DNA from: an uncultured Eubacteriaceae bacterium
GTDB lineage: Bacteria > Bacillota > Clostridia > Lachnospirales > CAG-274
NCBI GenBank assembly: GCA_947086655.1
Contig: CAMTZM010000002.1
Coordinates: 62,001 to 126,000, forward strand
Direction: 5' to 3'
Length of the DNA stretch: 64,000 nt
The notes under the pieces were generated by a model, which saw only the letters and a list, made by a program, of their open reading frames with translations, was not told the DNA's origin and did not search any database. Shown piece after piece: positions 1 through 64,000 of this stretch (positions within the stretch are counted from its first letter, which is position 1; each line of letters opens with the position of its first letter). Made by a program: the position numbers and the translations under genes.

Positions 1-978
1 GTTGTTGTTGATGATAAAAAGGCTTGCGAACTTAAAAAAAGAATAAATATTAAAGGCGTTGAAATTCTTTCATCAACTGAGGGTTTAAAAATAGCCGCAA
101 CTGTCGATAATGCAGATATGGTTGTAAACTCTGTTGTTGGAAAGGCAGGACTTGAGCCAACAATAGCTGCTATAAGAGCAAAAAAAAATATAGCTTTAGC
201 TAATAAAGAAACACTTGTAGCTGCCGGAGAGTTTGTAATGAATGAAATAAAAATAAATAATGTAAAAATGTATCCTGTTGACAGTGAACATTCTGCAATT
301 TTTCAGTGCTTACAGGGTAATAATAAGAATAAAATATATAAGATACATTTAACGGCATCAGGAGGGCCATTTAAAGGTTACAAAAGTCTTGACAATATAA
401 CTGTCGAAGATGCTTTAAAACATCCAAATTGGAATATGGGCAAAAAAATAACTATTGATTCAGCTACGCTTATGAATAAAGGACTTGAAGTTATTGAGGC
501 AAAATGGCTTTTTAATATTAATGAGGATAATATAAATGTTGTTGTTCACCCTCAAAGCATAATACATTCTATGGTAGAATATGAAGATGGTGCAGTTATT
601 GCTCAGCTTGGGCTTCCTGATATGAAACTGCCTATACAATATGCGCTTACATATCCCAAAAGAGTTAAAAATAATTACAGTAGATTAAATTTTTTTGAAT
701 ATAATAATTTAACTTTTGAAAAACCGGATATGAATGTTTTTAGATGTCTTTATTTAGCTTTTGAGGCTTTAAAAGAGGGCGGAACAATGACTGCTGTATT
801 AAATGGAGCAAACGAGGCATGTGTAAATAAATTTTTAAGCCGTCAAATAAGCTTTTCAAGTATACCTATGCTTATAGAAAAAACTATGTCTGCATATAAT
901 GTTAAATATAATTATTCTCTTGAAGATGTTATAGAAGCTGACAACTGGGCAAGAAATTATATAGAAACGCTGATTTAA
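1..978 (+). CDS. dxr: 1-deoxy-D-xylulose 5-phosphate reductoisomerase, 5' end cut off by the window
   Basis: Converts 1-deoxyxylulose 5-phosphate to 2-C-methyl-D-erythritol 4-phosphate with NADPH in the cytosolic MEP isoprenoid pathway. The reading frame is open from base 1, so the first ATG at 118 is internal and the start lies outside the window. The conserved stretches ALANKETLVAAGE, the substrate-binding ASGGPF, and WNMGKKITIDSATLMNKGLE are typical of Dxr, and the C-terminal helical domain is complete. The N-terminal Rossmann part is only partly present. It is followed by rseP and ispG, an order usual in Firmicutes. Identity is very secure. Confidence 0.96.
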   Translation, partial: VVVDDKKACELKKRINIKGVEILSSTEGLKIAATVDNADMVVNSVVGKAGLEPTIAAIRAKKNIALANKETLVAAGEFVMNEIKINNVKMYPVDSEHSAIFQCLQGNNKNKIYKIHLTASGGPFKGYKSLDNITVEDALKHPNWNMGKKITIDSATLMNKGLEVIEAKWLFNINEDNINVVVHPQSIIHSMVEYEDGAVIAQLGLPDMKLPIQYALTYPKRVKNNYSRLNFFEYNNLTFEKPDMNVFRCLYLAFEALKEGGTMTAVLNGANEACVNKFLSRQISFSSIPMLIEKTMSAYNVKYNYSLEDVIEADNWARNYIETLI

Positions 979-1061
979 AGCAGTATTGTATAATTTAACC
1001 AAAACAAGTAAGTTATTAGATACTTAAGCGGGACGCTTGCTCTTTTAGTATTTTTTTAAAG

Positions 1062-1085
1062 CAAAAATGCGAATAGTCTTTGACT
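1062..1085 (+). repeat. Dispersed intergenic repeat B, copy 1
   Basis: A 24-bp copy of a short motif (core GCGAATAGTCTTTGACT) that recurs almost exactly, in reverse orientation, at 33911-33934. Diverged forms occur at 17982-18003 and 60233-60255. All four are intergenic. Function unknown. Confidence 0.6.
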
Positions 1086-1114
1086 AATATTATTATTTAA
1101 TGAGGTGAATTCAA

Positions 1115-2170
1115 TTGTCTATAATATTAACTGTCATTATATTTGGAATTATAGTTATTATACATGAATTTGGACACTTTATAGCGGCAGTAAAAAGCGG
1201 GGTTTATGTTGAGGAGTTTGCTATTGGAATGGGGCCAAAAATCTTTGGAATAAAAAAAGGAGATATTTTATATTCAATAAGGCTTTTCCCAATAGGCGGT
1301 TTTTGCAAAATGGCGGAAGAAGACAATGATGAAGTTGATAAAAAAGGATTTAATAGTGTTTCTCTTTATAAACGCATGATAATTGTTTTAGCCGGTGTGT
1401 TTATGAATTTTTTGCTTGCATTTGTTATATCAACACTTCTTGTTATGTTTAATGGCATTAACGAGCCTGTTGTAGCAGAAATATCGGAAGGATATTCCGC
1501 TCAAAAAGCTGATATGCATATAGGTGATAGAATTATTAAATATAATGGTAAAAAAATTCATATATATGATGAGCTTAGATTTTATTTGAATACGTATAGC
1601 GGAGGAGATATTAAAATCTCAATAGAAAGAGACGGAAAAATATTAGATAAGATTGTTACTCCAACTAAAAACGAGTATGGAGCATATATAATAGGTTTTT
1701 CACTTAATCCCAAATCGCCTTTTTTAAAAGAAAAAATAGAGGGCATGGAAAAAGCAGGATTTTTTGAAAGCTGCAAAAATGGTTTTTGGTCAATGGTTTG
1801 CATGGTTAAGGTGACGTTTTACGGACTTAAACAAATATTTACAATGAATGTTTCAATAGATGAAATGGCAGGACCGATAGGTTTGACTGCTGTTGTAGGA
1901 GACGTATACGAGCAAACTAAAGAAAATATATGGTATACAATACAATCTATGGCAAGCCTTGTAGCTCTTTTAAGTGCTAATTTAGGAGTTATGAATATTT
2001 TACCTATACCAGCTCTTGACGGAGGACGTTTTATATTTTTGTTTGCTGAAATGATTAGAAGGAAACCGCTTCCTCCTGAAAAAGAAGGAGTAGTTCATTT
2101 AGTGGGCTTTGTAATACTTATGATTTTTGGAATTGCGGTTGCTTTTAATGATATACTAAAGTTTATTTGA
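1115..2170 (+). CDS. rseP: RIP-type site-2 zinc metalloprotease RseP (M50)
   Basis: Membrane-embedded protease that cleaves transmembrane segments of regulatory and signal-peptide substrates. It has 351 aa from a TTG start preceded by GAGGTG seven bases upstream. The zinc motif HEFGH is at residues 17-21 inside the first membrane helix. A PDZ domain lies at about residues 115-190. The third zinc ligand motif, PALDGGR, is near residue 300, followed by a last membrane helix. Length and layout match the bacterial RseP/RasP family. It sits between dxr and ispG, a common genomic position for this gene in Firmicutes. Confidence 0.95.
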   Translation: MSIILTVIIFGIIVIIHEFGHFIAAVKSGVYVEEFAIGMGPKIFGIKKGDILYSIRLFPIGGFCKMAEEDNDEVDKKGFNSVSLYKRMIIVLAGVFMNFLLAFVISTLLVMFNGINEPVVAEISEGYSAQKADMHIGDRIIKYNGKKIHIYDELRFYLNTYSGGDIKISIERDGKILDKIVTPTKNEYGAYIIGFSLNPKSPFLKEKIEGMEKAGFFESCKNGFWSMVCMVKVTFYGLKQIFTMNVSIDEMAGPIGLTAVVGDVYEQTKENIWYTIQSMASLVALLSANLGVMNILPIPALDGGRFIFLFAEMIRRKPLPPEKEGVVHLVGFVILMIFGIAVAFNDILKFI

Positions 2171-2186
2171 TACAGTCAATTTAGCC

Positions 2187-2230
2187 GACGGAGGAAACCT
2201 CCCGCCAATTAAGCGGGGATTTAGTAGGAG
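2187..2230 (+). repeat. Structured dispersed repeat A, copy 1
   Basis: A copy of a roughly 40-bp element that also occurs at 17859-17899 and 42928-42967. It begins GACGGAG and is rich in short stems: GGAGG/CCTCC at 2190-2202 and CCCGC/GCGGG at 2201-2217. A further small hairpin, GAGAG/CTCTC, follows at 2228-2241. It lies in the rseP-ispG gap. Function unknown. Confidence 0.55.
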
Positions 2231-2274
2231 AGAAACCTCTCATAGTTTTAACAAGAGATTATTAAGGAGGATTT

Positions 2275-3330
2275 ATGTATATAGACAGGAAAAAAACAAA
2301 GAAAATTAAAATAGGAGATATTGCGATAGGAGGAAACAGCCCTATCGCAATACAATCAATGTGTAATACAGATACAAGAGACGCTGAAAAAACAATTGAG
2401 CAAATAAGAGAACTTGAAAAAGAAGGCTGTGAAATTATAAGAGTAGCTGTTTTGGATATGGAAGCGGCTGAAAAAATAAAAGAAATAAAGAAAAATATAA
2501 ATATACCTTTAGTTGCTGATATTCATTTTGATTACAAGCTTGCTTTAAAGTCAATAGAAAACGGTATTGATAAATTGAGAATAAATCCGGGAAATATTGG
2601 AAGTAAAGATAGGATAAAGGCTGTTGTAGATGCTGCGGCTAAAAGGAATATACCTATAAGGATAGGCGTAAATTCGGGTTCGCTTGAAAAAGAAATTTTA
2701 GAAAAATATGGGAAAGTAGTTCCGGAAGGTCTTGTTGAAAGCGCTTTGAAACATGTACATATTCTTGAAGAGTTTAATTATAAGAATATAGTAATTTCAA
2801 TAAAATCATCAAGCGTTCCTTTTTCTTTAAAAGCCTACGAAATTTTAAGCGATAAGACTGAATATCCACTTCATGTTGGAATAACCGAATCAGGTACTGT
2901 TTATTCCGGTACTATAAAGTCAGCCGCCGGAATAGGAGCTATTTTATCAAAAGGTATAGGCGATACAATAAGGGTATCCCTTACAGGAAATCCTGTTGAG
3001 GAAGTAAAAGCAGCTAAAGAGATTTTAAAATCACTTGAAATAAGAAACTTTGGAGTACAGTTTATATCATGTCCAACTTGCGGAAGAACTGAAATAGATT
3101 TAATTTCAATAGCAGAAAAAATAGAGGAAAAATGTAGAAATATAAATAAAAATATTAAAGTTGCTGTAATGGGCTGTGCCGTAAATGGTCCCGGAGAAGC
3201 AAGAGAGGCTGATATAGGCATAGCCGGAGGAAAGGGATATGGTTTAATATTTAAAAAGGGAGAGATAGTAAAAAAAGTTTCTGAAAACTCTCTTATTGAT
3301 GAATTTATGAATGAACTTAACAAGCTTTAA
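2275..3330 (+). CDS. ispG: 4-hydroxy-3-methylbut-2-enyl diphosphate synthase (flavodoxin type)
   Basis: The 4Fe-4S enzyme of the penultimate MEP-pathway step, which reductively opens methylerythritol cyclodiphosphate. It has 351 aa with an ATG start behind AAGGAGG. An N-terminal TIM barrel contains the GcpE motif [12 protein letters not shown]. The C-terminal iron-sulfur domain carries its Cys ligands in [10 protein letters not shown] and [11 protein letters not shown]. Length matches the short bacterial form. It shares the pathway with dxr about 1.3 kb upstream. Confidence 0.97.
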
Positions 3331-3345
3331 AATGAGGTGAGTTAT

Positions 3346-6300
3346 TTGTTAGCAAAGAAGTTTTTAGATGTATTTGGTAAGCTTGAATTGTCAAATAGTG
3401 TAAAAAATAATCTGAGAAATGCTAATGTGGATAAAGTACATGTTTTTAGCCGTGAAAATAAAATGAATATTATTTTAAGTTATAATAATATAATTAATGA
3501 AAAATATTTGTGTGATTTTAAAACAGATATTATGAAAAACTTTCCTGTAATAAATGATGTTGACATAGATATTTTATATAAAGTTGAAGATAAAACAACA
3601 GAAGAAAAAATAAACGGCTATTGGGATAATATTTTATTTGATATAAATAAAAAAAGTCCTATGTGTTATCATTTATTGAAAAGCGGTAAAAAATCATTTA
3701 AAAATGAAATACTGACAATAAATGTAGGTTATAACAGTTCATTTTTATTTAGGGCAAAAAAGATTGATTATTTTATTAAAGATATTTTGAGAAAAAGATT
3801 TAATATTAATATTTCAGTTGTTTTTAAAAATTTAGATTTTGAAAATAATGAAAAAAATAAATTTAATAGAGCCGAATACATAAAACAAGAAATTGTTAAA
3901 CTTCAAAATGCTCCTTCTTCTCCTTCTTCTAATCAAACTGATACAAATAAAGGCTTAGTTTTTGAAAATCAAAAAATAAGAAAAACAAAACGTGTTAATG
4001 TTAAATTTTCTGACTTTGAGGATACATACAGCACTGTTAAAGATTCAATAATAGAAGGAGAAACAGTTGTATTGAATGGGAGGATTATTTCAGTTGAGGA
4101 AAGAGAAACTAAATCCGGAAAAATTTTATTAAGTGTGGATATTACTGATTTGACAGATTCAGTTACATTTAAAATGTTTTTAAAACCGGAAGAATATACT
4201 GACGAAATAAAAGGAATGCTTAAACCTAAAAATTATGTTAAAATAAAAGGAAAAGTTCAGTTTGACGATTTTACAAAAGAATTAAATATAATGGTTTCAA
4301 ATTTATGCAAGGGAGTAGAGCCTGAGATAAGACATGATAATTCACTTTTAAAAAGGGTTGAACTTCATCTCCATACTCAAATGAGTATGATGGATGGTAT
4401 TTCATCATGTTCAAGCTATATAGAAAGAGCAGCAAAATGGGGACATAAGGCAATAGCTATTACAGACCATGGAGTTGTACAGGCGTTTCCTGAGGCAATG
4501 GATGCAGCAAAAAAATATGGGGTTAAAATATTATATGGCGTTGAGGCTTATATTGTAAATGATTTGGGAGCAATAGTACAAAGCAGCAAAGGACAGGGAC
4601 TTGATGACGAGTATGTTATTTTTGATATAGAAACAACAGGGTTAAAAAAAGAAACAGATAAAATAATTGAAATAGGCGCTGTAAAAATAAAAAACGGACA
4701 AGTTATTGATAAGTTTTCTGAATTTATAAACCCAAATGAAAAATTAAGTGATAAAATAATTGAACTTACAGGAATAAATGATGAAATGCTTAAAGATGCT
4801 GAAACAGAAGATATAATACTTCCAAAGTTTGTTAAGTTTATAGATAACAGCGTGCTTGTTGCCCATAATGCAAATTTTGATGTTGGATTTATTCGTCATT
4901 GGGCTAAAAATAACAGAGTAAATATACATAATACGGTAGTTGATACGTTAGAACTTTCAAAATTTTTATTTCCTCAGCTTTCAAGGTATAAACTTGATAT
5001 TGTTGCCAAACATTTAAGTGTATCTTTGGAAAATCATCATAGAGCAGTTGACGACGCTAAAGCCACAGCAGAAATATTTTTAAAGTGTATACCTATTTTG
5101 CGTGAAAAAGGTATTTCAAAACTTGATGAAATAAATATATTGGCAAGTAACTCAATAGATATAAAGAAACTTAAAACTTATCACGCTGTAATACTTGTTA
5201 AAAATCAAAAAGGACTTAGAAATTTATACGAACTTATATCCAAGTCACATATAGATTATTTTTTTAGACGACCACGGATACCAAAAAGTGAGTATATTAA
5301 ATTAAAAGAAGGACTTATTATAGGAACAGCTTGTGAAGCTGGTGAGTTTTTTAAAGCTGTTTTTGAAAATAAACCCGATGATGTAATAGAGGAGTTAGTT
5401 AATTTTTATGATTATTTAGAAATTCAGCCAATAGGTAATAATGAGTTTATGGTTAGAGACGGCATTGTAAATTCTATTGATGAATTAAAGGAAATAAACA
5501 GGCGTATTGTAGAAATAGGAGAAAAATATAATAAATTGGTAGTGGCTACATGTGACGCTCATTTTTTAGAACCTCAAGATGAGATATACAGAAGAATTAT
5601 ACAGGCAAGCGAAGGTTTTAAAGATGTTGATAATCAAGCTCCTCTCTATTATAGAACAACAGAGGAAATGCTTAATGAATTTGACTATCTTGGAAAAGAA
5701 AAAGCCGAAGAAATTGTTATAACAAATACGAATAAAATAGCAGAAATGATTGAAGATGTTAAGCCAATTCCTGACGAAACTTTTCCGCCTAAAATTGACG
5801 GAGCAGAAGAACAACTTGTGGAAATAACAACAAAGAAGGCTAAATCAATATATGGAGAAAATCTTCCGGATATAGTTAAAAACAGACTTGAAAAAGAACT
5901 TAACTCAATTATAAAAAATGGTTTTGCGGTTTTATATATTATAGCTCAAAAATTGGTTTGGGATTCAAACGACCACGGTTATATAGTAGGTTCAAGGGGA
6001 TCGGTAGGTTCTTCTTTTGTAGCAACTATGGCCGGTATAACGGAAGTTAATCCTTTGTCGCCGCATTACATATGTTCTGAATGTAAATATTCAGATTTTG
6101 AATCAGATGAAGTTATAGCTAATTTAGGCAATTCAGGCTGTGACTTACCAGATAAGATTTGCCCTGTATGCGGCGCTAAACTAAAAAAGGATGGACATGA
6201 TATTCCATTTGAGACATTTTTAGGATTTAATGGAGATAAAGAACCTGATATTGATTTGAACTTTTCCGGAGAATATCAGCAACAGGCTCATGCTTATACA

Positions 6301-7665
6301 GAGGTACTTTTTGGAAAAGGACATGTTTTTAAAGCTGGTACAATAGGTACTGTTGCTGAAAAAACGGCATATGGTTATGTAAGAAAATATACGGAGGAAA
6401 GGGAACTTTCTATAAGAAGTGCTGAAATGAATAGACTTAAATTTGGCTGTGTTGGAATAAAGAGAACAACAGGGCAGCATCCAGGGGGTCTAATGGTTGT
6501 ACCAAGAGACAATAGTATTTATGAGTTTTGTCCTGTACAGCGTCCGGCAAACGATTCTGACTCAAGTGTAACTACGACGCATTTTGATTATCATTCAATA
6601 AGCGGACGTCTTTTAAAGCTTGATTTGCTCGGACACGACGTTCCAACTATGCTTCGTATGTTTAAAGACATTACGGGTTTTGACCCTTTAGATACGCCTC
6701 TTGATGATAAAGATACAATGTCTCTTTTTACATCTCCTAAAGCGTTAGGAGTAACGGAGGAACAAATTAACTGTAATACAGGTACATTAGGACTGCCTGA
6801 GTTTGGGACAAGGTTTGTAAGACAAATGCTTATGGATACAAAGCCGACTACTTTTTCAGAACTTGTAAGAATATCGGGTTTATCTCATGGTACAGGTGTA
6901 TGGCTTGAAAATGCACAGGAACTTATAAAAAATAAAGTAGCTACTTTAAAAGAAGTAATACCTACACGTGATGATATTATGGTATATCTTATTATTAAAG
7001 GTGTAGAAAATAAAACCGCTTTTACAATTATGGAAAAAGTAAGAAAGGGAAAGGGACTTTCTAAAGAAGATGAAGAAGTTATGCGTAATTCTAATGTTCC
7101 AAATTGGTATATTGATTCATGTAAAAAGATAAAATATATGTTTCCTAAGGGACATGCAGTTGCATATGTAACAAATACTTTTAGAATAGGCTATTTTAAG
7201 ATAAATTATCCAGAAGCTTTTTACGCCGCTACATTTTCGGTAAAAGCTGAAGATTTTGATTATCTTATTATGTGTGATGGTCCAAAAACCGTAAAAGAAA
7301 ATATTGATAAGATTAATTCTTTAGGAAAAGATGCGTCTGCAAAGGATAAAAATACTCTTACAACACTTGAACTTGTTTATGAAATGTATGCAAGAGGTTT
7401 AAAATTTGTACCTATGAATTTATATGAATCCGATGCTTTAAAGTTTAAAGTAACTAAAGAAGGTCTTATGCCGCCTTTATGTACAGTTCAGGGACTTGGA
7501 GGAAATGCAGCGCAAAATATAGTTGAGGCTCGTAAAGAAGGAAAGTTCTTTACAGTAGAGGAATTTAGAGAAAGAACAAAGGTAAGCAAATCAGTAATAG
7601 ACCTTTTAGAGAAAAACGGTGTACTTGATGGTATACCTAAAACAAATCAAATGACATTATTTTAA
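3346..7665 (+). CDS. polC: DNA polymerase III alpha subunit, Gram-positive type PolC
   Basis: The replicative DNA polymerase with built-in proofreading. A TTG start at 3346 is chosen because GAGGTG lies six bases upstream; the GTG at 3337 is part of that ribosome-binding site. The protein has 1439 aa. Order: N-terminal domain; OB fold (about 215-320); first part of the PHP domain with HLHTQMSMMDG (about 336); a DEDD exonuclease starting VIFDIETTGL (about 425) inserted in PHP; the polymerase palm with a four-Cys zinc cluster (CSEC and CPVC, about 905-945) and PDIDLNFS (about 966); and a C-terminal helix-hairpin-helix region. This insertion order is diagnostic of PolC. It starts 15 bases after ispG ends. 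Confidence 0.97.
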   Translation: MLAKKFLDVFGKLELSNSVKNNLRNANVDKVHVFSRENKMNIILSYNNIINEKYLCDFKTDIMKNFPVINDVDIDILYKVEDKTTEEKINGYWDNILFDINKKSPMCYHLLKSGKKSFKNEILTINVGYNSSFLFRAKKIDYFIKDILRKRFNINISVVFKNLDFENNEKNKFNRAEYIKQEIVKLQNAPSSPSSNQTDTNKGLVFENQKIRKTKRVNVKFSDFEDTYSTVKDSIIEGETVVLNGRIISVEERETKSGKILLSVDITDLTDSVTFKMFLKPEEYTDEIKGMLKPKNYVKIKGKVQFDDFTKELNIMVSNLCKGVEPEIRHDNSLLKRVELHLHTQMSMMDGISSCSSYIERAAKWGHKAIAITDHGVVQAFPEAMDAAKKYGVKILYGVEAYIVNDLGAIVQSSKGQGLDDEYVIFDIETTGLKKETDKIIEIGAVKIKNGQVIDKFSEFINPNEKLSDKIIELTGINDEMLKDAETEDIILPKFVKFIDNSVLVAHNANFDVGFIRHWAKNNRVNIHNTVVDTLELSKFLFPQLSRYKLDIVAKHLSVSLENHHRAVDDAKATAEIFLKCIPILREKGISKLDEINILASNSIDIKKLKTYHAVILVKNQKGLRNLYELISKSHIDYFFRRPRIPKSEYIKLKEGLIIGTACEAGEFFKAVFENKPDDVIEELVNFYDYLEIQPIGNNEFMVRDGIVNSIDELKEINRRIVEIGEKYNKLVVATCDAHFLEPQDEIYRRIIQASEGFKDVDNQAPLYYRTTEEMLNEFDYLGKEKAEEIVITNTNKIAEMIEDVKPIPDETFPPKIDGAEEQLVEITTKKAKSIYGENLPDIVKNRLEKELNSIIKNGFAVLYIIAQKLVWDSNDHGYIVGSRGSVGSSFVATMAGITEVNPLSPHYICSECKYSDFESDEVIANLGNSGCDLPDKICPVCGAKLKKDGHDIPFETFLGFNGDKEPDIDLNFSGEYQQQAHAYTEVLFGKGHVFKAGTIGTVAEKTAYGYVRKYTEERELSIRSAEMNRLKFGCVGIKRTTGQHPGGLMVVPRDNSIYEFCPVQRPANDSDSSVTTTHFDYHSISGRLLKLDLLGHDVPTMLRMFKDITGFDPLDTPLDDKDTMSLFTSPKALGVTEEQINCNTGTLGLPEFGTRFVRQMLMDTKPTTFSELVRISGLSHGTGVWLENAQELIKNKVATLKEVIPTRDDIMVYLIIKGVENKTAFTIMEKVRKGKGLSKEDEEVMRNSNVPNWYIDSCKKIKYMFPKGHAVAYVTNTFRIGYFKINYPEAFYAATFSVKAEDFDYLIMCDGPKTVKENIDKINSLGKDASAKDKNTLTTLELVYEMYARGLKFVPMNLYESDALKFKVTKEGLMPPLCTVQGLGGNAAQNIVEARKEGKFFTVEEFRERTKVSKSVIDLLEKNGVLDGIPKTNQMTLF

Positions 7666-7704
7666 ACGACATAAGTAGTATTAACAAAGTATAATGATAT
7701 GTTT

Positions 7705-7738
7705 AAAATTACCCGTTTAAAAATAAGCGGGTAATTTT
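7705..7738. terminator. Bidirectional terminator between polC and the S41 peptidase gene
   Basis: An 11-bp perfect stem (AAAATTACCCG with its complement), extended by a G-U pair and three further pairs to an AAAA loop. It has A and T tracts on both flanks and sits between two convergent genes. Confidence 0.85.
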
Positions 7739-7766
7739 ATTTTATACTAAATACTATTATAATGTT

Positions 7767-8708
7767 TTAGTGATTATTAACAGGCGTAGGTTTGTTTTTT
7801 ATTATATAGTCAATAATATCTTCATATTTATACTCTATATCGGGATAAATACCTTTTTTGTGTATAGATGATTTATCAGGACATAAAAGTTTTAGAGTAG
7901 TTAATTTAAGTGCATATCCATGTTTTAATGGCGCTGTAAATTGTCCGATTCCTTTTCCAAATGTTTTATCTCCAACTGTTATAACATTATCAAGATTTTG
8001 TTTTAATGCAGATATCAAAACTTCAGAGGCACTTGCTGTATTTATGTCTTGAAGTATATATATTTTTTCATATGAAAGTCTTTTAGAATTTTTTGTTTTA
8101 ATTTGTTTTGAAAAAAGTTTTAATCTTGTATTTTCATATGCTATTGTTTTATTGTTTTCAATAAATAAATCTATAATTTTATATGTTTCATCAAGATTAC
8201 CACCGCTGTTTGAACGAAGGTCAAGTATTAGTATATTGTTATTATCAAGCTTTTTTATATTATCAAAAATAAAATCTTTGCTGTATTTTGAGAAATTTGT
8301 AAGTTTTAAATATACTATATTATCATCATATTGTTTTATTTCTGATTTTTCAGCAACTTCTTTTTTCTTATTTTTTGATTGTATATATTCTTCAGGAAGA
8401 TAAATATACGTATATGGGTCATCGCTTTTTGAATAAAAAGCAGAAGTTGTTAAAGCGATTATTAAATCGTCAAAGTTTTTATAGTAATTTTCAGTATTTT
8501 CTTCTTTTAAAAAATCTTTATATAAATCATTTAAAGTGTCAGTATATATATAACCGCTGCATATTAATATTTTAAATACAATATAATCATAGTTAAAATA
8601 AATTTCAGTTCCAAACAGAAACATAAATATTATAAGAAATATTTGAGTAATTCTATATTTTACTTTTAATGTTATTTTATTTTTTTTCTTTATAAATAAT
8701 TTTCTCAT
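7767..8708 (-). CDS. S41 family peptidase without PDZ domain, membrane-anchored
   Basis: A C-terminal-processing-type serine protease of 313 aa. The ATG at 8708 is preceded by AAGGAG nine bases upstream; the in-frame TTG at 8717 abuts that site and is unlikely. One N-terminal membrane helix (about residues 20-40) places the catalytic part outside the cell. The S41 core includes DLRSNSGGN, the catalytic Ser in TASASE and the Lys in FGKGIGQ. The linker motif DPYTY is followed almost directly by the protease core, so the PDZ domain found in the second S41 protein of this window (15812-16966) is missing. Substrate unknown. Confidence 0.85.
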   Translation of the reverse strand: MRKLFIKKKNKITLKVKYRITQIFLIIFMFLFGTEIYFNYDYIVFKILICSGYIYTDTLNDLYKDFLKEENTENYYKNFDDLIIALTTSAFYSKSDDPYTYIYLPEEYIQSKNKKKEVAEKSEIKQYDDNIVYLKLTNFSKYSKDFIFDNIKKLDNNNILILDLRSNSGGNLDETYKIIDLFIENNKTIAYENTRLKLFSKQIKTKNSKRLSYEKIYILQDINTASASEVLISALKQNLDNVITVGDKTFGKGIGQFTAPLKHGYALKLTTLKLLCPDKSSIHKKGIYPDIEYKYEDIIDYIIKNKPTPVNNH

Positions 8709-8729
8709 TATAAACAACTCCTTATATAT

Positions 8730-9464
8730 TTATGTCATTGCACCATCAAGAGTTATAACTTGTCCGGTAATGTAAGATGAATTGTCGCTTACTAAATATT
8801 GTACTAAATCAGCAACTTCACTTGCAGAGCCAAACCTCATGAGAGGTATTTCATTTTTTAAAGTATTTTTTTCCTCATCATTAAGAAAATTATTCATTTT
8901 TGTATCAATTACACCGCATGCAACAGCGTTTATTCTTATACCACATGGACCGAGTTCCTTTGCTAAAGCTTTTGTAAAAGAATTTATTGCCCCTTTTGAA
9001 GCAGAATATATTACTTCGCATGAAGCGCCAATATTTCCCCAAATTGACGATATATTGACTATTTTCCCATTATGATTTCTTATCATGGACTGCAATGCTA
9101 TATGAGTACAATTAAAAACACTGTTTACATTATTATTAATTATTTCCTGCCATTTTTCAGGTTTCATTTTATTAAATAAGCCTATATATGATATTCCGGC
9201 ATTATTTATAAGAATATCAACGTCTCCAAATGTATTATTAATTTCATTGAAAAGTTCTTTTACATTGTTATATATTGATACGTCTTTTTTTATTGATATA
9301 ACATTTTTATTTATTTCTTTTAATTGTTTTAAAGTATTGTTAAGTTCTTCATCTGAGTTTTTAGAGTTTATTACAACATTATAATTTTTACTTAAAAAAG
9401 TTTTTGCAATTTCCTTTCCGATTCCTCTTGATGAACCAGTAATTAATACAGTTTTATTATTCAT
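8730..9464 (-). CDS. SDR family oxidoreductase, 3-oxoacyl-ACP reductase-like (FabG-like)
   Basis: A short-chain dehydrogenase/reductase of 244 aa, the usual length. It has the cofactor motif TGSSRGIG near the N-terminus, NNAG, and the catalytic YSASK. The C-terminal GQVITLDGA resembles FabG. It overlaps the preceding nfo gene by eight bases, which suggests translational coupling, although there is no metabolic link between the two. NADPH-dependent ketoacyl reduction is the family default, but other SDR substrates cannot be excluded, so no symbol is given. Confidence 0.85.
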   Translation of the reverse strand: MNNKTVLITGSSRGIGKEIAKTFLSKNYNVVINSKNSDEELNNTLKQLKEINKNVISIKKDVSIYNNVKELFNEINNTFGDVDILINNAGISYIGLFNKMKPEKWQEIINNNVNSVFNCTHIALQSMIRNHNGKIVNISSIWGNIGASCEVIYSASKGAINSFTKALAKELGPCGIRINAVACGVIDTKMNNFLNDEEKNTLKNEIPLMRFGSASEVADLVQYLVSDNSSYITGQVITLDGAMT

Positions 9465-10323
9465 TTTTAATTCCTCTTAGCATTTTTATTTCTTCTTTGT
9501 ATAAATTTGTGTTTTTATCAATCCATGGAGTTTCAAGTATAAATATTTTTCCTTTTGCATATTCTGAATGAACAATATTATATAAAGCTTTAAAACCAAT
9601 CATGTCACGTCCACGAGGATTATTTTCATCAGCACCTATATTGGCATGTCTGTCCTTTTTTGCTCCACATTTATTTAAAGAACCGTTTATATGAAACACT
9701 TTAAGTCGGTCAAGACCTAAAACTTTATTAAAATTATCCATAACGCTTTCAAAGTTATTAATTATATCATATCCGCTGTCGTGTGTATGACATGTATCGA
9801 AACATACGCCTATTTTATTACTCATTTCAACTTTTTCTATAATTTCTGCTATTTCATCAAAAGTTCTCCCTATTTCACTTCCTTTTCCTGCCATTGTTTC
9901 AAGGCATATATAAGGTTTTGTATCTTCATTTAATACTTTGTTAAGCCCTTCGGCAATTCTATTTATACCATATTTTACATCTTTGTCTGTAAAAGCGCCC
10001 GGATGAAGTACAATATAATTTGAGCCAAAGGCTTCTGTTCTTTTAATTTCAGATTTTAAAAACGATACAGCAAGTTCATATATATTTTCTTTATATGATG
10101 CAAGATTTATTATATAAGGAGCATGTACGACTATATCGCTTATTTTGTGTTCTTTCATGTATTTTTTTCCTTCTTCAATTTTCATATCCTCAATAGGCAG
10201 TCTTTTTGTATTTTGAGGAGCTCCTGTATAAACCATAAATGTATTTGCGTTATATGAAAAAGCTTCTTTTGCTGCTTCTATAAGTCCTCCCGAAATAGAA
10301 ACATGCGAACCTATTTTTATCAT
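9457..10323 (-). CDS. nfo: Deoxyribonuclease IV (AP endonuclease)
   Basis: Zinc-dependent endonuclease of base-excision repair that cuts 5' of abasic sites. It has 288 aa, close to E. coli Nfo. Family motifs are visible in order: IGSHVSISGGL at the N-terminus, VLHPGAF, the Glu ligand in ICLETMAGKG, CFDTCHTHDSGYD, HINGSLNKCG, DRHANIG, and the C-terminal ILETPW. The ATG follows AAAGGAGG. It is the first gene of a two-gene unit with the SDR gene. Confidence 0.95.
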   Translation of the reverse strand: MIKIGSHVSISGGLIEAAKEAFSYNANTFMVYTGAPQNTKRLPIEDMKIEEGKKYMKEHKISDIVVHAPYIINLASYKENIYELAVSFLKSEIKRTEAFGSNYIVLHPGAFTDKDVKYGINRIAEGLNKVLNEDTKPYICLETMAGKGSEIGRTFDEIAEIIEKVEMSNKIGVCFDTCHTHDSGYDIINNFESVMDNFNKVLGLDRLKVFHINGSLNKCGAKKDRHANIGADENNPRGRDMIGFKALYNIVHSEYAKGKIFILETPWIDKNTNLYKEEIKMLRGIKNE

Positions 10324-10445
10324 ATTATTGAACCTCCTTTTATATTACAATAATAGCAGTAATTTAAAATATAGTCAAAATTTATTTTATTATAATATAT
10401 GCTTAAACTAAAATATATACAAAAATTATAATTTTTTAAAAAAAC

Positions 10446-10503
10446 TTGACAAATTAGGTCTATTAATATAGACTTACATTAAGGTTTATATTAATAGACC
10501 TAA
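10446..10503 (+). promoter_or_regulatory. Promoter and dyad operator of the blaI-like/M56 pair
   Basis: A -35 box TTGACA is at 10446-10451, with a possible TATAGA at 10467-10472 (15-bp spacer). Overlapping them is a 17-bp perfect inverted repeat, arms 10454-10470 and 10487-10503, containing GTCTAT and ATAGAC half sites. BlaI/MecI-type repressors bind dyads in their own promoters, so this is probably the autoregulatory operator. Confidence 0.75.
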
Positions 10504-10522
10504 TTATTAGGGAGGATTTATT

Positions 10523-10882
10523 ATGGATTATTTAAAGCTCTGCGATAGTGACTATAAGTTTATGATGATTATTTGGGAAAATGCTCCGATAAATTCAGGA
10601 GAAGTTGTAAAAATTTGCAAAAATAAGCTTGGATGGAAAAAATCGACTACATATACCGTTATTAAAAAAATGTGTGAAAAGGGTTATATAGTTAATGAAA
10701 ATGCTGTTATTTCTGTTTTAATTCCAAAAGAAGAAACACAGATTAATGAAACAGAGTATTTTGTGGAAAGAACATTTAATGGTTCTATTTCACATCTTAT
10801 AGCGGCGTTTTTAGGAGGCAAAAAAATAACGGATAAAGAAGCCGAAAATATTAAAAAGATGATTGACGAATATAAGGGGTGA
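10523..10882 (+). CDS. BlaI/MecI/CopY family transcriptional repressor
   Basis: A winged-helix repressor of 119 aa. The N-terminal DNA-binding part reads ICKNKLGWKKSTTYTVIKKM, with the usual STxYTxIxxM recognition helix, and a C-terminal dimerisation helix follows. It is followed, with overlap, by an M56 membrane metalloprotease gene. In characterised pairs that protease cleaves the repressor when a signal arrives. The 17-bp inverted repeat just upstream fits autoregulation. The inducing signal cannot be read from the sequence; no beta-lactamase gene is adjacent. Confidence 0.92.
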   Translation: MDYLKLCDSDYKFMMIIWENAPINSGEVVKICKNKLGWKKSTTYTVIKKMCEKGYIVNENAVISVLIPKEETQINETEYFVERTFNGSISHLIAAFLGGKKITDKEAENIKKMIDEYKG

Positions 10883-10887
10883 AGTAT

Positions 10888-11931
10888 ATGTTTTTTTTAG
10901 GAGATATTTTTATAAAACTTTTAAATATGAGTATAACTGCTGCTTATGTAATTATAATTATTATGGCAGTTAGATTTTTACTTAAAAAATTTCCGAAGAA
11001 GTATTCTTATTATTTGTGGGGAATTGTTGGATTTAGGCTTATTTTTCCTTTTTCAATAACTTCGGAATTTAGTTTTTTAAATCTTAATACATTTACAAAT
11101 ATAAATGCCGGAAACTATGGAATGGAATATATTCCTTCGGATATAGGTTTTATGGATACTCCTATAATTGATGTAGGAGTAGATTCTGTCAATAAAACGG
11201 TAAATTCTTTGCTTCCGGTATCAGAAATTCAAAATAGTATAAACCCTATGCAAATTTATATACTTATAGCCGTTATTTTTTGGATTTTAGGTATAATTTT
11301 TATTTTATTGTATGAGATTTTTTTATTTTTTCGCATGAAAAGAGTTGTTAAAAAAGCTATTTTTTATAAAGATAATATTTATGAGTGTGACAATATAGAA
11401 ACTCCTTTCGTTATGGGATTTATAAAACCTAAAATTTATATACCTTTTCGTTTAAATGAAAAAGCATTTTCTTATGTTTTGTGTCACGAAAAGTATCATA
11501 TAAAAAGATATGATAATATTATAAAAATAATTGCTTTTTTTATACTTATTGTATATTGGTTTAATCCTTTTATTTGGCTGGCTTATTTTTATATGAATAA
11601 AGATATGGAAATGAGCTGCGATGAAAAAGTGATTTTAGAAATGGGAGTAGACTCTATAAAAGATTATAGTTATTCTTTACTTTCTTTTGCTGTAAATCGC
11701 AGAAGATTACCATTTGGACCTATTGCCTTTGGAGAGTCTTATATAAGAAAAAGAGTAAAAAATATTTTAAGATTTAAAAAACCTAAATTATGGATTAGTA
11801 TTGTTGGTGTTTTAATTGTTTTTATAATAAGTGTTGTTTGTATAACAAACAAAAGCGAACCAAGGGATACTTATATAACTTTTACAGATAATTATGAAAC
11901 AAAAAAAGTTGTTGAAAAATTTTTTAGCTGA
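10888..11931 (+). CDS. M56 family membrane metallopeptidase (BlaR1/MecR1-like) lacking a sensor domain
   Basis: Antirepressor-type zinc protease of 347 aa. The ATG at 10888 is used because AAGGGGTG precedes it; the GTG at 10879 belongs to that site. There are several membrane helices (about 8-30, 35-55, 110-140, 215-240), the zinc motif HEKYH, the third ligand region MEMSCDEK, and a last helix near 300-320. The protein ends about 25 residues after that helix, so the extracellular penicillin-binding domain of BlaR1 (usually about 250 aa) is absent. It overlaps the upstream repressor gene's end only through its ribosome-binding site. Confidence 0.88.
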   Translation: MFFLGDIFIKLLNMSITAAYVIIIIMAVRFLLKKFPKKYSYYLWGIVGFRLIFPFSITSEFSFLNLNTFTNINAGNYGMEYIPSDIGFMDTPIIDVGVDSVNKTVNSLLPVSEIQNSINPMQIYILIAVIFWILGIIFILLYEIFLFFRMKRVVKKAIFYKDNIYECDNIETPFVMGFIKPKIYIPFRLNEKAFSYVLCHEKYHIKRYDNIIKIIAFFILIVYWFNPFIWLAYFYMNKDMEMSCDEKVILEMGVDSIKDYSYSLLSFAVNRRRLPFGPIAFGESYIRKRVKNILRFKKPKLWISIVGVLIVFIISVVCITNKSEPRDTYITFTDNYETKKVVEKFFS

Positions 11932-11986
11932 TTTTTTTATGGTAAAATTATATGCAAAGCTGGACACTCCTCAAAATAAATAATTA

Positions 11987-12016
11987 TTGACGATTATATT
12001 AAGTGTGAAGTATAAT
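11987..12016 (+). promoter_or_regulatory. Vegetative-type promoter for the FIST/MCP genes
   Basis: TTGACG at 11987-11992 and TATAAT at 12011-12016, with an 18-bp spacer. It lies about 50 bases upstream of the FIST gene start. Confidence 0.7.
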
Positions 12017-12064
12017 ATAATTTATCAACATATTTGCATTGTAAAAAAAAAGGAGGGCAGCATA

Positions 12065-13120
12065 TTGAGACAATTTTTTGGTATGAGCCATAGCGGAAAT
12101 TTAAAAGAGGCGGTAAAAGGGCTGAATAATCCTCAGTTGATTATGCTACTGTCTAATAATGAGCAGTTTGAATTACATGTAAAGGAATTAGCAAAGCTTT
12201 ATCCAAATGTTCCAAGTATTTGCTGTATTGGAATGAGTTATAGTAAAACAATTGTGGAAAAAGGTGTAGGTGTTATAGCTTTTTATGATGGTGTTTCTGT
12301 AAAGGTAAATGTACTTGAACAGGTGTCTGTTATGCCGGTAAAATATATTGACAGACTTGAACAGGATGTGAAAAAAGTTAACGGAGCACAAGAAGATACA
12401 ATATGCCTTGATTTTTGTTCAGGAAATGACGCATGTGTATTGACTACTATGCACACTGTTCTTAAACGAAGAAATATTTCATTAATAGGTGGAACATGTG
12501 ATGCCAAAAAGGTTTCTGTTAATGGTATTATTTACGAGGATGCGGCAGCATATGCATTGATTAAAAATAATAATGGCAGAGTAAAAGCTTATAAAGAAAA
12601 CATATATAGTCAAAAAGGAAATTATAGATTTATAGCTTCAAATACTGATAAATCAAAATACATAATTGGTTCGTTAAACGGAACGCCGGCAAAACAAGTA
12701 TATCAAGATATTCTTAAGATAACGGAAGATAAAATATTAACACAAACATTTAAAAATCCATTTGGAAAGATTAATGGTGATGACACTTGTATTATATCTA
12801 TTAAAGATGTAGAAGGAAATGCATTATCATGTTTTAGGCAAGTAAATGATTCGGATATTCTTATTATGCTTGAACTTGGAAATTATAAAGAAATTGTAAA
12901 AAATACCATTAATAAAATAAAGAGTGATTTTCCTAAAATTTCAGCAGTATTTTCTGTTAATTGTTTATTTAGATATTTATTATTTAATGATAATAATTAT
13001 ATGCAGGAATACTTAAATGAAATGAGTGCTTTAGGCAATCATGTAGGTTTTGTAGGTTATGGAGAACACTATAATAATAAGTTTGTAAATCAGTCAATGA
13101 CATGTGTAGCATTTGAATAA
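12065..13120 (+). CDS. FIST domain sensory protein
   Basis: A protein of 351 aa from a TTG at 12065, eight bases after AGGAGGG. Upstream in-frame codons overlap the promoter and are not used. No signal peptide or membrane helix is seen. The N-terminal half ends in [10 protein letters not shown] and the C-terminal half contains a cysteine- and glycine-rich end, matching the FIST_N plus FIST_C layout of a predicted small-ligand sensor. The next gene, 14 bases downstream, is a cytosolic methyl-accepting chemotaxis protein, so FIST probably supplies the sensor and the receptor the output. The ligand is unknown; amino acids have been suggested for the family. Confidence 0.85.
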
Positions 13121-13134
13121 TAGGAGGGAAAAAT

Positions 13135-14085
13135 ATGCTGTTTCAAAAAAAAACTAATAATGAACTGAAAGAAAGACAGCATAAAGAAAAAAGCTTATAT
13201 CCAGTGCTTTATGTGGTAGACAGTTTAAAGGAATACTATAAAGAACTTGTAAGAAAAGAGGTAAATTCTCTTTGGGAGCTTAGTATGGTAGAAAATTCTT
13301 TTAATAACGTGCTTGGTGAAGCTGAGAATTTTCAGGAAAAGTTACAGGATTTTGGACAAACTTTTTCAAATATTAATCAAGTATCCAATGAGTTTGTTAC
13401 GGTAAGAGGTGACATTAACCAGTCTGTAATAAATGCGCAGAATAAAGTTGATGAACTTAAAAGCAATTCTATTATGGTAGAAACGTATTTTGATGAAATG
13501 AAAAATACATTTGAAACTTTAAAAAATGCAGTAGAGAAAATAAAAAATTATATGGTTAAAATTGTAGATATTGCTGACCAAACAAATATACTTGCTATAA
13601 ACGCATCTATTGAGGCGGCAAGAGCAAATGAAATGGGAAAAGGATTTGCAGTTGTTGCGGCTGAGGTTAAAAAACTTGCGGATGAAATTAAATCTATGGC
13701 TTATGAAGTTGATTTAGGTATTAATAATGTTGAAAGTGATACAGATAAGCTTAATGTAAGTATTAATACCTCTCAGGAAGCATTAAAACAAAGTATTAAT
13801 AATGTAAATGAGACATATGATGAATTTGATAAAATTACGAAAGCGGCAGAAGGCGCTGTGTCTGTACAATCAGAAATTTCAAATGTAATTGAGGACTCAA
13901 AAATGTCACTTAATACATTGTGTGGTTTTTTTGATAAAATGGAGGCACAGTATAAAGAAGTAGTAAAACATATTGCGTCTGCTAATAATCTTGGAACTAC
14001 AAAAAGCACTATGTTTGAGGATATTGACAATATGATGTCTCAAATTCATCCTATTATAGAAAGTGATGTTTTTAAAGAAAAATAA
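13135..14085 (+). CDS. Soluble methyl-accepting chemotaxis protein
   Basis: A chemoreceptor of 316 aa without any membrane segment. The C-terminal half holds the signalling hairpin, with the conserved tip [20 protein letters not shown] and the following [16 protein letters not shown]. Heptad-rich helices lie on both sides. The N-terminal 100 residues show no recognised sensor domain. It is 14 bases from the FIST gene and has its own AGGAGGG, so the two are probably co-transcribed and work together, with CheW/CheA supplied from elsewhere. Confidence 0.93.
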
Positions 14086-14094
14086 TTTTTATGA

Positions 14095-14139
14095 AATGCT
14101 CCGTTAAGCCGGAAATATAATCCGATTTGACGGAGCATT
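14095..14139 (+). terminator. Hairpin after the chemoreceptor gene
   Basis: A 9-10 bp stem (AATGCTCCGT and ACGGAGCATT) with a loop of about 25 bases. There is no clear T tract on the plus strand, so terminator function is uncertain. Confidence 0.4.
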
Positions 14140-14283
14140 AATATAATAATAAACTTTGTTTAACATTGTGAAAATTCGTATAATATATAATGAAAATAAA
14201 TTTTTTTTAATCTTTTCTGCTTTAATTATATGGTATTTTCATAAGCCGGTTAAATAAAATATAAAAGGGAAAAGGATGTAATT

Positions 14284-15621
14284 ATGAATATAAAAGAAAA
14301 TAAAATATTTTTAAAAAATGTAGCGTTTTTAGCAGTGCCAATAATTATTAATGAAATGCTTAATTCATTTGTAAATATAATGGATACTTTTATGATTGGG
14401 CAGCTTGGAGAAGAAAGTGTAGCCGCTGTTGGGCTTGCTAACCAGTTGTTTTTTTTATTTAATTTGCTTTTATTTGGAATATCAAGCGGTGCATCTATTT
14501 TTATAGGGCAGTATTGGGGCAAAAGAGATTTAAAAAGTATACACAAAGTAATGGGCATATATATGAGTGCTAATATTATTGCCGCTGTAATATTTTGTAC
14601 GCTTGCACTTGGTTTTCCAGAGTTTGTAATGAGTGTTTATTCAAAAGACAAAAAGGTTATAGAAATAGGAGTGAAATATTTAAGAATAATAGGAGTAAGC
14701 TATTTTATAACAGCTTTTGTAGTTGGTATAAATGCGGCGCTTCGTGCAATGGGCAAAGCCATATATCCAATGACTACAACTTTTATATCTTTAATGTGTA
14801 ATATTATATTTAATTATATATTTATATTTAAGCTAAATTATGGAGCTTCTGGAGCAGCTTTAGGTACAGTTTTGGCTCGCAGTGTTGAAATGTGTGTACA
14901 AATTTTATTAGTAAAAATAAGAAAACTTCCGGTTGTTACAAATATTAAATTATATTTTGATTTTAATAAACAATTTTTTATTGATTATGTAAAAATTTCT
15001 TTGCCTGTTGTTGCAAATGAATTTATTTGGGCATTAGGAACTTCAGTATATAATGTAGCATATAAATACAGCGGAACAAATGCACAGGCAGCAATACAAA
15101 TCTCAAGTACGGTTCAAAACCTTTTTATGGTCTTTGGTTTAGGTATAGGAGTGTCATGTGGTATTCTTTTATCTAATTTTTTAGGAGCCGGAAATATAAA
15201 AAAGGCGATTTTATATTCAAAAAAATGTATTTTGCTTGCGATTATTGTAAGCGGCTTTATATCCATTGTTTTGGTTATAATTTCACCGTTTATACTTTCA
15301 TTTTTTAATGTTTCTGATATTGTATATGAGTATACAAAATATATTATTTTTGTTATAGCAGGTATGTTAGTTTTTAAAACTTTTAATTATACTACTATTG
15401 TAGGAATTCTTAGAAGCGGAGGCGATACTAAATTTTGTCTTTTGCTTGATGCGGCAGGTGTATGGCTTGTTGGTGTTCCGTGTGCATTTATTGGTTCTGC
15501 GCTTTTTCACTTTCCTATTTATGTAACATTTGCGCTTGTGGCAAGTGAGGAAGTATTTAAGTTATTTATAAGTGGAAAAAGGGTAATGAGCAATAAATGG
15601 GCAAGAAATTTAATTGAATAA
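14284..15621 (+). CDS. MATE family efflux transporter
   Basis: An integral membrane exporter of 445 aa with about 12 predicted helices in two homologous halves. The N-terminal half contains PIIINEMLNSFVNIMDTFMI and GISSGASIFIGQYWG, typical of MATE proteins coupling drug or metabolite export to sodium or protons. The ATG follows a GGATG-type site. It is monocistronic by spacing: about 200 bases upstream and 190 downstream. Substrate cannot be predicted. Confidence 0.92.
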   Translation: MNIKENKIFLKNVAFLAVPIIINEMLNSFVNIMDTFMIGQLGEESVAAVGLANQLFFLFNLLLFGISSGASIFIGQYWGKRDLKSIHKVMGIYMSANIIAAVIFCTLALGFPEFVMSVYSKDKKVIEIGVKYLRIIGVSYFITAFVVGINAALRAMGKAIYPMTTTFISLMCNIIFNYIFIFKLNYGASGAALGTVLARSVEMCVQILLVKIRKLPVVTNIKLYFDFNKQFFIDYVKISLPVVANEFIWALGTSVYNVAYKYSGTNAQAAIQISSTVQNLFMVFGLGIGVSCGILLSNFLGAGNIKKAILYSKKCILLAIIVSGFISIVLVIISPFILSFFNVSDIVYEYTKYIIFVIAGMLVFKTFNYTTIVGILRSGGDTKFCLLLDAAGVWLVGVPCAFIGSALFHFPIYVTFALVASEEVFKLFISGKRVMSNKWARNLIE

Positions 15622-15811
15622 TTAAAATATTCAGTGTTTTTATTTAATGTAGGTAATATAATATGATATAGGAAAACATTGATTTATACTATTTGCAGCA
15701 GAAGTTATATTTAATGTTATAAAAAAGCGTTATTAAAATTTTATATAAAACTTAAACGGTATTTAGTATTAATTAGTGTTTTCATATCCTATTATTTAAG
15801 GAGTTGTTTAA

Positions 15812-16966
15812 ATGAAAGAAAACAAAACTTTTTTCAAAGGAATATTAGCCGGTATTCTTATTGTTTTGGCTGTTAATGCAATCTTTAACAGTGGTTCTGT
15901 TTTATACCGAAGAATAAGAAATGAGGGTGTAAATCCAGAAAAAAAGATAAATGAAATCTTACACGTAATTGATAAATATTATACAGGTACGATTGATGAG
16001 AATAAACTTGCAGAAGGAGTCTATGCCGGATTAGTCAGCGGACTTGAAGACCCTTATTCATATTATATGGATAAAAGTACGTTTGAAAGTTTTCTTGAAG
16101 ATACAGAAGGTATATATACAGGAATAGGCATTGTTGTTAAAATAAACCCTAAAGATAAGAAATTAATTATTATATCTGAATTTGAAGATTCTCCAGCATC
16201 AAAAGCAGGTCTTATGGTAGGTGATAAAATATTAAAGATTAATGATACAGAAGTTGGAATTGATAATTATGAAGAATCTATAAAAATGATGAAAGGAAAA
16301 GAAGGTACAGATGTAAAGCTTAATATTTATAGAGAAAGTACAAATTCAAGTTTTGATGTAAATGTTACAAGAGAAAGTATTGATGTTCCAACAGTAGTCT
16401 CAAAAATGATAGATGAAGAAATAGGATATATTAAAATATCGAAGTTTGACAGGGTTACATATGAGCAATTTACTAAAGCTTATGAAACGCTTGAAAAAAG
16501 CAATATGAAAAAAATTATAGTAGATTTAAGGGATAATCCCGGAGGACTTTTGGATACAGTTGTTAAAATAACCGATATTTTTGTACCAGAAGGATATATA
16601 ACATATATAGAAGACAAAAATGGGAAAAAAGAATATGAATATTCAAGTAAGGACTGTGTTAAAATACCTTTAATTGTTTTAGTTAATGGAAACAGCGCAA
16701 GTGCATCAGAGGTATTTTCGGGAGCTATTAAAGATTTTGGAGTTGGAAAGCTTGTGGGAACGACTACATTTGGAAAGGGAGTTGTACAAAATATATATAA
16801 ATTAAGCGATGGAAGCGGAATAAAAGTTACAATAGCAAAATATTATACTCCAAGCGGCGTTTGTATTGACGGAAAAGGAATTAAACCTGATTATATTGTA
16901 GAGGCATCTGAGGATGGTACGGATTTACAGCTTGAAAAGGCCATAGAATTGATTAAAGATATGTAG
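15812..16966 (+). CDS. S41 carboxyl-terminal processing peptidase with PDZ domain
   Basis: A 384-aa CtpA/CtpB-like secreted serine protease. One N-terminal membrane helix (about residues 10-28) anchors it outside. EDPYSYYMDKSTF precedes a PDZ domain (about 95-175, GIGIVVKINPK through AGLMVGDKI). The protease core has DLRDNPGG, catalytic Ser in SASASEVF and Lys in FGKGVVQ. In spore formers CtpB-type proteases act in the sigma-K checkpoint by cutting SpoIVFA, which is encoded near the end of this window. Whether this is that protease is open. A strong terminator follows. Confidence 0.92.
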   Translation: MKENKTFFKGILAGILIVLAVNAIFNSGSVLYRRIRNEGVNPEKKINEILHVIDKYYTGTIDENKLAEGVYAGLVSGLEDPYSYYMDKSTFESFLEDTEGIYTGIGIVVKINPKDKKLIIISEFEDSPASKAGLMVGDKILKINDTEVGIDNYEESIKMMKGKEGTDVKLNIYRESTNSSFDVNVTRESIDVPTVVSKMIDEEIGYIKISKFDRVTYEQFTKAYETLEKSNMKKIIVDLRDNPGGLLDTVVKITDIFVPEGYITYIEDKNGKKEYEYSSKDCVKIPLIVLVNGNSASASEVFSGAIKDFGVGKLVGTTTFGKGVVQNIYKLSDGSGIKVTIAKYYTPSGVCIDGKGIKPDYIVEASEDGTDLQLEKAIELIKDM

Positions 16967-16975
16967 TTTTCTAAC

Positions 16976-17010
16976 AAAAAAACGCAAGAGATAAAATCTT
17001 GCGTTTTTTT
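16976..17010 (+). terminator. Rho-independent terminator after the S41/PDZ peptidase gene
   Basis: A perfect 14-bp stem (AAAAAAACGCAAGA and its complement) with a seven-base loop, ending in a run of T. It also serves the convergent small gene at 17040-17207. Confidence 0.9.
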
Positions 17011-17039
17011 GCTTTTTCAAAGAGTCAAGCTTTTTTACC

Positions 17040-17207
17040 TTAAATAAAGTCAAATTCGTTTTCAAGTGAATCGTATGCATCTTTATGGCAATTTCGTGAT
17101 GAGAAATATATACAGTTACTACAATTTGGAAGTGTTGAACCATAGTGCGAAGCCGGAAAATCGTTTATCGGCTTGAAATTTTGACAGCAATTTTTATTGG
17201 TTTTCAA
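17040..17207 (-). CDS. Small Cys-rich protein of unknown function, 55 aa
   Basis: A short gene on the minus strand. It starts TTG at 17207 with AGAGGTG six bases upstream and ends in TAA at 17040. The product has five cysteines plus histidines in the order CC, then PNCSNC, then NCH, a pattern that could bind a metal ion. There is no signal peptide or membrane helix, and the C-terminus is acidic (SLENEFDF). A strong ribosome-binding site and a bidirectional terminator at its end support it as a real gene. I do not recognise the family. Confidence 0.7.
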   Translation of the reverse strand: MKTNKNCCQNFKPINDFPASHYGSTLPNCSNCIYFSSRNCHKDAYDSLENEFDFI

Positions 17208-17293
17208 TTTAATCACCTCTTAATAATAATATTTTCATTATTATTGAATTTATGTATTTTTATTTATTTTTTGGTGAAAATAATAATAGACTG

Positions 17294-17322
17294 TTGCAAA
17301 TATTGTATTATGGTGCTATAAT
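17294..17322 (+). promoter_or_regulatory. Promoter of the rimP-infB operon
   Basis: TTGCAA at 17294-17299 and TATAAT at 17317-17322, with a 17-bp spacer, about 70 bases upstream of rimP. Confidence 0.75.
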
Positions 17323-17346
17323 TATTTTAAATTTTGACATCATTGA

Positions 17347-17373
17347 AAGAGTGGGGAAACCCACTCTTGTTTT
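17347..17373 (+). promoter_or_regulatory. rimP leader hairpin, possible attenuator
   Basis: A 9-bp perfect stem AAGAGTGGG/CCCACTCTT closed by a GAAA tetraloop and followed by GTTTT, between the promoter and rimP. The shape is that of a leader terminator or stabilising hairpin; similar hairpins occur before rimP in other Clostridia. Confidence 0.55.
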
Positions 17374-17391
17374 ATATGAAAGGATGATAAA

Positions 17392-17856
17392 ATGCAGACA
17401 AATGATATTGCCGGCAGAGTTTTTAATATTGTAAAAAAATTTGCTGATGAAAAGGAATATGAAATTGTCGACGTTGAATATGTTAAAGAAGGACCTAACT
17501 GGTATTTGAGGGTTTATGCTGATAAAGAAAGAGGCATAAATATAGATGACTGCGAAATTATAAGTCGTTGGCTTGATGAAAAATTGGAAGAAGATGATTT
17601 TATAGAGCATGCTTATATTCTTGAAGTAAGTTCTCCTGGAATTGATAGAATTTTAAAGCAGGATTATGAATATACAAAATATAAAGGGAGACTTGTTGAT
17701 ATTAAGCTTTATAAACCTTTAAACGGAAGCAAGGAAATTCAAGGCGAACTCTTGGGACTTGAAAATGGGGAAATAAAAATAAAACTCTCTGACGGCACTA
17801 TTATGACAGTTAATAAGAAAGAAAAAGCTGTATGTCGTCTTGCTGTTGTATTTTAA
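17392..17856 (+). CDS. rimP: Ribosome maturation factor RimP
   Basis: A 154-aa protein needed for maturation of the 30S subunit. The N-terminal alpha/beta domain includes DVEYVKEGPNWYLRVYADKE and DCEIISRWLDEKLEE, and YILEVSSPGIDRILK is the family signature. The C-terminal SH3-like barrel follows. The length is standard. It is first in the rimP-nusA-ylxR-ylxQ-infB-rbfA cluster, with its own promoter and leader hairpin just upstream. Confidence 0.95.
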   Translation: MQTNDIAGRVFNIVKKFADEKEYEIVDVEYVKEGPNWYLRVYADKERGINIDDCEIISRWLDEKLEEDDFIEHAYILEVSSPGIDRILKQDYEYTKYKGRLVDIKLYKPLNGSKEIQGELLGLENGEIKIKLSDGTIMTVNKKEKAVCRLAVVF

Positions 17857-17858
17857 CC

Positions 17859-17899
17859 GACATAGGAAGTCCACCGTTATTTTAAGGAGGTACTTACTC
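17859..17899 (+). repeat. Structured dispersed repeat A, copy 2
   Basis: Close match to the copy at 42928-42967: GAC, then AAGTCCACCG, then TTTTAAG, then GGTACTTACT. It lies directly after the rimP stop codon. The arms AAGT...ACTT and CCACC...GGAGG can pair. Function unknown. Confidence 0.6.
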
Positions 17900-17901
17900 T
17901 T

Positions 17902-18003
17902 ATATTCAGTGAGAGGGAAAGTTTTCGCTGAATATAAAGGCGAATGTTTTAGCCCGGCGGTTACTTGAATTTTTGTGTAATAAAAATTCGAGTAACCTTG
18001 ACT
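17902..18003 (+). promoter_or_regulatory. nusA leader with two strong hairpins
   Basis: A first stem of 10 bp (TTATATTCAG and its complement) lies at 17902-17936. A second stem of 16 bp with one G-U pair (GGTTACTTGAATTTTT and partner) lies at 17960-17998, a few bases before AAGGAGG of nusA. It could control nusA expression, but no T tract makes it a classical terminator. The 3' arm includes a diverged copy of repeat B (17982-18003). Confidence 0.5.
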
Positions 18004-18026
18004 ATAATTTAAGGAGGAATAGGAAA

Positions 18027-19160
18027 ATGGATAGCAGTGCGGAGCTTTTAGAAGCTTTGGACATGATTAGAAAAGAAAAAGGAATTGATAAAGAAATAAT
18101 ATTTGAGGCAATAGAGACGTCACTTGTATCAGCATGCAAAAAAAATTTTGGTACGTCTCAGAATATTAAAGTTGAGATAAATAGGGAAACAGGAAATGTA
18201 CAGGTATTTGCGCAAAAAGAAATAGTTGAAGATGTTTATGATGCTTTTCTTGAAATATCATTAGAAGATGCAAGAAAAATTGACCCTATTTTTAAAATGG
18301 GAGATATAGTTGATATACCTATTACACCTAAGAACTTCGGAAGAATTTCAGCTCAGACAGCAAAACAAGTAGTTGTACAAAAGTTTAGAGAAGCTGAAAG
18401 AGCAAAAATGTATAATGAATATGCAGCTAAGGAAAGAGATATTGATACGGGAATAGTTCAAAGAAATGAAAGAAAAAATGTTATTGTTTCCTTAGGAAAG
18501 CTTGATGCCGTTTTGCCGGTAAAAGAGCAAATGCCTGGAGAAGAGTATAAATTTAACGACCGTGTAAAAGTTTACATACTGGAAGTTAAACAAACTACAA
18601 AAGGACCTCAGGTAACTGTAAGCAGAACGCATTATGAACTTGTAAAAAGGTTATTTGAATTGGAAGTTCCAGAGATTTACGATGGTACAGTAGAAATTAA
18701 AAGTATATCAAGAGAAGCCGGTTCAAGAACAAAAATGGCGGTTTATTCAAAAAATCCCGATGTTGATGCAGTGGGAGCATGTGTAGGTCAAAATGGAGCA
18801 AGAGTAAATGTAATTGTAAATGAATTAAAAGGAGAAAAAATTGATATTATAAATTGGAGTGAAGATGTAAAGCAGTTTATTTCAGAAGCATTAAGCCCTT
18901 CAAAGGTAATTGCCGTTGAGATTAACGACGAGGAACAAAGTGCTAAAGTTGTTGTGCCGGATAATCAATTATCCCTTGCCATAGGAAAGGAAGGACAAAA
19001 TGTAAGGCTTGCTGCAAGGCTTACAGGCTGGAAGATTGATATAAAAAGCGAGGCTCAGGCTAAAATGACAAAATTTATTGATTTTTCAAAAAGCGATGCT
19101 TTTTTAGAGCAGTATGAAGACGAACAAGCGGATATTAACGGCAAAGACGCTGAAGAATAA
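18027..19160 (+). CDS. nusA: Transcription termination/antitermination factor NusA
   Basis: RNA-polymerase-binding elongation factor of 377 aa. The ATG at 18027 follows AAGGAGGAATAGG; earlier in-frame codons lie inside a leader hairpin. Order: N-terminal polymerase-binding domain (1-125), S1 domain (about 135-200), and two KH domains (about 205-345) with VGACVGQNGARVN and LAIGKEGQNVRLAARLTGWK. The acidic C-terminal repeats of the proteobacterial form are missing, as is usual in Firmicutes. Confidence 0.97.
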   Translation: MDSSAELLEALDMIRKEKGIDKEIIFEAIETSLVSACKKNFGTSQNIKVEINRETGNVQVFAQKEIVEDVYDAFLEISLEDARKIDPIFKMGDIVDIPITPKNFGRISAQTAKQVVVQKFREAERAKMYNEYAAKERDIDTGIVQRNERKNVIVSLGKLDAVLPVKEQMPGEEYKFNDRVKVYILEVKQTTKGPQVTVSRTHYELVKRLFELEVPEIYDGTVEIKSISREAGSRTKMAVYSKNPDVDAVGACVGQNGARVNVIVNELKGEKIDIINWSEDVKQFISEALSPSKVIAVEINDEEQSAKVVVPDNQLSLAIGKEGQNVRLAARLTGWKIDIKSEAQAKMTKFIDFSKSDAFLEQYEDEQADINGKDAEE

Positions 19161-19180
19161 TAAAGAGGAGAGATGTTTGA

Positions 19181-19453
19181 ATGAAAAAACGTAAAATTCC
19201 TCTAAGAAAGTGTACCGGATGTCAGGAAATGAAAAATAAAAAAGAACTTGTGAGAATTGTAAAAAGTGACGACGGAGAAATTTCTATTGATGTTACAGGG
19301 AAAAAACAAGGTCGTGGTGCTTATATATGCCCTAATATGGAATGTCTTTTAAAAGCGCAGAAAACAAAAGGACTTGAAAGGTCTTTTAAAACATGTATAC
19401 CAAAAGAGGTATATGAAAATTTGAAAAGTGAGTTGACCGAAAATGGACAGTAG
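19181..19453 (+). CDS. ylxR: YlxR/RnpM family RNA-binding protein
   Basis: A 90-aa protein of the DUF448/YlxR family, which binds RNA and in B. subtilis modulates RNase P. PLRKCTGCQEMKNKKELVRI, with its Cys pair, and GRGAYICPNMECLLKA are the family hallmarks. It lies between nusA and the L7Ae-like gene in the conserved order and overlaps the latter by 11 bases. Confidence 0.93.
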   Translation: MKKRKIPLRKCTGCQEMKNKKELVRIVKSDDGEISIDVTGKKQGRGAYICPNMECLLKAQKTKGLERSFKTCIPKEVYENLKSELTENGQ

Positions 19454-19760
19454 AAAATTTTTTTCTATGCTTTCTTTGTGCCAAAGAGCCGGTAAACTTA
19501 TATCCGGAGAAGAATCCTGTTTATCAGCGATAAAGGATAATAGCGCTGTTTTTGTTATTATTGCAGCCGATGCATCTGATAATACGAAAAAAAAGTTTAC
19601 TGATAAATGCAGGTACTATAATGTTGATTGCATTATAACACAAAACAAGGAAAATTTAAGCAGAAGTATAGGAAAATACGACAGAGCTGTGCTTACGGTT
19701 ATCGATGAGAATTTTGCGTATAAAATAAAAGAAATATTGAATAATTCAATAAAAGAATGA
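19443..19760 (+). CDS. ylxQ: L7Ae-family K-turn RNA-binding protein YlxQ
   Basis: A 105-aa L7Ae/L30e fold protein. The early motif CQRAGKLISGEESCLSAI matches L7Ae family RNA contacts. It overlaps ylxR and precedes infB in the usual Firmicute order. It is thought to bind K-turn RNA on the ribosome or in leader RNAs. No odd features. Confidence 0.9.
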   Translation: MDSRKFFSMLSLCQRAGKLISGEESCLSAIKDNSAVFVIIAADASDNTKKKFTDKCRYYNVDCIITQNKENLSRSIGKYDRAVLTVIDENFAYKIKEILNNSIKE

Positions 19761-19840
19761 TTTTTCTTTTGTTTTGAACTCGGCTTTTTATGACGTTTTT
19801 AAAGCATATATGAGAAATAATATAATTGGAGGTGGTTTAT

Positions 19841-21904
19841 TTGCCTAAAACAAGAGTACATGAATTAGCGAAAACATTAAATGTTTCAAGTAAGGATTTG
19901 ATTGAAAAGTTAAAAGAATTTAATATAATTGTAAAAAATCACATGAGCAATTTAAAAGAAGAAGAAATAAATACTATATTAAAGTATTATGATGACCAAA
20001 AAGGCAAGAATAACAGTAAAGATGTTAATACTAAATCTGATAAAGAATATATAAATTCAAACGAAGATAAAAATAATAATAAAAACAAAAATAAAAAGGA
20101 TAATAAAAAGGAAACTGCTATGCAAAAAGAAGAACAAAAAGAAGATTCTGAAATTGGCGTAATACAGATAGGCGCTAAGGTTACAGTAAAAGAACTGGCG
20201 GAAAAGCTTGAAAAAAGTTCGTCAGAAATAGTTATGAAACTTATGAATCTTAAAATAATGGCAACAATAAATCAGGAGATAGATTTTGATATTGCCTCAG
20301 CCATTGCGGAAGATTATGACATAATAGCTGAACAAGAACAAGAGATAGATATACTTGAAGAGGCTTTTAAAGAAGATGATGATGACCCAGCAGATTTAAA
20401 GGAACGTCCTCCGGTAGTTGTTGTAATGGGGCATGTTGACCATGGCAAAACGTCTTTGCTTGACGCAATAAGACATAGCAGAGTTACAGAAAAAGAAGCA
20501 GGAGGAATTACGCAGCATATAGGTGCGTATACTGTTTCAATAGACAACAAGCCAATTACATTTCTTGATACTCCAGGACATGAAGCGTTTACGGCAATGA
20601 GAATGAGAGGTGCTCAGGTTACTGATATAGCTATACTTGTAGTAGCTGCTGACGATGGAGTAATGCCTCAGACGATTGAGGCTATAAATCATGCAAAAGC
20701 TGCTAATGTTGATATAATTGTAGCTATAAATAAAACTGATAAACCAAGTGCTAATCTTGACAGAGTAAAACAGGAATTAGTTGAGTATGGACTTGTAGCA
20801 GAAGATTGGGGTGGAGACACAATATGTGTTCCGGTTTCTGCTGTAACTAAAGCAGGTATTGACCAGCTTCTTGAAATGATAATACTTGTATCTGAAATGA
20901 AAGAACTTAAAGCAAATCCAAATAAAAGAGCAAGAGGAACAATTATTGAAGCTCAGCTTGACAAAGGAAGAGGACCGGTTGCTACGGTTCTTGTTCAAGA
21001 CGGTACATTAAAAGTTGGAGACCCTATTATTGCCGGTTCAAGTTACGGAAGAATAAGGGCTATGATGAATGATAAAGGGCAAAAGGTTAAAAAAGCCGGT
21101 CCTTCCGTGCCTGTTGAGATTTTAGGACTTTCAGAAGTTCCACAAGCCGGAGATATGTTTTATGTAGCTAAAAATGAAAGACAAGCAAGACAGGTTGCCG
21201 AAAGCGTTGTAGCAAAAGGCAGAGAAGATATGATAAAAGAAACTCCTCAGAAAGTATCACTTGATGATTTATTCAATCAAATACAATCAGGAAATGTTAA
21301 AGAACTTAATATTGTAATAAAAGCAGATGTACAAGGCTCTGTTGAGGCTATAAAAATGAGTTTGGAAAAACTTTCAAATGAGGAAGTAAGAATAAGAACT
21401 ATACATGGCGGAGTAGGAGCTATTACAGAGTCAGACGTTATGCTTGCAAGTGCGTCAAACGCTATTATTATTGGCTTTAATGTAAGACCAGAATCCTCTG
21501 CAAAAGCTGTTGCCGATGCTCAAAAGGTTGATGTAAGGCTTTATCGTGTAATATATAACGCTATTGAAGATATTACGGCAGCAATGAAAGGTATGCTTGA
21601 CCCAGTTTATCAAGAAAAGATAATAGGGCATGCAGAAATAAGACAACTTTTTAAAGCGTCAGGAGTAGGAACAATCGGAGGTTCCTATGTTACAGATGGA
21701 AAACTCCAACGCAGTGCACAAGTTAGAATAGTTAGAGACGGAAAGGTTATTTATGAGGGTGAATTTGCTAATTTGAAAAGGCTTAAAGACGATGTAAAAG
21801 AAGTTAATTCAGGATATGAATGCGGATTGTCTTTTATTAAATTTAATGATTTAAAAGAAGGTGATATTGTCGAAGCATTTATAATGGAGCAGCTCCCTCA
21901 ATAA
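19841..21904 (+). CDS. infB: Translation initiation factor IF-2
   Basis: GTPase that places initiator tRNA on the 30S subunit. The start is TTG at 19841, behind TTGGAGGTGG; the TTG at 19826 is part of that site. It has 687 aa. The N-terminal IF2_N domain ([16 protein letters not shown]) is followed by a short Lys/Asn-rich linker (about 55-100) and a second IF2_N. The G domain has [18 protein letters not shown] and NKTDKP. C-terminal barrels C1 and C2 follow. The linker is short, close to the compact Gram-positive form. Confidence 0.97.
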
Positions 21905-21915
21905 AAGGTGATTAT

Positions 21916-22263
21916 ATGAAAAATAGCACAAGAATGATTAGAATAAACGATGAAATAAGAAAAGAAGTTTCAGAGATTCTTCGTTCAGAACTTAAAGACC
22001 CACGAATTGGCACAATAACAAGTGTTTTGAAAGTGGAAACAACAAACGACCTTAAATATTGCAAAGTATATGTAAGTATACTTGGTGACGAAGATAAGAA
22101 AAAAGAAACAATTGAAGTATTGAAAAATGCCTCTGGATATATTAGAAAGCTTATAGCTGAAAGAATAAATTTGCGTTGTACACCTGAATTTAAGTTTATA
22201 TTAGATGATTCATTGGAATACGGTATTAAAATTTCAAAATTGATTGATGAAATTAGTAAATAA
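21916..22263 (+). CDS. rbfA: 30S ribosome-binding factor RbfA
   Basis: A 115-aa KH-like protein for late 16S rRNA maturation. RINDEIRKEVSEILRSELKDPRIG at the N-terminus and PEFKFILDDSLEYG near the end are family signatures. It starts 11 bases after infB, in the standard order before nrnA and truB. Confidence 0.95.
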   Translation: MKNSTRMIRINDEIRKEVSEILRSELKDPRIGTITSVLKVETTNDLKYCKVYVSILGDEDKKKETIEVLKNASGYIRKLIAERINLRCTPEFKFILDDSLEYGIKISKLIDEISK

Positions 22264-22281
22264 TATGTAGGAGGTTTATTT

Positions 22282-23241
22282 TTGAAAGAATTTTTGTTAA
22301 ATTTAAAGGATTGTTTAATAAAAAATAAAAAAGCAGTTATAGCTACACATGTAAATCCTGACGGCGACGCAATAGGTTCGGCGTTTGCAATGGCATTAAT
22401 TATAAAAAAAATTGGCGTCGAACCTTTTGTTGTTATAGACGATTATAATGATAAATTTAATTTTATTAAAGGAACGGAATTTATATATAAAGGAGATATT
22501 TTAGATATTTCAGATAAAGTTTTAATATGCGTTGATTGTGGGGATAAAAATAGAATCGGATGTGTAGGAGACTTATTTGAGAGAACTGAAAATGTATTTA
22601 ATATAGACCATCATATAAGCAATACAAATTTTGGAAACTTTAATTTAGTATATCCAAATGCAAGTTCAACATGTGAAATTGTATTTGATATAGCGGAGTT
22701 TTTTAATGTTTCTGATAAATATATAGCAGAAGCGCTATATACAGGAATTATAACGGATACATGTGGTTTTAAGCATAAATCTACTACCGAAAAAACACAT
22801 ATAACAGCCGGAAAACTTATAAATTTTGGAATTGATTTTTCAGAAATACAAACTAATATGCTTTATTCTCATTCTTTGACAGAAGTAAGCGTTTTTTTAA
22901 AAGCGCTTGAGAATATGAAAATAAAAAGTTTCATATCATATACTACTCTTTCAGAAAAAGAAATGAAAGACTGCAACGCTTCATCAAAAGATGTAGATGG
23001 AATTGTAGAATATATACTAAATATAAATAATATAAAAATGTCTTTTTTTATTTATGAAAAAGATAATGGAAACATGAAAATAAGTTTTAGGTCAAAGGAA
23101 ATAGATGTAAATAAATTAGCATCAATGTTAGGCGGAGGCGGACATGTGCTTGCCGCTGGTGCAGAGTATAAAGGAAGTATGGAACAGGCGTTAAATAAGG
23201 TATTTGAGTTATTGGAAAAAGAGTTGGATTTTAATGGATAA
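22282..23241 (+). CDS. nrnA: DHH phosphoesterase, oligoribonuclease/pAp phosphatase NrnA-like
   Basis: A 319-aa DHH/DHHA1 enzyme that degrades nanoRNA and dephosphorylates 3'-phosphoadenosine 5'-phosphate. It starts TTG at 22282 behind AGGAGG. Motifs: THVNPDGDAIGSA, CVDCGD, the signature IDHHISN, and the C-terminal DHHA1 GGGGHVLAAGA. It lies between rbfA and truB, the standard site in Firmicutes, and overlaps truB by eight bases. Confidence 0.92.
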   Translation: MKEFLLNLKDCLIKNKKAVIATHVNPDGDAIGSAFAMALIIKKIGVEPFVVIDDYNDKFNFIKGTEFIYKGDILDISDKVLICVDCGDKNRIGCVGDLFERTENVFNIDHHISNTNFGNFNLVYPNASSTCEIVFDIAEFFNVSDKYIAEALYTGIITDTCGFKHKSTTEKTHITAGKLINFGIDFSEIQTNMLYSHSLTEVSVFLKALENMKIKSFISYTTLSEKEMKDCNASSKDVDGIVEYILNINNIKMSFFIYEKDNGNMKISFRSKEIDVNKLASMLGGGGHVLAAGAEYKGSMEQALNKVFELLEKELDFNG

Positions 23242-24127
23242 TTTATGTGGTTTTATAAACATATATAAAGAAGCCGGATACACATCACATGATGTAGTCA
23301 ATATTGTTAGGAATAATCTTAATCGTGTTAAAACAGGACATACAGGAACATTAGACCCAGAGGCGACAGGAGTTCTTCCTATATGCATTGGAAAAGCTAC
23401 AAAACTTTCGGAATATATAGCATCTTCGACTAAAGAATACAGAGCCGAAATGACGTTAGGAATTAAAACGTCAACACAAGACCATACAGGAGAAATAATA
23501 GAAAAAAATAATGTTAATGTGTCAATAGATGATATAAATAACGCCGTTTTAAGTTTTAAAGGAGAGATTTATCAAAAACCTCCAATGTATTCGGCTATAA
23601 AAGTAAATGGAAAAAAACTTTATGAACTTGCCCGTCAGGGAAAGGAAATAGAACGTATAAAGAGAAAAATAACAATATATGATATAAAAATAAATGATAT
23701 TATTGGAAATAATGTTGTTATTATGACAATATTGTGTTCCAAAGGTACATATATTCGTACTTTATGCAATGATATAGGGGAAAAATTAGGTTGTGGGGCT
23801 CATATGTCTTCTTTGCTGAGGACAAAGACAGGAAAATTTTATATTCAAGACAGTATTAATTTAAGTGAATTTAAGGACTATGTTTTTAAAAAAAGATATG
23901 ATGATATAATTATTCCTATTGATAAAGTATTGAGTGAATTAAAAAAAGTTATTGTTTCAAATAAGGCTTATAAGTTTTTATATAATGGAAATAAAATAAA
24001 TTTGACTTATTTAAGTGCAGAGCCAAATTATAATGAAAATGTTTTAGCTTATGATTCAAGTGGTAAATTGATTGGTATATACATAAGGAGGGAAAATTTT
24101 TTGTCTCCTCTTATAATGCTGATTTAG
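23234..24127 (+). CDS. truB: tRNA pseudouridine-55 synthase TruB
   Basis: Makes pseudouridine 55 in the T-loop of tRNAs. The start ATG at 23234 overlaps the end of nrnA; the product has 297 aa. The N-terminal GFINIYKEAGYTSHD, the catalytic-Asp motif GHTGTLDPEATGVLP, and KPPMYSAIKVNG are diagnostic. The PUA-like C-terminus is short. Translation is probably coupled to nrnA. Confidence 0.96.
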   Translation: MDNLCGFINIYKEAGYTSHDVVNIVRNNLNRVKTGHTGTLDPEATGVLPICIGKATKLSEYIASSTKEYRAEMTLGIKTSTQDHTGEIIEKNNVNVSIDDINNAVLSFKGEIYQKPPMYSAIKVNGKKLYELARQGKEIERIKRKITIYDIKINDIIGNNVVIMTILCSKGTYIRTLCNDIGEKLGCGAHMSSLLRTKTGKFYIQDSINLSEFKDYVFKKRYDDIIIPIDKVLSELKKVIVSNKAYKFLYNGNKINLTYLSAEPNYNENVLAYDSSGKLIGIYIRRENFLSPLIMLI

Positions 24128-24138
24128 GGGTGGAAAAT

Positions 24139-25065
24139 ATGAAGGTAATTGAAGATAATAATATAAACTCCACTAATTGTTCAGCGGTTACTTTGGGTAA
24201 TTTTGACGGAGTACATTTGGGGCATCAAAAGCTTATAAATACAATAAAAGGATATGCAGAAAGTGATAATTTGACATCGGTTGTATTTTCGTTTTTTCCG
24301 CATCCGCTTGCACTTTTTAATGGAGATAAAGTTTTTTATACGATATTTACACCAGAGGAAAAGAAAATTATAATGCAGAATTTAGGTGTTGACGTTTTAA
24401 TTCAATATCCTTTTACAATGAAATTTGCAAACCTTGAACCTGAAGATTTTGCAAATACATTGTTTGACAAACTTAAATGTAAAGTTTTAGTTGTTGGCGA
24501 GAATTATATGTTTGGCAGGGAAAGAAAAGGAAATTATGAACTTCTCAAATATTTAGGAGAAAAAAGAAATATAAATGTTATTAAAATAGCGTCTGTAAAT
24601 GATTCAAATGAACGTGTAAGCAGTACAAGAATACGAAAATGTCTTTTAAAAGGAAATATATGCGAGGCTAACAAACTTCTTAATAAACAATATTTTGTTT
24701 CTGGAAATGTTTGCAAAGGACAGTCAATTGGGCATAAAATTGGTTTTCCTACGGCTAATATTGAAGTTTATGAAAATAAGTTACTGCCTATTGACGGTGT
24801 TTATATGACAAAAACATTTTATAATGGAATATATTATAACTCTATTACAAATATAGGTAAAAATCCTACTGTAAATGGAGTTAAAAGAACGGTTGAGACG
24901 CATATTTTTGATTTTAACGGGGAAATATATAATCAAAAGCTTTTTGTTTATTTTTATGAGTTTATACGCCCGGAAATTCATTTTAATTCAGTAGATGAGC
25001 TGAAACGTCAAATTACGGAAGATAAGAAAAAAGTTTCCGAAATGTCAAAAAAATTGTTGAATTAA
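24139..25065 (+). CDS. ribF: Bifunctional riboflavin kinase / FAD synthetase
   Basis: Phosphorylates riboflavin to FMN and adenylates FMN to FAD. The ATG at 24139 follows GGGGTGG; the GTG at 24130 is part of that site. It has 308 aa. The N-terminal nucleotidyltransferase has GNFDGVHLGHQ and the SSTRIR motif. The C-terminal kinase domain begins at KGQSIGHKIGFPTANI. It is the usual neighbour of truB and rpsO. No FMN riboswitch is visible upstream. Confidence 0.96.
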   Translation: MKVIEDNNINSTNCSAVTLGNFDGVHLGHQKLINTIKGYAESDNLTSVVFSFFPHPLALFNGDKVFYTIFTPEEKKIIMQNLGVDVLIQYPFTMKFANLEPEDFANTLFDKLKCKVLVVGENYMFGRERKGNYELLKYLGEKRNINVIKIASVNDSNERVSSTRIRKCLLKGNICEANKLLNKQYFVSGNVCKGQSIGHKIGFPTANIEVYENKLLPIDGVYMTKTFYNGIYYNSITNIGKNPTVNGVKRTVETHIFDFNGEIYNQKLFVYFYEFIRPEIHFNSVDELKRQITEDKKKVSEMSKKLLN

Positions 25066-25180
25066 TTATACCGTTGTGGTAAAATTAGTTTTGAGTAATA
25101 TCCGACGTTCAGAAATTGGTTTCTCCGACCGTTTCTTAGCGTTTGGGGTGTTATAATAAATTTTTGGAGGATTTTTAAAA

Positions 25181-25441
25181 ATGGAAATGGATAAGAAAGC
25201 AATTGTTGCGAAATATGGAAGAAACGCTGCCGATACAGGTTCACCTGAGGTTCAGGTTGCGCTTTTAACAGCAAGAATTAACCATTTGACAGAACATTTA
25301 AAAGAACATAAAAAAGACCATCATTCAAGAAGAGGTCTTTTAAAAATGGTTGGACAAAGAAAAGGCTTATTGAATTATATTAAATCGAAAGATATTGTTA
25401 AATATCGTGAGCTTATTGGTGAATTGGGATTAAGAAAGTAA
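25181..25441 (+). CDS. rpsO: Small ribosomal subunit protein S15
   Basis: An 86-aa 16S rRNA-binding ribosomal protein. The conserved run [16 protein letters not shown] and HHSRRGLL are clear. The ATG follows GGAGG; an alternative ATG lies six bases downstream. The 115-base upstream leader contains a small AGAAA/TTTCT hairpin near 25111, which might serve S15 autoregulation, but this cannot be confirmed by eye. Confidence 0.97.
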
Positions 25442-25452
25442 AAAAAAGTTGG

Positions 25453-25478
25453 GCGGATTTAATCCGCTCATTCTTTTT
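25453..25478 (+). terminator. Terminator or attenuator between rpsO and pnp
   Basis: A 6-bp GC-rich stem GCGGAT/ATCCGC with a three-base loop, followed by TTCTTTTT. It would lower read-through from rpsO into pnp. Confidence 0.7.
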
Positions 25479-25510
25479 ATGGACAATTTTTATATTTAGG
25501 AGGACGAGTT

Positions 25511-27640
25511 ATGTACAAGACATACTCAATGGAACTTGCAGGAAGAACGCTTAGTGTTGAAATCGGCAGAGTTGCCGAACTTGCAAATGGAGCGGCTATA
25601 ATAAAGTATGGAGATACTGTTGTACTTGTAGCTGCTACGGCTTCAGACAAGCCAAGACCGGGAATTGACTTTTTTCCTTTAAGTATTGACTATGAAGAAA
25701 AGCTTTATGCAGTTGGGAAAATTCCGGGTGGCTTTATAAAAAGAGAGGGACGCCCGACAGAAAAGGCAATTTTAACCTCAAGACTTATTGACAGACCTAT
25801 TCGTCCATTGTTTCCAAAAGATTACAGAAATGATGTAGGTATTGTTGCTACTGTTTTATCCGTTGACCAGGATTGTTCGCCGGAAATAGCCGCTATGATT
25901 GGTTCATCGGTTGTTCTTTCTATTTCTGATATTCCTTTTAATGGGCCTACGGGAGCTGTTTCGGTAGGAATGGTTGACGGCGAGTTTGTTATAAATCCAA
26001 CTACATGTCAAAGAGAAAAGAGTTGTTTATCACTTACAGTAGCGTCAACAAAAAATAAGGTAATGATGATTGAGGCAGGCGCTGACGAGATTAGTGATGA
26101 CGATATGTTTGATGCTATTATGTTTGGACATAAAGAAAATGTGAAAATTGCGGAATTTATTGAAAATATAGCTAATGAAATAGGAAAAGAAAAACATTCA
26201 TATGAAGAACACAATGTTTCTCCAAAACTTTATGCTGAACTTAAAGAGACAATTCCAGAAAGTCAGATGGAAGAAGCCGTATTTACTGATTTAAAACAGG
26301 TTAGAGATGAACAAATGTCAGCTTTAACACAAAAGGTAATGGATAAGCTTATGCCAGAATATGAGGGCGATGATGAAGAAGCTTATCAAGCGGAAATAAA
26401 CGACGCTATATACAAATATGAAAAAGAAACAGTAAGAAGAATGATTTTAAAAGACCACAAACGTCCTGACGGAAGAAAAATTAATGAAATAAGGCAGCTT
26501 AGCGCAGAAGTTGATATATTGCCTCGTACTCATGGTTCAGCTTTGTTTAAAAGAGGACAAACTCAGGTATTAACTGTAACTACCTTAGGTTCGATGGGAG
26601 AAGTTCAGCATTTAGATAGTTTGGACGAACTTGAGGATACAAAAAGATATATTCATCATTATAATTTCCCAAGTTATTCAGTAGGAGAAACAAAACCTTC
26701 AAGAGGACCAGGTCGTCGTGAAATAGGACATGGAGCGTTGGCTGAAAGAGCGCTTGTTCCCGTTATTCCATCAGAAGAAGAATTTCCTTACGCTATAAGG
26801 CTTGTTTCAGAAGTGCTTAGTTCAAATGGTTCAACGTCACAGGCAAGTGTATGCGGTTCTACACTTTCTTTAATGGATGCCGGAGTACCTATTAAAAAAC
26901 CTGTTGCCGGTATATCCGTAGGCTTAGTTACAGGTGAGAGTGATGATGAGTTTGTTCTTTTAACAGATATACAAGGACTTGAGGACTTTTTTGGAGATAT
27001 GGATTTTAAAGTTGCCGGAACGCATGACGGTATAACAGCAATACAAATGGATATAAAAATTGATGGGCTTACTCCCGAAATAATAAAGGGAGCTTTGAAA
27101 AATACACATGAAGCAAGAGATTATATTTTAGATGAGGTAATGCTTAAAGCTATTCCAGAATATAGGAAAAACCTTTCTAAATATGCTCCTAAAATTTCAT
27201 TTGTACAGATTAATCCTGAGAAAATGTCAGAGGTTATAGGCTCAAGAGGAAAAACAATAAATAGAATTATAGAAGAATCCGGAGTTGATAAGATTGATAC
27301 TGAAGATGATGGAAGAATCTTTGTATCTTCTTCAGATTCAGAAAGTCTTGAGAAGGCTGTTAAAATGATAGAAGCAATTGCAAAAGAGCTTGAGCCGGGT
27401 TCGCTTTATACAGGAAAAGTTACAAAAATACTTGATTTTGGCGCTTTTGTTGAAATAGCTCCGGAAAAAGAAGGGCTTGTTCATATTTCAAAGCTTGCAC
27501 ATGAAAGAGTAGCTAAAGTTGAAGATGTTATAAAAGTTGGAGATGAAATTTTAGTTAAGTTTATTGGTCTTGATGAAAAAGGAAGAATAAATTTATCAAG
27601 AAAAGATGCTATTGCTAAACCTGAATCAAGAAAAAAATAA
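25511..27640 (+). CDS. pnp: Polyribonucleotide nucleotidyltransferase (PNPase)
   Basis: A 3'-5' phosphorolytic exoribonuclease of the degradosome, 709 aa with an ATG behind AGGAGG. Two RNase PH domains with a helical linker between them fill residues 1-550 ([20 protein letters not shown] in the first, [12 protein letters not shown]-type motif [12 protein letters not shown] in the second). Then come a KH domain ([17 protein letters not shown]) and a C-terminal S1 domain ([18 protein letters not shown]). It follows rpsO in the conserved order. Confidence 0.98.
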
Positions 27641-27654
27641 TAGTATTGTAATAT

Positions 27655-27714
27655 AAGCCTGTATTTCAAAGATTTGTATGCCAAATTAAAGAAAAGAAAT
27701 CAGGCTTTAATTTT
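27655..27714 (+). terminator. Probable terminator after pnp
   Basis: Arms AAGCCTG (27655-27661) and CAGGCTT (27701-27707) are supported by GAAAT/ATTTC pairing, followed by AATTTT. The loop is long. Confidence 0.45.
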
Positions 27715-27771
27715 AAAGGATATTTCAGTTTAATTACACAAAAAATAAATACTATATGAGAAGGTGCGTTA

Positions 27772-29004
27772 ATGGTTGACGTTGTTAAATTAAAAAATGG
27801 AGTGACTGCTGTATTTGAAAAAGTGCCGTCCGTTAGAAGCATTTCTTTTGGTATATTTGTAAAGAATGGTTCAAGAAATGAAAATATTAATAATAATGGT
27901 ATATCTCATTTTATAGAACATCTTATGTTTAAAGGAACATTAAACAGAAGTGCGGCAGATATTGCTGAAGATATGGACGGCGTTGGAGGACAGGTTAATG
28001 CGTATACGTCAAAAGAATATACTTGTTATTATTTTAAAGTGCTTGATGAGCATTTTGATAAAGCATTTGACGTACTTGCGGATATGTTTTTTAACTCAAA
28101 GTTTGATGACTGCGATATTGAAAAGGAATGCAAGGTTATTATTGAGGAAATAAATATGTATGAAGACACTCCTGAGGAAGTATGCTATGACGAGTTGCAA
28201 TATAATGTTTGGAAAGACAGTTCCTTGGGACTTCCTATATTAGGTACAAAAGATATTATTTCTAAATTTGACAGTAAAATTATAAGAGATTATTTTAAAA
28301 GCCATTATAGACCGGATAATACTGTTTTGGCCGTAGCTGGAAATTTTGACACTACGCAAATGGAAAACAAGTTCAATGAATATTTTGGAAAATGGAAATG
28401 TAATGAAGATGAATTATGTGAAAATAAAGATGTTGAATATAAAACATGCATTTTAAAAAAGGAAAAAGATATTGAGCAGGTACATCTTTCAATTTGTTTT
28501 CCTTCTCTTAAATTAGGTACAGAAGATAATTACACATTAACCGCTTTAAATACTATTTTTGGCGGCGGTATGAGTTCAAGGCTATTTCAACGCATAAGAG
28601 AAGAAAATGGGTTGGCTTATTCAGTGTATTCATTTTGTACAAGTTATGTTGATGCCGGATTGTTTAATATTTATGCCGGTTTAAATCCAATACAGCTTAG
28701 TTCAGTTAAAAAGCTTATATTTGATGAAATTAGAATTATAAAAGAAAGTAAAGTTTCGGATTTACAGGTTGATAAAATAAAACAGCAACTTAAAAGTAAC
28801 TATATTTTAAATCTTGAGAATACTTCTTCAAAAATGTCAGGTATTGGAAGAAGTATGCTTCTTCTTAATAAAATTAAAACTCCGCAGGAAGTTATTGAAA
28901 AAATAAATATGATTACATCAGACGGTATTCAAAAGCTTGTGAATACTATTTTTGATATGGATAAATATTCTGAATCAATTGTAGGAAGAAGTATTATGAA
29001 TTAA
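27772..29004 (+). CDS. M16 family zinc metallopeptidase
   Basis: A pitrilysin/processing-peptidase-like protein of 410 aa. The inverted zinc motif HFIEH is in ISHFIEHLMFKGT (about residue 46), with the downstream Glu in EECKVIIEEINMYED-like context. FGGGMSSRLFQRIREENGLAYS is the conserved substrate-contact stretch in the C-terminal half. It corresponds to the YmxG-type gene found after pnp in Bacillus and Clostridia. No signal peptide. Substrate unknown. Confidence 0.92.
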   Translation: MVDVVKLKNGVTAVFEKVPSVRSISFGIFVKNGSRNENINNNGISHFIEHLMFKGTLNRSAADIAEDMDGVGGQVNAYTSKEYTCYYFKVLDEHFDKAFDVLADMFFNSKFDDCDIEKECKVIIEEINMYEDTPEEVCYDELQYNVWKDSSLGLPILGTKDIISKFDSKIIRDYFKSHYRPDNTVLAVAGNFDTTQMENKFNEYFGKWKCNEDELCENKDVEYKTCILKKEKDIEQVHLSICFPSLKLGTEDNYTLTALNTIFGGGMSSRLFQRIREENGLAYSVYSFCTSYVDAGLFNIYAGLNPIQLSSVKKLIFDEIRIIKESKVSDLQVDKIKQQLKSNYILNLENTSSKMSGIGRSMLLLNKIKTPQEVIEKINMITSDGIQKLVNTIFDMDKYSESIVGRSIMN

Positions 29005-29073
29005 AAAATATGAATTGGTGATAATATTTTATGATAGCATAGCTATTAAAGTTTTATGCCAAGGAGTGATTTT

Positions 29074-29298
29074 ATGAAAAGCAAACCGTTTGATTGGACA
29101 GCTCTTACGCTTGTTATAATTGGAGCAGTCAATTGGGGATTAATAGGTTTTTTCCAGTTTGACCTTGTAGCTACTATATTCGGCGGCATGGATTCATGGA
29201 TAAGTCGTATTATATATGCCATAGTCGGTTTAGCAGGATTATATACTTTAAGTATGTATGGTCGCATAAGTGAAGATATGATTTCTGATGATAACTGA
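29074..29298 (+). CDS. DUF378 family small membrane protein
   Basis: A 74-aa protein with two hydrophobic helices (about 8-30 and 42-62). TLVIIGAVNWGLIGFFQFDLV and the following GLAGLY are typical of DUF378 (YuzA-like) proteins of unknown function. The ATG at 29074 is used because AAGGAGTG precedes it; the ATG at 29056 lies before that site. It stands alone with long gaps on both sides. Confidence 0.85.
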   Translation: MKSKPFDWTALTLVIIGAVNWGLIGFFQFDLVATIFGGMDSWISRIIYAIVGLAGLYTLSMYGRISEDMISDDN

Positions 29299-29339
29299 CA
29301 AATTTTATAAACGACAGTTTCAATAAATATAAATTATCT

Positions 29340-29403
29340 TATACTAAACACTGTTTAATATGTAAATAAATTTTTATTGATTTTTTAAATGGTGTTTAGT
29401 ATA
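29340..29403. terminator. Long inverted repeat after the DUF378 gene
   Basis: Arms TATACTAAACAC (29340-29351) and its exact complement (29392-29403) flank 40 bases, with partial further pairing. Possible terminator. I see nothing else in the 258-base gap 29299-29556 apart from AT-rich sequence. Confidence 0.4.
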
Positions 29404-29556
29404 GATTAAAAGTTTAAATTAATGTTAATGTGTATTTACATATATGGAATTTATTAATAATTATTTTTTTATGGAACTTTTGATTATTTTATTCGTCTAA
29501 ATAAGTGTAAACAAATAAAAATAAAAATAAATTGTTTTATTACGGAGGAATTTATA

Positions 29557-30087
29557 ATGAAAAGAAAAAATATATGTATATTAACATTATCGGCTATGCT
29601 TTTATTATCAAGTTCAGTATACGCACAGCAGAATGAAGAAGAAGGTATTATGCTTATAAACGAAGAAGACGGCATTATGCTTATAAATGAGGAAGAAGGT
29701 ATTATGCCAATAAATGATGAAAATAATGAAGAAGTAAAAACAGCTAAAATATCTATTGATGGAGAAATTTTAGAAGATATACAAGTATTTAATAATGAAA
29801 ATGATATAATTATGGTTCCTGTTAGGGCTGTTGCAGAAAAGCTCGGTTTTGAGGTTGAATGGCATAATGATACAAAAACAGTTATTTTAAATCAATTACC
29901 TGTTTATGTGACATTTTCTATTGGAGAAAACGGATATACTATTGCTAAAACAGCTCCTATGCCTCTTGAGGAAGCTCCTATTTTAGTTGATGGAACAACT
30001 TATGCTCCTATTTCTTTATTTAGTGATTTATTAGAATATGATGTAAATATTGATAATGATATTATAGATATAAAAACTAACAATTAA
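29557..30087 (+). CDS. Secreted protein with copper amine oxidase N-terminal-like (stalk) domain
   Basis: A 176-aa exported protein. The signal peptide (1-23) ends in SSSVYA. Three tandem nine-residue units of the form EEEGIMLIN follow at residues 27-53. A copper-amine-oxidase_N-like domain covers about 65-175 (VPVRAVAEKLGFEVEW, then DGTTYAPISLFSDLLEYDV). This domain is common in cell-surface and secreted proteins of Clostridia and is not an oxidase by itself. Role unknown. A strong terminator follows. Confidence 0.85.
   Translation: MKRKNICILTLSAMLLLSSSVYAQQNEEEGIMLINEEDGIMLINEEEGIMPINDENNEEVKTAKISIDGEILEDIQVFNNENDIIMVPVRAVAEKLGFEVEWHNDTKTVILNQLPVYVTFSIGENGYTIAKTAPMPLEEAPILVDGTTYAPISLFSDLLEYDVNIDNDIIDIKTNN
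29635..29715 (+). repeat. Three tandem 27-bp coding repeats
   Basis: Three consecutive in-frame units encode EEEGIMLIN, EEDGIMLIN and EEEGIMPIN just after the signal peptide. A gain or loss of units would keep the frame. Confidence 0.85.
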
Positions 30088-30114
30088 TAAGTTATTATAT
30101 TAATTTGTAAGTTT

Positions 30115-30142
30115 AACGGCGTTGTTTTACAACGCCGTTTTT
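30115..30142 (+). terminator. Rho-independent terminator
   Basis: A 10-bp perfect GC-rich stem AACGGCGTTG/CAACGCCGTT with a five-base loop and a following T run. Confidence 0.92.
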
Positions 30143-30154
30143 ATTGTTATATAT

Positions 30155-30194
30155 CAGCACAATTATTGATAAATTTTTATCAATAATTGTGCTG
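30155..30194. repeat. 19-bp perfect palindrome with a two-base centre
   Basis: Arms at 30155-30173 and 30176-30194 are exact complements. It lies between the terminator and the adhE promoter. It could be a second terminator or a protein-binding or cruciform site. Confidence 0.6.
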
Positions 30195-30308
30195 TTTAAA
30201 TAGTTGATTTATGAAATTGTATTAATAAGATAATTTTTATTGTAATAAGTATATAAAAAATCTTTATTAATTTAAAAAAATTTGTTAAAATAATTATTGC
30301 ATTAATGT

Positions 30309-30368
30309 TTGTATTTTTTGTAATTAGATGTTATAATATTGTTTATAAAATTGTTAATAAAATATCAA
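30309..30368 (+). promoter_or_regulatory. adhE promoter with a possible Rex operator
   Basis: TTGTAT at 30309-30314 and TATAAT at 30332-30337, with a 17-bp spacer. At 30351-30368, near the expected transcript start, TTGTTAATAAAATATCAA matches the clostridial Rex site TTGTTAANNNNTTAACAA in 12 of 14 defined positions. Rex commonly represses adhE when NADH is low. Confidence 0.55.
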
Positions 30369-30388
30369 AGTTTAAGGAGGACAATAAT

Positions 30389-33007
30389 ATGGCTAAAGAT
30401 GTGGTAAGTAAACCAGCACCTAATATTATTGATACAGTTGAAGCGTTAAATGCCAGAATTAAAGAAATGCGAAAGGCACAAAAAATTTTTGCATCATATA
30501 CACAAGAACAAGTAGATAAAATATTTTTTGCTGCTGCTATTGCCGCAAATAAAATGCGTATACCTCTTGCAAAAATGGCGGTTGAAGAAACCGGAATGGG
30601 AGTTGTTGAGGATAAAGTAATTAAAAATCATTACGCATCTGAATATATATATAATACTTATAAAAATGTTAAGACATGCGGTGTATTGGAAGAAGATAAA
30701 GTTTACGGGACTAAAAAGATAGCTGAACCTATTGGTATTATTGCAGCAGTTATACCTACTACAAATCCTACATCTACCGCTATTTTTAAAACACTTATTT
30801 CTCTTAAAACAAGAAACGCTATTGTAATTAGTCCGCATCCTCGTGCAAAACAAAGTACAATTGAAGCGGCAAAAACTGTTTTAGAAGCAGCCGTTAAAGC
30901 TGGCGCTCCGGAGGGGATAATAAGCTGGATTGATGTGCCTTCACTTGAACTTACAAATGAACTTATGAAAACTGCTGATATTATTTTAGCTACTGGCGGT
31001 CCAGGAATGGTAAAAGCAGCATATTCGTCAGGAAAGCCGGCTCTTGGCGTTGGTGCCGGAAATACACCTGTAATAATAGACGATACTGCTGATATTAAAA
31101 TGGCTGTAAGCTCAATAGTACATTCAAAAACGTTTGATAATGGTATGATTTGTGCGTCAGAGCAGTCTGTAACTGTTTTAAGTTCTATATATAATGAAGT
31201 AAAAGAAGAATTTATTAAAAGAGGCTGTTATTTTTTAAAGCCTGATGAAATAGATAAAGTTAGAAAAACTATTATAATAAATGGAGCTCTTAATGCAAAA
31301 ATTGTAGGGCAAAGCGCTTATACAATAGCTAAACTTAGCGGTGTTGATGTAGCGGAAAAAACAAAGATATTAATTGGAGAGGTTGAATCAGTTGATATAT
31401 CAGAAGAATTTGCTCATGAGAAATTATCTCCTGTATTAGCTATGTATAAAGCTGATACTTTTGATGATGCTATTAAAAAAGCAGAACAGCTTGTAGCTGA
31501 CGGCGGCTATGGTCATACATCTTCTATTTACATTAACACAAGAGAAGATGATAAAATTAATAAATTTAGTGAGGCAATGAAAACATGCCGTATTTTAGTA
31601 AATACACCTTCTTCTCATGGAGGTATAGGCGATTTATATAACTTTAAGCTTGCGCCGTCATTAACTCTTGGATGCGGTTCATGGGGTGGCAATTCCGTAT
31701 CTGAAAACGTTGGAGTAAAGCATTTAATTAACATTAAGACTGTTGCCGAAAGGAGAGAGAATATGCTGTGGTTCAGAGCTCCTCAAAAAGTTTATTTTAA
31801 AAAGGGTTGTACGCCTGTTGCTCTTGATGAGTTAGGAAATGTAATGAATAAAAAGAGAGCTTTTGTTGTAACTGACACATTTTTATATAAAAATGGATAT
31901 ACAAAAGGTATTACAGATAAGTTAGATGAATTGGGAATTACACATACTTGTTTTTATGATGTTGCTCCGGATCCAAATCTTGCGTCAGCTAAAAAAGGCG
32001 CTGAAGCTATGAAGAGTTTTGAACCTGATGTAATAATTGCTCTTGGCGGCGGTTCGGCAATGGATGCTGCTAAAATTATGTGGGTGCTTTATGAACATCC
32101 AGAAGTTGATTTCTTAGATATGGCTATGCGTTTTTGCGATATAAGAAAAAGAATTTACACATTCCCTAAAATGGGAGAAAAAGCTTATTTTATAGCTATA
32201 CCTACATCTTCGGGTACAGGTTCAGAGGTTACTCCTTTTGCTGTTATTACAGATGAGACTACTGGAACAAAATATCCTCTTGCTGATTATGAACTTCTCC
32301 CTAATATGGCAATTATAGATGCTGATAATATGATGAATCAGCCAAAAGGACTTACAAGCGCATCAGGTATAGACGCACTTACTCACGCTCTTGAGGCTTA
32401 TGCTTCTGTTATGGCAACAGATTTTACAGATGGTATTGCACTTAAAGCTATGAAACTTATATTTGAGTATCTTCCATCGGCTTATGAAAATGGGGCTAAT
32501 GATATTGTAGCAAGAGAAAAAATGGCAAATGCTTCAGCTATGGCTGGTATGGCGTTTGCAAATGCGTTTTTAGGAATATGTCATTCTATGGCGCATAAAT
32601 TGGGTTCTTTCCATCACCTTCCTCATGGTGTTGCAAATGCACTTTTAATAACAGAAATTATGAGATATAATTCTGATGATTGTCCTGTTAAAATGGGTAC
32701 ATTCCCTCAGTATCAATATCCTCATACACTTGAAAGATATGTTGAATGTGCTAATTTCTGTGGAATAACAGGAAAAGATGATAATGATACTCTTAATAAA
32801 TTTATAGATGCTATTGAGCAATTAAAAGAAAAAGTAGGAATAAAGAAAACAATAAAAGATTACGATGTTGATGAAAAGCAATTCCTTGATACTTTAGATG
32901 AGATGACAGAACAGGCGTTTGACGACCAGTGTACAGGAGCTAATCCACATTATCCTTTAATGAAGGAAATTAAAGAAATATATTTAAAAGCTTATTACGG
33001 TAAATAA
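30389..33007 (+). CDS. adhE: Bifunctional acetaldehyde-CoA/alcohol dehydrogenase
   Basis: Reduces acetyl-CoA to acetaldehyde and then ethanol, regenerating NAD in fermentation. The ATG at 30389 follows AAGGAGG; the product has 872 aa. The N-terminal aldehyde dehydrogenase domain carries its catalytic Cys in GMICASEQSV (about residue 255). The C-terminal iron-dependent alcohol dehydrogenase has the NAD motif GGGSAMDAAKIMW and metal-binding histidines in HSMAHKLGSFHHLPHG. Full length. It stands as its own unit with a strong promoter, followed closely by a small kinase gene. Confidence 0.97.
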   Translation: MAKDVVSKPAPNIIDTVEALNARIKEMRKAQKIFASYTQEQVDKIFFAAAIAANKMRIPLAKMAVEETGMGVVEDKVIKNHYASEYIYNTYKNVKTCGVLEEDKVYGTKKIAEPIGIIAAVIPTTNPTSTAIFKTLISLKTRNAIVISPHPRAKQSTIEAAKTVLEAAVKAGAPEGIISWIDVPSLELTNELMKTADIILATGGPGMVKAAYSSGKPALGVGAGNTPVIIDDTADIKMAVSSIVHSKTFDNGMICASEQSVTVLSSIYNEVKEEFIKRGCYFLKPDEIDKVRKTIIINGALNAKIVGQSAYTIAKLSGVDVAEKTKILIGEVESVDISEEFAHEKLSPVLAMYKADTFDDAIKKAEQLVADGGYGHTSSIYINTREDDKINKFSEAMKTCRILVNTPSSHGGIGDLYNFKLAPSLTLGCGSWGGNSVSENVGVKHLINIKTVAERRENMLWFRAPQKVYFKKGCTPVALDELGNVMNKKRAFVVTDTFLYKNGYTKGITDKLDELGITHTCFYDVAPDPNLASAKKGAEAMKSFEPDVIIALGGGSAMDAAKIMWVLYEHPEVDFLDMAMRFCDIRKRIYTFPKMGEKAYFIAIPTSSGTGSEVTPFAVITDETTGTKYPLADYELLPNMAIIDADNMMNQPKGLTSASGIDALTHALEAYASVMATDFTDGIALKAMKLIFEYLPSAYENGANDIVAREKMANASAMAGMAFANAFLGICHSMAHKLGSFHHLPHGVANALLITEIMRYNSDDCPVKMGTFPQYQYPHTLERYVECANFCGITGKDDNDTLNKFIDAIEQLKEKVGIKKTIKDYDVDEKQFLDTLDEMTEQAFDDQCTGANPHYPLMKEIKEIYLKAYYGK

Positions 33008-33022
33008 GAGGGGGATGTTTTT

Positions 33023-33772
33023 ATGAATTTAGATACTATTATAGCAGAGCGTCCATCTAAGAAAATATATAGAGATGGAAATTATGTAATAAAAGTTTTT
33101 GACGAAAATTTTTCAAAGTCTGATGTATTAAATGAAGCTTTAAATCAAGCAAGAGTTGAGGAAACAGGGTTAAATATTCCAAAAGTAGAGGAAGTTGCAA
33201 AGGTAGACGAAAAATGGGCAATTGTGTCAACATTTATAGAGGGAAAGACTCTTGAACAAATAATTGCGGAAGACAGAAACAACCTTGAAAAATATATTGA
33301 TAGATTTGTTGAGATACAGCTTGAAATGCATTCAAAAACTTCTCCTTTGCTTAATAAGCTTAAAGATAAAACTCAAAGGGAAATAAGTTCAACAGATTTA
33401 AATGCTACAACTCGTTATGAACTTCATACACGTCTTGAAAGTATGCCTAAGCATGTAAAGGTGTGCCATGGTGATTTTGTTCCAAGTAATATTATTATAG
33501 CTCCTGAGGGAAAAGCTTATATACTTGACTGGTCGCATGCTACTCAAGGAAATGCGAGTGCTGACGCAGCAAGAACATATTTGCTTTTTAATCTTAGCAA
33601 CGATTTAGAAGCGGCTGAGATGTATATTGACAAATTCTGTGCAAAAAGCGATACAGCTAAGCAATATGTACAACAATGGCTTCCAATAGTTGCTGCATCA
33701 AGATATTTAAGAGGAAAATCTGAAGAAAAGAAACTTCTTATGAGATGGCTTGATGTATTTGACTATCAGTAA
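33023..33772 (+). CDS. Aminoglycoside-phosphotransferase-fold small-molecule kinase
   Basis: A 249-aa protein with a kinase-like fold of the APH/choline kinase superfamily. The catalytic loop VCHGDFVPSNII and the metal-binding Asp in YILDWSHA are clear, as is the N-terminal beta-lobe with Lys in NYVIKVF. It starts 15 bases after adhE and may be co-transcribed. The substrate is not predictable. Drug resistance is not implied by the fold alone. Confidence 0.85.
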   Translation: MNLDTIIAERPSKKIYRDGNYVIKVFDENFSKSDVLNEALNQARVEETGLNIPKVEEVAKVDEKWAIVSTFIEGKTLEQIIAEDRNNLEKYIDRFVEIQLEMHSKTSPLLNKLKDKTQREISSTDLNATTRYELHTRLESMPKHVKVCHGDFVPSNIIIAPEGKAYILDWSHATQGNASADAARTYLLFNLSNDLEAAEMYIDKFCAKSDTAKQYVQQWLPIVAASRYLRGKSEEKKLLMRWLDVFDYQ

Positions 33773-33783
33773 AAATAAAAATT

Positions 33784-33848
33784 AAAAAAAAGAAAGGATT
33801 TATCATATTTAATTAATTTTAAGTTATATGATAATCCTTTCTTTTTTT
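33784..33848 (+). terminator. Terminator after the APH-like gene
   Basis: Long A-rich/T-rich arms AAAGAAAGGATT and AATCCTTTCTTT are extended by ATCATAT/ATATGAT pairing, ending in seven T. Confidence 0.85.
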
Positions 33849-33910
33849 ATTGCAAATAATGTAAATTTATGATAGTATTAATGTGGTTTAATTTTTTATA
33901 AAACGTGAAA

Positions 33911-33934
33911 AGTCAAAGACTATTCGCATTTTTG
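33911..33934 (-). repeat. Dispersed intergenic repeat B, copy 3 (reverse)
   Basis: Exact reverse-complement match of 24 bases to 1062-1085. It lies just before the ribosome-binding site of the DIP1984-family gene. Confidence 0.65.
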
Positions 33935-33955
33935 TTTTTCTGAGGAGGTGTTATT

Positions 33956-34414
33956 ATGAAATTAGCTGAAGCTCTAATTATACGTTCTGATTTACAAAGA
34001 AGAATAGATGAATTAAAACAACGTCTTATAAGAAGTTCAAAAATTCAAGAAGGAGAGTGTCCTCCTGAAAATCCTAAAGAGTTACTTTTTGAACTTGATA
34101 ACTGTACTAATGAATTAACTAATATTATTCAAAAAATATATAAGGCAAATGCTAAGGAAATTATAGACGGCATAGGTACAATAACTGACGCTTTGGCAAA
34201 ACGAGAGGTTTTAATGTTAAAAAGAAATACTTTGTATTCGCTTTTAGCGGAAACATCTATAAGACAAAATCGTTACAGCGGTTCAGAAATAAAGATTTTA
34301 AGTACTGTAAATGTTAGTGAAATACAAAAACAAATAGATGATATATCTGCTGAATATAGATTGTTAGATACAAAAATACAAGAAAAGAATTGGTTAATTG
34401 ATATTACAGATTAA
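33956..34414 (+). CDS. DIP1984 family protein (septicolysin-like annotation)
   Basis: A 152-aa, almost wholly helical, soluble protein. MKLAEALIIRSDLQRRIDEL at the N-terminus and LMLKRNTLYSLLAE in the second half are typical of the DIP1984 family, whose biochemistry is not established. The ATG follows GAGGAGGTG. The stretch directly after it (34433-34518) can fold into a tRNA-like RNA, so an RNA-related role is plausible. I recall this family being discussed with RNA-repair genes but cannot verify that here. Confidence 0.8.
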   Translation: MKLAEALIIRSDLQRRIDELKQRLIRSSKIQEGECPPENPKELLFELDNCTNELTNIIQKIYKANAKEIIDGIGTITDALAKREVLMLKRNTLYSLLAETSIRQNRYSGSEIKILSTVNVSEIQKQIDDISAEYRLLDTKIQEKNWLIDITD

Positions 34415-34432
34415 AAATTTTTATGGAATAAC

Positions 34433-34518
34433 ATTAAAAGGCGAGCGTAAGCGATTGGCATGAAATGTCAGAAATTATGTTGGTGCGCATGGGGCTGCGT
34501 GGGTTCGATTCCTTTAAT
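34433..34518 (+). ncRNA. Candidate tRNA-like structured RNA downstream of the DIP1984-family gene
   Basis: This stretch has an end-closing stem (ATTAAAAGG at 34433-34441 with CCTTTAAT at 34511-34518, one bulge). It has a 6-bp hairpin TGGCAT/ATGTCA with a GAA loop (34456-34470), a CGCA/TGCG hairpin (34486-34499), and a perfect T-loop sequence GGGTTCGATTCC (34501-34512). There is no acceptable anticodon arm and the T-stem is weak, so it is not a normal tRNA. A YrlA/Y-RNA-like molecule or a decayed tRNA are the alternatives. The rest of the 249-base gap holds a long hairpin at 34614-34652. Confidence 0.45.
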
Positions 34519-34613
34519 TACAGTTAGGCCCATAAATGTTACATTAGAACAAATACGGTTTATTATTTACTACCAAACGCTGATTTTAATGTTAGGGCGG
34601 GTTTGGGGAAACT

Positions 34614-34652
34614 ATTATTTTAGCCCTTATATTTTATAAGGGCTAAAATAAT
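34614..34652. terminator. Long hairpin between convergent units
   Basis: A perfect 17-bp stem (ATTATTTTAGCCCTTAT and complement) with a five-base loop, between the tRNA-like region and the convergent mannitol-dehydrogenase-family gene. There is no clean T tract, but the position suits a bidirectional terminator. Confidence 0.6.
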
Positions 34653-34663
34653 GTTAAATATAT

Positions 34664-36271
34664 TTATGAGCAATAATGTGTTAATGTCTCTCTTACAGCT
34701 TTTTTGCCTTTATTTAGTTCTTTGAAATATTTTTCTATTTTTTCACCTATTCCGGCATCATATAAGTTTAAACCAAAAATTGATTTATTTGATAATATTT
34801 TAGAAAGTGTTTCGTGAACATTTTCATTTTTTCCAAATTCAATTTTATCTATTATTTTGGTTAATTCCAAAAGCAGCGGGTCAGGGCTTAAATCAAATTT
34901 TTCTCCATTGTCGTCGATAGCCATTAAGTAACGACACCATCCGGCAATTACAAGGGGAATATATTCTAAGTCTGTAACTGATAGTTTATCTGATTTTATA
35001 TATGCTTTTATCGTTTCTCCAAATCTTATTCCTAATTTTTGAGAAGTGTCGCATGCTATTCTTTGAGGTGCGTCGGGAATAAATGGATTGGGAAATCTTA
35101 TATTTATAGTTTCATCAATAAAATCTTTAGGAGATATAATGTCAGGATTTATAACAACAGGAAGTCCTTCTTTATATCCAACATTTTTTATTAAAGATAT
35201 AAGCTGGCTGTCTTTCATTTCTTCAGATATCTTTGTATATCCCAATAAACAGCCAAATATTGCAAGACTTGTATGAAGTGGATTTAAACAAGTGCATACT
35301 TTCATTTTTTCAACTTTATCAACAGTATTTCTATCAGTATATATTGTTCCGCTTTTATCAAGCGGAATTTTTCCGTTTTTAAAGTTATCCTCAATAACAA
35401 GATATTGAGATTGTTCTGCATTTACAAATAAAGCAGTATAAGTATTTTTAGATGTAACGATAGCTTTAGAATCTTCTAAGCCTGTTTTTTCAAGAAGTTT
35501 TATTACTGTATCGGATGGACGTGGAGTTATCTTATCAATCATTGTCCATGGGTATGATATATCATATTTTACATAGTCTATAAATTCTTTTTCTGTTATT
35601 CCATTTTCTACCCAGTTTTCAGCAAATGAATAAATAGCTTGTTCAAGTTTTGAACCATTATGAGAACAGTTATCCATGCTTACGAAAGTTAAAGGCAATT
35701 TTCCGCTTTTGAATCTTGTATAACATAAAGCAGCAAGTTTTCCTATATAGCTGCAAGCTTTATCAGGATTATTTTTAAAATCTTTTGAAACATCTTTAAT
35801 GTAATTTCCTGATGTATCTTTAAGGTTATATCCTTTTTCGGTTATTGTAAAAGATACCATTTTAAGTGTTGGAGCTGAAAAAATCTCTTTAAGTCTTTTC
35901 CAATCATTAGTGTTTTCAGTGTCAGCACATAAGGCTTCGGCGATACTTGCTATTACTTTTTTATCAGCATTTCCGTCGGCTTTAAGTGTTACTGATATAT
36001 GAAGGTTGTCGTAATTTTTTATGCTTTTTTCTATAATTTCATAATCATAACCTTCGGCTACAATAATTCCTGTTTCAATTATTTTTCTATTTAATAAATC
36101 TTGACATATTACCGCAGGAAATGCGCGAAATATATTTCCGGCTCCAAAATGAATCCATTCAGGATTTTTTTTTGTTTTTTCAATCATTTTATTAATATCA
36201 AATTGGGGAAGTTCATAATTATTGTTTTCCCATTGTTGTTTATTTTCAAGTTCGCTTAATTTTAATCTCAT
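34664..36271 (-). CDS. Mannitol dehydrogenase family protein, fructuronate reductase-like
   Basis: An NAD-dependent polyol/hexuronate oxidoreductase of 535 aa. It opens with IHFGAGNIFRAFPAVI, the Rossmann motif variant of the family. The C-terminal catalytic domain contains SMDNCSHNG and YPWTMIDKITPRPSD. Fructuronate or tagaturonate reductase (UxuB/UxaB type) is the closest functional class, while mannitol 2-dehydrogenase is an alternative. The ATG follows AAGGGAG. No uronate genes are adjacent, so the substrate is left open. Confidence 0.85.
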   Translation of the reverse strand: MRLKLSELENKQQWENNNYELPQFDINKMIEKTKKNPEWIHFGAGNIFRAFPAVICQDLLNRKIIETGIIVAEGYDYEIIEKSIKNYDNLHISVTLKADGNADKKVIASIAEALCADTENTNDWKRLKEIFSAPTLKMVSFTITEKGYNLKDTSGNYIKDVSKDFKNNPDKACSYIGKLAALCYTRFKSGKLPLTFVSMDNCSHNGSKLEQAIYSFAENWVENGITEKEFIDYVKYDISYPWTMIDKITPRPSDTVIKLLEKTGLEDSKAIVTSKNTYTALFVNAEQSQYLVIEDNFKNGKIPLDKSGTIYTDRNTVDKVEKMKVCTCLNPLHTSLAIFGCLLGYTKISEEMKDSQLISLIKNVGYKEGLPVVINPDIISPKDFIDETINIRFPNPFIPDAPQRIACDTSQKLGIRFGETIKAYIKSDKLSVTDLEYIPLVIAGWCRYLMAIDDNGEKFDLSPDPLLLELTKIIDKIEFGKNENVHETLSKILSNKSIFGLNLYDAGIGEKIEKYFKELNKGKKAVRETLTHYCS

Positions 36272-36467
36272 TATATTTCAACTCCCTTTTTTATTTATTA
36301 ATAGTTTTCCCATAATTATTTATAATAATCAATTTTAAAAACAGGTATGGAGTTTTTATATATACTATATCTAATAATTTGAAAATTTATGTAATAAATA
36401 GTATTAGAAATAAATAATATATAAGTAAACAGTTATAAAAGTTTAAATAATATTTAGGAGATTTTTC

Positions 36468-37445
36468 ATGAGAAAATTCTTTTTTATTGGTTTATTATAT
36501 ATTTTTATGCTTGTTATAGCTATACCATGTAGTATTACTTTTTTATTTAATAAGTTTAATCAAAGTGAACAAAAAAAGGATATTTATATTCAAAATGATT
36601 ATGAAACAAAGATTACTCCTGTTAAAACGGATTATATTATTGTTTATGATAAGAAGTCTGGAGAAAACAAAGATTTAGAAAACTATATTAAAGGAGTAGT
36701 AGCAGCGGAAATGCCAGTATCTTTTGAAAAAGAAGCTTTAAAAGCACAGGCTGTGGCAGCAAGAACATATACAATAAGAGAAATTGGTACAGCAGATGAA
36801 ACAAAAATTGACGCCTCTAAAATAGGACAGGCATATATTACAATAGACGAGATGAAAGAAAGATGGAAAGATAAATTTGATGAGTATTATAAAAAAGTCT
36901 GTGATGCTGTGGATAGTACAAATGGTGAAATTATGGTTTATAATGACGAACCTATTCTTGCTGCTTTTCACTCTACAAGCGCCGGAATAACAGAAAGTTC
37001 AGAAAATGTATGGAGCGGAAGTCTTCCTTATTTAAAAAGTGTGGATAGTTCAATAGATAAAAATGCTCCTAATTTTATAAGTACAAAAAAGGTTAGTATA
37101 TCAACATTTATAAATACTCTTAAAGGTTATAATGTTTCAGGGCTTACAAAAGATAATATTAAGAATGATATAAAAATAGTTTCAAGAACAAATGCCGATT
37201 ATGTTAAATGCATAAGTATAGGAGGAAAAAATTTTGAAGGTACTGAAATTCGTAAAATTTTTGGACTTAGGTCGGCTAATTTTACAATAAGTTACGATGA
37301 AAACAATATAATATTTACAACAAAAGGTTATGGACATGGTGCAGGTATGAGTCAATATGGAGCTGAATTTATGGCTAAGGAAGGAAAAAGTTATCATGAT
37401 ATATTGTCTCATTACTATACCGGAATTTCATTTTCAAAATATTAA
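36468..37445 (+). CDS. spoIID: Stage II sporulation protein D (SpoIID/LytB domain)
   Basis: A membrane-anchored peptidoglycan lytic transglycosylase that, with SpoIIM and SpoIIP, drives engulfment of the forespore. It has 325 aa with one N-terminal helix (about 4-27). The SpoIID core shows DLENYIKGVVAAEMPVSFEK, ALKAQAVAARTY, HSTSAGITESSENVW and the C-terminal GYGHGAGMSQYGAEFMAKEG. This is one of the markers showing that the organism sporulates. It stands alone with long gaps on both sides. Confidence 0.93.
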   Translation: MRKFFFIGLLYIFMLVIAIPCSITFLFNKFNQSEQKKDIYIQNDYETKITPVKTDYIIVYDKKSGENKDLENYIKGVVAAEMPVSFEKEALKAQAVAARTYTIREIGTADETKIDASKIGQAYITIDEMKERWKDKFDEYYKKVCDAVDSTNGEIMVYNDEPILAAFHSTSAGITESSENVWSGSLPYLKSVDSSIDKNAPNFISTKKVSISTFINTLKGYNVSGLTKDNIKNDIKIVSRTNADYVKCISIGGKNFEGTEIRKIFGLRSANFTISYDENNIIFTTKGYGHGAGMSQYGAEFMAKEGKSYHDILSHYYTGISFSKY

Positions 37446-37876
37446 AGAGTTTAAATATGTATTTTAATAAATAGATTTTAAGGTAATGTTCTTCTTTTTG
37501 AAAGTTTGTTTATTAGGTGCAAAGTTAGTTATTTATATATTAAATGCTACGACCAGTTTAAATTTATATCTGCACTATAAAAGAATAATAATGCCAATAT
37601 AAAGACAAATTATATTATTTTTTTGTATATTTTGTACAAAATAAATAACTATTAAAATTTACTAAAGGAGAATTAATATATATATAGAATAAATAATTAT
37701 AAGGCGTTAATATAATTTTGTGCATTTACACAATTATTTGTATTGATGTATTTTAAATAAAGGAAATAACGACTAATTTGGACTTAAAAATAACAATGAG
37801 ATATTTTTTTAAGTTATTTGTTATTCAGTTTAATCAATGTTTCCTAAAAAATAAAGAACAGGGTGTGATTTTTTTT
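37446..37876. other. Long AT-rich intergenic region, no gene seen
   Basis: The 431 bases between spoIID and the EF-G paralogue hold only AT-rich sequence. There is a short inverted repeat TTTTGTACAAAA near 37630 and an ATAATT/AATTAT-armed hairpin near 37715-37740. A 38-codon frame from 37485 has no good ribosome-binding site and is not called. Confidence 0.5.
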
Positions 37877-39967
37877 ATGAGAAGTTACAGTAGCAAAGAA
37901 ATAAGAAATGTTGCGATTTTAGGACACAGCGGCTGCGGCAAAACAACAATTGCTGAAGCGGCGTTACATGTAAGCGGCGCTACAAAGCGTTTTGGCCGTA
38001 TTGAGGAAGGTAATACTATAAGTGATTATGACCCTGAGGAAATTAAAAGAAAAGTTTCTATTAATGCATCTGTCATTCCGGTTGAATGGCTGGATAATAA
38101 AATTAATTTTATAGATACTCCGGGTTATTTTGATTTTGTTGGAGAAGTTAAACAGGCGCTTAGTGTAGCCGACCTTGCACTTATTGTAGTCAATGCAAAA
38201 AGCGGAATAGAGGTTGGTACTGAACTTGTATGGGAATATGCTGAAAAAATGAATATTCCTAAAATGGTTTTTGTTAATGGAATGGATGATGAAAACGCTA
38301 ATTTTGATGAAGTAGTTGAATCAATGAAACAAGTTTTCGGAAAAAGTATTGCTCCGTTACAAGTTCCTTTTTATGATAATGGTAAATTTAAAGGCTTTGT
38401 TAATGTAATAAGAAAAGAAGCAAGAGGCTTTTTTAATGGAATGGTTGAGCCTTGCCCTATGCCTGATGGACTTGAAGATTCTGTGGATTTAATGAGAAAT
38501 ATGATTGAAGAGGCTGTTGCTGAAACAAGTGACGAACTTATGGAAAAGTTTTTTGATGAAATTGAATTTACAGTTGATGAAATACATGAAGGACTTAGAA
38601 TTGGTATTGTTGATGGTACTGTTACGCCTGTTTTATGCGGAGCTGCTAATTCCACAATAGGTATAAGGGTTCTTTTAAATTCTATTAATAAGTTTTTGCC
38701 GCCTACAAATGTTGTAAATGCAACTTCGATTGCTTTAAATCCTAAAACAGACGAAGAAGTTGAAATAAACTGTGATGATGAAGACCCTGTTTCAGCTTTT
38801 GTTTTCAAAACCATTGCAGATCCGTATGTTGGCAGACTTAGTTTATTTAAGGTTTGTTCTGGAGTTATAAAAAAAGACTCCATGATTAAAAATGTTAATA
38901 AAAACTTTGCTGAAAAAATAAGCAGTTTATATATAATAAGAGGAAAAGAACAAATGCCTGTTCAAATGCTAAGAGCCGGCGATATAGGAGCGATTGCTAA
39001 ACTTCAAAACACAAGTACATGTGATACACTTTGTGCAAGTGAAAGACCTGTTATGTTTAGACCTGTTGAATATCCTAAATCACTGTTTTCAAAGGCAGTT
39101 AAAACTAAGACTAAAGGTGATGAAGATAAAATTTCTCAGGCTGTTGCTAAATTGATAGAAGAAGATAAAACATTGAATTTTAAAGTAAACAGTGAAACAA
39201 AACAATCTTTAATTTATGGAATTGGAGATACTCATCTTGACGTATTTGTAAGTAAATTAAAGAATAAATATAAGATTGATATTGAACTTGAAGAACCTAT
39301 TGTAGCTTATCGTGAAAAAATTAAAGGCAGTGTTGAGGTTAGAGGAAAATATAAAAAGCAATCTGGAGGACATGGACAATACGGAGATGTTCTTATGAAA
39401 TTTGAGCCGGCTGACGATTTAAGTATTCCTTATGTTTTTGAAGAAAAAATCTTTGGAGGTGCTGTTCCTAAACAATATTTTCCAGCCGTTGAAAAAGGTA
39501 TACAAGAATGCGTAAAATCCGGACCTCTTGCAAGTTATCCTGTTATAGGCATTAAAGCTACACTTTTAGATGGTTCTTATCACCCTGTTGATTCGTCTGA
39601 AATGGCTTTTAAAACTGCTACTTCTATGGCATTTAAAGATGGTTTTATGCAAGCGAAACCTACTATTCTTGAACCGATTGCAAAAGTTGAAGTTTTAGTT
39701 CCAGATGCATATACCGGCGATATTATGGGTGATATCAATAAAAGACGCGGACGTATTTTGGGTATGGATAAGCAGGGAAATAAACAAAAAATTACAGCAG
39801 AAGTTCCAATGGCTGAAATGAACAATTACTCAATAGATTTACGTTCTATGACTCAAGGCCGTGGCTCATTTGATATGGAATTTATACGCTATGAAGAAAC
39901 TCCTAATGATGTACAGAAAAAAGTTATTGATAAAAGAAAAAAGGAACAGGAAAGTAAAGATAAATAA
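37877..39967 (+). CDS. Elongation factor G paralogue (EF-G-like GTPase)
   Basis: A ribosomal translocase-family GTPase of 696 aa. The ATG at 37877 starts MRSYSSKEIRNVAILGHSGC; upstream in-frame codons lack a site. G motifs: GHSGCGKTT, DTPGYFDF, and VNGMDDE in place of the usual NKxD, a known variation in this divergent subgroup. Domains II-V follow, with GGHGQYGD in domain IV. It differs from the main FusA in the P-loop context. It may be a back-translocase, a recycling factor or a stress form. It stands alone. Confidence 0.88.
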   Translation: MRSYSSKEIRNVAILGHSGCGKTTIAEAALHVSGATKRFGRIEEGNTISDYDPEEIKRKVSINASVIPVEWLDNKINFIDTPGYFDFVGEVKQALSVADLALIVVNAKSGIEVGTELVWEYAEKMNIPKMVFVNGMDDENANFDEVVESMKQVFGKSIAPLQVPFYDNGKFKGFVNVIRKEARGFFNGMVEPCPMPDGLEDSVDLMRNMIEEAVAETSDELMEKFFDEIEFTVDEIHEGLRIGIVDGTVTPVLCGAANSTIGIRVLLNSINKFLPPTNVVNATSIALNPKTDEEVEINCDDEDPVSAFVFKTIADPYVGRLSLFKVCSGVIKKDSMIKNVNKNFAEKISSLYIIRGKEQMPVQMLRAGDIGAIAKLQNTSTCDTLCASERPVMFRPVEYPKSLFSKAVKTKTKGDEDKISQAVAKLIEEDKTLNFKVNSETKQSLIYGIGDTHLDVFVSKLKNKYKIDIELEEPIVAYREKIKGSVEVRGKYKKQSGGHGQYGDVLMKFEPADDLSIPYVFEEKIFGGAVPKQYFPAVEKGIQECVKSGPLASYPVIGIKATLLDGSYHPVDSSEMAFKTATSMAFKDGFMQAKPTILEPIAKVEVLVPDAYTGDIMGDINKRRGRILGMDKQGNKQKITAEVPMAEMNNYSIDLRSMTQGRGSFDMEFIRYEETPNDVQKKVIDKRKKEQESKDK

Positions 39968-40110
39968 TATAAAGGATTTTTAAAATAATTGAATATATAA
40001 AAGAATAAAATTGATTAAAAATCAAGATTTTAAAGAATTGCAATTTTCAATAATACAGTATTTTTTAATTCTTTATTATTAAACTGCAGGTGTGTTGAAA
40101 AATCAATATA

Positions 40111-40155
40111 TTAAAGGGCTGTCGCAAATCATTATTTGTGTACAGCCCACTTTAA
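40111..40155 (+). terminator. Hairpin terminator in the gap after the EF-G paralogue
   Basis: GGGCTGT (40116-40122) and ACAGCCC (40142-40148), with CAAAT/ATTTG inside and TTAAA/TTTAA outside. The rest of the 493-base gap 39968-40460 is AT-rich. It holds a CCTGTTT/AAACAGG inverted repeat (about 40299-40363) and the promoter at 40402-40429. Confidence 0.55.
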
Positions 40156-40401
40156 TTGTGTAAAACCTTGTATTGGATTAATTACATTAACGGTGATATA
40201 AAAAATAAAGAATATTTAACAAAAACAAATTATGCATTTGACAGAAGATACATAATGAATTAAAAATAGTATTAAATTACAAGGTTGAATATGAGACCTG
40301 TTTACAATAAAATTTATAAATAGGATAAAACAAGAAGAATATTAAGAAAAAGTAAAACAGGCTTAGTAAGTATAAATATTATTAATTTTAATTAAATAAT
40401 A

Positions 40402-40429
40402 ACAATTGTACAAATACGTTCATACAATA
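40402..40429 (+). promoter_or_regulatory. Candidate sigma-K (or sigma-E) promoter of the split subtilase gene
   Basis: CATACAATA at 40421-40429 fits the sigma-K -10 consensus CATANNNTA and also the sigma-E -10 CATACANT. The AC of the sigma-K -35 lies at 40402-40403 with a 17-bp spacer. The expected start is about 25 bases before the gene. In AT-rich DNA such matches arise by chance, so this is a candidate. Confidence 0.5.
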
Positions 40430-40460
40430 ACAATAACATTAGGTAAAGGTGTGTAAAAAT

Positions 40461-41255
40461 ATGAGCAATGATTCCGAAAATAAGATACGCCTTATAATTG
40501 AATGTCCTGTGACGCCGGAAAAAGAAGAAATTATAAAAGAAATAGCAACCGTTAGATACAGTCTTCCGCTCATAAACTCCTATGTAATTGAACTTAATGA
40601 ATCCGACCTTCCAAAATTAAAAAATATGAATGATTTAAAAGCAGTTCATCATAGTACAAGGATTACTGCTCAAATGGATGGAGCAAGAAAAACCGTAAAA
40701 GCAGAAAGTGCATATGAAAAAGGCTACACCGGAAAAAATGTTACAATAGCTTTTTTAGATACCGGTATAGCTCCTGTAAAAGATTTTACAGTTCCTCATA
40801 ACAGAATAATAGCATTTAAAGATTTTGTAAACAATAAAACAGAAGCATACGATGATAACGGACATGGTACACATGTAGCCGGTATTGCAGCCGGAAACGG
40901 ATATATGTCTAACGGAAAATACATGGGTATAGCTCCAGATGCGAATATAGTCTCTGTAAAAATACTCAATAACAAAGGAACTGGAAGTTCTGACGATGTT
41001 CTTGCCGGTATACAATGGATAATAGATAATTCTAAATATTTTAATATAAAAATAGTAAATTTATCAATAGGAACTATCAGTACAGCAATAAATGACCCAC
41101 TTGTCAAAGCCGTAGAAGCTTTATGGGACAGAGGCATTACAATTACAACGGCGGCCGGAAACAACGGTCCAAGTCCCGGTTCGGTTACATCTCCGGGAAT
41201 AAGCAAAAAAGTAATAACTGTCGGTGCAGCAGATGATAAACTAATAAAGTTGTAA
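40461..41255 (+). pseudogene. AprX-like subtilase, N-terminal part of a gene split by the 7-kb element
   Basis: An S8 serine protease fragment of 264 aa, starting ATG at 40461 behind AAAGGTG. A short N-terminal propeptide-like domain (1-60) precedes the catalytic domain. The Asp motif VTIAFLDTGIAP, the His motif DNGHGTHVAGIAAG and the oxyanion Asn in TTAAGNNGP are present. The frame runs to the core repeat at 41230-41239 and stops five codons later. The Ser-containing remainder is at 48226-48620. Alone this fragment cannot be active. Removing the 6,996 bp gives a continuous 387-codon gene. No signal peptide is seen, which agrees with an intracellular AprX-type enzyme. Confidence 0.93.
41230..41249 (+). 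other. Left attachment site (attL) of the element
   Basis: The core CAGATGATAA at 41230-41239 is followed by the element-side arm GATAAACTAATAAAG (41235-41249). Joined to the arm at 48212-48226 in the circle, it forms a near-perfect inverted repeat around AGAT. Confidence 0.8.
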
Positions 41256-41281
41256 AATATATTATACTTTTTATTATATTA

Positions 41282-41830
41282 TTATTCAATATTAATAACA
41301 CTATAATCATTCAATGATTTAATACATGACTCTATAACTTCATCTTTTACATCATTATCTACATAAACTTCTGCAAACTCATCAAAACCATCTTCTTTTC
41401 TAAATTTTACATTTGTTACAAAATCAATTTTAATAAGTTCATTTTTAATTTTTTCTCTGCATTTATCGCTTTTAATTCCTTTTATATAAACAGCTTTATA
41501 ATCAATTCTTTCAATTTTAAAAATAACAGGTCTAGTTCCATCAGAACAACAGGCTATCATAACTTTTTCATCTTTCATCCATTCACGCATAATAGAACCG
41601 CCTTGAAGTCCGGTATAAATATATCTATTAATAGCATCCCATGCTTCTGAACACTGGTTACCTTTTCCCATTGTCCAAAAATCATCTTTTCCGGCATATC
41701 TCTCAAATAAAAACTCATCTCCAATATTATACATAGGACAACTTCCAGAATTAGGATTTAAACAATATTGATTCTGCAACTCAGTATATAATTTTTTATC
41801 AATTACTGTTAGTTTAACTTTGTGCTGCAT
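41282..41830 (-). CDS. TIGR04076 family protein, element cargo
   Basis: A 182-aa soluble protein. The N-terminal half (KVKLTVID through YNIGDEFLF, then AWDAINRYIYTGLQGG) resembles the TIGR04076 family of unknown function, with cysteines in CLNPNSGSCPMY and ACCSDGTRPVIFKI. The last 60 residues look like a small alpha/beta domain (TNVKFRKEDGFDEFAEVYVD) similar in outline to heavy-metal-associated folds, but without the metal-binding CxxC. The ATG follows AGAGGTGAT. It is first inside the left boundary and is transcribed outwards towards the protease fragment. Function unknown. Confidence 0.7.
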   Translation of the reverse strand: MQHKVKLTVIDKKLYTELQNQYCLNPNSGSCPMYNIGDEFLFERYAGKDDFWTMGKGNQCSEAWDAINRYIYTGLQGGSIMREWMKDEKVMIACCSDGTRPVIFKIERIDYKAVYIKGIKSDKCREKIKNELIKIDFVTNVKFRKEDGFDEFAEVYVDNDVKDEVIESCIKSLNDYSVINIE

Positions 41831-41871
41831 ATATTAATATCACCTCTATAAATTAACACAAAAAAGTTTTA

Positions 41872-42900
41872 TTAGATTCTTTCTGCTATATAATATATTA
41901 ATTCTTCTGTTGCTTCCCATCCGAGACATGGGTCAGTTATAGATTTTCCATATATATGTTCATCAATTTTTTGATTTCCCTCAACTATATAACTTTCAAT
42001 CATAAAACCCTTTATAATATTTTTTAATGTTTTATTATATTTTCTGTTGTGCATTACTTCTTTTACTATCCTAGGCTGTTCATAAAAACATTTTTTAGAA
42101 TTTGAATGATTTGTATCTATAATAAGCGCTGGGTTTTGATAATTTCCCTTTGCATACATATCAGATGCACGAGTCAAATCCTCATAATGATAATTAGGTA
42201 CATTATCGCCATGCTTATTTACTGAACCTCTTAAAATTCCATGTACATAAGGATTTCCTGATGTTTTAACCTCATAACCATTATAAATAAAATCATGACT
42301 TGACTGAGCAGCAAGTATAGAATTAAACATTACAGTTAAATCACCGCTTGTAGGATTTTTCATTCCCACAGGAACATCTATACCGCTTGCTGTAAGACGG
42401 TGCTGTTGATTTTCAACACTTCTTGCTCCAATAGCTATATAAGTAAGCAAATCAGAAACAAACGGAAGATTATATGGATATAACATTTCATCAGCAGCCG
42501 TAAGATATGTTTCACTTATAGCCCTTATATTCATTTTTCTTATTGAAAGTATTCCCTCAAGTATATTAGGAGCTTTTTCCGGGTCTGGCTGATGAAGCAT
42601 GCCTTTGTATCCTGCACCGGTAGTTCTTGGCTTTCCTGTATAAATACGAGGTACTATAAACAATGTATCTTTAACTTTTTCATTTATCTTTGCAAGTCTT
42701 GTTACATAATCGCATACCGAATCTTCATCATCGGCTGAACAAGGACCTATTATTAAAATAAGTTTATCAGAATTACCTTTAAAAATATCAATCAGTTCAT
42801 TATCACGCTGCTTTTTTATTTTCTCCAAATGCTTTGGAAGAGGAGTCATTTCTACAACTTCTTCCGGCGAAGGTATTTTTCTTATATTTATAAAACTCAT
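41872..42900 (-). CDS. 3-deoxy-7-phosphoheptulonate synthase (class I DAHP synthase), element cargo
   Basis: Condenses erythrose 4-phosphate and phosphoenolpyruvate, the first step of the shikimate pathway to aromatic amino acids. The ATG at 42900 follows AAGGAGTG; the product has 342 aa. It is an AroF/AroG-type enzyme: IGPCSADDEDSV, PRTTGAGYKGML, RSVENQQHR, PVGMKNPTSGDL, the metal ligand in IDTNHSNSKK, and C-terminal SITDPCLGWE. It appears intact. Such a housekeeping enzyme is unexpected cargo of an excisable element. The promoter is at 43034-43062. Confidence 0.95.
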   Translation of the reverse strand: MSFINIRKIPSPEEVVEMTPLPKHLEKIKKQRDNELIDIFKGNSDKLILIIGPCSADDEDSVCDYVTRLAKINEKVKDTLFIVPRIYTGKPRTTGAGYKGMLHQPDPEKAPNILEGILSIRKMNIRAISETYLTAADEMLYPYNLPFVSDLLTYIAIGARSVENQQHRLTASGIDVPVGMKNPTSGDLTVMFNSILAAQSSHDFIYNGYEVKTSGNPYVHGILRGSVNKHGDNVPNYHYEDLTRASDMYAKGNYQNPALIIDTNHSNSKKCFYEQPRIVKEVMHNRKYNKTLKNIIKGFMIESYIVEGNQKIDEHIYGKSITDPCLGWEATEELIYYIAERI

Positions 42901-42927
42901 TAAACACACTCCTTTTTTTATTTAACT

Positions 42928-42967
42928 GACGGAGTAAGTCCACCGCTGTTTTAAGGGGGTACTTACT
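42928..42967 (+). repeat. Structured dispersed repeat A, copy 3 (inside the element)
   Basis: GACGGAGTAAGTCCACCGC at the start and GGGGTACTTACT at the end, closely matching 17859-17899. AGTAAGT and ACTTACT form the outer stem. It lies in the leader of the DAHP synthase gene, in reverse orientation to that gene. Confidence 0.6.
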
Positions 42968-43033
42968 TAAATTTATATATAAAAGCAATCTATTACAACA
43001 AGCAAAATACTGCTTTAAGACAACCTATAAATA

Positions 43034-43062
43034 AATATAGCTTTTATTTTATATTTAGTCAA
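43034..43062 (-). promoter_or_regulatory. Promoter of the DAHP synthase gene
   Basis: On the minus strand TTGACT (43062-43057) and TATATT (43039-43034), with a 17-bp spacer. The leader is about 130 bases and no T-box motif is seen in it. Confidence 0.7.
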
Positions 43063-43110
43063 GAATTTTTTAACAATATATTATTTTAAATGTTAAAAAT
43101 TTAACTTATA

Positions 43111-43140
43111 TTGTGGTATATATATTTTATTTGTTATAAT
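43111..43140 (+). promoter_or_regulatory. Promoter of the YihY/PAS gene pair
   Basis: TTGTGG at 43111-43116 and TATAAT at 43135-43140, with an 18-bp spacer. A leader of about 230 bases follows. It contains a possible six-codon reading frame (43291-43311) behind a strong GGGAGG site. Confidence 0.6.
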
Positions 43141-43371
43141 TAGATAAAGCTTTGTTTATATAATCTCAAAATGAAAATAAAGATAACTTTTTTTGAATTA
43201 ATCAGTATTTTCATAATAATATATTATTGGGGCAATATATTTAAGAGATTAATTTTTTTGATAAGCAAAATAAATAGGGAGGAGTTGGTTATGTTATTTC
43301 TCGTTAAATAACAAAATATGCTGTAATTAAATAATAATTTATTACCGATATAATTATTAAGGAGATAATTA

Positions 43372-44199
43372 ATGAAAAAGATTTATAAATTTTTCATACT
43401 ATTATGCAAAAAATCAGTCGAGAACGAAATTATTTATTTTGCTAATGCTCTTACTTATAAATTAATGCTTGCTGTTTTTCCGTTTGTTATATTTTTAATA
43501 TCGCTTTTAGGGTTTTTTAATTTAAAAGCAGAATTTGCTTATTTACAATATGAAATACCCAATGAAATCACAGATTTGTTTAATACTTTTATGCAAGAAG
43601 TAATTTATAGTAAAAATACAACCATTTTATCATATAGTTTTTTATTAAGTATATACAGCGCTTCATCAGGATTTATACACATGATAAAAGGTCTTAACAA
43701 GGTTTTTGATATTGACGATAAGAGAAATTTTATTGAAACAAGAATAATAAGCATTTTACTTATGCTTATATTTGCATTTGTAATTATTTTTTATCTGCTT
43801 GTTAATATATTTGGAGATAAAATAAGGCTGTTTCTTATTAGTCTTAACTCATGGGATTATTTGTTTGAAACAATATCAGTAACAGCAGGTTATTTATTTA
43901 ATATAGTTTTTGTTTTTTGCATTATTTATTTGATTTATAAAATTTCAATTGTAAAAAAACTTAAATTTATTCAGTTGTTTCCGGGGATACTTTTTACAAT
44001 GACAGGCTGGAATTTGGCAAGTAAATTATTTAATATATATGTAAATAATTTTTCGAGGTATTCAAAAATTTATGGAAGTATAGGAAGTGTATTTTTATTG
44101 CTGCTTTGGCTGAATATTATTTCATTTTTGCTCCTATTGGGAGGGCAAATAAATGCTTTGTTATATTATTCAAAGGAGGAGGTCTTGCAGCAGTCATAA
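43372..44199 (+). CDS. YihY/BrkB family membrane protein, element cargo
   Basis: A 275-aa integral membrane protein with about six helices. NALTYKLMLAVFPFVIFLIS near the N-terminus and YGSIGSVFLLLLWLNIISFL near the C-terminus are characteristic of the YihY/virulence factor BrkB family, once misnamed ribonuclease BN. Transport or envelope roles are suspected but not proven. The ATG follows AAGGAG. It is 20 bases before the GAF/PAS gene and probably co-transcribed with it. Confidence 0.9.
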   Translation: MKKIYKFFILLCKKSVENEIIYFANALTYKLMLAVFPFVIFLISLLGFFNLKAEFAYLQYEIPNEITDLFNTFMQEVIYSKNTTILSYSFLLSIYSASSGFIHMIKGLNKVFDIDDKRNFIETRIISILLMLIFAFVIIFYLLVNIFGDKIRLFLISLNSWDYLFETISVTAGYLFNIVFVFCIIYLIYKISIVKKLKFIQLFPGILFTMTGWNLASKLFNIYVNNFSRYSKIYGSIGSVFLLLLWLNIISFLLLLGGQINALLYYSKEEVLQQS

Positions 44200-44219
44200 T
44201 GTTTTCAGGGGGCTAACAT

Positions 44220-45863
44220 ATGAATTATTTTAATAAAATTAAAGAATTCGCATCAAAGTTCATAATTGTTTTTATAATTTTCGAAATTGCCGCCATGATA
44301 TATTTTATTTGGAATAAAATGGCGGCAGGGGTTGTTATATGTGCATTAGGTATTGCATTTTTTTATTTTGTATATTATTTTGTAATTTCTGCAGAACAAT
44401 ATAACAGGGATATAAAGGGAATATTCAAGTTAATTATTAATATATTTGAACATATATCATATGGAAATGATACTTACGTAAATAAAAGTATTGACGAAAT
44501 AAAGCTTAAAAATAAAACTGCAAATGATTTATTTATTTCAGACTCATTGAAAAAGATTGAAGAATCTGTAACATTTGATAGAAATAATAAAAGGCTTATA
44601 AATAATATTTTAATATTAGCAGCAGCTGAAAAAGATTTATCTGTTTTTCTCGAAAAAGCAATGCCTGTGGTATTAGATGTTATACATGGCTGCTGCGGCG
44701 TATTTTATACATTTAATAAAGCTTCAAATAAGCTTGAGATAAAACATAGCATAGGATTTGGAAAAGGAATTTACAGTCAGTTTGATATAAGAATGAATGA
44801 AGGTTTTTTAGGAAAAAATGTTTCTGATACTGCTATTAGCGTTGTAAGCGGTATAGATGATGACTCAATTTATGTTACAAAATCATTTCTTGGTTCTATT
44901 AAACCTAAAAATATATATATTGTGCCTATATTTGAAAAAGATGCCGGAGAAAACCTTTCAGCAGTCTTTGCAGTTGGAACAATTGGCGAATACGATGAAA
45001 AATATATAAAAATGCTTGATGTAATAAGAGAGTACATATCTTATGCAGTTTCAAACGGAGAGGATTACAATAAAAATTTAAGACTTACAAATGAGCTTAA
45101 ATTTCAAAATCAGCTTATACAAAACTTAAATGAGGAACTTGAAGCTAAAATAAAAGAAAGAACTTTATTTTTAAATAGTATTATAAACAGTATAAGAGAT
45201 TATGCCGTTATTTCTGTTGATGTTAATAAAAGAATTACTCTTTTTAATGAGGGTGCTGAAAACATGCTTGGTATTTCAGCGGCATCTGCCGTAGGACAGC
45301 ATGTTAAAGAAATAAAAGGATTTGAAAAATTTATATCTGCAAGCATACTTGAATATATTTCAGTTGCTTTAAAAAGTGGTAAATCACATGAAATTTGTGA
45401 GATAAAAAAAGAAAACGGAGAAACAGTCCTTACTAATTTAGAAATCTTTACTGTTTATAATGAAATAAGAGAGCCTAACGGATATACAATTTTATTAAAC
45501 GATATGTCAAATATAAAAAGGCTTAAAACAAGTGTAGAAATAGAAAAGAAAATGAGTGAGATTATGCTTGTTGAAAGTGCAAAAGCACTTATAGTTGTAA
45601 AAGAAACATATATAATTGAAGGCATAAGCAAAAATGCAGAATATGTTTTAGGTATAAAAAATTCTGATGCTATTGGTAAAATTATTTGGGAAATATTTGA
45701 TGAATCTGAAAAAGTTAAAACATTTACGCAAAAAATATTTGAAAAAAATTTTGATGTTTCAGAATCAATTGATATATTAAATGAAAAAATGAAAATATCT
45801 ATGAAGGCAATAGCTGTTAAGGACGATATTGGAAATGTTAGAAAAGCTATTATATATTTATAA
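44220..45863 (+). CDS. Membrane sensor protein with GAF and PAS domains but no output domain, element cargo
   Basis: A 547-aa protein. Two membrane helices (about 14-34 and 37-57), a GAF domain (about 130-285), a coiled coil (about 290-318), a PAS domain (about 318-430, RDYAVISVDVNKRITLFNEGA) and a second PAS-like domain (about 445-545, KETYIIEGISKNAEYVLGIK). It ends there, with no histidine kinase, GGDEF, EAL or MCP module and no receiver gene nearby. It may have lost its kinase or may act through protein contacts. A terminator follows, so no downstream exon-like remainder is visible. Confidence 0.8.
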   Translation: MNYFNKIKEFASKFIIVFIIFEIAAMIYFIWNKMAAGVVICALGIAFFYFVYYFVISAEQYNRDIKGIFKLIINIFEHISYGNDTYVNKSIDEIKLKNKTANDLFISDSLKKIEESVTFDRNNKRLINNILILAAAEKDLSVFLEKAMPVVLDVIHGCCGVFYTFNKASNKLEIKHSIGFGKGIYSQFDIRMNEGFLGKNVSDTAISVVSGIDDDSIYVTKSFLGSIKPKNIYIVPIFEKDAGENLSAVFAVGTIGEYDEKYIKMLDVIREYISYAVSNGEDYNKNLRLTNELKFQNQLIQNLNEELEAKIKERTLFLNSIINSIRDYAVISVDVNKRITLFNEGAENMLGISAASAVGQHVKEIKGFEKFISASILEYISVALKSGKSHEICEIKKENGETVLTNLEIFTVYNEIREPNGYTILLNDMSNIKRLKTSVEIEKKMSEIMLVESAKALIVVKETYIIEGISKNAEYVLGIKNSDAIGKIIWEIFDESEKVKTFTQKIFEKNFDVSESIDILNEKMKISMKAIAVKDDIGNVRKAIIYL

Positions 45864-45939
45864 AAAACAAAATATTGCTTTTAAAGTTGATTTATGGACA
45901 AACTAAATCATACGTTACATATAATACATACTAAATATT

Positions 45940-45975
45940 AAACAAAGGCAAATATACTTGTTTGCCTTTGTTTTT
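45940..45975 (+). terminator. Terminator after the GAF/PAS gene
   Basis: AAACAAAGGCAAA and TTTGCCTTTGTTT arms with an eight-base loop and a following T run. Confidence 0.9.
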
Positions 45976-45984
45976 AAATATACA

Positions 45985-46017
45985 TAAAAAAATAAAGCAC
46001 AAAAAATATGCTTTATT
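45985..46017 (-). terminator. Terminator of the tRNA operon
   Basis: On the minus strand, a stem AATAAAGCA/TGCTTTATT followed by a T run, right after the last tRNA gene. Confidence 0.8.
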
Positions 46018-46023
46018 ATCAAA

Positions 46024-46095
46024 CTAGGCTAGCAGGATTCGAACCTGCGGATGACGGAATCAGAATCCGTTGCCTTACCGCTTGGCGATAGCCCA
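46024..46095 (-). tRNA. tRNA-Gln, anticodon CTG
   Basis: A 72-nt cloverleaf. Anticodon loop TTCTGAT on a 5-bp ACGGA/TCCGT stem, T arm GCAGG-TTCGAAT-CCTGC, and a matched acceptor with one G-U pair. CCA is not encoded. Last gene of a four-tRNA operon inside the element. Confidence 0.95.
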
Positions 46096-46117
46096 TTAAA
46101 AATATTAAAAAAATAAT

Positions 46118-46189
46118 CAGGGCTGGCAGGATTCGAACCTGCGAATGCAGGGATCAAAACCCTGTGCCTTACCGCTTGGCGACAACCCT
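46118..46189 (-). tRNA. tRNA-Gln, anticodon TTG
   Basis: A 72-nt cloverleaf. Anticodon loop TTTTGAT on a CAGGG/CCCTG stem, T arm GCAGG/CCTGC, 7-bp acceptor. CCA not encoded. Confidence 0.96.
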
Positions 46190-46206
46190 ATACTTATGTT
46201 ATGAAA

Positions 46207-46278
46207 AGCACGAGACGGGATTCGAACCCGCGGCCCTCGCCTTGGCAAGGCGATGCGATACCACTTCGCCACTCGTGC
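46207..46278 (-). tRNA. tRNA-Gly, anticodon GCC
   Basis: A 72-nt cloverleaf. Anticodon loop TTGCCAA on a TCGCC/GGCGA stem, acceptor GCACGAG/CTCGTGC fully paired. CCA not encoded. Confidence 0.96.
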
Positions 46279-46281
46279 ATA

Positions 46282-46364
46282 TGCAGTTGGGGGGACTCGA
46301 ACCCCCAAGGTCTAGGACCACTAGATCCTTAGTCTAGCGCGTATGCCAATTCCGCCACAACTGC
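46282..46364 (-). tRNA. tRNA-Leu, anticodon TAA
   Basis: An 83-nt tRNA with the long variable arm of Leu. Anticodon loop CTAAGGA on a CTAGA/TCTAG stem, acceptor GCAGTTG/CAACTGC. First gene of the operon after the promoter. Confidence 0.96.
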
Positions 46365-46428
46365 AAAAAATATTTTTAATCGCTTATGTAACATTTGATT
46401 AACCATTGTTTACCTCGGCGACTTAATT

Positions 46429-46457
46429 AGTATACGATATTTTTTAAAATTTGTCAA
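46429..46457 (-). promoter_or_regulatory. Strong promoter of the tRNA operon
   Basis: On the minus strand TTGACA (46457-46452) and TATACT (46434-46429), with an exact 17-bp spacer, about 65 bases upstream of tRNA-Leu. Confidence 0.85.
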
Positions 46458-46516
46458 CACTTTTTTTAAAATTTTTTTATATTTATAAAATACAAATTTT
46501 TAGACATAATCTATCT

Positions 46517-46561
46517 TTATATTAATGCTTAATTTATCATATTATATACTTATAAGTATAT
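46517..46561 (+). promoter_or_regulatory. Candidate sigma-E-like promoter and 18-bp palindrome upstream of the recombinase
   Basis: TTATATT (46517-46523), a 14-bp spacer and CATATTAT (46538-46545) match the sigma-E consensus in 6 of 7 and 6 of 8 positions. The -10 also fits CATANNNTA of sigma-K. Overlapping its end, 46544-46561 is a perfect palindrome ATATACTTA/TAAGTATAT that could bind a repressor. The AT-rich background lowers confidence. Confidence 0.4.
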
Positions 46562-46611
46562 TTAATTATAAAAAACAATAAATCAATTCAAATATTTAAG
46601 GAGGAATTTTT

Positions 46612-48201
46612 TTGAAAATAGCAATTTATGCACGTAAGTCAAAACTGACTGAAAAAGGTGATAGTATTAATAATCAAATATCAATGTGTAAAAATTATGC
46701 TAAACTTCACTTTAATAATTGTAATTTTATTATTTACAAAGATGAAGGATTTTCCGGCGGAAATACTAAACGTCCTATGTTTAAAAAACTAATGAAAGAT
46801 ATAAATATAAAAAAATTTGAAGTTTTAATATGCTATCGTCTCGACCGTATAAGCAGAAATGTAAATGATTTTTCAAATACTTTAAAATTGCTTGATTATA
46901 ATAACATATCTTTTGTATCTATAAATGAACAGTTTGATACGTCAACTCCTATGGGAAAAGCTATGATATCAATAGCTTCGGTATTTGCAGAACTCGAACG
47001 TGACACAACAGCTCAAAGAATAACTGATAATTTTACTGAACTTGCTAAAACAGGACGTTATCTTGTGGGCCGACCGCCTGAGGGATTAAAAACGAAAAAA
47101 CTTTTAGGAAAAAATAATAAATATTATAATATTCTTGAGGTAGTGCCAGAAGAAGCTGAAAAAATAAAATTTATTTATAAAAAATATATTGAACTTCAAA
47201 GCTTAACTCAAGTACAAAAATATTGTATAATGAATAATATAAAAACTAAACGTGGAAATATAATTAAGTCTGACAGAATTAGAGCTATTCTTACACATGA
47301 AATATATGCCACAGCCGATAAATATACATATGAGTATTTTAAAAAACTTGGTACAAAAATTGTTGCATCAAAAGAAAAATTTGATGGAATACATGGTATT
47401 ACAGTATTCAGACGAACAAAAGCCTTTCATGGAAGACATAATGCAAAAAATGACCCTGAAAATATAATAATAGGAGTTGGATTACATGAAGGTATAATTA
47501 AATCTAAAGACTGGATTAAAACTCAGCAAATAATAAAGTCTCATAAAAATAAATTTTCTCGTAATGCCACGGGCTCTCATGGAATTTTAAACGGAATTTT
47601 ACGTTGTGGCTCATGTGGAAATTACATGAGACCTGTATGTATTAAAAATAATACATTTAGGTATGCATGTGTAACTAAAAATGATACATCAAGCAAACTA
47701 TGTCAAATGAAGAGTGTAAAACATACAATTGATAATGATATAATTAAAATAATAACAAAAGTATTTATTAACAAAAGTATTTATAATAAAATTTTAATAG
47801 AAAAACAAAAAGAATTTTGTAATAAAAAAAATTTGCTGGAAGAAGAACAAAATAAAATAAAAAAACAAATATATGAAAATAAAAAAATTATAGATAGTTT
47901 AATATCAAAACTTTCTCAAGTATCAAGTCAAACATTAATATTAGCTATTGAAAAACAAGTAGACATTGTTGATAAAGAGAACTTAAAATTAAAGGAAAGA
48001 TTAACAAATCTAAAATTACAATATAAAAATAATAAATCAATTCAAATAAATCAACAATATATAATAAATGCCTTTAATGAACTTAATTCAAAAAGTTTTT
48101 TTGATATTCAAAATACCCTTATAAAACGAAATATAATTAAATTAATTATAAAACAAATAATATGGAACGGAAAAGAATTTTATATTGAGTTTTTAACATA
48201 A
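46612..48201 (+). CDS. Large serine recombinase of the intervening element
   Basis: A site-specific recombinase of 529 aa, starting TTG behind AAGGAGG. The N-terminal resolvase domain has the catalytic Ser10 in IAIYARKSKL, and CYRLDRISRN with the conserved arginines near residue 70. A recombinase domain (about 160-290) is followed by a zinc-ribbon (CGSCG near 342, then two further Cys to about 375) and a C-terminal coiled coil (about 400-460). Length and layout fit the large serine integrases, including SpoIVCA-like excisases. It appears intact. Its stop lies 24 bases from the right core site, the usual integrase position. No directionality factor was recognised. Confidence 0.95.
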   Translation: MKIAIYARKSKLTEKGDSINNQISMCKNYAKLHFNNCNFIIYKDEGFSGGNTKRPMFKKLMKDINIKKFEVLICYRLDRISRNVNDFSNTLKLLDYNNISFVSINEQFDTSTPMGKAMISIASVFAELERDTTAQRITDNFTELAKTGRYLVGRPPEGLKTKKLLGKNNKYYNILEVVPEEAEKIKFIYKKYIELQSLTQVQKYCIMNNIKTKRGNIIKSDRIRAILTHEIYATADKYTYEYFKKLGTKIVASKEKFDGIHGITVFRRTKAFHGRHNAKNDPENIIIGVGLHEGIIKSKDWIKTQQIIKSHKNKFSRNATGSHGILNGILRCGSCGNYMRPVCIKNNTFRYACVTKNDTSSKLCQMKSVKHTIDNDIIKIITKVFINKSIYNKILIEKQKEFCNKKNLLEEEQNKIKKQIYENKKIIDSLISKLSQVSSQTLILAIEKQVDIVDKENLKLKERLTNLKLQYKNNKSIQINQQYIINAFNELNSKSFFDIQNTLIKRNIIKLIIKQIIWNGKEFYIEFLT

Positions 48202-48211
48202 AAAATTACCG

Positions 48212-48235
48212 CTTTATATGTTTATCAGATGATAA
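48212..48235 (+). other. Right attachment site (attR) of the element
   Basis: The element-side arm CTTTATATGTTTATC (48212-48226) followed by AGAT and the end of the core CAGATGATAA (48226-48235). It mirrors the arm at 41235-41249 in 13 of 15 positions. Confidence 0.8.
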
Positions 48236-48620
48236 CAATGAAGTATATGTGTGGGGAAACAGACTTGTAAATTTTTCGGGAAGAGGGCCAACTGCTGAAT
48301 GTATTGTAAAACCGGACATAATTGCCCCCGGTTCAGATATTATATCATGCCTTACTCCAACATATTATTATGAAAAAAGTCCTGATGAAATAAACATTGT
48401 TTCAGATAATTACATGAAATTAAGCGGAACATCAATGTCAACTCCTATTATTACAGGAGCAATAGCTTTGCTGCTTGAAAAACATGGCACTATTTCTCCA
48501 AACGAAATAAAATATATGTTAAAACATGGCACTACCAACTTGAATTATCCTCAGAACCAACAGGGATGGGGTTTAATAAATATTGAAAAATTAATTTCCG
48601 AGGAGGTATATCATGTCTGA
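48226..48620 (+). pseudogene. AprX-like subtilase, C-terminal part of the split gene
   Basis: The frame from the core repeat reads DDNNEVYVWGNRLVNFSGRG and continues with KPDIIAPGSDI and the catalytic-Ser motif LSGTSMSTPIITGAIALLL, ending HGTTNLNYPQNQQGWGLINI. It has no ribosome-binding site or plausible start of its own; a GTG at 48249 has no site before it. It is the missing second half of the gene at 40461, in the same frame relative to the core. The next gene overlaps its end by eight bases, so the two would be translationally coupled in the restored operon. Confidence 0.92.
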
Positions 48621-49128
48621 AAATAATACTATATATGAAATTGCTCAATTAATGAGCAGCAGAACAAATCTTCAAAATGACTTTGCTGAAGCGGCTCAGT
48701 TAATAAATAACCTTTTCAAAAAGAAATATATTGACAAAATAAATTATACAATACAAAATCAAAGAACAAATATACAAAAAAATCCTTCAAAAGAAATAAA
48801 TTTGCTTAACGCATTTAAGCCGTTTTTAAATTCCGAATATCATAGTAATATAGATTCTCTTATAAACATATTTACAGATATGAATGTAATAAAAAATATA
48901 CAAAATGAGATATATAAAAACAGAAAAGTCTCAGTATCTTCTTTGAATAGCATTAATGACACTGAAAAAAACAAATATAAAAATATATCTATTGATTCTT
49001 CAATACAAAAAGACGGTATTTATGAAATAGACCAAAAATGTATTTCAAATAAACAATCAGAAGTTAACAATGATAATAATGGTATTTATCCTATTCTTCT
49101 TTTTATGCTTTTTTCAAGTTTTATGTAA
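48613..49128 (+). CDS. Unknown protein coupled to the split subtilase
   Basis: A 171-aa protein I do not recognise. The ATG follows GAGGAGG and overlaps the subtilase end. The N-terminal 110 residues are helical and Asn/Lys-rich. The region 110-150 is polar and probably disordered. The last 15 residues (YPILLFMLFSSFM) are hydrophobic and could anchor the protein as a C-terminal tail. Because it is coupled to the protease gene, it may be its partner, inhibitor or substrate, and its expression would change on excision. A terminator follows at 49221. Confidence 0.75.
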   Translation: MSENNTIYEIAQLMSSRTNLQNDFAEAAQLINNLFKKKYIDKINYTIQNQRTNIQKNPSKEINLLNAFKPFLNSEYHSNIDSLINIFTDMNVIKNIQNEIYKNRKVSVSSLNSINDTEKNKYKNISIDSSIQKDGIYEIDQKCISNKQSEVNNDNNGIYPILLFMLFSSFM

Positions 49129-49220
49129 AACAAATTGAGTTTAAAAATAAGACTGTATCAAATTAATTAAGTTATAGACTTTATAAAAAATATGATGTAC
49201 TATTTTACAGCACAGCAAAC

Positions 49221-49260
49221 AAAAAAAGACTCAAACCTTTAATGGAATGAGTCTTTTTTT
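49221..49260. terminator. Bidirectional terminator after the subtilase operon
   Basis: A perfect 13-bp stem AAAAAAAGACTCA/TGAGTCTTTTTTT with a 14-base loop, between convergent genes. Confidence 0.92.
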
Positions 49261-49290
49261 ATAACTTAATGCAGCATACACATTTTTTAT

Positions 49291-52200
49291 TTAATCTTCA
49301 TATTCAACAAATACGGCAAAAATAGTTTTATTTGAACCGCCGCCATAAGTATATATAGTATTTTTCATATCATCAGTTTCATATACCGCCTCTGCAAGAA
49401 CTCCGTTTCCATTTCCATAAACTTCTTTTGCTTCGTGTCCATCCTGATAAATTACTTGGTACCTTTCTTTTGCGGCATCAAAAACTACTGTAACTTTACA
49501 TTTTTTATAATCTTCAGAAGGTTTAAAATAAACACATCTTTTTGTTTTAGAACCTCCTCCAGCTTGAAGTCCTCTTTTCAAATCATAAGTTTTACCATTA
49601 TATGTATACTTGTAATCATTTGAAACGGCATTGAAACCACCATAGCCGTATAATTTATCAACTTCCTTTAATTCTGTATCATCTGTACTTTGAACATAGC
49701 TGTTAAATTTTTCGTCAGTAAAGTTATAACAAACAAATTTAGGGTCTTTTAATTTAGTATAAATATATTCATATTTTTTTGACAAAGGAGGTATATCATT
49801 ACTACCATTACAAACAAATAAACTAATTTTTTCTTTGTCATTAAATATATCATTAACAATATATTCTCCTGTATCAGATACAAATGTTTCACAGGTTCGC
49901 AAAAGATTTCCAGAATTGTCATATACTTTAGTTATTAAAACCGCTTTTGGGTTTCTTTCATCTCCGTTATATGTTATATCACATTTTAATTTGTTATAAA
50001 CCATATTTTCTATATTCTTTATTTCATATTCGTCAAGACCTTGTATAGGTTTCTTTTTAAACTCTCTAAGTTCTGTTATAATATTTTCAGTTATTTCAGG
50101 TATTTTATCAGGGTCAATCTCAATTTCTAAATTTTTCTTTGCTGTATTATAAATAGAAGTCATTTCAGTCCAATTTTTTTCAGAATATTCCTCATTTTTA
50201 AACGATTTATAAAATGTATCAAGTTTATTTATATATTCTTGCCTTTCTAAATCTGACATTGCATTTTTCAAAACACATTTTACAGGAAATACATCTTCTT
50301 TCATATTTCCATTTATTGTTACAGAAACAGTAATTAAAGCTACTCCTTCCTCTGTTCCAGCTGTAACTTCTCCTTTTTCAGATACTACTGCCACATTTGT
50401 ATTATTACTTTTATATGTAATTTTCGCATTATATAAATCATATACAGTATCATCTGTCATTACTGCTGACGTATTAGCATTTACACTCTTAATTGTACCT
50501 GCAAGCGTTCCGTCTGCTTTTATAGCTCCTACAACTGAAATGCCGGAAGGAATTGTCTGAACTGTCTTTAAATCACAAGCTAATTTACCTGTTACATTAA
50601 ACTTAGCTTTAAGCATTTTTTTATCATCAGAATTTCTTCCAACCATTAAATTATACTGTCCTTGTGGAATATAAAGCTTTTGTTTTGTTTCATCATAAAA
50701 ACTTAAATCTGAAATTTTTACAGTCATTGAAACAGTCTTTTCGCTGCCTTTTTCAAGTTCTATTCTCTCAAAACCTTTAAGCTGTTTTAAAGGCTGTTTC
50801 TTTCCATCGCCTTCGGGAGATTGTATATATAACTGAACAACCTCACTGCCATATAAATCTCCTGTATTTTTTACTTTTACACTTGCTGTTATTTCGTCTT
50901 CAGCATTTACGTTTGTTTTTGAAAGTGTTAAATCAGAATATTCAAACGATGTATAACTTAAACCGTATCCAAAAGGATATTGAGCATTTCCATTATAATA
51001 TTGGTAAGTTCTTCCCGGAAAATTTTCTTTTTGACGTATACCGTAATCATTTCTGTTCCATGTTATTTTTTCATCATCTAAAACTCCTTTAGAATTTACT
51101 GTCATTATTTCTAAATCATTTGGATTGTACCATGTAGTTGATAACTTTCCTGAAGGATTTACAGCCCCTGTTAATATTTTCCCCAGAGCTTTTCCTTGAG
51201 TTTGTCCATTGTATGAAGTCCATAATATAGCTTTTGAGTTATTTTCAAATGGGGATACGTCAATTTGTCCTACTGTCTGCATAACAACTATTGTCTTTTC
51301 TGGATAAGCTTTAGCTATTTCTGCCACATGAGATTGTGTGTCAGGCAATTTTATACTATTTCTGTCATGAGATTCTTTTGAATCGGATAAATCAGTACCG
51401 GCATATGCTATTATTAATTCAGCGTTATCAAGTTCTTCTTTATTATTTTCTATACTAAAATCAGGAAAAATAGGAGATACTGATAAATATAAATCGGCTG
51501 TTTGATTATAACCTCCATCTTCACCTATATAATCTCCATAGCATTTAACATAATCTTCTAAATTATTTGTCTTATTTGTTTTTATTTGAGAAACCAAAGG
51601 ACCTCCTTTTCCATAATTAATTTTTAATAAAGATTCCGGCTGATTTCCGGCTGCAATTTCAGCCTCTACTTTTACAACATTTGAAAAATCAATTCCTTTA
51701 ATAACCGCCTGTGCTTTTATAGTGACATTTTCAAAACCATTTGCTGATTTGTCCATTCCTTTAATATCTTCTGCTTTTGACAAATCAATATTTCTTATTT
51801 TTCCATCTTTAAGAATAAGGTTTAAGCTTTTTATATTAAATAAAGTCACACTGTTAGGCAAACTTCCTACTAAACTAAGTTCTGCATTAGGATTTATTTT
51901 TGCCAATTCACTTTTTATTCCTTCATAAGGGCTTATTGTATTATCAGGAGTTCCCGAATAATCCCCTAAAACAACCTCGTCGGAAAATCTGCCTACTATT
52001 GCTACTTTTTTAATATTATTTGAAATAGGAAGTATATTATCTTCATTTTTCAAAAGAACCCATGATTTTTCTGCTGCCTCTTCGGCAACTGCTATATGTT
52101 CTTCTTTCTCAAGTACATCATCTTTAATATCTTGATAAATAGCTCCCTCATCAAATTCACCTGTTCTCATTCTCTGTAAAAACAGTCTATATACAGCTAA

Positions 52201-53739
52201 ATCAATATCATCTTCAGTCATATAATTATTTTTTATAGCATCAAAACTGTTTGATTGAGAAACAGAGCCGCAATCAAGGTCGTTACCGGCTTTTATGGCA
52301 AGGGCTATTGTAGCTGATTGAGGTATTGTTGATAAATCTTTTACATCAGGGAAAAATGTACGTTTATATGTAATTCTTCCATTTAAGTTATTAACTGCAC
52401 CGCAGTCTCCTGTTACATATCCGTCAAAACCCCAGTTTCTTCTTAACAAATCTGTAATTAAATGCTTGTTTGCCGGAGACGCAATATAATCGTAAACAGT
52501 TTCTCCATTTCTTGTAAGAGTAATAGCATTGTAAGAAGTCATTACAGACGCTGCCTTTGACTGTTCAACAGCAGTTTTAAAAGCTTTTGTATAATAATCA
52601 TAAAGTGTTTGCTCGTCCATTACGGAAGAACCGCCTTGTCTTTCACCTTCACAGTTGTTTGCTGCAAAATGTTTTAAAGTAGCTATTGTTTTTAAGTATT
52701 TTTTATCACTGCCCTGCATTCCCTTAACAAATTCAACAGCATATTGTCCGGTTAAATAGGGGTCTTCACCATATGTTTCCTCATTTCTTCCCCAACGGGG
52801 GTCTCTTGCCATATTAATGGTCGGACTCCAATAAGATAAATCATAGCGTGGGTTTTTAGCTCTTGCCTCTGTTGAAGTTATATCAGCAGCACGATAAATT
52901 AAATTTCTATCCCATGTATTTGACATAGACAAACTTGAAGGAAAACTTGTTGCTTTTCCCTGTCTTGCAACTCCGTGGATGCCCTCTCTCCAATAATTAT
53001 ACTTTGATACGTCAAGTCTTTCTATATCAGAAGCTCCATGTCCGAGTTGTGAAATTTTTTCTTCAAGCGTCATTCTTGAAACTAAATCGGCTGCACGTTC
53101 CTCAAAAGATAATGATGTATCTTTATAATACAATATATCTTGTTTTAAAGGTTTTATATATATAGCTGAAAAATAATCAATGTTTTTTTCGGTTTCTCCT
53201 AAGTAATTCAATTTTAAATCGTATGTTCCAGCTTTTAAATCATTAAATACAGCAGTATATATTCCCATATCAATATTAATGTCTTTAAGTTTTCCTATAT
53301 CTATTATAGTATTATTATTTTCAGCCGTTTGGTCACCTAATTTTACAGAAAATCCTCTTTTATTATAATTTTCAGCAAGAAGACAAACTTCATATGAACC
53401 ATCTTTAGGAATATTTAATTTTAATGAAACTTCAGTTTTTCCATCTTTTATATCATTTGAATATGAAAGAAAACCTATTTCATATTCACCGTCTGAATTT
53501 TTAACCGCTTTTCCAAACATATTATTTACACCTAAATTTTTATATGCGTCAATATTAAGCTTTATAGTAATAGGAGTATTTGTAATACTTTCAGTTTCCA
53601 TAAACTCAGAAACATTATAACATGTATTTGTTGTATAAATATTTTCTGCATAAATAAATTTGCCGCCTATATCAGACTCAGATGAAAAAAACATAACAGC
53701 GCCTAAAAATGCAGCCCCAAGTTTTTTAAAATTCACCAT
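49291..53739 (-). CDS. Secreted multidomain glycoside hydrolase family 3 enzyme
   Basis: A beta-glucosidase/beta-xylosidase-type exo-enzyme of 1482 aa. The ATG at 53739 follows GAGGAGTGAT. Order: signal peptide (1-31); a CBM6-like domain (about 35-200); the GH3 barrel (about 215-520) with EGIHGVARQG, KHFAANN and the nucleophile Asp in GYVTGDCGAV; the GH3 C-terminal sandwich with an inserted carbohydrate-binding-like domain (about 620-760); an Fn3-like domain (about 940-1030); a BIG2-like domain (about 1050-1150); and a helical and beta C-terminal region. It follows the GH116-like gene, same strand. It acts on oligosaccharides outside the cell. Confidence 0.92.
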   Translation of the reverse strand: MVNFKKLGAAFLGAVMFFSSESDIGGKFIYAENIYTTNTCYNVSEFMETESITNTPITIKLNIDAYKNLGVNNMFGKAVKNSDGEYEIGFLSYSNDIKDGKTEVSLKLNIPKDGSYEVCLLAENYNKRGFSVKLGDQTAENNNTIIDIGKLKDINIDMGIYTAVFNDLKAGTYDLKLNYLGETEKNIDYFSAIYIKPLKQDILYYKDTSLSFEERAADLVSRMTLEEKISQLGHGASDIERLDVSKYNYWREGIHGVARQGKATSFPSSLSMSNTWDRNLIYRAADITSTEARAKNPRYDLSYWSPTINMARDPRWGRNEETYGEDPYLTGQYAVEFVKGMQGSDKKYLKTIATLKHFAANNCEGERQGGSSVMDEQTLYDYYTKAFKTAVEQSKAASVMTSYNAITLTRNGETVYDYIASPANKHLITDLLRRNWGFDGYVTGDCGAVNNLNGRITYKRTFFPDVKDLSTIPQSATIALAIKAGNDLDCGSVSQSNSFDAIKNNYMTEDDIDLAVYRLFLQRMRTGEFDEGAIYQDIKDDVLEKEEHIAVAEEAAEKSWVLLKNEDNILPISNNIKKVAIVGRFSDEVVLGDYSGTPDNTISPYEGIKSELAKINPNAELSLVGSLPNSVTLFNIKSLNLILKDGKIRNIDLSKAEDIKGMDKSANGFENVTIKAQAVIKGIDFSNVVKVEAEIAAGNQPESLLKINYGKGGPLVSQIKTNKTNNLEDYVKCYGDYIGEDGGYNQTADLYLSVSPIFPDFSIENNKEELDNAELIIAYAGTDLSDSKESHDRNSIKLPDTQSHVAEIAKAYPEKTIVVMQTVGQIDVSPFENNSKAILWTSYNGQTQGKALGKILTGAVNPSGKLSTTWYNPNDLEIMTVNSKGVLDDEKITWNRNDYGIRQKENFPGRTYQYYNGNAQYPFGYGLSYTSFEYSDLTLSKTNVNAEDEITASVKVKNTGDLYGSEVVQLYIQSPEGDGKKQPLKQLKGFERIELEKGSEKTVSMTVKISDLSFYDETKQKLYIPQGQYNLMVGRNSDDKKMLKAKFNVTGKLACDLKTVQTIPSGISVVGAIKADGTLAGTIKSVNANTSAVMTDDTVYDLYNAKITYKSNNTNVAVVSEKGEVTAGTEEGVALITVSVTINGNMKEDVFPVKCVLKNAMSDLERQEYINKLDTFYKSFKNEEYSEKNWTEMTSIYNTAKKNLEIEIDPDKIPEITENIITELREFKKKPIQGLDEYEIKNIENMVYNKLKCDITYNGDERNPKAVLITKVYDNSGNLLRTCETFVSDTGEYIVNDIFNDKEKISLFVCNGSNDIPPLSKKYEYIYTKLKDPKFVCYNFTDEKFNSYVQSTDDTELKEVDKLYGYGGFNAVSNDYKYTYNGKTYDLKRGLQAGGGSKTKRCVYFKPSEDYKKCKVTVVFDAAKERYQVIYQDGHEAKEVYGNGNGVLAEAVYETDDMKNTIYTYGGGSNKTIFAVFVEYED

Positions 53740-53804
53740 AAATATCACTCCTCAAATTTTTCAAGTAATAATTTTGTTAAATAAATTTATTAACAATGTG
53801 TAAA

Positions 53805-53859
53805 AGGACACCTCTTGAAATTATGTTTTTTAAAAAAGCATAGTTTTTGGAAGTGTCCT
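53805..53859 (-). terminator. Hairpin between the GH116-like and GH3 genes
   Basis: Arms AGGACAC (53805-53811) and GTGTCCT (53853-53859), with an inner TATG...CATA and T6/A6 stem, followed on the minus strand by TTTT. It probably reduces read-through into the GH3 gene. Confidence 0.65.
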
Positions 53860-53928
53860 ATAAAAAAAGTTTAAATTTTTTTATTTCTAAATTATTGACA
53901 TAGAATCAACTTTTGTCATTTATATATT

Positions 53929-56900
53929 TTATTTTGTGTATGTATTACATAATGGTATCATATTTTCAATAGATTCCCAAATACATACTTTAACTGAATC
54001 GCCTACAATTTTACCAACAGTTACCTCACTGCCAGCTCCTACTTGAGCTGTTTTAATATCTGTTAATATTCCTTTACTGCTATATCCGGCTACAATAACA
54101 ACAGCGTTATCAGGCAAATCTTTACCCCTTATAAAAGTAACTGTTCCTGTATCTTGATTAAAACTTTTTATTTCGGTCTTAGGTTCAACTACAATAGGCT
54201 GATTGCTTTTAATTGTAACCGAGTAAAGGTCTGGAAGCCAATCAGAATCATTATAAAAAGTAATATCTCCAGTATAATCCTCTTTAAGTGTAATGTTAAT
54301 TTCTTTCATGCTATGATTTTTACTTCCTATTGTTGCAAATTTGTATGCCTCTTTTGAAGAATCTATAATAACATTATCTGCTTTGGTATCTGGCAAATCA
54401 ATTATAACAGCTTTGTCAGAGCCGCCTCCAAAATAATAAACAGTATAGTCTCCGGCCGGAAGTGTTATATTTTCAATAGCCGGTTTATTATCATAATCTC
54501 CGCTTTTTCCAATATAGTTTAAATAATAAGAGCTGTATCTTAAGTCTAATTGTGTATCATTAGACGGGTCGGCAAATATAGCTTTAAGTTCGTCACTTAT
54601 ACCATCAACAAATACTGCTCTTTCACTGTTTTCATTAATTCTTGATGATTTTGTTCCTGTATTGTATTTTGATGGATTTAGGAAATTTGTATTAATTGGG
54701 TGTTTATCTCCTGTTCCGGCAAATATTCCTATTATTGATTCAGGATATGTTATTGGTTCTTCGTAAAATACATTAAGTTCAGCAATTCTCCAATATTTGC
54801 TTGTCTCAGCATCACTTATCTCAATTTTAATATATCGAGCTTCTTTGTCATCAAATTTAATGTTAAGTTTTGCATCATTTGTTGTATTTCCTGAAACAAT
54901 AGGCTTACCAAAATCACTTCCGTTTTGTGATATATAAACATTAAAGCCTTTTGGATGATCCCCTTTATTTTTATCTACATTCTCAAGAGTAATTTTATTG
55001 AATTTTTCTGTTTTACCAAAATCAATAACTATATTTTTACCAATTTCCTGATAACTTCCATGCCAATTTGTATTTATATCTCCGTCAATTATTGCTGAAA
55101 TACTGCTGCTATTTTTTGAGGCAGTAACTTTCCATAAACTTCTGTCAAGTCTGCCGTCTGCCTGCAAAAACTTAATGCTATTTAAATTAACAAATCTTGG
55201 GTCTGATGCTAATGGACCATTTGCGTCAAATGTAATAGCTATACTATGATTGCCTTTTATAGTTTTATCAAGTATACATGTAACTTCTTTCCATGTTTGT
55301 TCTCCGCCTGTATCCGGAACATTTATTGTTCCTATTACACCGCTGCCTAAAGTATCTAATTCAACTTTTAAAGTAAAGCCGGCTTTATCACTTGCAACTT
55401 TTGCCACAATTGTGTTTGAGCCTATTTCTCCAAATTCAACATTTTCAAATATAATATGATTGTCATAATTGTCTTGATTTCTTACATACCATTCTTGTCC
55501 TGTTGGAGTTTCAACATCAACCTTAGTTTTAGTTTCTGCTGTTGTTGCTGCTATACTGCTGTAAGCATCTTTTAAAGCTCCTGACGGAGTATCATCAGGT
55601 CCGCCAGATGGTGCTTCTGGCAATTCTAAAAGAGTATATCCGGCTTCTCCTTCTGTTTCTATGGTAATACCGTTGCTATCAAGAGTTCCGTTGTATTCAA
55701 CAACAAGTTCTTTGTCGTATCCTGTTCCGATTCTCTCAAAATTAACAGATGTTCCGTTAATTTTAACCGTAGGAGCAGTCTCACCAAAATTATCAGAAAG
55801 ATGAATCTTTTTTACATCAATAGCATTTTCTGATTTTACAGTCATACTTTGATTTTGTTTAAGGTCTCCGCTTTCTGTACAGCTAACAGTACCATAACCT
55901 TCAGGCATAATAAATAATCCGTCTGTCATAACGTCATTCATTTCAGGCAAAAGCCGTGGCTGTACCCAAATATCCTTGCTTCTTTGGTCACGGTAATACC
56001 CTACAACATCGTTATAATTGCGCCATAATGACGGCATACTAATATATTGTTTGTCACCGGAAATATTTGTCGCATTGTAATTAGGTGTTGTAACCGCCGG
56101 CAAAATACCTAACTGATGATTGAAAACTTGATTTCTGTCATCGTATTGACGTTTATATGAATCACGATGATAAGCTTCAAAAATATTTTCACGTCTTGTA
56201 TGAAGCAAAAGTCCGCCGTAATGAACAAGTGAGTAAGGAGTCCACTCGTTATATGTACCCTTTAATGTTCCCATTCCCCAGTAATATGGATGATAAAAAC
56301 TATCAAGTTGTTCAAGAGCATAATCCGTTTGTTCATCTGTCCAAATTTGACCTAATTTTAAGTGCATTGACAACCATTGTCCGGTTAAAAATGACTCACT
56401 TACACGTTTATCTTCTGGAAAATTATTATTAAGATATCGAGCTGCAAATGATTCTTTAACTGTATTATAGGCAGTTGTATATTTATCTGCCTCATCAGTT
56501 TCTCCTCTCTCCGTTGCTATACGAGCCATAATATCATAAGCAACGGCTGAAACGCTGGCGTTAAAAGGATTAGGATTTCCTCCGGCATCATATGAGTTTT
56601 CAGAATCATCAAATGTATACGGGTACTCTTTATTTCCATAAAGTTCTACTTGTTTTAATATACGGTCTCCAGCCTTTTTCATATAAGGCCAGAAATAATC
56701 TAAAACAGTTGTGGTATCACTAATTGTATCTGTATCTTTACCTTTAATGAAATCCTTTGCAAGTGGATTTCCGGCAATTTGCATAGTTTCATAAACAGAA
56801 ATAATTAATCCACAGTTAAGGTCTACCCATTTGTCAACATTTCTGTAATCAGAATGTTCAGTATAATCCCAAGCAACTAACTCTGAGCGAAGCGATTTGT

Positions 56901-58114
56901 CTTCAACAGCAGTATTAAAATCGTGATGTATCTGTCCGTCATTTCTTTGTGTTCTTGCCCAATATTCAAGTTCTCTCCATGCGTAGAAAGGAACAAGCTG
57001 TGCTATAATTTGACGTGCATGCCACATTTGGTCCATTGTTCCAAAACAAGTCCATTGTCCTTCTGCAAAAGCTACACGGCCATCTTTTTTGTACATTGAG
57101 TTGTTAGATATATTACATAATGTATTTTGAATTTGAGTTCTAAACCAATCAGGAAGGTTTGAATTTCTCATTTTGTTGACAAGTTCTTCGCCGTTGTTTT
57201 TAAGTATGTCAAAATTGTCCAAACCTCTTTGGGCAATATCACCAGGATTATCATAAAAGTTAAGATAATAATGCCTTTCTGGGTCAGAATTGTCATACCA
57301 TGCTAATACAAATTTTACAGTTGCTGTTTGGTTAGCCTCAAGGCTTACTTTAACTGCTACTTTATTTGTTTTTCCATTTATTGTGTTATTTAATACTCCG
57401 TCTGTATTAAATCCGTTGTCGTTTCCTACTGACACAACAGCGCCGCTATGCTCGGAAACTCCGTATATTGCCCATTTTGAACCGTTAAACCCCTTTCCGT
57501 AAACATAAGAAGGATTATCATCGGTTGTAAGCTGAAATGCACATGAAGCGTCAACACTGCTATCTCCAATATTTTCAAGTGTCATCTCATAAAAAGCATA
57601 TGGCATGCTCATATTATCATAATTTTTATTGTCTAAAGGTGAAAACGCTTTGAGGTTTACTTTAACATTATCCGTTACACCCATATTTGCAAAATGCATA
57701 GGCCATATAGCATCATCATCAGAACGTCCATTTGTAACAACTGATTTCATTGTATCGACAGTTTTAACTGAGCCGTTTCTATTTGTATACAGCTGAAATT
57801 TAGCGCCGCTTAACTCTTTGTAATCATAAGCATCAGCCGGAGCTTTAGTCAACGCATAAAATGCACCTTTTTTAGCATCAAATTTTACACCGCCTGTACC
57901 AAACCCTCCTAAAGGTGTTCCAGTTGTCCCGTCAACAGGAGAATAATTATTTGATGATGCAAAAACAGCTTTGTTATTATCTCCTAAGTTATTGTTTGTT
58001 TCATTATCGGCTAGAATATACAGGCATAATACTTCCCAAAATTGTACATCCAATTAAAGTCATTGCCAAAGTTGTTCTTATTTGACTTTTGACTTTTTTT
58101 AGAGAAATCAACAT
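53929..58114 (-). pseudogene. Secreted GH116-like glycosidase with CBM6- and CBM32-like domains, frameshifted after the signal peptide
   Basis: The expected start is ATG at 58114 behind AAGGAGTG. It encodes a clear signal peptide (core AMTLIGCTILGSIMP), but this frame stops at 58004. The mature protein (53929 to about 58053) continues in the +1 frame from LADNETNNN. Dropping one base in the CTAG at 58011-58014 would give VYSA-DNET, a good signal-peptidase site. The body has a GH116/GBA2-like N-terminal sandwich (GTPLGGFGTGGVKF), an (alpha/alpha)6 catalytic domain (to about residue 720), then CBM6-like and F5/8-type (CBM32) domains. All else is intact, so this is a recent mutation or sequence error. 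Confidence 0.8.
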
Positions 58115-58445
58115 AATAACACTCCTTTTTATATAGATTTTTTGTTGTTTCACCATAGAAATATTGTCCGTTGAAACATGTCGCATTCCTAAAACTTTAG
58201 TTTGATTTTGCCCATAAATTTTATAGTATATTCTTTTTTAGCTTTTATTTTCATTTTGTCTTATATTTTCAAATATACCTTAAAATTATATCTTAATTTT
58301 AACATACTTTATAATAAAAATAATACTTACCTTTCACCCAAAACTCCCTAAAAATCACACACATATAAATAAGCATTTTTTTATTGAAATATATATTTCT
58401 TTATGATATAAAATAAATAAAACAATAAAAAAGTGAGGTTATTAA
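58115..58445. other. Divergent intergenic region between GH116-like and AraC genes
   Basis: These 331 bases are AT-rich. A vegetative promoter for the AraC gene is at 58384-58412 (TTGAAA, 17 bp, TATAAA). The promoter for the glycosidase genes could not be fixed; TATACT-like boxes lie near 58230-58240 on the minus strand. Confidence 0.5.
58384..58412 (+). promoter_or_regulatory. Promoter of the AraC family regulator gene
   Basis: TTGAAA at 58384-58389 and TATAAA at 58407-58412, with a 17-bp spacer. Confidence 0.65.
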
Positions 58446-59243
58446 ATGAACCCTTTTTATGAAGTAAGAAAAAATGATTTTACTGTAAAAAATAATTTGA
58501 GCGAAGTTAATTTCAATTCACATATACACTCAGACATAGAAATTCTTTATATACAAAAAGGCTCTCAGCATATTATAATAAACAATAAAACTTATGAAGT
58601 AAAAGAAAATGAAATGGCGGTTATTTTCCCTAATATATTGCATAGTTATTTTAGAGTTTCCAAAAGTTCAAGAGCAATAGACGCCATATTAATAATATGT
58701 TCAAAAAGATTTTACAGAAATTTTTTTCCTGATATGACTGACAGTATTCCATTAAACCCTATTATAGAGGAAAAATCAATACATCCGGATGTAAAATATG
58801 CCTTTAATCATATAATTAACAGTTTTCATAATAATTTAAAAATAGGCTGGATTATTATAATAATGACACATATACTAAGTTTTATGAATTTGTCTAAAAC
58901 AAAAAAACAGCCTATAATAGATATGAGCTATAAAGTAATAAGTTATGTAAATGAACATTTTACAGAACATTTAACATTAGATTTAATAGCAAAAGAATTA
59001 TCTGTAAGTAAAAATTATGTATCAAGAATATTTTCAGAAAAAATAAAAATGAATTTTAGAAGATATTTAGCTATATTACGTGCTGAATATGCCGCTAAAT
59101 TAATAAGAACTACCGATGATAAATTTACTGTTATTTCAGAAATTTCGGGATTTGAAAGTTTAAGTTCATTTAATAGGATTTTTCATGAAATATATGGTTT
59201 GTCACCTCGTGAGTTTAGGAAAAATATAATTAAAAAAAATTAA
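58446..59243 (+). CDS. AraC family transcriptional regulator with cupin sensor domain
   Basis: A 265-aa regulator. The N-terminal cupin domain (about 20-90, HIHSDIEILYIQKGSQ) binds a small ligand, usually a sugar. The C-terminal double helix-turn-helix (about 160-262) has LTLDLIAKELSVSKNYVSRI and the signature ending LSPREFRK. It is divergent from the two secreted glycosidase genes and is the likely activator of that locus, induced by a breakdown product. Confidence 0.9.
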   Translation: MNPFYEVRKNDFTVKNNLSEVNFNSHIHSDIEILYIQKGSQHIIINNKTYEVKENEMAVIFPNILHSYFRVSKSSRAIDAILIICSKRFYRNFFPDMTDSIPLNPIIEEKSIHPDVKYAFNHIINSFHNNLKIGWIIIIMTHILSFMNLSKTKKQPIIDMSYKVISYVNEHFTEHLTLDLIAKELSVSKNYVSRIFSEKIKMNFRRYLAILRAEYAAKLIRTTDDKFTVISEISGFESLSSFNRIFHEIYGLSPREFRKNIIKKN

Positions 59244-59266
59244 TTTTAATTTATATCTGTATATAA

Positions 59267-59307
59267 AAAAGCTGTAAAAAGTTTTAATTTAACTTTTTAC
59301 AGCTTTT
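59267..59307. terminator. Bidirectional terminator between the AraC and flagellin genes
   Basis: A perfect stem of 17 bp, AAAAGCTGTAAAAAGTT and its complement, with a seven-base loop and A/T tracts. Confidence 0.9.
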
Positions 59308-59315
59308 AAAATCTT

Positions 59316-60080
59316 TTAAATAGCAGTAAGTAATTTCATAGTTAAACTGCTTTTATCTTCCTGAGCTTTTTTCTGCATAAAAAGTTTATAATGGTCTAAA
59401 ACTTCACTTTTCTTCATATCGGAAACAGTACCAGCCATATCAGCATCAACAATACCGCTGTTTGCACTCTGAAGATTCATAGATGAAATATTGTTGCTTG
59501 AAATTGTATAATCAATTCTGTTTTCAGTTGCTCCTATATCACTTCTAAGAGATGCTACTGTATCTAAAGCATCATCTATATCATTAAGATTGAAATCTTT
59601 TGTAACATCAAAATCAGCGATTCCAAGACTTTCAAGTACAGCATTTCCTAAAGATTTGTCGTACCCACTTCCATCAGGTGAAACTGCGAAATGTAAATTT
59701 CCGGCGCTTCCATCAAGAAGATTTTTAGTGTTAAATGAGGAATTATTTATAGAATCAGAAATACCTTTTTTGAGTTCATCAATTTCATCTTGAATATATT
59801 TTTTGTCAGAAGCAGTGTAAATAGAATTTGATGCCTGTAAGGCAAGTTCACGCATTCTTTGAAGATTGCCTGAAATTGTGCTTAAACCGCCTTCTGCTGT
59901 ACTAAGTAAGCTTTTAGCGTCAAGCGCATTTTGAGTTCCTTTATTATAGCCGTTGCTTTGAGAATTAAGCTTTTCGCTTATCGCTAAACCGGCAGCATCA
60001 TCAGCCGCACTGTTAACTCTTTTTCCCGTAGAAAGAATTTTATAGTAATTGTTTGTAGATTGTATACCTGATATAGTCAT
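59316..60080 (-). CDS. Flagellin
   Basis: A 254-aa flagellar filament protein. The ATG at 60080 follows AAGGAGTTG. The N-terminal D0/D1 part has ILSTGKRVNSAADDAAGLAI and the TLR5-site-like region LQRMRELALQASN. The C-terminal D0 helix has LRSDIGATENRIDYTISS. The middle region is only about 60 residues, so the exposed D2/D3 domains are nearly absent. It is not accompanied by other flagellar genes here and has a vegetative promoter (60132-60160), not a sigma-D one. Confidence 0.94.
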   Translation of the reverse strand: MTISGIQSTNNYYKILSTGKRVNSAADDAAGLAISEKLNSQSNGYNKGTQNALDAKSLLSTAEGGLSTISGNLQRMRELALQASNSIYTASDKKYIQDEIDELKKGISDSINNSSFNTKNLLDGSAGNLHFAVSPDGSGYDKSLGNAVLESLGIADFDVTKDFNLNDIDDALDTVASLRSDIGATENRIDYTISSNNISSMNLQSANSGIVDADMAGTVSDMKKSEVLDHYKLFMQKKAQEDKSSLTMKLLTAI

Positions 60081-60131
60081 ATTTATCAACTCCTTTTTTT
60101 ATATATTTATAACAAATTCTTCCTCACTATT

Positions 60132-60160
60132 ATTATACTACTTAGATATTTTATTTTCAA
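60132..60160 (-). promoter_or_regulatory. Flagellin promoter, vegetative type
   Basis: On the minus strand TTGAAA (60160-60155) and TATAAT (60137-60132), with a 17-bp spacer. No TAAA-N15-GCCGATAA flagellar box is seen. Confidence 0.7.
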
Positions 60161-60232
60161 TAAAAATAAATATAAAAATAAATATAAAATATTAAACGAC
60201 ATGACAATATATAAAAAATACAAAGTTAACAA

Positions 60233-60255
60233 CAAAAATTCGAGTAGTCTTGACT
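60233..60255 (+). repeat. Dispersed intergenic repeat B, copy 4
   Basis: CAAAAATTCGAGTAGTCTTGACT, a variant of 1062-1085 and 17982-18003, in the gap between flagellin and the Gly/Cys-rich mini-protein. Confidence 0.5.
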
Positions 60256-60360
60256 ACAAATTATGGCCTGTACTATTAAAAATTTTAAATTTTAGTCAAT
60301 TTTTTTGAATTGGTGCATATGATATATTGAATGATAATTAAAAATTAGGAGGTAACATTC

Positions 60361-60540
60361 ATGAATTTTGGAGGAAATAACTTTATCTGGATTTTATTCA
60401 TTCTTTTATTCACTCAGGGCTTTGGCAACTGTGGCGGCGGATGTGGCGGCGGTTTTGACAGTTCTTGCCTTATTCTTATCCTTTTCTTCTTAATGTTCTC
60501 AAACGGCGGCTTTGGCTGCGGCATCTGTGAAGCAAAATAA
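60361..60540 (+). CDS. Gly/Cys-rich hydrophobic mini-protein, 59 aa
   Basis: A short gene with ATG behind AGGAGG. The product begins MNFGGNNFIWILFILLF, then NCGGGCGGGF, a second hydrophobic helix CLILILFFLMF, and ends FGCGICEAK. Five Cys and many Gly surround two hydrophobic segments. Its GC content is well above that of the neighbours because of GGC codons. In outline it resembles YjcZ-type small sporulation proteins but has cysteines. A CATATGATA box at 60316-60324 fits the sigma-K -10. A terminator follows at 60575. Real gene likely; function unknown. Confidence 0.75.
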   Translation: MNFGGNNFIWILFILLFTQGFGNCGGGCGGGFDSSCLILILFFLMFSNGGFGCGICEAK

Positions 60541-60574
60541 TTAAAATTAATGAAATGCTGATTTAATAGCAAAA

Positions 60575-60631
60575 AATAGGCGTTTGCGGCATATTTATTT
60601 ATTCTATACCGTAAAACGCTTATTTTTTTGT
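60575..60631 (+). terminator. Terminator after the Gly/Cys-rich gene
   Basis: AATAGGCGTTT and AAAACGCTTATT arms with inner GCGG/CCGT pairing, followed by seven T. Confidence 0.8.
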
Positions 60632-60780
60632 TATTATATTGTTTTTAATTACATAAGTTATATAAAGGAAATATTTGTTTATATAAAATCAATGTTTCCG
60701 AAGTGTATCTTAAAACAAAAATATACATAGTTTAAAGATATGCTTTAAATGGATAAAAAACTGATTAAGGAGGATATGAG

Positions 60781-61041
60781 TTGGAAATTAATGATATGCT
60801 TAAAACTGCTGAACTTATTGGAAGTAACAAAGAAAATATAAGTTCTATACTTAAATTAATGGAATTAAAAGATTTATTTGACATGTATCAAAATATGGCT
60901 GTTTCAATTCAGTCAAATGGAGGCGATTGGAAAAAGGAAATGCTTATGTCAATAAAGCCAAAAGTCAAAAAGGATAATCAAAATAAAATAGATATGCTTA
61001 TTAAGATTATTGAAATTAAAAAAATTATGTCAGAGATTTAA
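60781..61041 (+). CDS. Unknown small helical protein, 86 aa
   Basis: TTG start seven bases after AAGGAGG. The product is soluble and helical (MLKTAELIGSNKENISSILK, then a Lys-rich end KIDMLIKIIEIKKIM), with no signal peptide or cysteine. It is 18 bases before another small gene and probably co-transcribed with it. I do not recognise the family. Its place near spore genes suggests, but does not show, a sporulation link. Confidence 0.65.
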   Translation: MEINDMLKTAELIGSNKENISSILKLMELKDLFDMYQNMAVSIQSNGGDWKKEMLMSIKPKVKKDNQNKIDMLIKIIEIKKIMSEI

Positions 61042-61059
61042 TTTAGGAGGATTATTTTT

Positions 61060-61338
61060 ATGGAAGTTAATTTTGATGAAATTTTAAAAGACGATGCTTT
61101 TAAAAATGTTGATGAGAACAAAGTAGCTGTTTTTAAGGAAATAGCTGATAAACTTGAGGGAAAAAACGCATCTGAGTCAATGAGGATTCTTTTAGAATAC
61201 CAATATAGTATGCCGCAAGGAAAAACCGTATCGGCGGAAGAAAAGACATTAATGCTAAACGCTATTATGAAAAGACTGCCTGAAACAGAGAGAATACGTT
61301 TTTCTGCTATTTTAAAAATGGCTGGAGTAATAAGTTAA
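61060..61338 (+). CDS. Unknown small soluble protein, 92 aa
   Basis: ATG behind TAGGAGG. The product is acidic in its first half and helical throughout (FDEILKDDAFKNVDENKVAV, then AEEKTLMLNAIMKRLPETER). It is not a recognised family. It forms a pair with the gene at 60781 and is closed by a terminator at 61346. Confidence 0.65.
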   Translation: MEVNFDEILKDDAFKNVDENKVAVFKEIADKLEGKNASESMRILLEYQYSMPQGKTVSAEEKTLMLNAIMKRLPETERIRFSAILKMAGVIS

Positions 61339-61345
61339 TAAATAT

Positions 61346-61400
61346 AAAACAACAAAATTATTACATAATTTTAATATTTATAATTGTATTTTGTTGTTTT
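61346..61400 (+). terminator. Terminator after the two small unknown genes
   Basis: Perfect 13-base arms AAAACAACAAAAT and complement, ending in T. Confidence 0.75.
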
Positions 61401-61456
61401 ACTATGTATACAAATATCTTTTATATATGAATAAAATTATATATTATAAAATATAA

Positions 61457-61498
61457 TTTATTAGAGCGTATATTAAAACTAAAATACGCTCTAATAAA
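61457..61498. repeat. 15-bp perfect inverted repeat upstream of spoIVFA
   Basis: Arms TTTATTAGAGCGTAT (61457-61471) and its exact complement (61484-61498) with a 12-base loop, 26 bases before the gene. It may be a leader hairpin. Confidence 0.6.
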
Positions 61499-61524
61499 TA
61501 AAAATAAAATACAAAGGCGGTAAT

Positions 61525-62369
61525 ATGATGGAAAAAAACAATTATTCGTCTCACAGAAGAACAATGCGAAATAAATATAATAAACATGCTTATAATCGAA
61601 AAAAAAATAACTTAAATGATGAGACAGTCAGTACTTTCGGACTAAGAAGTTTTATAAGCGCAATTGCCGTGGCAACGGTTTTTGTAATGTCACAAATGAA
61701 TAATGATACTACAAACAAAATATTAAATAACCTTGAAAACGCAGTTTTCAAAAATATAACTGATGAAATAGAGTTTGGAACAGATAATTTTGAAATAAAA
61801 GACGTATTCTCCGAATTTGGTTTAAAAGCTGAAAGCATATCAGGAAAAGAAATAAGCGGAACATTTAGAGTTGATGAAAATATACTTGAGGAAATGAGAA
61901 AAAAAGAAGGAATATACGGTAAAGTGCAAAAAAAACATTATATTCCGACGGTAAGATAACTGTTGGAATAGAAAAATGGATTGAACCGGTAGCAAATGGA
62001 GTTATTACATCATTATGCGAAAAAAGAATAAGCCCAATAACAAATAAAGAGGAGTTTCATAATGGAGTTGATATAGCAATAAAAGAAAATACTCCTGTGG
62101 CTGCTGTAAAAAACGGTATGGTTACTGAAGTAGGTGAAAGTAAATCATTTGGAAATTATGTAAAGTATTTAACAAATGATGGCTATACAATTATGTACGC
62201 ACACTTAAATGAAGTTACAGTAAAAAAAGATGATAAAATAAAACAAGGCGATATTGTGGCTTTATCAGGGAATACAGGCTATTCTACGGGCCCGCATCTT
62301 CATTATACTATATGGAAAAACGATGAAATAATTGACCCAATAAAATTTTTAAGCCTTGATATTCCATAA
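61525..62369 (+). pseudogene. spoIVFA: SpoIVFA-like M23/LytM protein, frameshifted at an A8 tract
   Basis: The first frame (61525-61959) gives an Arg/Lys-rich N-terminus, one membrane helix (about 42-60) and part of an extracellular region. It stops after GKVQKKHYIPTVR. The second frame resumes at the run of eight A (61928-61935). With nine A the protein would read through KVQKKTLYSDGKITVG and NGVDIA into the LytM domain, ending HLHYTIWKNDEIIDPIKFL, about 281 aa. In Bacillus SpoIVFA holds the sigma-K-processing protease SpoIVFB inactive. The spoIVFB gene follows directly. The frame could be restored by slippage on the A tract, or it may be a sequence error or mutation. Confidence 0.8.
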
Positions 62370-62475
62370 AAGTTTTATGTATCATTAATATTATTAAAAA
62401 GTTTTTGTACATAATATAGATACATAATATTTATTAATTTAATTTTTCTTTAAAACGGTAAGGAGAGAGGCCTTA

Positions 62476-63345
62476 TTGAATGTTATGAATTTATTTGGTT
62501 TTAAAATAATTATTAAACCATCTTTCTGGATAGTATTTTTTATAACGATTGCTCTTGGTTCCCTTGAGCAATTTTTTATTATTTTAATTGCTGTAACTAT
62601 ACATGAACTCTCGCATGTTGCGGCTGCTTTTTTTGCTGGTCTAAAGCCAGAAAAAATTATTATTACTCCTATTGGAGAAATAGCTGTAATAAAAGGACTT
62701 GAACAAATAGGTGTTTTTAAAAGAAGTTTTGTTGTTTTGGCGGGGCCAGTTGTAAATATTATAGCGGCTGTAATTATGAGCCTTTTTACAGGAGAAAAAT
62801 TTATAAATATAAAAAATGTGAATTTATTTATAGCAATATTTAATTTGCTTCCTGTTTATCCTTTAGACGGAGGACGTTTTCTTCAATTTCTAATAAGCAG
62901 AAAAATCGGCGTTTTATCATCGAATAAGTTTATAATAAAAATAAGCAGTATTATAAGTATAATTTTAATATGTATTGGGGTTGTTCAATTTACACTTTTT
63001 CCTTATAATATGAGTATTTTTTGTATAGGTGTATATTTACTTAAAAGAAATAAAAAAGAATATATAAATATGACATTTGAATTTTATAAAACAATTATTA
63101 ACTATAAAAAAAGATATAAGAAGAAAATGCCTGTAAGATTGTTTTATGTTGATAATAATTTAAACATTAAAAATATATTATACAGCATTTGCTGGGATTA
63201 TTATTCTATTTTTATAGTAGGAAATGCCGGAAAATCAGAAATAAGCATTACCGAAAGAGATATTATAAACTATATTCAATATAAAGGACTTAATGGAAGT
63301 ATATATGATGTAAAAAAATTACTTAACAATTCAAATATTGATTAA
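62476..63345 (+). CDS. spoIVFB: SpoIVFB-like M50 site-2 protease (pro-sigma-K processing)
   Basis: A 289-aa intramembrane zinc protease starting TTG at 62476 near AGGAGAGAGG; an ATG nine bases later is an alternative. About six helices. The zinc motif HELSH is at about residue 43 and the third ligand is in YPLDGGRFLQF near 130. The C-terminal soluble part (about 200-289) corresponds to the CBS-like region that senses ATP in SpoIVFB. It follows the SpoIVFA-like gene, which makes the assignment firm. It activates sigma-K in the mother cell, provided this genome encodes a pro-sigma-K. Confidence 0.9.
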   Translation: MNVMNLFGFKIIIKPSFWIVFFITIALGSLEQFFIILIAVTIHELSHVAAAFFAGLKPEKIIITPIGEIAVIKGLEQIGVFKRSFVVLAGPVVNIIAAVIMSLFTGEKFINIKNVNLFIAIFNLLPVYPLDGGRFLQFLISRKIGVLSSNKFIIKISSIISIILICIGVVQFTLFPYNMSIFCIGVYLLKRNKKEYINMTFEFYKTIINYKKRYKKKMPVRLFYVDNNLNIKNILYSICWDYYSIFIVGNAGKSEISITERDIINYIQYKGLNGSIYDVKKLLNNSNID

Positions 63346-63518
63346 TTCAAATTTTGCTTAATTTACGTTTTCTGTTAATTTTCATTTTTATATTTTTTTA
63401 TACAATTTTTAGTTTTTAAATGAGCAATAAATTTTTATATAATAAAAAAAGTATTTGATAATTATAAAAAAATATGGCACAATATATGAAAAACCTACTT
63501 TACGGAGGAATACAACAA

Positions 63519-64000
63519 ATGATAGATGAAATTCTTCTTCAAGTTGAGAAACCAGGAAGATACATAGGAAATGAAATAAATATGGTAAGTAAAAATCCCT
63601 CTGATGTCGATATACGTTTTGCTTTTTGCTTTCCGGATGTTTATGAGGTGGGAATGAGCCATATTGGATTACAAATACTTTATTTTTTCTTTAACAGAAG
63701 AAACGATACTTATTGCGAAAGGGTATTTGCGCCGTGGACTGATATGGAGGAATTAATGCGTAAACACAATATTCCTCTTTTCGCACTTGAAACAGGCGAT
63801 AGTATAAATAAATTTGATTTTGTAGGGTTTACTCTTCAATATGAAATGAGTTACAGCAATATAATAAATATGCTTAATTTAGCTGGAATAAGTATTTGGT
63901 CTAAAGACAGAACAGAAGATGAGCCTATTATAATAGCCGGAGGTCCTTGTGCATATAATCCGGAGCCTTTAGCCGATATAATAGATATTTTTTATATAGG
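63519..64000 (+). CDS. B12-binding radical SAM protein (TIGR03960-like), 3' end cut off
   Basis: ATG at 63519 behind ACGGAGG; the frame is open to the end of the window (160 codons). The N-terminus MIDEILLQVEKPGRYIGNEI, FCFPDVYEVGMSHIGLQILY and AGGPCAYNPEPLADIIDIF match the cobalamin-binding-like N-terminal part of TIGR03960 proteins. In Clostridia these are usually followed by a TIGR03936 domain or gene and by rng and rplU. The radical SAM CxxxCxxC motif would lie beyond the window. Confidence 0.85.
   Translation, partial: MIDEILLQVEKPGRYIGNEINMVSKNPSDVDIRFAFCFPDVYEVGMSHIGLQILYFFFNRRNDTYCERVFAPWTDMEELMRKHNIPLFALETGDSINKFDFVGFTLQYEMSYSNIINMLNLAGISIWSKDRTEDEPIIIAGGPCAYNPEPLADIIDIFYI

Follow-up and report, generated by a model that had tools for sequence, protein, structure and literature searches.

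A structured RNA found beside DIP1984-family genes in many bacterial phyla and its probable partnership with the DIP1984 protein

Bacteria have few RNAs that are both large and highly structured and that come with a protein partner of their own, yet several of these RNAs (tmRNA, Y RNA, OLE, and omega RNA) opened a field. Type III antitoxins are also pseudoknotted RNAs. Here we describe a segment 3′ of a DIP1984-family gene that shares features with some of these systems and that, judging from sequence comparison, is probably one copy of an undescribed family of structured RNAs forming an obligate two-part RNA-protein module with DIP1984. The segment had been singled out as a tRNA-like RNA whose module recalls bacterial Y RNAs of the YrlA type, with a small RNA partner of the DIP1984 protein and a decayed tRNA gene both considered possible.

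The window, that is, the whole stretch of DNA analyzed, comprises 64,000 nt of the forward strand of an uncultured Eubacteriaceae bacterium (GCA_947086655.1, CAMTZM010000002.1, positions 62,001 to 126,000). Positions 33956 to 34414 on its + strand encode a full-length, 152-residue protein of the DIP1984 family (DUF6847; Pfam PF20935, E = 1.2e-48; NCBIfam NF038048, E = 1.1e-49), for which AlphaFold2 confidently predicted a four-helix structure (pLDDT 90.7). The sole significant structural match of this model was PDB entry 3kdq (TM-score 0.9), the solved Corynebacterium diphtheriae member of DIP1984/DUF6847, deposited as functionally unknown. Fold comparison revealed no nuclease fold in the model, no known RNA-binding domain was found in the protein, and a weak, coiled-coil-prone match to the N-terminal arm of SerRS appeared in 2 of 18 family members. 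Neither the 3kdq entry title nor the open-access literature that we searched names an RNA partner for DIP1984, DUF6847 is not mentioned in the open-access literature searched, and the locus is absent from papers on Acinetobacter small RNAs as far as their main text, the part covered by the search, is concerned. Between an APH-like gene and DIP1984 lies an AT-rich inverted repeat with a T tail (33784 to 33849) that is likely a terminator, so that DIP1984 probably has its own promoter within approximately 33850 to 33955; a promoter scan of the region did no better than chance. Elsewhere in the window, a cluster of four tRNA genes (Gln-CTG, Gln-TTG, Gly-GCC, and Leu-AAG) occupies 46024 to 46365 on the − strand.

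A covariance model (R1) built from 22 copies of the RNA, the window copy being one of the training rows and many of the other copies found being none, matched positions 34419 to 34610 of the + strand (112.6 bits; E = 8.1e-33, such E-values being rough). The match, ~190 nt long, begins 4 nt past the DIP1984 stop codon. The span originally proposed, 34433 to 34518, was therefore too narrow, the conserved RNA being more than twice as long, with the hairpins recognized at that time making up its 5′ half. Those hairpins lie where they were placed: TGGCAT-GAA-ATGTCA at 34456 to 34470, GCGCA-TGGGGC-TGCGT (P4) at 34485 to 34500, and the T-arm-like GGG-TTCGATT-CCT at 34501 to 34513. As was also claimed, the segment has no anticodon arm, and searches with ARAGORN and Rfam were negative. 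The first hairpin occupies the slot of an H-type pseudoknot (PK-A) of most relatives; PK-A itself is unconvincing in the window copy (p 0.22), which has a plain hairpin there. The predicted closing stem fared less well in that the local AT-rich stem is not conserved, but a conserved long-range helix, P2, does exist, its 5′ strand (AGCGT, 34444 to 34448) pairing with a 3′ strand (ACGCT, 34577 to 34581) that lies beyond the end of the predicted segment. In a second long-range pairing, PK-B, the GGGC in the loop of P4 (34492 to 34495) pairs with GCCC at 34528 to 34531. Both P2 and PK-B are formed in the window copy, which places it in the DIP1984-associated RNA family.

The remaining parts of the window copy lie toward its ends. 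A proposed helix, P1, would join the 5′ GG of a GGU(AGC) motif (34425 to 34426; the third base of the motif is A in the window) to ACC at 34572 to 34574; GGU/ACC is nearly invariant in relatives and shows no covariation, and because of this invariance we keep P1 only as a proposal. The 3′ domain (34519 to 34574) consists of ~7-nt units (YNA plus ~4 nt) and ends in TTTACTACC, and it is followed by a G-rich tail, AGGGCGGGTTTGGGG, at 34594 to 34608, which reads GAGGGYGGGNNNGGGG in most relatives. Beyond the RNA, an AT-rich inverted repeat read from the sequence (GCCCTTATA/TATAAGGGC, 34614 to 34654) is a possible transcript end; a terminator scan of the + strand did not flag it. The folding energy of the segment did not differ significantly from that of shuffled sequences (z 0.27), which is unsurprising for a pseudoknotted RNA, for which the minimum free energy is uninformative here.

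Across 32 aligned RNAs, 91% of the cells of the proposed structure pair, compared with 78% in shuffled alignments and 33 to 45% when one strand was slid. P2 is paired in all 50 RNAs of a larger alignment, where AU, UA, GC, and CG all occur and 75 cells carry double changes; because the model used for fitting this alignment contains P2, the alignment favors the helix, but P2 had first been spotted by eye in unaligned sequences. In the 32 RNAs, P2 is likewise paired throughout, double changes occur at all five of its pairs, and sliding or shuffling destroys the covariation. PK-B, which is absent from the covariance model, is 99.2% paired in the same 32 RNAs, with double changes at three of its four pairs, and PK-A is found in ~25 of the 32 (mean score, 21.6 versus 10.2 for shuffled sequences). 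P4 varies on both sides, its register differing between copies. An alternative pairing of GGCGA with AUGCCC was considered and dropped, because the partner with which GCCC covaries is the loop of P4. Variants found in the T arm and in the two long-range pairings, P2 and PK-B, include G-U in 16 cells and A-C in none, which points to + strand RNA as the paired molecule and away from DNA or the opposite strand. Furthermore, in six of seven close pairs the RNA is better conserved than the DIP1984 gene, and the downstream flank decays to 0.25 to 0.62 identity. These comparisons indicate that selection acts on the RNA read from the + strand.

The T-loop hairpin proved to be a variable component. A single slot holds it in 28 of 56 RNAs, from several phyla (shuffled RNAs, 0.8%), and elsewhere the slot is empty or holds a GNRA hairpin, as in Curtobacterium and Frondihabitans, among others. 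Because GNRA loops, like T-loops, are tertiary docking motifs, a structural contact is a likelier role for the hairpin than imitation of tRNA toward tRNA enzymes, and tRNA mimicry, resting on an optional hairpin exchangeable with GNRA, is not the defining feature of the family. In the 3′ domain, sequence identity among 59 relatives is raised at lags of 7, 14, and 21 nt (z 7.7, 6.0, and 2.6) and lowered at 4, 11, and 18 nt, and the repeat stretch runs from the P4/T-arm region to CUACC. The units are easily read in Microbacteriaceae, as in L060: GCACATC GCAGCCCA GCACCGA GCACCGGT GACGGC GTACAGG GCACATC GCAGAACC. Such equal spacing suggests repeated contact with a protein, and we infer that DIP1984 would make this contact.

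DIP1984 genes were gathered from relatives, from the window's phylum, from named genomes (33 loci in a single-protein scan), and from plasmids, and the DNA 3′ of each stop codon was read. With the position of the RNA read directly at ~57 loci and also located with the covariance model, we found the RNA directly downstream, on the same strand, at essentially every DIP1984 gene examined. It occurs in at least nine phyla, namely, Bacillota, Actinomycetota, Bacteroidota, Chloroflexota (Ktedonosporobacter), Cyanobacteriota (Picosynechococcus), Pseudomonadota (Acinetobacter and Paracoccus), Verrucomicrobiota, Campylobacterota, and Fusobacteriota (Leptotrichiaceae), a count that rests on record titles, some of them those of metagenome bins. 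Sequences within all of these counts are related, and the counts are not numbers of independent events. Nearly all copies follow a common plan: GGUAGC, then GGCGAGUAC, a pseudoknot that varies between copies, a hairpin whose loop is GGGC, in many cases the T-loop hairpin, AUGCCCAGCA, the run of short units, CUACC, within a few bases GUACUGA, and then GAGGGUGGGNNNGGGG. The covariance model gave 61 matches over 66 sources, with a copy beside most of the DIP1984 genes collected, and it also found copies outside its training set, such as those of Paracoccus (60.6 bits) and Streptomyces (86.1 bits). The RNA also explains the annotation gap of ~270 to 320 bases that follows DIP1984 in many genomes.

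A search of 299 genomes from the window's phylum turned up DIP1984 in 18 (17 over the cutoff and 1 with a gene cut by a contig end) and the RNA in the same 18, adjacent in all of them. The only further RNA match among the 299 was a lone 3′ half, with 7-nt units and a G-rich tail, behind an unrelated gene (L087, 1567 to 1672 in G310:C23); that genome has no DIP1984 match, and the partial RNA is probably what remains after loss of the module. Among 198 genomes of Actinomycetota, 8 have DIP1984 over the cutoff, and 5 of these gave model matches, all adjacent; of the other three, two (L106 and L107) have an RNA visible on inspection. No RNA was seen at one actinomycete DIP1984 gene with an incomplete frame (L108) or at a weak homologue (L028) that scored below the cutoff. 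DIP1984 is rare in Bacteroidota (1 of 148 genomes over the cutoff). Ten of 12 genomes searched whole gave a match, each with one RNA copy at the DIP1984 gene, and no copy in trans, away from DIP1984, was found in these 10. Both things that the original prediction had looked to, a similar segment after DIP1984 genes in other genomes and compensatory changes within it, were thus found in many phyla. Its suggestion of a small RNA working with DIP1984 is strongly supported by the way in which the segment tracks DIP1984 genes across phyla, this support being confined to the level of gene pairing.

Several loci carry variations on this arrangement. Two genomes (G071, L014/L030; G157, L015/L029) have tandem DIP1984-RNA pairs ~2 kb apart, in which the second RNA has neither the 5′ GGCG motif nor a G-rich tail, and another contig (G023:C62; L003 and L009) has two diverged modules in opposite orientations ~15 kb apart. 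In Microbacteriaceae (L060 to L066), GCGGUGC pairs with GCACCGC in an additional stem that surrounds the entire RNA, G-rich tail included, and that likely marks the ends of the RNA. DIP1984 was found in 371 plasmid records, and in Acinetobacter baumannii the module sits on small plasmids, strain AB5075 being one of the carriers. In the RNA on p2AB5075 (L032), the G-rich tail is missing and an outer stem, TGAACATACTG/CAGTATGTTCA, closes the structure. DIP1984 genes of Acinetobacter plasmids are sometimes annotated as “septicolysin,” an identity for which neither the sequence nor the fold of DIP1984 offers support.

The constant adjacency of gene and RNA would also be expected of a cis-acting 3′-UTR element, in which case DIP1984 or a ligand would bind the RNA and so control how stable the DIP1984 mRNA is or how strongly it is expressed, the RNA having no separate action. 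Indeed, the RNA always comes right after the gene and on its strand, there is usually one copy per genome, and none was found in trans. Nevertheless, its size, its two or three pseudoknots, and a cross-phylum conservation at least equal to that of the coding sequence make this reading unlikely, if still credible, as autoregulatory 3′ UTRs are usually less large, less structured, and less conserved than such an RNA. The neighbors of DIP1984 are unrelated to one another and include no conserved downstream gene, and therefore the RNA is not the leader of the next gene; they also share no common defense gene, which bears on the proposal that this is a toxin-antitoxin or defense module whose RNA neutralizes or guides DIP1984. 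Patchy spread, the plasmid records, the tandem copies in G071 and G157, and a pseudoknotted RNA resembling type III antitoxins would all fit that proposal, but we consider it quite improbable: PADLOC gave no match for the window protein and noise-level matches only for relatives, the protein has no nuclease fold, the RNA follows the gene rather than preceding it, and no copies were found in IMG/VR phages. A defense-island reading was likewise set aside after a scan of the neighbors turned up nothing consistent. Protein scans and a pattern scan of the IMG/VR phage contigs were empty, and the module therefore resides on chromosomes and plasmids; phage carriage was rejected, the few “phage” records with DIP1984 including contigs of 232 to 305 kb of bacterial look.

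A DNA element, such as a recombination or replication site with a folding single strand, is suggested by the short direct repeats and palindromic GTAC units of the 3′ domain and by the presence on plasmids; it is very unlikely in view of the G-U but not A-C variants and the fixed orientation to DIP1984. The idea that the RNA belongs with the bacterial Y RNAs, which arose from a T-loop hairpin beside another hairpin in less than 90 nt, did not hold up and has become exceedingly improbable. The Ro/TROVE domain (PF05731) is absent from the window's own genome, the T-loop is missing from half of the family, so that there is no constant tRNA-like module, and Rfam 15, which may or may not hold a YrlA model, gave no match for the window or its relatives even at lax thresholds. 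The T-loop, GGTTCGATTCC, is likewise what points to a decayed tRNA gene, an origin with virtually no probability left and excluded by conservation and covariation, as the RNA recurs with compensatory changes in many phyla; moreover, neither ARAGORN nor RF00005 reported a cloverleaf with an anticodon arm and acceptor stem. Each family considered was contradicted by at least one of its defining features that was tested, and the RNA is accordingly filed under no known family.

The reading that we prefer is thus an RNA and a protein that work as a pair. Transcription of DIP1984 would continue into the RNA, so that the transcript carries it at the 3′ end, and the RNA would then be set free or persist as a stable species. 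Its 5′ pseudoknotted domain (P2, PK-A, P4, PK-B, and the T-loop or GNRA hairpin) would form a compact core, and the predicted DIP1984 binding site is the 7-nt-spaced 3′ domain and/or this core, giving a ribonucleoprotein (RNP). A more specific picture, to which we give about an even chance, is of an undescribed, horizontally spread DIP1984-RNA RNP of many phyla in which an exchangeable T-loop/GNRA docking hairpin sits on the pseudoknotted core and the 3′ domain is coated by DIP1984 subunits. As the module is patchy, usually single copy, set among unrelated genes, and plasmid mobile, our best guess is an RNP with an accessory role in stress or RNA handling that acts in trans, on a plan that may be comparable to that of Ro with Y RNA, and that it is neither a phage gene nor part of a known defense system. 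An RNA conserved in at least nine phyla is tied to a protein that has a solved structure (3kdq) and whose function was left unassigned in the deposit. If the RNP reading is true, it would provide the first function for DUF6847 and an RNA class missing from Rfam, and carriage on small A. baumannii plasmids, including in AB5075, makes both the existence and the function of the RNA directly testable.

Compared with known systems, the DIP1984 RNA resembles Y RNA (YrlA) with Ro/Rsr in being a small RNA that has a T-loop hairpin like that of the tRNA elbow and adjoins the gene of its putative partner, but it has no Ro gene, goes with another protein, has a pseudoknotted core and an optional T-loop, and matches nothing in Rfam. 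With tmRNA and SmpB it shares a T-loop hairpin, pseudoknots, and a small (here putative) protein partner; its T-loop hairpin is internal, however, no acceptor stem or tag frame was recognized (an ARAGORN tmRNA search and Rfam found neither tRNA-like ends nor a tag frame in the window RNA), and DIP1984, unlike SmpB, is a helical bundle. The type III toxin-antitoxin RNAs (ToxI and similar) are also repeat-bearing pseudoknotted RNAs beside a small protein gene, whereas the DIP1984 RNA follows its gene, has a repeat unit of ~7 nt, and accompanies a four-helix protein that lacks the ToxN-fold endoribonuclease and has 3kdq as its only significant fold match.
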